From: a virus
Reading direction: 5' to 3' (one strand)
Virus record (IMG/VR): IMGVR_UViG_3300020452_000401
Coordinates: 1 to 22,261 of that record
DNA length: 22,261 bases
The translations under genes and the position numbers were made by a program. Shown here piece by piece: positions 1-22,261 of this stretch. A model generated the notes under the pieces. It worked only from the letters and a program-made list of their open reading frames with translations. It did not search any database and had not been told where the DNA came from. Every line of letters begins with the position of its first letter. Within the stretch, counting starts at the first letter, position 1.

Positions 1-1
1 C

Positions 2-67
2 TTCCCCCTTGATCTAGCAGCAGCATCTACCACAGAGGTAGCACTGACTGCACCTTCTATCGGCTAA
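2..67 (+). CDS. C-terminal end of an unidentified upstream protein (partial)
   Basis: An open frame enters from the left edge and ends at a TAA at 65-67, giving the last 21 residues of a protein (ending in APSIG). The tail is rich in Ala, Thr and Ser with no charged cluster. By T7 synteny the gene before the capsid gene would be scaffold (gp9) or another head protein, but T7-like scaffolds usually end in a basic helix, which this does not, so I do not assign it. It stops 3 nt before the next ATG. Confidence 0.5.
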   Translation, partial: FPLDLAAASTTEVALTAPSIG

Positions 68-70
68 TTA

Positions 71-283
71 ATGATTGAATTATTCACCTACTACATCATT
101 GGTGGTGCACTGATTATTGGTGCACCTTCCGTATTTCTATTCATCGCTTTCATGCCTGCACTGCAGAACACGAAGGGCCGGATGGTTGGATACAAAGATC
201 ATAAACAATATGGTGACATCTCATCTTATGAGAATGCACCGACTGATCAATCTAAGTTCTATCTTGTATTGTCAGATAATTAA
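71..283 (+). CDS. Small single-pass membrane protein, weakly PsbM-like
   Basis: A 70-aa protein. Residues about 6-30 form one hydrophobic membrane segment (YYIIGGALIIGAPSVFLFIA), followed by a polar, Lys/Asp/Tyr-rich tail of about 40 residues. The segment has Pro19 followed by Ser-Val-Phe-Leu, similar to the 'VPTxFLxxLF' signature of the photosystem II subunit PsbM, and marine picocyanobacterial PsbM also has a short polar tail. This is resemblance by eye over about 20 hydrophobic residues and may be chance. The ATG at 71 starts 3 nt after the preceding stop and has no Shine-Dalgarno sequence. It lies directly upstream of the riboswitch and the capsid gene. It could equally be an unrelated phage membrane protein. 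Confidence 0.6.
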   Translation: MIELFTYYIIGGALIIGAPSVFLFIAFMPALQNTKGRMVGYKDHKQYGDISSYENAPTDQSKFYLVLSDN

Positions 284-285
284 AA

Positions 286-341
286 GTCCGTTCATCCCTT
301 TGGGACGCATGACATGAGGTGACAGGGAACGGGGTCCCTCA
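286..341 (+). promoter_or_regulatory. Candidate glutamine-II (downstream-peptide) riboswitch
   Basis: Seen directly: a perfect 6-bp outer helix P1 (CCGTTC 288-293 with GAACGG 327-332), an inner hairpin (TCCC 295-298, loop TTT, GGGA 302-305), the unpaired GCATGACA segment at 307-314, and a possible pseudoknot between TGAGG (315-319) and CCTCA (337-341). The order and the words CGTTCATCC, GGACGCATGACA and CAGGGAACGG match my memory of the downstream-peptide RNA, known as a glutamine-II riboswitch in marine Synechococcus, Prochlorococcus and their phages. As in that class, it is followed by a very short ORF. CCTC (337-340) can alternatively pair with GAGG (352-355) of the ribosome binding site, so ligand-stabilised pseudoknot formation would free translation. 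The ON-switch direction is inference. Confidence 0.75.
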
Positions 342-348
342 GTTCTCT

Positions 349-355
349 AAGGAGG
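349..355 (+). promoter_or_regulatory. Strong Shine-Dalgarno AAGGAGG for the 33-aa ORF
   Basis: AAGGAGG ends 4 nt before the ATG at 360. It is one of very few strong ribosome binding sites in the window; most genes here start by coupling to the previous stop. Its GAGG can pair with CCTC at 337-340, which also belongs to the predicted riboswitch pseudoknot, so the site looks like the output of the riboswitch. Confidence 0.7.
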
Positions 356-359
356 ATAT

Positions 360-461
360 ATGCCAAACGTTGAACTTCGTCAGCGTGTGCGTGAGCAAGC
401 CCAAGCTCTTAAAGAGCAGAAGCTTGTCTATCGCGGTGTGGCTTACCTTAAAAGCCGCTAA
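360..461 (+). CDS. 33-aa riboswitch-controlled peptide with YRGVAY motif
   Basis: ATG to TAA gives 33 residues: a charged amphipathic N-terminal helix (residues about 4-21, rich in Arg, Glu and Gln) and a C-terminal KLVYRGVAYLKSR. The L-x-YRG-x-x-Y pattern is the core of DUF4278, a short domain frequent in cyanobacteria and cyanophages; function unknown. It has a strong Shine-Dalgarno and lies just behind a candidate glutamine-II riboswitch, the arrangement that gave 'downstream-peptide' RNAs their name. Its production is therefore probably tied to cellular glutamine. Small basic proteins under glutamine riboswitches in other cyanobacteria inhibit glutamine synthetase (GifB/IF17), but I see no clear sequence match to those. 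The stop codon is part of the hairpin at 457-499. Confidence 0.75.
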   Translation: MPNVELRQRVREQAQALKEQKLVYRGVAYLKSR

Positions 462-499
462 GTAGTTCTGTCATTGGGAGGTGCAAATCCTCCCTTAGC
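457..499 (+). other. tRNA-like acceptor/T-arm hairpin overlapping the stop codon
   Basis: GCTAA (457-461) pairs with TTAGC (495-499), and GGGAGG (476-481) pairs with CCTCCC (489-494) around the 7-nt loop TGCAAAT. On the 3' side the two helices abut with no gap, as acceptor and T stems do in a tRNA, and the loop fits the T-loop consensus at all positions except the second (G where T is expected). Only 14 nt replace the D and anticodon arms, so it is not a functional tRNA. There is no T-tract, so it is not a classical terminator. It could be a minihelix, an RNase processing or stability element, or tRNA-derived. Confidence 0.55.
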
Positions 500-618
500 A
501 ATTGGCATTGGCCCTCTACGGAGGATACCCTTTGCCGTCTAGACGGTGGGAATAGACCACAAAAATTTCAAGATCTTGAATAGGTTATATCAACATTTAT
601 TTTATTTAATTAGTAACA
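500..618 (+). promoter_or_regulatory. Structured untranslated leader of the capsid gene
   Basis: No ORF of note. Three further foldable elements are visible: CCTC-TACG-GAGG (513-524), a hairpin with a stable UNCG-type tetraloop; the perfect 12-nt palindrome CCGTCTAGACGG (535-546), extendable through CCC (528-530) with GGG (548-550); and the perfect 14-nt palindrome TTCAAGATCTTGAA (567-580). The last 35 nt are A/T-rich with no Shine-Dalgarno before the capsid ATG. A late promoter or an mRNA processing site for the most abundant virion protein would be expected here, but I cannot recognise a specific promoter sequence. Confidence 0.55.
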
Positions 619-1734
619 ATGGACACTAATCTAGTACAGCTAGGTCAACAGAATCTTGCTGGTGATAAGCGGGCTCTTTATCTTAAACTCTTCAGTGGAG
701 AGATGTTTAAAGGGTTCCAACATAATACAATTGCACGTGATCTTGTCACGAAGCGTACACTTAAGAATGGTAAATCTCTCCAATTTATCTACACAGGCCG
801 TATGACGAGTGAATTTCATGTACCTGGAAAAAGCATTTTAGGTAACGCCGATGGTGCACCTCCAGTGGCTGAGAAGACGATCACAATTGATGATCTTCTG
901 ATTAGCTCAGCCTTCGTCTATGAATTAGATGAGACACTTGCTCATTACGAATTAAGGGGTGAAATTTCCAAAAAAATTGGTTATGCACTCGCAGAAAAAT
1001 ACGACCGTTTGATCTTCCGTGCCATCGCTAAAGGTGCACGTATTGCATCTCCTGTCGCTGCTACTAACTTTACAGAACCCGGCGGTACACAAGTTGCTGT
1101 CGGTACTGCAGAAGCTGATGCATACAATTCAGTAAAACTGATTTCCGCTTTCTACGACGCAGCAGCTGCGCTAGATGAAAAGGGAGTTAGTACTGACGGA
1201 CGTGTGGCCGTATTGAACCCACGTCAATACTACGAATTGATCCAAGCCGTTGGATCTAATGGTCTTGTAAACCGTGACGCTCAGGGCACAGCTCTGCAAA
1301 GCGGCAACGGCATCATCGAGATCGCCGGGATCAAAATCTTCAAATCAATGAATATTCCTTTCTTCGGCAACTACGGTGTGAAGTACGGTGGCGCTGTCAC
1401 CACTCCTGGTAACACAGGTGACTTCATTGGTAGTGACACTGCGCTTGAAGATGGCGGCAGTGCAACCGGTATGAATAATAACTACGGTGAACAGGATGCC
1501 TTTGATTCCACTTGTGGACTCGTGTTCCAACGCGAGGCTGCGGGTGTTGTTGAAGCGATCGGTCCTCAGGTCCAGGTGACCAGTGGAGACGTGTCAGTTC
1601 TATACCAGGGTGACGTAATCCTGGGACGTATGGCCATGGGTGCGGACTTCCTGAACCCTGCTGCTTGCGTCGAGCTGTATGCAGGTTCTTCTGCTCCTAC
1701 TGCGTTCGGTACTACCTACCCAGCAAACGCTTAA
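619..1734 (+). CDS. Major capsid protein (T7 gp10-like)
   Basis: The 371-aa protein forms the icosahedral shell (HK97 fold). It shares the T7 gp10 plan: an N-terminal segment ending in GDKRALYLKLFSGEM (T7 has AGDKLALFLKVFGGEV), then KSLQFIYTGR, a spacer, EKTITIDDLLISS, and a long helix with ETLAHYELRGEISKKIG, matching the T7 'HYDVRSEYTSQLG' region. Length is normal (T7 gp10A is 345 aa). Base composition is more GC-rich than in the downstream tail genes, as expected for highly expressed codons. There is no Shine-Dalgarno; the ATG lies after a structured leader and an A/T-rich stretch. A strong terminator follows immediately. I see no evidence of the frameshifted long form found in T7. Confidence 0.95.
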   Translation: MDTNLVQLGQQNLAGDKRALYLKLFSGEMFKGFQHNTIARDLVTKRTLKNGKSLQFIYTGRMTSEFHVPGKSILGNADGAPPVAEKTITIDDLLISSAFVYELDETLAHYELRGEISKKIGYALAEKYDRLIFRAIAKGARIASPVAATNFTEPGGTQVAVGTAEADAYNSVKLISAFYDAAAALDEKGVSTDGRVAVLNPRQYYELIQAVGSNGLVNRDAQGTALQSGNGIIEIAGIKIFKSMNIPFFGNYGVKYGGAVTTPGNTGDFIGSDTALEDGGSATGMNNNYGEQDAFDSTCGLVFQREAAGVVEAIGPQVQVTSGDVSVLYQGDVILGRMAMGADFLNPAACVELYAGSSAPTAFGTTYPANA

Positions 1735-1749
1735 TTTTATCCAACTATG

Positions 1750-1775
1750 GGGATCCTTCGGGGTCCCTTTTTTTT
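1750..1775 (+). terminator. Rho-independent terminator after the capsid gene
   Basis: A 7-bp stem (GGGATCC 1750-1756 with GGGTCCC 1761-1767, one G-U pair) is closed by the stable TTCG tetraloop and followed by eight T residues (1768-1775). It lies between gp10 and gp11, the position of the late terminator in T7, where it reduces but does not abolish transcription into tail genes, so capsid mRNA outnumbers tail mRNA. Confidence 0.92.
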
Positions 1776-1781
1776 AATTAT

Positions 1782-2396
1782 ATGACTACTCCCTCTACGA
1801 TTTCACTCGATACCGAACTATCCGCAGTCAACTCAATTTTGGCGAGTATCGGTCAAGCCCCAGTAAACTCTTTAAATCATACTAATCCTGAGATCGCTCT
1901 TCTTCACAACATCTTACGTGAAGTAAATGTTGATGTTCAGAATGAAGGCTGGTCTTTTAACACTGAAGATAACTATAAGTACTCACCCAACATTGATGGT
2001 CATTATATTATTCCTCCAAATGTAATTAGATATGATGTTACTGATGGTCAGAACATTAAGACTACAGATGTAGTTAAACGAAATGGCCGTCTATATGACA
2101 AGTACAACCATACAGATGTCTTTACTACTGATCTCTATCTAGATGTAGTGACACTCTATGAGTTTAATGACTTACCTTCTGTATTTCAAAGGTACATCAC
2201 ACACCGAGCATCGGGTCGTGCAGCGGCTCAATTGGTTGCTAACCCTCAACTGGTGGAGCTACTAGCCACACAAGAGGCACAGTCACGTGCATCCTGCATG
2301 GAATACGAATGTGATCAAGGCGATCACACTTTCATGGGTTGGCCAAATGGCACGTCCTATCAAGCATATAAACCACATCATGCACTAAGGCGCTAA
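1782..2396 (+). CDS. Tail tubular protein A (T7 gp11-like)
   Basis: 204 aa (T7 gp11: 196). It forms the gatekeeper ring between portal and nozzle. Typical family features: N-terminal LDTELSAVNSILASIGQAPV, then a helix ending in 'NEGWSFNTEDNY', YIIPPNVIRYDV, and a C-terminal helix YITHRASGRAAAQLV. The frame is open further upstream, but that extension runs across the capsid end and the terminator; the ATG at 1782, just after the T-tract, gives the normal family start. The stop overlaps the next start (TAATG). Confidence 0.93.
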   Translation: MTTPSTISLDTELSAVNSILASIGQAPVNSLNHTNPEIALLHNILREVNVDVQNEGWSFNTEDNYKYSPNIDGHYIIPPNVIRYDVTDGQNIKTTDVVKRNGRLYDKYNHTDVFTTDLYLDVVTLYEFNDLPSVFQRYITHRASGRAAAQLVANPQLVELLATQEAQSRASCMEYECDQGDHTFMGWPNGTSYQAYKPHHALRR

Positions 2397-5389
2397 TGAC
2401 AAGTATCACTCAAACAATTCCAAGCCTTACTGGTGGCATCTCACAGCAGCCTGATCAGCTGATGCTACCCGGCACAGTTAAAGAGATGATCAACTTTATT
2501 CCAGACATAACAGAAGGCTTGGTCAAACGGCCTGGTTCTCAGTTAGTCAAAGCATTAACTGGTGCTACAAGTACTGGTTGTTGGTTTAGTTATTATCGAG
2601 ATCAATCTGAAGGTGCATATATTGGTCAGGTACAGAGAAATGGTTCGGTTAATATTTGGAAGGCTAGTGATGGTACTGCACAGCTTGTTACCGGTAATGT
2701 ATCTGGTTACTTAACCCATTCTGATATTACTGATCTTAAATTTTTAACTGTTGCTGACACTACGTTCGTCACCAATACTACAAAAGTTGTTGCACAAACC
2801 AGTGATATATCAGTAAAGCCTGGACCTTCAATTGGTAGGGGTAATGCAGGCAATCATTACCAAACTTTTATTGAACTAAGGCAAGTATCACATGGTAGGG
2901 CGTATAGCTTTGATGTTGCTAGTGCCACTGCAACTGAAGAATATACCAGCGGATATTCTGATCGGGGTCCGGCTAGTAGAGTTTCTTTAGGTACTGAAGC
3001 ACAGTCTCCATATTATCAAGTCAATCGAGTTGATGATATTACAGATCATGCTGGTAAAGTTTTAAGTATTAATAGAAACACAGGTGGCACTGCATATAAA
3101 GGGTTAGACCCCCAGCTTCCGTTCCAAGGAAGTGAAATTGTTGCATGTTCTGGTGGCTCTGGATCCGGTATGATTGTCCGGCTGACTAATGTTGGCCAAG
3201 TAAATTTATCTAAGTATGCAGGATCAACCATTAACGGTGATGAGTATGTTGGTCTCTACAATACTTCTGTAGAACTTTTGTTTGGTGGCGATGGTTATAA
3301 AACTACCCAAACCAACGGTAACCCATCTTTTGTTACTGCTGTTCTCAAAGGTGTCACCTATAAAATCTTTATTGAAGAAGTACAGCCAATTAAAACTAAA
3401 TTAGATCTTGGTACATTTAGACCTGCTCCAACAAGTTTTGATGGTAACAATGTTATTTCTGCTGATACCATTCTAGATATCGATAAAGCCAACTCAGACC
3501 TTACGCCAACTATAGAAAAGATTGGTAATGGGTTTATGCTTTCCCATGAATTTCCATTTAATGTAACCACATCAGAGCCGGATCTTTGGAGAATCACAAC
3601 AACTGAAGTTAATGATGTAAGTGAGCTACCTAGGCAATGCAAGAATGGCATGATTGTTAAGGTTGCCAATAGCAGTGATTCACAGGAAGATGATTTTTAC
3701 TTAAAGTTTGAAGGGAATGAAGGTTTAGATGGACCAGGAAAATGGGCTGAAACTATTGCACCTTCAGTAGGGCGTGGTTCTATAGATGCTAACGGTACTC
3801 CTAGTGCAAACTATATAGCCCCTGTAAATGTCCATACTACATTTAATCAAGAAACTCTACCTATTAAGATTCAGCGTACAGTTGATCAATCAAATAATAT
3901 AGTATTTCACGCATCGTATATTACTTGGGAACAACGGAAAGTAGGTGATGATACTACTAATCCTTTTCCTACATTTCTAGGTGAGAAAATCTCACAAACT
4001 TTTTATCATAGAAACCGTCTTGGCTTCTTATGTGAAGACAATGTGATCCTTAGTCAGGCTGATGACCTGTTTAATTTCTTTAACAACACTGCACTTGTAG
4101 TGTCTGGTAACGATCCTATTGATATTACATCTAGCTCTACACAGCCCACAAGGTTTGTTGATTGCATTGAGACTAATACTGGATTGGTTATCTTTGGAGA
4201 AACTCAGCAGTTTATGTTGCATACAGACAGTGACTCGTTAACACCTGACACTGCCAAGTTATCTAACATCTCTACTTATAGGTATAGTCCAGAAACTACA
4301 CCAATTAGCCTTGGTACTACTATTGGTTTTCTAGATGCTGCTGGAGCATATTCTAGATTCTTTGAGATGTTTGATATTAAACGGGAGGGAGAGCCACAGC
4401 TTGTAGATGTGACTAAAGTTGCGCCTAAATTGTTGCCTAATACTATAGATATTTTGTCTATTAGTAGGGAGAATAGCATGATCTTCTTTTCAACAAAAGG
4501 GGATGAGCACATGTATTTATATCGATACTTTAATACTGGCTCTGAACGTCTTCAAGGTGCATGGTGTGAATGGACTTTTCCTTTTAATATTGCTTATACG
4601 TTTGTATTAGATGATGATCTTTATTTAGTCTCTACAACTAATGAGTTATGTGTTCTTAATTTACGGAACGTAATTAATGATACAACTTTAATTGGCATAC
4701 AAGACCCTAATGACTTGTTTATAAATCTCACTTATAATCGGGCTGGCTCACTCCAAAGCTATAAAGTTCATTTAGATTGTATGGAGTTTGTTACTGCGGG
4801 TTCTTATAACAGTGCAGACAATACAACTGCTGTTAGCTGGCCCAATCATGTTCCCCATATTTTTGATAATTTAAATCCGTTTGCTGTTGATTCTAGTACA
4901 GGTGAAGTTTTTATTTATAAATCTAATAGTGGAGATAATTTTGTTTTCCACGGCAACTTTGCAGGTAACCAGATTATTATTGGATACCCAATGGGGAGTT
5001 ACTTGGAGCTACCTAAAATTTATGTTAGTAAAACAGCAGGCAATAAAACTACAACTGATGTTACGGCATCACTAACGTTGCAACGTATACATTATCACTT
5101 TGGTCAAATAAGTGAGATAGAATTTCTTTATACAGCCCCTGGAACAATTGCAGCCGATGCTGCCGATCCGGGAAGTGCCTTGTATCTTCAACAAATGTTT
5201 TCAAACCCCAGTAATTTATATAAATCTGATAAAATTGTAGCTGAGTCAGATATCACATTAACTCAAACAATTTATCAACGAAATTATAATATGAATCATT
5301 TTCTTTTTTCTTACCATCCTGGTCCGTGTACTCTCCATTCATTGACATGGGAGGGTGATTACACACCTAAGTTTCATAAGCGTGTCTAA
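2396..5389 (+). CDS. Tail tubular protein B, nozzle (T7 gp12-like)
   Basis: 997 aa, longer than T7 gp12 (794). It builds the hexameric nozzle of the short tail. The N-terminus has the family hallmark SLTGGISQQPDQLMLPGTV followed by 'NFIPDITEGLVKRPGSQLV'; later segments such as FYHRNRLGFLCEDNVILSQA and 'LVIFGETQQFMLHTDSDSLTP' are also diagnostic. The extra length falls in the first half (residues about 200-480), probably inserted beta domains. Codons are markedly A/T-rich compared with the capsid gene. It starts in a TAATG overlap and its last 8 nt overlap the following gene. Confidence 0.94.
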   Translation: MTSITQTIPSLTGGISQQPDQLMLPGTVKEMINFIPDITEGLVKRPGSQLVKALTGATSTGCWFSYYRDQSEGAYIGQVQRNGSVNIWKASDGTAQLVTGNVSGYLTHSDITDLKFLTVADTTFVTNTTKVVAQTSDISVKPGPSIGRGNAGNHYQTFIELRQVSHGRAYSFDVASATATEEYTSGYSDRGPASRVSLGTEAQSPYYQVNRVDDITDHAGKVLSINRNTGGTAYKGLDPQLPFQGSEIVACSGGSGSGMIVRLTNVGQVNLSKYAGSTINGDEYVGLYNTSVELLFGGDGYKTTQTNGNPSFVTAVLKGVTYKIFIEEVQPIKTKLDLGTFRPAPTSFDGNNVISADTILDIDKANSDLTPTIEKIGNGFMLSHEFPFNVTTSEPDLWRITTTEVNDVSELPRQCKNGMIVKVANSSDSQEDDFYLKFEGNEGLDGPGKWAETIAPSVGRGSIDANGTPSANYIAPVNVHTTFNQETLPIKIQRTVDQSNNIVFHASYITWEQRKVGDDTTNPFPTFLGEKISQTFYHRNRLGFLCEDNVILSQADDLFNFFNNTALVVSGNDPIDITSSSTQPTRFVDCIETNTGLVIFGETQQFMLHTDSDSLTPDTAKLSNISTYRYSPETTPISLGTTIGFLDAAGAYSRFFEMFDIKREGEPQLVDVTKVAPKLLPNTIDILSISRENSMIFFSTKGDEHMYLYRYFNTGSERLQGAWCEWTFPFNIAYTFVLDDDLYLVSTTNELCVLNLRNVINDTTLIGIQDPNDLFINLTYNRAGSLQSYKVHLDCMEFVTAGSYNSADNTTAVSWPNHVPHIFDNLNPFAVDSSTGEVFIYKSNSGDNFVFHGNFAGNQIIIGYPMGSYLELPKIYVSKTAGNKTTTDVTASLTLQRIHYHFGQISEIEFLYTAPGTIAADAADPGSALYLQQMFSNPSNLYKSDKIVAESDITLTQTIYQRNYNMNHFLFSYHPGPCTLHSLTWEGDYTPKFHKRV

Positions 5390-5822
5390 ATTAATTCACC
5401 CAATAACTATGCAGGCTGCCTATGAGGTGGCCTGTAACTTACGTCCAGATGATTACAGAGAGGTAGTAGAGGGACATGGACATGACCCAAAGCTCACCTT
5501 ACCTATAGGTGCTAAACAAACAGACTCTGTGTACTTTACATCACCTACAGGGGTGATTGCTGGTGTAGCTGGTGTAGGGGCTGCAGGAGAGATCTGGATG
5601 TTGTGTACGCCTGCTATCTCTACATTTCCTATTACGTTTGCACGGGAAGCTAAACGCTATATCGAAAGCCGCCAAGAGGAATTGCTTTGGAACATAGCTG
5701 ATAAACGTAATACTACACACCTAAAGCTTCTCAAGTTCTTGGGTTTTAAATTCCTTAGGGAACTAATTCATGGACCAAACAATTTAACCTTTATAGAATT
5801 TTGCCGTGTGCGAACCCGTTAG
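5382..5822 (+). CDS. T7 gp13-like virion-associated protein, GNAT-related
   Basis: 146 aa from the GTG at 5382 (T7 gp13: 138). The second half aligns by eye with T7 gp13: 'EIWMLCTPAI' for 'QCWFVTSDQV', then a basic helix, ELLWNIADKRNTTHLKLLKFLGFKF for T7's 'TLWNYVWVGNTSHIRFLKTIGAVF'. The pattern 'N-x-x-H-x-x-x-L-x-x-x-G-F' is that of N-acetyltransferase (GNAT) folds, though no catalytic activity is known for the phage proteins; T7 gp13 aids assembly of the internal core. The start is uncertain: GTG 5355 would overlap gp12 more, ATG 5409 would trim the N-terminus. It overlaps gp12 by 8 nt and gp14 by 17 nt. Confidence 0.8.
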   Translation: MSKLIHPITMQAAYEVACNLRPDDYREVVEGHGHDPKLTLPIGAKQTDSVYFTSPTGVIAGVAGVGAAGEIWMLCTPAISTFPITFAREAKRYIESRQEELLWNIADKRNTTHLKLLKFLGFKFLRELIHGPNNLTFIEFCRVRTR

Positions 5823-6483
5823 CCTTGGTTTAGGTCTATTGAGTGCAGGTAGTTCGGGGCTCTCAGCTTATGCTGGACATAAACAAGCCCAAGATCAAGC
5901 TGCTGCTCAGAACAGATCAATTGCTAACCAAGCAAATCAAAGAAACCGCAAGTATGAATTAGACAATCTCCAAGGGATTGCAGAATACAATACTGCTAAA
6001 ACAGATGTTAAACGTCAACAAAATGAAGTGGGGTTACAATTTTCACGCTCTGCTTCTGAAGAACAACTAAGAGAAGACGATGAAATCAATCAATATATTT
6101 TACAGGATCAAACACTTGTAGCACAATTATTAAAAGATGCACCTGTTAATGAAGGTGGACGTGCACGTACTAGAGGCAGGAATTTACAACTTTCTGTTGG
6201 TAGGCAACGAGGTTCTAATTTTGTAAATCTGGCTCGTGGCCGTATTGCTTCCAAAATTCGATTAGACGATGCACGCAGACAAGCAAACTCAAAAAGACAG
6301 TCACTATTTGCAGGGGTTGCTTCTCCATTCCGTGCAGGTCCTCCGCCAAATCAAAATGTCGAATTTGTTAAAGGTCCTAGCAAGCTTGGCCTTGTTGCAG
6401 GCTTGGCTGGTGCAGCAGTTAATGGTGCAAGTACATACAACAACTTTGCACCTGAATCTCAACGTATTGGAGGAATTGCATGA
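5806..6483 (+). CDS. Internal virion (core) protein, T7 gp14-like
   Basis: 225 aa (T7 gp14: 196). The GTG start gives MCEPVSLGLGLLSAG, the 'MC-x-P/A' plus small-residue hydrophobic start typical of gp14 proteins. A Gln/Ala/Asn-rich helix follows (residues about 25-60), then an Arg-rich middle (GGRARTRGRNLQLSVGRQRG) and a C-terminal hydrophobic stretch GLVAGLAGAAVNG. gp14 is ejected first and forms a pore in the outer membrane for DNA delivery. The last codon overlaps the next start (ATGA). Assigned by position, length and N-terminal pattern; overall sequence is divergent. Confidence 0.85.
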   Translation: MCEPVSLGLGLLSAGSSGLSAYAGHKQAQDQAAAQNRSIANQANQRNRKYELDNLQGIAEYNTAKTDVKRQQNEVGLQFSRSASEEQLREDDEINQYILQDQTLVAQLLKDAPVNEGGRARTRGRNLQLSVGRQRGSNFVNLARGRIASKIRLDDARRQANSKRQSLFAGVASPFRAGPPPNQNVEFVKGPSKLGLVAGLAGAAVNGASTYNNFAPESQRIGGIA

Positions 6484-8990
6484 CATCATCGTATCAAGGA
6501 TTAGCTGGCAATCGAACAAGTGAAGTTGACTCAACACCTAGTTTTCTTCCTGCCCAACAGACAGCTAACCAAAAACTAAATCAAGGTATTGAAAACTTTA
6601 ATCAGTCTGTTAATGCTAACGATGCAACCCGTATTGCTAATGCTAAAAATTCGGGTGAGACTTTAAAAGCTTTGGGTAACTTATCAGCAACCTTGGGTAC
6701 AGCCCTAGGTGCTTACCAAGCAGAGCAGATTAAAAAGTATCAATCTGAGGCTCAGGCTCTAGCCGGTCTTGGTATTAATGATCAAGATCAACTACTAGAA
6801 GCTCAAAACCGTTACGAAGAAGAGCAGCAAAATCAACAAAAAAGTATTGATAAACTTGCTGATAAAGCACGTAATGATGACCGACCATACCATGTCATTA
6901 ATGGTATTAAAAAGCTGAATGCTTATCACTTAGATGAGATACAGAAGGTACGCATAGCTGATACTGCTACAGAAATATCTACAGGATTTAGGGATTTCTA
7001 TACAGAGAAAGGCGGTGCCAACATGTCCCGAGCTGATCAGCTTGGTCTAGTTGATCAATATGTTACTGATAATCTTGATAAATTTACTGGGTTTAATCCA
7101 GGCTTTATTACTAAGTACGGCCTTCCTGATCTAGCAAAATTTAAGCAGAAAGAACGTAAAGACATTGATTTTCAATGGGGTCAAACTACCAGTGCTCAAA
7201 CTGTAGACCGAGCTATTAATACATTACTTACTGATGGTAATATTGGTAGTTACGTCAACTCAATTGCCAATACTGTTGACTCCAAAGGTAAGGTACGTGG
7301 ACCTGCTCAGGCTTACAGGTATCTTGTAGATACTGTTCTACCTAAAGCAATTAAAGCAAATCTTTTAAGCGTTACTGACGTGCAAGAGATGTTTGATAAT
7401 AGTGAAATGCCTGGCATGGGGGGTCAGAGTTATGCTGACTTAAAAAAGGCTGACCTTCAAACCTTGGTTGAAATAGTGGAGGCCGACGTTAGTAAAGACT
7501 ATACACGGAATGAACAATTAGAAGAAATACGTTTTAAAGAAGAAGAAGATGCTTGGGTAGCTAATGTAGATGTTTCTACTTTAACTAATGACTCTATTGA
7601 CCAACAGCAGAATCAATTTCTTCTTAAATATGGAAAAACAAGCGACATATTAGCTAAGTACAAACTATCATTGTCTGTAGAAGCAGTTGAATTAAAAGAT
7701 GCTAACGATGCTATTGAGATTTTACTTGATGCTAATGCTTTAACAACTGAACGCCTTAATAAATTTCCGTGGCCGCTCACAGAAACATATAAAAATATTG
7801 CGGGTGCTACTGATCGTGCCATTAAAGAAAACTATAGGACAGAGGAAACAGCTATTAAAAATTTAGTTGAAAAACGATCTGCAAATATGGTTGGTAGACG
7901 TGATGAAAGTATCGAGCTAGTAATTGATATGTATATTAAGAAATTTCATGATAATTTACGTCTGCAACTTGAAGCAAATAATGATAACGCAAGGCGTGAT
8001 GCGTTTGAAATTACCCGAAAAGAGTTTGAGGTATTTGATAAATTTACTGGTACAGCTACAGGCTATAACATTTTTAGAGATGCTTCTTCTCTCAAAAATA
8101 TTCAAGCTAAAGCAAGAGCTGAACAAGAAAGAATTAACAGTGGCATCAGGCAATTTGGTGAAGATGTTTTAGATCAAGTCGATTTTGTTGGCGAGGACAT
8201 ACTTCGCAAAGATGTTAAGAGCTTCGGTAATCGTGGATTTAAACATCATCCACAAATTCAAAGAATTAGCCAAATGTTACAAGTAGATCCAATTACAGCG
8301 ACAAATAGAATGATTGAAGCTCACAATTCAGCTAACCTAGTACAAGGAAATCCAATACCTTTAATTCCTTTGTCTAAAGGTGCTGAAATTATTAGAGATG
8401 AACTGCCTCCACAAGCTAAGTCTAAGTATCTTTCCAGGTTAGGGCAGATGACACCAAATACATCTTTGCAGGTTATGTCCCAAATTCCTGGTGGTTACCG
8501 TCCTGAAATAGTTCCCTTGGGTTTTGGTGACATTATTGCTGAAGCTGCTGATAAGTATGACATTCCTCCTGGTATTCTTGCAGCATTACTTGAGCAAGAG
8601 TCTGCATATAAGCCAGAAATAATTTATGATCGTTCTGGTAAATATGATAGCGCTAGCAATGCTAAAGGTATTGCACAAATCGTTCCTGAATTTCATCCCA
8701 CTGTAAAAGATCCGTATGATCCTAATGAAGCGATTCCTTATGCGGCATCTTATTTACGTCAAATGATGGATACCTATGGTTTTGATCTTCGTACTGCTTT
8801 GTATGCATACAATACAGGTCAAGGTAATGTTTTGGATAGAATTGGTGTAGAGAATTTAGGTACTGATAAGCATAAAAATTTTAGCTTGGAAAACTATAAC
8901 TACTACCCTGGCATTATTAAAAAATCTGGAAAGTATGGCTATAAAGAAGCCTTCCGTGATCCATCAATAATGCGTCCTGCCTTTCAATAA
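6480..8990 (+). CDS. Internal virion protein gp15-like with C-terminal lytic transglycosylase domain
   Basis: 836 aa (T7 gp15: 747). Residues 1-680 are mostly helical, Gln/Asn/Lys-rich and fit gp15, the middle ejectosome protein of the periplasmic tube. Residues about 690-790 form a soluble lytic transglycosylase (SLT) domain: 'AADKYDIPPGILAALLEQESAYKP' with catalytic Glu707 before Ser708, 'NAKGIAQIVPEF' (G730-I-A-Q) for the usual GxxQ motif, and ALYAYNTGQGNV (A776-Y-N-T-G) for the third motif. The enzyme cuts peptidoglycan locally so the DNA conduit can pass. In T7 this domain is at the N-terminus of gp16, the next gene; here it ends gp15. The extra length over T7 fits the added domain. Confidence 0.9.
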   Translation: MTSSYQGLAGNRTSEVDSTPSFLPAQQTANQKLNQGIENFNQSVNANDATRIANAKNSGETLKALGNLSATLGTALGAYQAEQIKKYQSEAQALAGLGINDQDQLLEAQNRYEEEQQNQQKSIDKLADKARNDDRPYHVINGIKKLNAYHLDEIQKVRIADTATEISTGFRDFYTEKGGANMSRADQLGLVDQYVTDNLDKFTGFNPGFITKYGLPDLAKFKQKERKDIDFQWGQTTSAQTVDRAINTLLTDGNIGSYVNSIANTVDSKGKVRGPAQAYRYLVDTVLPKAIKANLLSVTDVQEMFDNSEMPGMGGQSYADLKKADLQTLVEIVEADVSKDYTRNEQLEEIRFKEEEDAWVANVDVSTLTNDSIDQQQNQFLLKYGKTSDILAKYKLSLSVEAVELKDANDAIEILLDANALTTERLNKFPWPLTETYKNIAGATDRAIKENYRTEETAIKNLVEKRSANMVGRRDESIELVIDMYIKKFHDNLRLQLEANNDNARRDAFEITRKEFEVFDKFTGTATGYNIFRDASSLKNIQAKARAEQERINSGIRQFGEDVLDQVDFVGEDILRKDVKSFGNRGFKHHPQIQRISQMLQVDPITATNRMIEAHNSANLVQGNPIPLIPLSKGAEIIRDELPPQAKSKYLSRLGQMTPNTSLQVMSQIPGGYRPEIVPLGFGDIIAEAADKYDIPPGILAALLEQESAYKPEIIYDRSGKYDSASNAKGIAQIVPEFHPTVKDPYDPNEAIPYAASYLRQMMDTYGFDLRTALYAYNTGQGNVLDRIGVENLGTDKHKNFSLENYNYYPGIIKKSGKYGYKEAFRDPSIMRPAFQ

Positions 8991-8995
8991 TACTA

Positions 8996-11900
8996 ATGGA
9001 AAATGAATTTTTAGATGAGATTCTTAACGGTACGCCGGAATTAGTGGATGGTGCAATTAAAACTTTAGATGCACAAGATCAAGCTGCTTATGAAACAACT
9101 AAAGCTCTTGACAAAGCACCTGAGATTGAAGCTTTAAACGCTGTCCAGACTTCTGAATCTCCCAAAACTAGCAGCTCTACGGAACCTGCTCAAGATGCAA
9201 CGAACTCTGATGATTCTCCATCTGCAGCTAAAACTGTTGCGGAATATACAGCAGCAATACCTACCGGTCCACTTGACTTTGCTGTTGACGCTTTCAACTC
9301 AATTGGAAACATAATCTTACGTGATCCCGGTGTCAGTATTGATGCTTCGGGTAATGAGCATTATAAAAAGGGTTTCGTAAATATCCCTAAACTACCTAAG
9401 TTTGAGGATGAATCAGCTCAGGCTATTCGTGAAGTTTCTGCTGTAGTCGCACCTAATATCTTTATTGCTGGACGGGCTTTACAAGCTGGTCGAGTAGCTA
9501 ATGCAGCTAACATCAGTCGGCAAGGGTTGGGCTGGAGGCTAGGTAGTGATAAAGCATTTCAATGGTTTGCTTCTACTGGCCTGACTGCTGGTGTTGGTGC
9601 TGGTGTTGACTATGTCTCTGAAGCAAGTGAAGATGATAATCTTGCAGCCACTTTAAGAACAACTTGGCCTAAAACTTATAGCTGGATTTCAGATGATTGG
9701 GCTACTCTTGATCATGACAGTCCAGAAATCAAGCGTAACAAAAACATAACCGAGGGGATTTATGTAGGTTTGTTTAGTGATATTTTACAAGGTGCAGCTA
9801 AACTTCTTAAAATTAGAAAAGGTATTAAAGAAGCAACTAATTGGATACCTGAAAATGAAAAGGCAAGAAACGCAAAAGTTTGGCAACAAGATCCTGACGA
9901 TTTTTTATCAGAGGATCCTGTAGAAAATGTTGTTTTAAATTCTGCTAAGCGACGTACTGAAGCACTAGATGAACTTGGGTCTTTTAATTTATCAGTATCC
10001 GATGGTAATTTAGATAAACCTATATTTGGTGTGCATGAAGCCTACGATGCAGTTGAAAGTGGTTCTAGAAGTGTAGATCCGAAAGGCATTCTTGGTGCTT
10101 CTGTTGATGCAGTACGGATTGACAAAAACTATGACACTACATACGGTCGTCTTGGGAGCATCATGTCTGATGGTCTCATTAAGTTTGCCAATAAAGGAGG
10201 TGATGCAGGATTTGCTGTACTAAAAGGTCAGAGAGAAATTTTGCTGGAGGCAGGTGCATATGGTTACCGTCTTGACTCTGGTCGCTATATTTCCCACAAA
10301 GAAGTAATGCAAACTGGTGATAAATATGCTGCAGCTTTATTGGAAATGGATGTTCCAGATATGAGGCGTATGCTTAAACAACTGTCTGGCATAGATGTTG
10401 ATACAGGACTTAGTGGACTTAATTCTGAAGCTTATGCTGGTGTAATGAAGGCAATACAAGGGTACACAAAAGAATATGCCAACATGGATCATTTCCGTGC
10501 TGCTGGTTATGTTGCAGCTTCTATTTCAGGCCAGATTTCTGATATAGCACAAGCTTCACGTATTTCAGATAGTGTATCTGCTGTTAGTCGTGCACAGGAA
10601 CAGGTACTAGATCGTATTGAGTTTTTGATGAAAGTTACAGGACAAACACGTTATATACGTGGTCGTTCCTTAAATATGATCAATCTTGTAAAGCGTGTGT
10701 TTGATCCTAAAAAATTTAAAGAAGCTGTAAAGAATACTAAAAAAGATACGATCGATAAGCTGAAGGAGATTTCTGAAGAAGCATCAGATACTATTCAAAC
10801 TCTTCGTGCTGTTAAAGAAAAACGTCCTGAAATGCTTGGACCGTTAATGCTTGCTTACGATATTACTGATGGCAATGTTAGCTCTATGGGTAAGCTAAAT
10901 AATTATGTCCGCAGTACTACTGGCACAGTTAGTAAGATGTTTATTGATGGTAGTCCTGATCTAGAGTCTGTTTGGATGCAAGGTGTATGGTCTAACATTT
11001 ATAACTCTGTTTTGTCTTCTCTAGGTACGCCGTTAAAAGCTACATTTAGTAATATTGCTCTAATGATTGAGCGGCCTATTGCTACATATGCTGGTGCACT
11101 AATGCCAGGACAAGGAGCTTTACGTCGTAAAGCACATTATATGTACACCGTTGGTATTGGTGAAACTTTAGGCCGATCTTTTAACCATATGAGTAAGGTA
11201 TTTAATCGTGCATCTTCTGATCCTAGCTCTGTAGGATACATCATGCGTGATGACATTATTCGTAAGAATGAGGATAAAATTACCCTTTTAAACTCATTTG
11301 CAGATGCTGCTGAGGAACGTGGTGAATCAGCCCCTAAAGCAATGATGGTTATGGTTGAAGCCATGAATGATTTGGCGGAGCATCCGGCTCTCCGGTTTAG
11401 TGCTAATGCAATGACAGCGTTTGACGGATTTACTCGATCATTTATTGCCAATATTGAAGCAAGGGGTCGTGCTTATGATGCCCTGATAAATGCTGGGGAT
11501 AAAGTCACACCTCAACGTGTACGTGCTATGGCACGTAAAACATACAATGAAATGTTTGACGATACTGGAATGATCACAGATAAAGCTGTTGATTATGCTA
11601 GCCGTGAAATCGCAATGAACCTAGATGCACCTTTTTTAAAATCAGTTAATTCATTGATTAAAACTGCTCCTTTTTTAAAACCCTTTATGATGTTTCCCAA
11701 AACATCTATGAGTATGCTTGCGTTTACCAATAGTCATAATCCTCTCGGGGTATTTGTACGGGATGTAGATAAATTTGGTCCAGCATTTGAGCGTCAAAGT
11801 AAAGAGACAGTTAGGCGTCTACTAGAAGCACGTGGTGTTTCTTATAGTGCTGATACTGCAGAATCTACATACAATATTATTCGTGCTGAGTTAAAAGGCC

Positions 11901-12949
11901 GTAAAGCTATTGGTACTATTTCTGTTCTTGGTGCAGGTTTTTTGTTTACTAACGGCCGCTTGCGTGGAAACTCGTTTTACGATAAGGAGACGCAAAAAGT
12001 ACGACGTGAACTTGGGGAAAAACCCCTTACTTATAAAGGTATTGATGGTAAATGGTATACATACGAAAACCTTGGCGCAATTACTGATTGGATCGCATTA
12101 ACAGCAGACATTATGAATAATTTTGATACCCTTGATGAACCATCTAGTTCATTATTACTAAATAAAATGGGTCATATTCTTGCTGCTAACCTTACAAATA
12201 AGTCTTTTCTGGCTGGCCTTGAACCAATGAATGACGTGCTAGCTGGGAACCCTGCTGCTTTATCACGTTGGGGTGCAAGTTTCATTAGTGGTTTAGCTAC
12301 TGGTAGTGGTCTTCGTAACGAGTTTTCTCGTTTAATGACTCCACAACTAAAAGAAATGGACCAAGATTTTAAACAACTTTTAGCTAACCGTAACCCATTC
12401 CTTAAAGACCAACTGCCTGATGTGCATGATTGGATTGATGGAGGAAAAATTGGTGTGCCATCTAATATTTGGCAAAGAGCTTGGAACGTTTACTCACCGT
12501 TTATGAAGCAGAGCGATAGCATTAGCGAGGAAAAACAGTTCCTCATAGATATTGAATTTGATGCACGTCCTACTTTGAGTACTAATGGAAAAGGTGTGAA
12601 ACTTACACCTGAAATGCGATCTCAAATTACGGACCAAATGGGTAAAGATGGGATTGGTAACGGTGGTGGTTTTAAACATGCCATACGTGAAGTCATGAAT
12701 TCACCTGAAGGTAGAGATTTCCGTAAACAATGGAAGGCAGCAAAAGATGCTGGTGTTTATACAGACGTGTCTGACTATAAAAATGTACACCGACTGCTTA
12801 TTACAAAATTACGAGAATATCAAAAGTATGCAATGTCTCGTGTTGAACTAGCTCCTCAAATTCGTGAGCTTCAGTTTAAACAAGATGAAATTGAAGAGGC
12901 AACCCGTTTAGGGCAAATTGAACGTATTAGACAACTACAAAACAACTAA
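8996..12949 (+). CDS. Internal virion protein gp16-like, ejectosome conduit
   Basis: 1317 aa, close to T7 gp16 (1318), but with no SLT motif at the N-terminus. Residues 1-75 are acidic and low complexity. Residues about 175-290 carry hydrophobic helices followed by 'WISDDWATLDHDSPEIKRNKNI'-type sequence, then long mixed helices. The central part (about 680-960) contains Ala/Met-rich helices and 'FLKPFMMFPKTSMSMLAFTNS', probably membrane-interacting. The last ~40 residues are a charged helix (REYQKYAMSRVELAPQIREL). In T7, gp16 crosses the cytoplasmic membrane and pulls in the first part of the genome. Assigned from position, size and composition. The stop overlaps the tail fibre start (TAATG). 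Confidence 0.88.
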   Translation: MENEFLDEILNGTPELVDGAIKTLDAQDQAAYETTKALDKAPEIEALNAVQTSESPKTSSSTEPAQDATNSDDSPSAAKTVAEYTAAIPTGPLDFAVDAFNSIGNIILRDPGVSIDASGNEHYKKGFVNIPKLPKFEDESAQAIREVSAVVAPNIFIAGRALQAGRVANAANISRQGLGWRLGSDKAFQWFASTGLTAGVGAGVDYVSEASEDDNLAATLRTTWPKTYSWISDDWATLDHDSPEIKRNKNITEGIYVGLFSDILQGAAKLLKIRKGIKEATNWIPENEKARNAKVWQQDPDDFLSEDPVENVVLNSAKRRTEALDELGSFNLSVSDGNLDKPIFGVHEAYDAVESGSRSVDPKGILGASVDAVRIDKNYDTTYGRLGSIMSDGLIKFANKGGDAGFAVLKGQREILLEAGAYGYRLDSGRYISHKEVMQTGDKYAAALLEMDVPDMRRMLKQLSGIDVDTGLSGLNSEAYAGVMKAIQGYTKEYANMDHFRAAGYVAASISGQISDIAQASRISDSVSAVSRAQEQVLDRIEFLMKVTGQTRYIRGRSLNMINLVKRVFDPKKFKEAVKNTKKDTIDKLKEISEEASDTIQTLRAVKEKRPEMLGPLMLAYDITDGNVSSMGKLNNYVRSTTGTVSKMFIDGSPDLESVWMQGVWSNIYNSVLSSLGTPLKATFSNIALMIERPIATYAGALMPGQGALRRKAHYMYTVGIGETLGRSFNHMSKVFNRASSDPSSVGYIMRDDIIRKNEDKITLLNSFADAAEERGESAPKAMMVMVEAMNDLAEHPALRFSANAMTAFDGFTRSFIANIEARGRAYDALINAGDKVTPQRVRAMARKTYNEMFDDTGMITDKAVDYASREIAMNLDAPFLKSVNSLIKTAPFLKPFMMFPKTSMSMLAFTNSHNPLGVFVRDVDKFGPAFERQSKETVRRLLEARGVSYSADTAESTYNIIRAELKGRKAIGTISVLGAGFLFTNGRLRGNSFYDKETQKVRRELGEKPLTYKGIDGKWYTYENLGAITDWIALTADIMNNFDTLDEPSSSLLLNKMGHILAANLTNKSFLAGLEPMNDVLAGNPAALSRWGASFISGLATGSGLRNEFSRLMTPQLKEMDQDFKQLLANRNPFLKDQLPDVHDWIDGGKIGVPSNIWQRAWNVYSPFMKQSDSISEEKQFLIDIEFDARPTLSTNGKGVKLTPEMRSQITDQMGKDGIGNGGGFKHAIREVMNSPEGRDFRKQWKAAKDAGVYTDVSDYKNVHRLLITKLREYQKYAMSRVELAPQIRELQFKQDEIEEATRLGQIERIRQLQNN

Positions 12950-15498
12950 TGGCTGAATCAACTTATACAGCTCCGGCCACGTATACAATTACTTTTCCTT
13001 CGTTGAGTCAGTCAGAAGTAAAGGTAAGTATCAACGGAGTTCTCCAATCTAGTGGTTTTACTATTTCTGGTTATGCAACCAGTGGTAGTGGAACAGTTTC
13101 ATTTACATCAGCACCTGCATCTGGTGCACATGTTCGTATCTTTAGGGATACAACTATTCTTAGTAATCAAGCCCCTGCACCTAAAGCTGACTTCCAAGCT
13201 GGGGCATCAATACAAGCTGCAGACCTGAACAACAACATGGATCAGGTCCTGTATAAGCTTGCAGAAAAAGTCGATTCTGGTGACATCTCTGCTGATTCAG
13301 TTGTCACGCAAGCTATTCGTGATCTCAATGTAACTACAGCCAAGATTGCTAATAATGCAGTTACAGCTGCAAAAATTGACAGCAACATTCTGACATCACA
13401 TTCGACTCAGGTAACAGATGCCGCAAACAGTGCAGCTACTGCTACTGCTGCTGCGACTACTGCTACTAACCAAGCCACTGCTGCAGCTAATCAAGCCACT
13501 GCTGCTGCCAATTCAGCCGCAACTGCCGCTACAGAAGCAGCAAGTATTGCAGGTAGTGCTACTGCTGCACAGAATGCTGCTACAGCCGCTCAAACACAGG
13601 CTACAGCTTCAGCTGCAAGTGCTGCTACGGCCACAACAAATGCGACTGCTGCATTAAATAACTCGCGTGAGGACGACGGTTCAGGTGGTTTTACAAGTGC
13701 TATAGATATAGCAAATACTGCAAAAAATACAGCTGACGCAGCAAGTGCTGCTTCGACTACAGCCGACTCAAACGCAACCACTGCATTAAATAACTCTCGT
13801 GAAAGTGATGGTTCAGGTGGGTTTACGAGTGCTATAGCCAAAGCAACTACTGCAGTAAACACAGCTAATTCAGCTTCTGCTGCTGTAGCTAACGCTGTTT
13901 TTTATACTTTAATTGCTAACTTTGCTGCATTCCCAAGTAGTCCTAGCAATCAAGATCGTATTGAAGTTGCTGACTCTACTGGGCTTCAATCACAAAGCAT
14001 TGTTACTGGACTTCCTAGTAGTTTTGTAGGTTCTAGTGACCTAACTGTACGGCTTGAATATAACTCCTCAACTAGCAAATGGGATTTTAAACAGTACTTT
14101 GCAGCTGATCCTGAGTCTAGGTACATACCTAAATCTGGCGGTACATTTACTGGCAATGTTGGCTTTGATAATGATGTTGTTGTTAGAGGCACTACTTCTG
14201 GCACTAGTGGAGAAATAACTTTTAACTGTGGAACTAATTCCCATGGTGTAAAAATAAAAGGACCACCACATAGTGCAGCAGCCAGCTATACTCTGACACT
14301 ACCAACAACAGTTGGTGCTTCAAGTAACTTCTTAACCACAGACGGTGCTGGGAATCTATCATGGAGAGGTTCTGATTACTTGTCAAGTAATAATAGTATT
14401 ATTAATGTTGGTACTAGCGGTATTCAATTTACAACAAACAGAACCAATCAACTTACATTAGATAATCAAGGTGATCTTACTTTAATGTATGGAGACCTTA
14501 AATTTTGGGGTGGCAGTACTAACAGTTTCGTTACCATTAAAAGAGCTTCCGGTAGTACTACCTATGATTTAACATTACCAAGTAATTCCGGGACACCTGG
14601 ACAATCACTTATTACTAATGGATCAGGTGTAACTTCTTGGGCAAACGTTGATGCTGATTTACTTGACGGTCAACATGGCGCTTATTACACAGGTTATACA
14701 GATACCGCTGTTGCAAACCTAGTAGATTCTTCACCAGCCACTTTAAATACGCTAAATGAGCTAGCTGCTGCACTTGGAGATGACGCTAACTTCTCTACTA
14801 CGGTAACTAATAGTATTGCTACTAAACTACCGCTTGCTGGTGGAACGTTGACCGGTGGACTTACTGGTACTACTGCAAGCTTTAGTAGCAACGTCGGCAT
14901 TGGTACGAGTAGTCCGCAGGCATTGCTGCATGTTAAAAGCAACTCTCTCGGTATTCCTGCGAAAGGCGTAGCAGGAACGATGCAAGTTGGCGATGGTAGC
15001 GGTTTCGGTTTAATGGTTGGCACTGATTCTAGTGGCGTAGGTTACCTTCAACCCCAAAGAAACGATGGAAATACTACTACTTACAACCTAGCGTTGAACC
15101 CAAATGGTGGAAACGTCGGCATCGGTACGAGTAGTCCGCAGGACAAGTTACACGTTAATGGCACAATCCGCGACTCAATCGGTCCACTAAGAAGACTTGG
15201 TGTTAACGCTCAGTCTGGTGCTTATACATTTGTTGTTGGTGATGCTGGAAAAATTATAAGATCAGCAGGAAGCGGTGCTGCTCTTACTCTTAACCAAAAC
15301 ATATTTACTGCTGGTGATATGATTTCAGTCTTTAATGTCTCTGGTGGTACTAATACAATCGTACAAGGTACTGGAGTCACATTACATAATACCGCTGATG
15401 CAGCAACTGGAAATAGAACAATAGCAGCAAAAGGAATGGCTACACTTGTTTGTACCGATTCTAATGAGTTTGCTATTTCTGGCTCACAATTAAGTTAA
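12949..15498 (+). CDS. Tail fibre protein (T7 gp17-like N-terminus)
   Basis: 849 aa. Residues 1-115 are the T7 gp17 virion-attachment domain: 'YTITFPSLSQSEVKVSINGVLQ', then VRIFRDTTI, 'FQAGASIQAADLNNNMDQVLYKLAEK'. Residues about 155-310 are Ala/Thr-rich coiled-coil-like shaft containing two 44-residue tandem copies (LNNSRE-DGSGGFTSAI). Later come fibre-shaft motifs: RYIPKSGGTFTGNVGF, 'LLDGQHGAYYTGYTDTAVANL', 'LNTLNELAAALGDDANFSTTV', 'KLPLAGGTLTGGLTGTTASF', and two copies of NVGIGTSSPQ followed by a Leu-His-Val turn. There is no intramolecular chaperone or peptidase at the C-terminus that I recognise. It attaches to the tail and carries part of host recognition; the following gene may supply the tip. 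Confidence 0.92.
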   Translation: MAESTYTAPATYTITFPSLSQSEVKVSINGVLQSSGFTISGYATSGSGTVSFTSAPASGAHVRIFRDTTILSNQAPAPKADFQAGASIQAADLNNNMDQVLYKLAEKVDSGDISADSVVTQAIRDLNVTTAKIANNAVTAAKIDSNILTSHSTQVTDAANSAATATAAATTATNQATAAANQATAAANSAATAATEAASIAGSATAAQNAATAAQTQATASAASAATATTNATAALNNSREDDGSGGFTSAIDIANTAKNTADAASAASTTADSNATTALNNSRESDGSGGFTSAIAKATTAVNTANSASAAVANAVFYTLIANFAAFPSSPSNQDRIEVADSTGLQSQSIVTGLPSSFVGSSDLTVRLEYNSSTSKWDFKQYFAADPESRYIPKSGGTFTGNVGFDNDVVVRGTTSGTSGEITFNCGTNSHGVKIKGPPHSAAASYTLTLPTTVGASSNFLTTDGAGNLSWRGSDYLSSNNSIINVGTSGIQFTTNRTNQLTLDNQGDLTLMYGDLKFWGGSTNSFVTIKRASGSTTYDLTLPSNSGTPGQSLITNGSGVTSWANVDADLLDGQHGAYYTGYTDTAVANLVDSSPATLNTLNELAAALGDDANFSTTVTNSIATKLPLAGGTLTGGLTGTTASFSSNVGIGTSSPQALLHVKSNSLGIPAKGVAGTMQVGDGSGFGLMVGTDSSGVGYLQPQRNDGNTTTYNLALNPNGGNVGIGTSSPQDKLHVNGTIRDSIGPLRRLGVNAQSGAYTFVVGDAGKIIRSAGSGAALTLNQNIFTAGDMISVFNVSGGTNTIVQGTGVTLHNTADAATGNRTIAAKGMATLVCTDSNEFAISGSQLS
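13648..13880 (+). repeat. 44-residue tandem duplication in the tail fibre shaft
   Basis: Two in-frame copies spaced exactly 132 nt apart (anchors GCATTAAATAACTC at 13651 and 13783) each encode ALNNSRE-x-DGSGGFTSAI followed by an Ala/Thr/Asn-rich helix. Copies differ at many synonymous sites, so the duplication is old and kept at protein level. A shorter repeat of 21 nt encoding QATAAAN precedes it (about 13468-13509). Confidence 0.85.
14890..15142 (+). repeat. Direct 31-nt repeat pair encoding NVGIGTSSPQ
   Basis: Positions 14890-14920 and 15112-15142 match at 30 of 31 nucleotides (ATT versus ATC). Both encode NVGIGTSSPQ, the beta-turn motif common in fibre tips of tailed phages. Near identity at DNA level inside a fibre gene suggests recent recombination or conversion and could let the 222-nt module between them be lost or exchanged. 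Confidence 0.85.
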
Positions 15499-15511
15499 GG
15501 AGATATTAATC

Positions 15512-16423
15512 ATGATGCAACAAATGTTAGTTGGCCTAGGCGGTGTAACAGCACAAGCGATGGGAAATGTTGACTACACAATGTGTGCTGGAGGAGGGGC
15601 TCGTGGTAACGCTACCTACTGGAGTTATTATTATGCATGGGGCGGTGGCGGTGCCGGTGGCTATATTAATAGCTTTGCAACATCAACTAATGCGTTAACA
15701 CTGTTAACACTAACTCCTTACACCGTAACTATTGGTTCCGCTGCTACTGCATACGGGACAAATGGCAGTAACTCGTCAATAGCTGGTGTTGACACTAGTA
15801 GTGCTTTTACGATTACTGCTATTGGTGGTGGTGGTGGTGGATATCCTCATAACTCTCCCCCCGCTAGTGGTGATTTAGATGGCAACGATGGAGGGTCTGG
15901 CGGTGGCGGAGGAACGTATGAGGCCGCTACCGGCACTGCAGGATTAGGCGGAGCAGGTTATTCTGGTCAAGGGGGAAATGGTAAAAAAGGCCTTCCAAGA
16001 GTTCTTTACCCGTGGTATTGCGGGGAGTCGTGGGGACAAAATCTTGCTCAATGCCAAGGTGCTCCAGGGCAAGCTGAGGGTGGTGGTGGCGGAGGAGCTG
16101 GAAGTAGTGGCTTAACTTCGTCGGTAAGCAATCAAGGTGGCGTAGGGGTTCAAAATAGTATTACTGGCTCTAATGTTTATCGCTGCGGCGGTGGTGGTGG
16201 ATCGCCTGATACTGGCGGTGGTGCTGGATGGGATCAAGCAGGTGGTGGTGGTGCTGGGGCTTCTGGTACTGGTTATGGCAGAAATGGTATTTTAATTCTA
16301 CGTTACTCAAACGCATATACAATATCAAATCCAGCCGGTGGACTGACAATTGCTACAACAACAGTTAGTACAGATAAAGTTTCACAAATTACTGCGGGAA
16401 CAGGCGTTATTGAGTTTGCCTAA
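15512..16423 (+). CDS. Poly-glycine adhesin-like structural protein
   Basis: 303 aa, extremely glycine-rich, with at least seven runs of 3-6 Gly (GGGGAGG, AIGGGGGG, GGSGGGGG, EGGGGGGAGSSG, RCGGGGGSPDTGGGAG, QAGGGGAGASG). Alternating Gly blocks and variable Tyr/Trp-containing loops (ATYWSYYYAW; LYPWYCGESWG) recall the polyglycine-II sandwich of gp38-type tail fibre adhesins of T-even phages, where the loops contact the receptor. The C-terminus (GRNGILILRYSNAYTI, then a Thr/Val-rich beta segment) resembles ends of other cyanophage structural proteins. It starts at ATG 15512 with a strong Shine-Dalgarno AAGGAG (15497-15502). Four Cys are spread through the chain. Likely a fibre tip or fibre-associated protein; function inferred from composition and position. 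Confidence 0.7.
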   Translation: MMQQMLVGLGGVTAQAMGNVDYTMCAGGGARGNATYWSYYYAWGGGGAGGYINSFATSTNALTLLTLTPYTVTIGSAATAYGTNGSNSSIAGVDTSSAFTITAIGGGGGGYPHNSPPASGDLDGNDGGSGGGGGTYEAATGTAGLGGAGYSGQGGNGKKGLPRVLYPWYCGESWGQNLAQCQGAPGQAEGGGGGGAGSSGLTSSVSNQGGVGVQNSITGSNVYRCGGGGGSPDTGGGAGWDQAGGGGAGASGTGYGRNGILILRYSNAYTISNPAGGLTIATTTVSTDKVSQITAGTGVIEFA

Positions 16424-16430
16424 CTAAATT

Positions 16431-16862
16431 ATGAATTATTATTTTTTCTTAGACTTAAATAACATTATCGACCAAGTTGTTTGTAATGATGATACCGAGG
16501 ATTTAACAAGCCAATATTCGCAACTGCGAAATCAACGCTGTATTAAGCGATCAAACGCAGAAAACTTGCCTGGAATTGGTTATACCTATATGGATGACTT
16601 AGAGGCATTTGTAGAACCTCAACCATTCCCAAGCTGGACATTAAATGTAGAGACTAAAGAATGGCAAGCCCCAGCAGTTAAGCCCGATGACGGTAATAAT
16701 TATGTGTGGGATGAAAGCAGTACATCGTGGCAATTGCAACCAACTTTTAACTTATCAAAAGCTGATGCTGACCTTATAGCGTCTGTTTCCAGCCTAGAGG
16801 AGTTTGAAGCTATTAAAGATCAACTCTCAGAAGAAGGCCTTGCTCAGCTAGGTCTCAATTAA
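16431..16862 (+). CDS. Small Trp-rich fibre-associated protein, putative assembly factor
   Basis: 143 aa, acidic. The middle has GIGYTYMDDLEAFVEPQPFP-SWTLNVETKEWQAP, then NNYVWDESSTSWQ. The order 'GxxY...PQP[FY]PSW-L...W--P...Y-WDE---W' is recurrent in cyanophage proteins next to tail fibre genes, and resembles tail fibre assembly or chaperone proteins of other phages. The C-terminal 35 residues are a charged helix. It follows the adhesin-like gene by 7 nt. I infer a role in fibre folding or attachment; the exact activity is unknown. Confidence 0.6.
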   Translation: MNYYFFLDLNNIIDQVVCNDDTEDLTSQYSQLRNQRCIKRSNAENLPGIGYTYMDDLEAFVEPQPFPSWTLNVETKEWQAPAVKPDDGNNYVWDESSTSWQLQPTFNLSKADADLIASVSSLEEFEAIKDQLSEEGLAQLGLN

Positions 16863-16878
16863 TTTCTTTTTAAATATT

Positions 16879-17040
16879 ATGATTACACTTATCCGTCCAG
16901 TTCTGTTCTCTTTTATCCAATCTCCAAAGGTCAAACGACTAATTGTTGACCTGCTGAGGAAGTTGGCTTCTACAACAGACAACACAGTAGATGATCAAGC
17001 TGTCGATTTTATCGAACGTGGTCTATTTAGTGCAGAGTAA
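16879..17040 (+). CDS. 53-aa conserved-looking small protein
   Basis: The ATG at 16879 gives MITLIRPVLFSFIQSPKVKR, a short hydrophobic amphipathic start, then LIVDLLRKLASTTDNTVDDQ and AVDFIERGLFSAE. I recall similar short proteins with the 'TDN-x-x-DD-x-A-V' core in marine cyanophages and other phages, but no function is known to me. The hydrophobic part (residues 2-13) is too short for a confident membrane span. It ends in a TAATG overlap with the next gene, supporting it as a real gene that opens the small membrane-protein cassette. Confidence 0.7.
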   Translation: MITLIRPVLFSFIQSPKVKRLIVDLLRKLASTTDNTVDDQAVDFIERGLFSAE

Positions 17041-17504
17041 TGGAGTGGGTTAACCCGCCCCAATTACCCTCTTTAAATCTACCTGAAGCGTTTGTTTTAC
17101 CTATTCCTATACTAGAGGTACCACAGGCTGATATACCCTCGTATGAGCCGCTTGTGGTGCCTCCTAACACGCTTAGGCCACCTGAAGGGATAGAGGGTAT
17201 TAACTCAGACCCTGCTCCTGAGAAGGAAGCTACTAAAACTACAACTCCTAAATCTGCTACATATACTCCACCAATTATTCCACCTGAAGCTCAGATCATA
17301 GAAGTCCCATTTACGGATATTGAAGTCCCAATGCCGACTACTACGATCATGACTACAGCAGCAACTACAGCATTTATTTCTGTAGCTGCCACCCTTGCTG
17401 GTACATCACTGTTTAAATACCTAGTGATGATTATAAAACCTATATTAAAGCAAGCATGGAACAAGATGACAAAAAAGGTGGGGTCATCAAATTCGTCGTC
17501 CTAG
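17040..17504 (+). CDS. Proline-rich protein with C-terminal membrane segment
   Basis: 154 aa. Residues 1-100 are proline-rich and extended (PPQLPSLNLPEAFVLPIPI, SYEPLVVPPNTLRPPEG, TPPIIPPEAQ), with a central Glu/Lys/Thr linker. Residues about 105-135 contain the hydrophobic stretch ATTAFISVAATLAGTSLFKYL plus VMIIKP, followed by a basic tail. This architecture is familiar to me from marine cyanophages, where the protein is of unknown function and possibly virion-associated. A long proline-rich arm tethered to a membrane could span the periplasm. Start is fixed by TAATG coupling; the 3' end overlaps the next ORF by 49 nt. Confidence 0.75.
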   Translation: MEWVNPPQLPSLNLPEAFVLPIPILEVPQADIPSYEPLVVPPNTLRPPEGIEGINSDPAPEKEATKTTTPKSATYTPPIIPPEAQIIEVPFTDIEVPMPTTTIMTTAATTAFISVAATLAGTSLFKYLVMIIKPILKQAWNKMTKKVGSSNSSS

Positions 17505-17632
17505 TCTGGTCAGCCGGACTCCTAACTGCAAGTTATGCAGGATGGATGGAAAAGATGGACCCTACATATGTCGCTTCAATTCTAAGCGGAACTCTAGCAA
17601 CCTTTTCTATATCAAGAGAAAAAAACAAATGA
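17456..17632 (+). CDS. 58-aa holin-like membrane protein
   Basis: Start ATG 17456 inside the preceding gene; stop TGA 17630-17632 overlaps the next ATG. The sequence has a charged N-terminus (MEQDDKKGG), a clear membrane segment VIKFVVLVWSAGLLTASYAGW (residues about 10-30), a short charged turn (MEKMD), a second weaker hydrophobic stretch YVASILSGTLATF and a basic tail. Size, two possible membrane segments and charged ends fit small class II-type holins. T7 also has its holin (gp17.5) right after the tail fibre region. No sequence identity to a known holin is claimed; it could be another small membrane protein. Confidence 0.65.
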   Translation: MEQDDKKGGVIKFVVLVWSAGLLTASYAGWMEKMDPTYVASILSGTLATFSISREKNK

Positions 17633-17976
17633 AGAAATTACTTTTACTTCTTTTAATTGCGGCTCCAGTATCTGCTCAGGTTACACCTAATTTTACGCAA
17701 GGTTCAATGCAGTCAACAACAACTACCACCATTGATATTGACCGCACCATTGCTACCAATGTTTATGGTGGTGATTATTCATCATGGTCAGGTACAAACA
17801 TAACGCCGAGCGCAGACATAGCTGGAAGCTCAACAACATTTTCAGTACATACGGCTGGCGAAGCCTTTCAACTAGAAGTTGTGACAAGGGCAGCCGGAAA
17901 AATCGAAGACAGTCTAGTAACAGAAACAGTCCAGCAAAATACTGTTACTACTTCCTTATCGGTCTTCTCACAGTAA
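17629..17976 (+). CDS. Secreted 115-aa protein with Sec signal peptide
   Basis: ATG 17629 overlaps the previous stop (ATGA). The N-terminus MKKLLLLLLIAAPVSAQ is a textbook Sec signal peptide: two Lys, a Leu-rich core and a V-S-A cleavage site before Gln17. The mature part (about 98 aa) is Thr/Ser/Val-rich and probably beta-stranded, with 'HTAGEAFQLEVVTRAAGKIEDS' and a Thr-rich end TTSLSVFSQ. I recall the same pattern in cyanophage proteins of unknown role. A phage protein exported to the periplasm or outer membrane late in infection could act in lysis, envelope modification or superinfection exclusion. The frame is open upstream, but the signal peptide and ATGA coupling decide the start. Confidence 0.75.
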   Translation: MKKLLLLLLIAAPVSAQVTPNFTQGSMQSTTTTTIDIDRTIATNVYGGDYSSWSGTNITPSADIAGSSTTFSVHTAGEAFQLEVVTRAAGKIEDSLVTETVQQNTVTTSLSVFSQ

Positions 17977-18428
17977 ACCCCGTATTTGCTAATGAAGAAC
18001 CAACAGTACAAAATTCATCTAACCCCGTAGCAGCAGCTACAGGTAATGTTACTAATCAGGCGGTGCAGTTCCAGAACAATGGTGCACCATCTAGACAATA
18101 CTTTGCAGCTAACAGTAGTTGTAATGGATCGACCATGCAATTCTCGCCCTTTTATATGGGCAACGATACTATTCCTAACGACAGTAGTGGGTATGTACGA
18201 AGTAATAACTTTGGCTTACAACTAAATTTCTCCGTACCACTAGATGGTGGCATGATAGAAACCTGCAAAAGTATCGCCAGAAAACACGAAGACAAAATGC
18301 GTCTTGACTATGAATTAGTCAGGGCAATTAAGTGTACAGAAATTATGAAGTCTGGGTTTACTTTTAGACCTGGCAGTCGTGTTGAAGTCTTATGTCACGA
18401 CATTGTACCAATCGTATCTCTTGAATAA
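17784..18428 (+). CDS. Secreted Cys-containing protein with no start codon near its signal peptide
   Basis: The frame is open from ATG 17784, inside the previous gene in the -1 frame. Residues about 52-69 look like a signal peptide (YCYYFLIGLLTVNPVFA before NEEP), yet no ATG, GTG, TTG or CTG lies in frame between 17787 and that point, so the expected short N-terminus has no start. The mature part (about 145 aa) has QFNNGAPSRQYF-like and 'NGSTMQFSPFYMGND' segments, 'FGLQLNFSVPLDGGMIETCK', and 'RLDYELVRAIKCTEIMKSGF', with four Cys (CNGS, ETCK, IKCT, VLCH) that could form disulphides in the periplasm. This conserved part is familiar from cyanophages, function unknown. Translation may start at 17784, use a rare start, or need a -1 shift from the previous gene; a sequence error is also possible. 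Confidence 0.65.
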   Translation: MVRYKHNAERRHSWKLNNIFSTYGWRSLSTRSCDKGSRKNRRQSSNRNSPAKYCYYFLIGLLTVNPVFANEEPTVQNSSNPVAAATGNVTNQAVQFQNNGAPSRQYFAANSSCNGSTMQFSPFYMGNDTIPNDSSGYVRSNNFGLQLNFSVPLDGGMIETCKSIARKHEDKMRLDYELVRAIKCTEIMKSGFTFRPGSRVEVLCHDIVPIVSLE

Positions 18429-18676
18429 TGGAAGCAATAGTCGCTGCTGTCATTGCAATAGTCGCTGGCGGCGCAACTCTAAATAACAGATTACACAACC
18501 GAATAGATAATGTACATGATCGCATTAGTGGTCTTGACAGACGTATCGACGCTATTGAACTTAGCGTGGCTCAAGACTATGTATCTAAGGCTGACTTATC
18601 AACAATGGTTCAGCGTATGGAAGATCATATGGTGCGTATTGAAAACAAACTAGATCAAATTGTCCTTAGAAATTAG
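18428..18676 (+). CDS. Membrane-anchored coiled-coil protein, spanin- or XhlA-like
   Basis: 82 aa starting in a TAATG overlap. Residues 3-19 (AIVAAVIAIVAGGATL) form an N-terminal membrane anchor, followed by a charged heptad-patterned helix (RLHNRIDNVHDRISGLDRRI and onward) to the C-terminus (MEDHMVRIENKLDQIVL). One N-terminal membrane segment plus a coiled coil is the layout of inner-membrane spanins and of XhlA-type holin helpers; T7's Rz homologue (gp18.5) lies between gp18 and gp19, near this place. Assigned by architecture and context only. A structural or tail-associated coiled coil is the alternative. Confidence 0.65.
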   Translation: MEAIVAAVIAIVAGGATLNNRLHNRIDNVHDRISGLDRRIDAIELSVAQDYVSKADLSTMVQRMEDHMVRIENKLDQIVLRN

Positions 18677-18682
18677 TTTATT

Positions 18683-18832
18683 ATGGCTTACAAAAAAAAA
18701 ACTCCAAGGGGAGATGCTACTCCTATTAAGAAAATGAATGGTGAATATCAGCCATACCCTTATGGGCCAACACAGAAACTAAAACAGGCAAACAAACATC
18801 TTCCAGGTCAACGTAAAGGATACAACTGCTAA
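18683..18832 (+). CDS. 49-aa basic hypothetical protein
   Basis: The ATG at 18683 follows the previous stop by 6 nt and opens a 49-residue protein rich in Lys, Pro, Tyr and Gln (MAYKKKTPRG ... EYQPYPYGPTQKL ... PGQRKGYNC). No domain recognised. Codons 4-6 are encoded within a run of ten A residues (18692-18701), which could be slippery for the polymerase or ribosome. It ends 4 nt before the next ATG, so it fits the operon. Net charge is strongly positive, suggesting nucleic-acid or anionic-surface binding. Confidence 0.65.
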   Translation: MAYKKKTPRGDATPIKKMNGEYQPYPYGPTQKLKQANKHLPGQRKGYNC

Positions 18833-18836
18833 AACT

Positions 18837-19022
18837 ATGACTTACAAAATTGTCGATCTTCGTACTAATCAAGTACTTGGTACTTATCCGTCAGCTGCTG
18901 AAGCAGCAAAAGCTGAAACACGGTTGATGCATGAACCCAACGAAACACGATATGCAATCGAAGCACCCGTAGTTAAGAAAACCAAAGCTAAGAAAGCCAG
19001 TGTCAAAAAAGAAAGCGACTGA
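18837..19022 (+). CDS. 61-aa hypothetical protein with Lys-rich tail
   Basis: ATG 18837 to TGA 19022. Residues 1-45 are a compact alpha/beta-like sequence (MTYKIVDLRTNQVLGTYPSA, then an Ala-rich helix EAAKAETRL and RYAIEAP); residues 46-61 are a Lys/Ala tail (KKTKAKKASVKKESD). No known family recognised. The last 23 nt overlap the small terminase gene, so the two are probably translationally coupled, and the Lys-rich tail shares its DNA with the Lys-rich start of the terminase subunit. A DNA-binding accessory is possible but not shown. Confidence 0.7.
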   Translation: MTYKIVDLRTNQVLGTYPSAAEAAKAETRLMHEPNETRYAIEAPVVKKTKAKKASVKKESD

Positions 19023-19245
19023 AGATCAATTTCATGAGCTGCATAACTTAGTCACTAAAGAATTCCTTGCCCGTATTAAATCAGGTGAGGCAACTACACA
19101 AGATCTAAAGGCAGCTTGTGATTGGCTTAAAACGAATGACATTAGTGGGGTTTCATACGACGGTAACCCTCTATCAAAATTGGCCAGCGTTATGCCAATA
19201 GTAGATCCCGAACTTGTACAGAGCAGACTTTATGGCCGCAAGTAG
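19000..19245 (+). CDS. Terminase small subunit (T7 gp18-like)
   Basis: 81 aa (T7 gp18: 89). The GTG at 19000 begins MSKKKATEDQFHELHNLVTK; the next part, EFLARIKSGEATTQDLKAAC-DWLKTNDISGV, is a two-helix segment with the 'SGEAT-x-x-D-L-x-x-A-x-x-x-L-K' pattern common in podovirus small terminases, followed by PLSKLASVMPIVDPELVQ. It recognises phage DNA and regulates the large subunit during packaging. It overlaps the previous gene by 23 nt and the next by 14 nt. Four genes separate it from the large subunit. Assignment rests on size, place and this motif; an early ATG is not available. Confidence 0.75.
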   Translation: MSKKKATEDQFHELHNLVTKEFLARIKSGEATTQDLKAACDWLKTNDISGVSYDGNPLSKLASVMPIVDPELVQSRLYGRK

Positions 19246-19501
19246 ACACAGATTTAGTGGCCCTACATATGCTAACGGTAACCACAAGTCACAACAAAAA
19301 GCTTTTAATAAAACTAAAAAGGGTAAAAGAATAATCATCGCAGCGAATGCGGCTAATCGTGCAAAAAAGACTTACGGAAATGGTGATGGACTAGATGTCG
19401 CTCACAAAAAAGGTAAAGAAGGTAGCAAATTAGCTAAAGATGTTACCTTAAAAAAACCTAAAAATAACCGTAATAGTCGTCTAAAAATTCGCAAAGCATG
19501 A
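19232..19501 (+). CDS. Very basic 89-aa protein, possible degenerate HNH domain
   Basis: ATG 19232, overlapping the small terminase end by 14 nt. It is rich in Lys and Asn. Residues 50-81 read NGDGLDVAHKKGKEGSKLAK followed by DVTLKKPKNNRN. This parallels small phage HNH proteins with 'GDGK-x-x-D-H-K-x-P-L-x-x-G-G...NL...NR', keeping Asp55, His58 and the Asn/Arg end, but the usual D-H pair is A-H and the Gly-Gly is missing. It may be an inactive or diverged HNH protein, or simply a DNA-binding protein. Its stop overlaps the start of a clear HNH gene (ATGA), suggesting the two are made together. Role in packaging is inference. Confidence 0.6.
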   Translation: MAASRHRFSGPTYANGNHKSQQKAFNKTKKGKRIIIAANAANRAKKTYGNGDGLDVAHKKGKEGSKLAKDVTLKKPKNNRNSRLKIRKA

Positions 19502-19827
19502 CCCCCTTACTTCCAACTCCTGAACATTACCTTTACAACCTAATAACCATGACATCCTCTGAAGCCAAGCGCCTTTGGAGGCGCAGTATTAAAGAACACT
19601 TTGGCTGCACATGCGTTTATTGCGGAGAGACTTATGAACTACACGAACTTACTCTGGACCATGTACATCCCCGTTCTCTTGGGGGTGAAGATGTCAATAC
19701 GAATGTCGTCCCGGCATGTACCAGATGTAATCAGGACAAAGGAAGTCACCATTGGCGCTCTTGGATGAGAGAGCGTTTCGGACAAAATCTACTTAGAGAA
19801 TCACTAATCCTTTCACATATTAAATAA
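19498..19827 (+). CDS. HNH endonuclease (McrA-type, zinc ribbon)
   Basis: 109 aa from the ATGA-coupled ATG 19498; ATG 19549 would give 92 aa with the whole domain. All key HNH features are present: Cys39-x-x-Cys42 (CVYC), LTLDHVHPRSLGG with Asp54-His55 and His57, Asn69 in 'NTNVVPAC', then Cys74-x-x-Cys77 (CTRC) and Asn78. The four Cys bind structural zinc; the DH...N residues hold the catalytic metal for nicking or cutting DNA. It lies between the terminase subunits. In several HK97-type phages an HNH protein beside the terminase is needed for packaging cleavage; it might do so here, or be a free-standing homing endonuclease. T7 itself has no such gene. Confidence 0.9.
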   Translation: MTPLLPTPEHYLYNLITMTSSEAKRLWRRSIKEHFGCTCVYCGETYELHELTLDHVHPRSLGGEDVNTNVVPACTRCNQDKGSHHWRSWMRERFGQNLLRESLILSHIK

Positions 19828-19829
19828 CT

Positions 19830-20822
19830 ATGGCTAAAATTAAACCGGGCACAAAACATCCGACTAGACCGGGGATGGTAATGGGTATAAATGGTCGTTA
19901 TGTATCTACAAGTACATACAAAAATCAAAAGAAAACTGCAGCAAGGGAAACAAAATCTTCAACTAACAAAACAACCTCTAAATCTACACCTAGAACTCCA
20001 ACTAAAACTACTAAGGCGTTACCTTCAGCAGGTGATACCTCAGCAACCAAAGACACCAAACGTTATTTTCCTAAAGGCGAGGTATCTTCTACACGTGCAC
20101 AGGCTGCTGCTAGACAAGCTCGTGCCGCACAAGGAACTACAGGTGGCACTCGTACTGGACAACCTGCAGGTAGTGCTAACCGTAAATTTGGAGCTAGAAG
20201 AGTTGCTGCTTCAACAAATCGCGCTGTCCGCGAAACTGCTTTAAGAAATGCCGGTCGTACTGGATTAAGAATACTTGGTAAAGCCGGTCAACTTCTCAGT
20301 GGAGATGGTTCTGGTCAATTAGCTATGGGCGCTGTAACTGCAAGTAATTTAATTGATGCAGCACGTGGTAGCACTGCTAAACAGCGTAATGCTACCAAGA
20401 AACGTAAAGCAACTGGTACAAAATATCAGAATGCAATTACTGCAACTCAGCATCAATCTGCCATAAATAAAACCAAAAAGCAGGCAGAATCTAGAAAAGC
20501 TGCAGCGGCAGCCGCATCTGATAAAAAAACTAAACCATCAGCTACGTCAAAAGCTAAACCATCAGCTACGTCAAAAGCTAAACCATCAGCTACGTCAAAA
20601 GCTAAACCATCAGCTACGTCAAAAGCTAAACCAGACAATCGTTCAACTCTTACTAAAGAAATTGATGGTCTGACTACATTCATTGCTACTCACAAGGGTA
20701 AGCCAGGGATGAAACGTGCCCTTGATCAGGCTGCAAAACGACTCGCTGAAAAGAAAAAGAAAAGAGGTAGCCGTTCTGGACTTATGAGCGGAAACGTTAA
20801 ATCTAATAGCACCACTGGTTGA
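19830..20822 (+). CDS. Histone H1-like, Lys/Ala/Thr-rich repeat protein
   Basis: 330 aa, strongly basic. Residues 1-35 (KIKPGTKHPTRPGMVMGING-RYVSTSTYK) look like a short folded head, the only part with ordinary composition. Residues 40-230 are Arg/Lys/Ala/Thr-rich with one hydrophobic patch (TGLRILGKAGQLLSGDGSGQLAMG, about 145-168). Residues 235-266 are four perfect copies of KPSATSKA. A charged helix (KRALDQAAKRLAEKKKKRG) follows. Composition and AKP-type repeats resemble the tails of histone H1 and bacterial H1-like proteins, which bind and condense DNA. Placed directly before the large terminase, it might help DNA compaction or packaging; this is inference. It could also be an internal head protein. 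Confidence 0.7.
   Translation: MAKIKPGTKHPTRPGMVMGINGRYVSTSTYKNQKKTAARETKSSTNKTTSKSTPRTPTKTTKALPSAGDTSATKDTKRYFPKGEVSSTRAQAAARQARAAQGTTGGTRTGQPAGSANRKFGARRVAASTNRAVRETALRNAGRTGLRILGKAGQLLSGDGSGQLAMGAVTASNLIDAARGSTAKQRNATKKRKATGTKYQNAITATQHQSAINKTKKQAESRKAAAAAASDKKTKPSATSKAKPSATSKAKPSATSKAKPSATSKAKPDNRSTLTKEIDGLTTFIATHKGKPGMKRALDQAAKRLAEKKKKRGSRSGLMSGNVKSNSTTG
20532..20633 (+). repeat. Perfect 24-nt tandem repeat, four copies plus a partial
   Basis: Units start at 20532, 20556, 20580 and 20604 and are identical at every base; a 6-nt start of a fifth unit (AAACCA) follows at 20628. Each encodes KPSATSKA in frame. Complete identity, including third codon positions, points to very recent expansion by slippage or unequal recombination, so copy number is probably variable between relatives. 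Confidence 0.97.
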
Positions 20823-20840
20823 TTTTCTAGTTAATAACTC

Positions 20841-22261
20841 ATGACAAACGTCTTAGAGGCGTTACAGAGTGATTTCAAGCTTTTCCTACAAGCATTGTGG
20901 GATCAGCTTGATCTACCTTCGCCTACACGCGCTCAATACTCTATTGCTGACTATATCCAACACGGTCCTAAACGTCTCCAGATACAAGCCTTTCGTGGTG
21001 TAGGTAAGTCTTGGATTACAGGTGCCTTCGTGTTGTGGACATTATTTAATGATCCAGAAAAGAAGATCATGATTATCTCTGCCTCCAAAGAGCGTGCAGA
21101 CAACATGTCTATCTTCCTACAAAAACTAATTATAGAAACACCATGGTTAAATCACTTACAGCCCAAATCAGACGACTCAAGGTGGTCGCGAATCAGCTTC
21201 GATGTCAACTGTTCCCCCCACCAAGCACCTTCAGTCAAGTCTGTCGGGATTACTGGCCAACTAACCGGCTCCCGCGCTGACCTGATGATCCTGGACGACA
21301 TTGAGGTTCCTGGTAACTCAATGACGGAGATGATGAGGGAGAAGCTTCTACAACTTTGTACTGAGGCTGAGTCTATCCTTACCCCTAAAGATGACTCCCG
21401 AATCATGTACTTAGGTACTCCCCAAACTACCTTTACTATCTATCGCAAGCTTGCTGAACGTAACTACAGACCCTTTGTCTGGCCAGCACGTGTACCACGC
21501 AAACTATCTAACTATGAAGGGTTAATTGCTCCTCAACTACAAGAAGATATAGATAATGGTTTCCAGGCTTGGGATGTAACTGACCCTGATCGCTTTACAG
21601 ATGAAGACCTTATTGAACGTGAAGCAGCAATGGGCAGAAGCAACTTCATGCTTCAGTTCATGCTCGATACCAGCCTTAGTGATGCTGAAAAGTTTCCACT
21701 TAAAATGGCTGACCTTATCGTTACTAGCGTTAATCCCCTTACTGCTCCAGACAACATCATCTGGTGCTCAGACAAACAAAATATTATCAAAGAACTCCCA
21801 ACAGTTGGCTTACCTGGAGATTATTTCTACGCTCCAATGCAGTTACAAGGAAATTGGGACACTTACCAAGAAACAGTCTGTTCGGTTGACCCGTCGGGCC
21901 GTGGCACGGATGAAACAGCTGCAGCTTATATCTCCCAACGCAACGGTTTCTTGTACTTGCACCAAATGCGAGCTTACAGAGATGGGTACAGTGACGATAC
22001 ACTCCTTGACATTCTAAAAGGTTGTCGTAAGTTTAACGTTACTAAACTCGTAGTAGAAACTAACTTCGGTGACGGTATCATCGCTGAGCTATTTAAAAAA
22101 CACTTAGCCCAAACTAAACAACCAATAGACGTAGAAGAAATACGTGCCAATGTCCGTAAAGAAGATCGAATCATTGACACCTTAGAACCCATCATGAACC
22201 AACACCGCTTGGTTGTAGACAAGTCAGTCATTGACTGGGACTACAAATCTAACCAAGACGA
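20841..22261 (+). CDS. Terminase large subunit (T7 gp19-like), partial
   Basis: At least 473 aa, open at the right edge (T7 gp19: 586). This is the DNA packaging motor and headful or concatemer-cutting nuclease. The ATPase domain has Walker A in AFRGVGKSW (Gly53-x-Gly55-Lys56-Ser57), the segment KKIMIISASKERADNMSIF, and Walker B LMILDDIE (Asp152-Asp153-x-Glu155), preceded by SVGITGQLTGSRAD; 'IMYLGTPQT' is the coupling motif. The RNase H-like nuclease domain begins with CSVDPSGRGTDETA (Asp350 as first metal ligand) and continues with LVVETNFGDGIIAELF. The ATG is 18 nt after the preceding stop. Only the end of the nuclease domain and the C-terminal tail are missing. Confidence 0.96.
   Translation, partial: MTNVLEALQSDFKLFLQALWDQLDLPSPTRAQYSIADYIQHGPKRLQIQAFRGVGKSWITGAFVLWTLFNDPEKKIMIISASKERADNMSIFLQKLIIETPWLNHLQPKSDDSRWSRISFDVNCSPHQAPSVKSVGITGQLTGSRADLMILDDIEVPGNSMTEMMREKLLQLCTEAESILTPKDDSRIMYLGTPQTTFTIYRKLAERNYRPFVWPARVPRKLSNYEGLIAPQLQEDIDNGFQAWDVTDPDRFTDEDLIEREAAMGRSNFMLQFMLDTSLSDAEKFPLKMADLIVTSVNPLTAPDNIIWCSDKQNIIKELPTVGLPGDYFYAPMQLQGNWDTYQETVCSVDPSGRGTDETAAAYISQRNGFLYLHQMRAYRDGYSDDTLLDILKGCRKFNVTKLVVETNFGDGIIAELFKKHLAQTKQPIDVEEIRANVRKEDRIIDTLEPIMNQHRLVVDKSVIDWDYKSNQD

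Follow-up and report, generated by a model that had tools for sequence, protein, structure and literature searches.

The DNA analysed here (the window) is the whole of IMG/VR virus record IMGVR_UViG_3300020452_000401, a viral contig of 22,261 bases that makes up the complete record. It carries a glutamine-II riboswitch of the host type, fixed in the late-gene block of a marine T7-like cyanopodovirus. We consider it probable that the riboswitch exerts glutamine-ON translational control over a small peptide with a YRGxxY motif and that the capsid gene further downstream is a separate matter.

Setting of the locus

DNA and protein matches lead to T7-like cyanophages, which agrees with the podovirus origin given in the preliminary description. 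The contig begins within psbA, whose 3'-end (2-67, + strand; FPLDLAAASTTEVALTAPSIG) matches the psbA C terminus of relatives. It is followed by a 70-aa ORF (71-283, +; phrog_961), the aptamer, a 33-aa ORF, the capsid gene and the tail tube gene, with the terminase at the far end. The phrog_961 family also occurs in T4-like cyanophages, and the 71-283 ORF is shared at the DNA level with many of them. Its stop codon lies 5 nt upstream of the first base of the PK helix, and hence ribosomes terminating there may disturb folding of the aptamer. The closest match at the locus is the fosmid phage MedDCM-OCT-S45-C4 (Ashivirus), where psbA, the aptamer, the peptide (97% identical; AP013538) and the capsid gene follow in identical order. 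A tRNA search of the window found none.

The aptamer

In a scan of the whole window, the only Rfam family above threshold was RF01704 (Glutamine-II), which matched positions 286-341 of the + strand with 38.8 bits (E 2.2e-6; gathering cut-off 33 bits) over the full length of the model (positions 1-60). Glutamine-I (RF01739) was rejected, since its score of 15.9 bits stays far below the 35 bits that this family demands. The class first proposed for this element is thus borne out: judged by its sequence, the aptamer is a genuine member of RF01704, a class already known, in an unusual genome.

The helices can be named after the crystal structure of the class (PMC6698751). The PK helix pairs 289-293 with 327-331, the latter within the strand GAACGG (327-332). 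Between its strands lie the P1 hairpin UCCC-UUU-GGGA (295-305) and the ligand-binding strand CGCAUGA (306-312). P2 is formed by 315-323 and GUCCCUCA (334-341). All the helices described earlier (288-293/327-332, the hairpin 295-298/302-305, the junction GCATGACA at 307-314 and TGAGG/CCTCA at 315-319/337-341) are readable, but their names were exchanged: the former P1 is the PK helix, the inner hairpin is P1 and the pseudoknot is P2. P2 was also drawn too short. It comprises 8 bp, with 315-319 and 321-323 paired to 334-341 and U320 bulged, and the duplex has an energy of -9.4 kcal/mol.

In the crystal structure, C1, G2, G18, A37, A38, C39 and G40 contact the ligand or a metal, and the corresponding bases of the window (C289, G290, G307, A328, A329, C330 and G331) are identical. 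Direct reading against the structure shows that the long-range pair C19:G41 is also kept, as C308/G332, and so is the A33:G42 pair, as A324/G333. The partner of G332 should therefore be C308, and not C288 as was assumed before.

Distribution and covariation

A two-gap pattern scan of IMG/VR returned at least 120 loci, these being counts of loci and not of independent lineages. Among the matches listed, T7-like structural genes are found at 109/120 loci and the order scaffold-(psbA)-aptamer-YRG peptide-capsid is fixed. Where the neighbors could be seen, the capsid gene was downstream in 87/87, the scaffold gene upstream in 63/63 and psbA upstream in 68/68 of these matches.

Scoring of 23 named cyanopodoviruses by the covariance model avoids the bias of the pattern scan. 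Sixteen exceeded the RF01704 cut-off: P-SSP7, P-SSP2, P-SSP10, P-GSP1, 9515-10a, NATL1A-7, NATL2A-133, S-RIP1, S-RIP2, S-TIP37, S-TIP28, SS120-1, S-CBP1, S-CBP4 and two fosmid phages. By the same model, no aptamer was found in Syn5, P60, S-CBP2, S-CBP42 and S-B28, and S-SBP1 and S-CBP3 scored under the cut-off. The low score of S-SBP1 is explained by a gene, gp32, that occupies its P1 loop; in S-CBP3, a broken copy sits at the corresponding place. Five T4-like cyanophage genomes gave no Glutamine-II match above the cut-off. On the host side, the genus to which Prochlorococcus MIT 9314 belongs was sampled with 41 genomes; all of them have one to six copies, and several copies precede DUF4278 peptides.

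Because the pattern scan fixed parts of the aptamer core, covariation can be judged only outside the pattern, as in the strands of P2. When P2 was tested on 81 distinct sequences, a helix score of at least 7 was reached by 86% of the strands with their own partners and by 7% with swapped partners. Since swapping strands between phages destroys the pairing, the helix is not due to chance. For the single, bulged P2 of the window by itself, shuffling gives no significance, its score being equalled in 256 of 2000 shuffles.

One could regard the phage aptamer as a remnant of a host gene, decayed to the point of having lost its function. The window scores 38.8 bits where the best host copies reach 67-70, and the broken copy of S-CBP3 lies at the same place. 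However, the contact bases are intact in the window and the changes across phages are compensatory; in SS120-1, for example, the PK helix has U-A in place of a C-G pair. We consider decay very unlikely, and favor a working sensor.

In the sea, clade B of the T7-like cyanophages far outnumbers clade A (PMC9381782). Most clade-B genomes, P-SSP7 included, have the glutamine sensor, conserved and always in one position.

The YRG peptide

The 33-aa ORF (MPNVELRQRVREQAQALKEQKLVYRGVAYLKSR; 360-461, +) starts 18 nt past the aptamer and ends in LVYRGVAYLKSR. The short downstream peptide ORF of the preliminary description, its ATG at 360-362 and its Shine-Dalgarno sequence (SD; GGAGG, 351-355, +) were all correctly placed. 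The product matches phrog_5049 and is DUF4278-like, its score of 17.5 bits falling below the Pfam cut-off for DUF4278 (PF14105, 25.3 bits). A phage relative (from locus L132) scores 29.9 bits and the host peptides behind Glutamine-II 33-43 bits. P-SSP7 and P-SSP2 have a 17-aa ORF, MKVTFVYRGVAYTRVIG, after the aptamer in unannotated sequence. With sensor and peptide both present in this model phage, P-SSP7, the question of whether phages read the nitrogen status of their host becomes directly testable in culture.

Does the product matter, or only the act of its translation? In many phages the ORF encodes no more than 13-20 aa, as might be expected of a leader peptide or uORF. The protein sequence argues otherwise. 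The Y, R, G and second Y of the YRGxxY motif are invariant in 113 distinct ORFs; YRG served as the filter for finding the ORFs, the second Y did not. The third positions of the R and G codons change silently. Moreover, the two length classes share the same core, and there is homology to host DUF4278 peptides. We find the leader-peptide explanation unlikely and take the peptide itself to be the regulated product.

One study (PMC6316151) places Prochlorococcus DUF4278 peptides of the PMM1846 type under glutamine-II control. It also describes DUF4278 as the N-terminal part of IF17, dispensable for inactivation of glutamine synthetase (GS). A role as GS inhibitor in the manner of the inactivating factors IF7 and IF17, which bind the enzyme directly, therefore does not follow for the phage peptide.

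A few observations concern the neighborhood of the peptide gene. Three Prochlorococcus aptamers with the phage-like CGCAUGA junction (L383, L384, L385) precede a different peptide of 56 aa, which has no YRG and no Pfam match; at its N terminus it is similar to phage peptides of L128 and L129. At five phage loci (L361, L363, L124, L175, L204), a small protein is encoded between the peptide and the capsid gene. It starts like a signal peptide (MKKIALALAASIASTPAMAGPYVN...) and may be located in the outer membrane. Finally, in phage S28-C3 a sub-threshold PhotoRC-I match (L122:3147-3195, - strand; 26.1 bits, cut-off 45) lies opposite the genes, just past the peptide gene.

The switch

Glutamine-II is reported to be an ON switch that binds glutamine at millimolar to sub-millimolar concentrations (PMC6698751, PMC6316151). 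The Kd of the crystallised RNA is 190 uM. The glutamine-ON sign originally assigned to this locus is the likely one by these class reports, PMC6698751 in particular.

The mechanism suggested at first was a simple mutually exclusive switch, in which the 3' strand of the pseudoknot blocks the ribosome site whenever glutamine is absent. CCTC (337-340) is indeed complementary to GAGG (352-355). The CCUC/GAGG pairing is worth -2.6 kcal/mol, whereas a local hairpin, GUUCUC-UAAG-GAGGAU (342-357, +), covers the same SD with -4.6 kcal/mol and, in the model, is still there once P2 has formed, so that the simple exclusion is not supported. This hairpin is a candidate expression platform, and hairpins of its kind also occur in S-RIP2 (-4.8 kcal/mol) and in the closest relatives (L001, L102). 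As a general mechanism, SD sequestration by the 3' P2 strand was rejected, the complementarity being present in only 2 of 102 related leaders.

The fold model gives a weak shift over these leaders: the mean probability that the SD is free goes from 0.20 without P2 to 0.30 with it, rising in 70 of the 102. In the window, the same model keeps the SD paired with or without P2 (probability free, 0.006 to 0.03). In some relatives (L337, L338, L472, L481 and others), sequence just 5' of the aptamer pairs with the peptide's ribosome site (UUCGUACG/UGUACGAA, UAUCUAGUA/UACUAGGUA). This helix overlaps or abuts the first PK bases and is a possible expression platform in that subset. In the window it would have only 4 bp and is taken to be absent.

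We envisage the following course. At high glutamine, the ligand would bind the pseudoknot, as has been shown for the class. The bound RNA would close and so release the ribosome site in front of the YRGxxY ORF, whose small peptide would then be made, if the ON sign of the class applies here. For the window, we take the most likely OFF state to be the SD-covering hairpin at 342-357, which the end of P2 at 341 directly abuts. Pairing of CCUC with GAGG possibly assists the OFF state while P2 is open. The nitrogen metabolism of the infected host is the probable point of action of the peptide, a putative single-repeat relative of the host DUF4278 peptides under the same riboswitch class. This action is the weakest step of the scheme. 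The capsid gene would be governed separately.

The capsid gene

The capsid gene had been considered a possible target of the sensor, with late gene output following host nitrogen status. In principle, coupled translation or an effect on mRNA stability, spanning the 33-aa ORF, could extend the reach of the riboswitch to the output of the capsid and late genes. The aptamer keeps its place before the capsid gene wherever this could be seen among the matches listed, and the two are on the same strand, probably in one transcript. However, the aptamer is 18 nt before the 33-aa ORF, and between the peptide stop and the start of the major capsid gene (619-1734, +; PF21703, E 7.5e-71) there are 157 nt that hold another conserved structure, distinct from the riboswitch (476-560, +). 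In other phages, further ORFs intervene.

The structure at 476-560 is the capsid gene's own leader. A T-arm-like hairpin comes first and is followed by stems with compensatory exchange. Among 34 non-redundant sequences, the fourth pair of stem 1 is UA in 16, AU in 14, GC in 3 and a mismatch in one, and the third pair of stem 2 is GC in 18, AU in 12 and UA in 4. The leader matched no family in Rfam. It is also present in S-B28, a phage without the aptamer. Because the capsid gene has a separate covarying leader that occurs without the aptamer as well, its control by glutamine is unsupported, and we regard such control as improbable. Control of the peptide, with the capsid gene left to its own leader, remains the reading we prefer.

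A gene inside the aptamer

In many relatives, the P1 loop, which in the window is the UUU at 299-301, houses a gene. That the gene is nested within the aptamer is read directly from the sequence. In S-SBP1 (L338:1986-2190) it is gp32, of 54 aa. Phrog_628-like genes of 54-60 aa, in two subfamilies, lie within the P1 hairpin loop at more than 100 loci (L423-L502; L505-L541 and S-SBP1). A protein search for relatives of the inner ORF gave 163 IMG/VR loci, of which the best 80 were inspected. All of these 80 sit with psbA or the capsid gene. The ORF lies between the aptamer halves and ends at the TGA of GCA|TGA in 70 of them, stops one codon later in 8 and is cut by the contig end in 2. Members of the second subfamily (60 aa, about 30% identical) are nested in 37/37 loci, with TGA or TAA after GACGCA.

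The start codon of the inner gene is in or beside the 5' strand of P1 and the stop directly follows the ligand-binding strand. The last codons, GAC GCA, contain that strand, which explains the invariant C-terminal DA. In the 54-aa form, pairwise changes are most frequent at third codon positions (33,883, vs. 13,817 and 8,718 at the other two), which argues that the ORF is a real gene. For the protein, structure prediction gives a hairpin of two helices (pLDDT 86). T4-like phages have distant homologues that can stand free of an aptamer: gp7 of syn9 matches, and syn9 has no Glutamine-II hit. Two loci (L458 and L495) have the aptamer type of the window, with the bulged P2 and the same SD region, and an ORF in the loop. 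By this comparison, the aptamer of the window is the empty-loop form of a lineage whose filled form they represent.

The nesting raises the possibility of a toggle with two outputs. With glutamine bound, the start of the inner gene would be masked and the YRG peptide could be made; ribosomes translating the inner gene would in turn open up the sensor and thereby stop synthesis of the peptide. We hold this idea tentatively, at somewhat less than an even chance. Within the partial coverage of the literature searched, no description of the nesting or of such a toggle was found. If true, the gene-in-aptamer form would be an unusual coupling of two phage proteins to one metabolite, and it merits study of its own.

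Comparison with known systems

Other phages have been reported to carry glutamine riboswitches, namely a marine methylophage and cyanophages of the T4-like group (PMC9964418, PMC9602691, PMC9004378). Where the class is named, these are of the glnA (Glutamine-I) type, unlike the present one. The fixed aptamer-peptide module of T7-like cyanophages is apparently undescribed.

With the Glutamine-II (downstream-peptide, type 2 glutamine) riboswitch RF01704, the element of the window shares the core sequence, the ligand-contact bases, the PK helix, a P2 adjoining the start region and a short ORF downstream. It differs in residing in a phage genome, in the single-nt bulge of P2 and in its place in a podovirus structural gene block rather than ahead of a host nitrogen gene.

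The nearest parallel to the peptide is found in the Prochlorococcus DUF4278 peptides, which have the same YRGxxY repeat and the same glutamine-II class in the 5' leader (PMC6316151). The host proteins examined carry their first repeat at the N terminus and have two or three in all, whereas the phage peptide has a single one, which either terminates a charged segment on its C-terminal side or stands by itself in a peptide of 13-20 aa.
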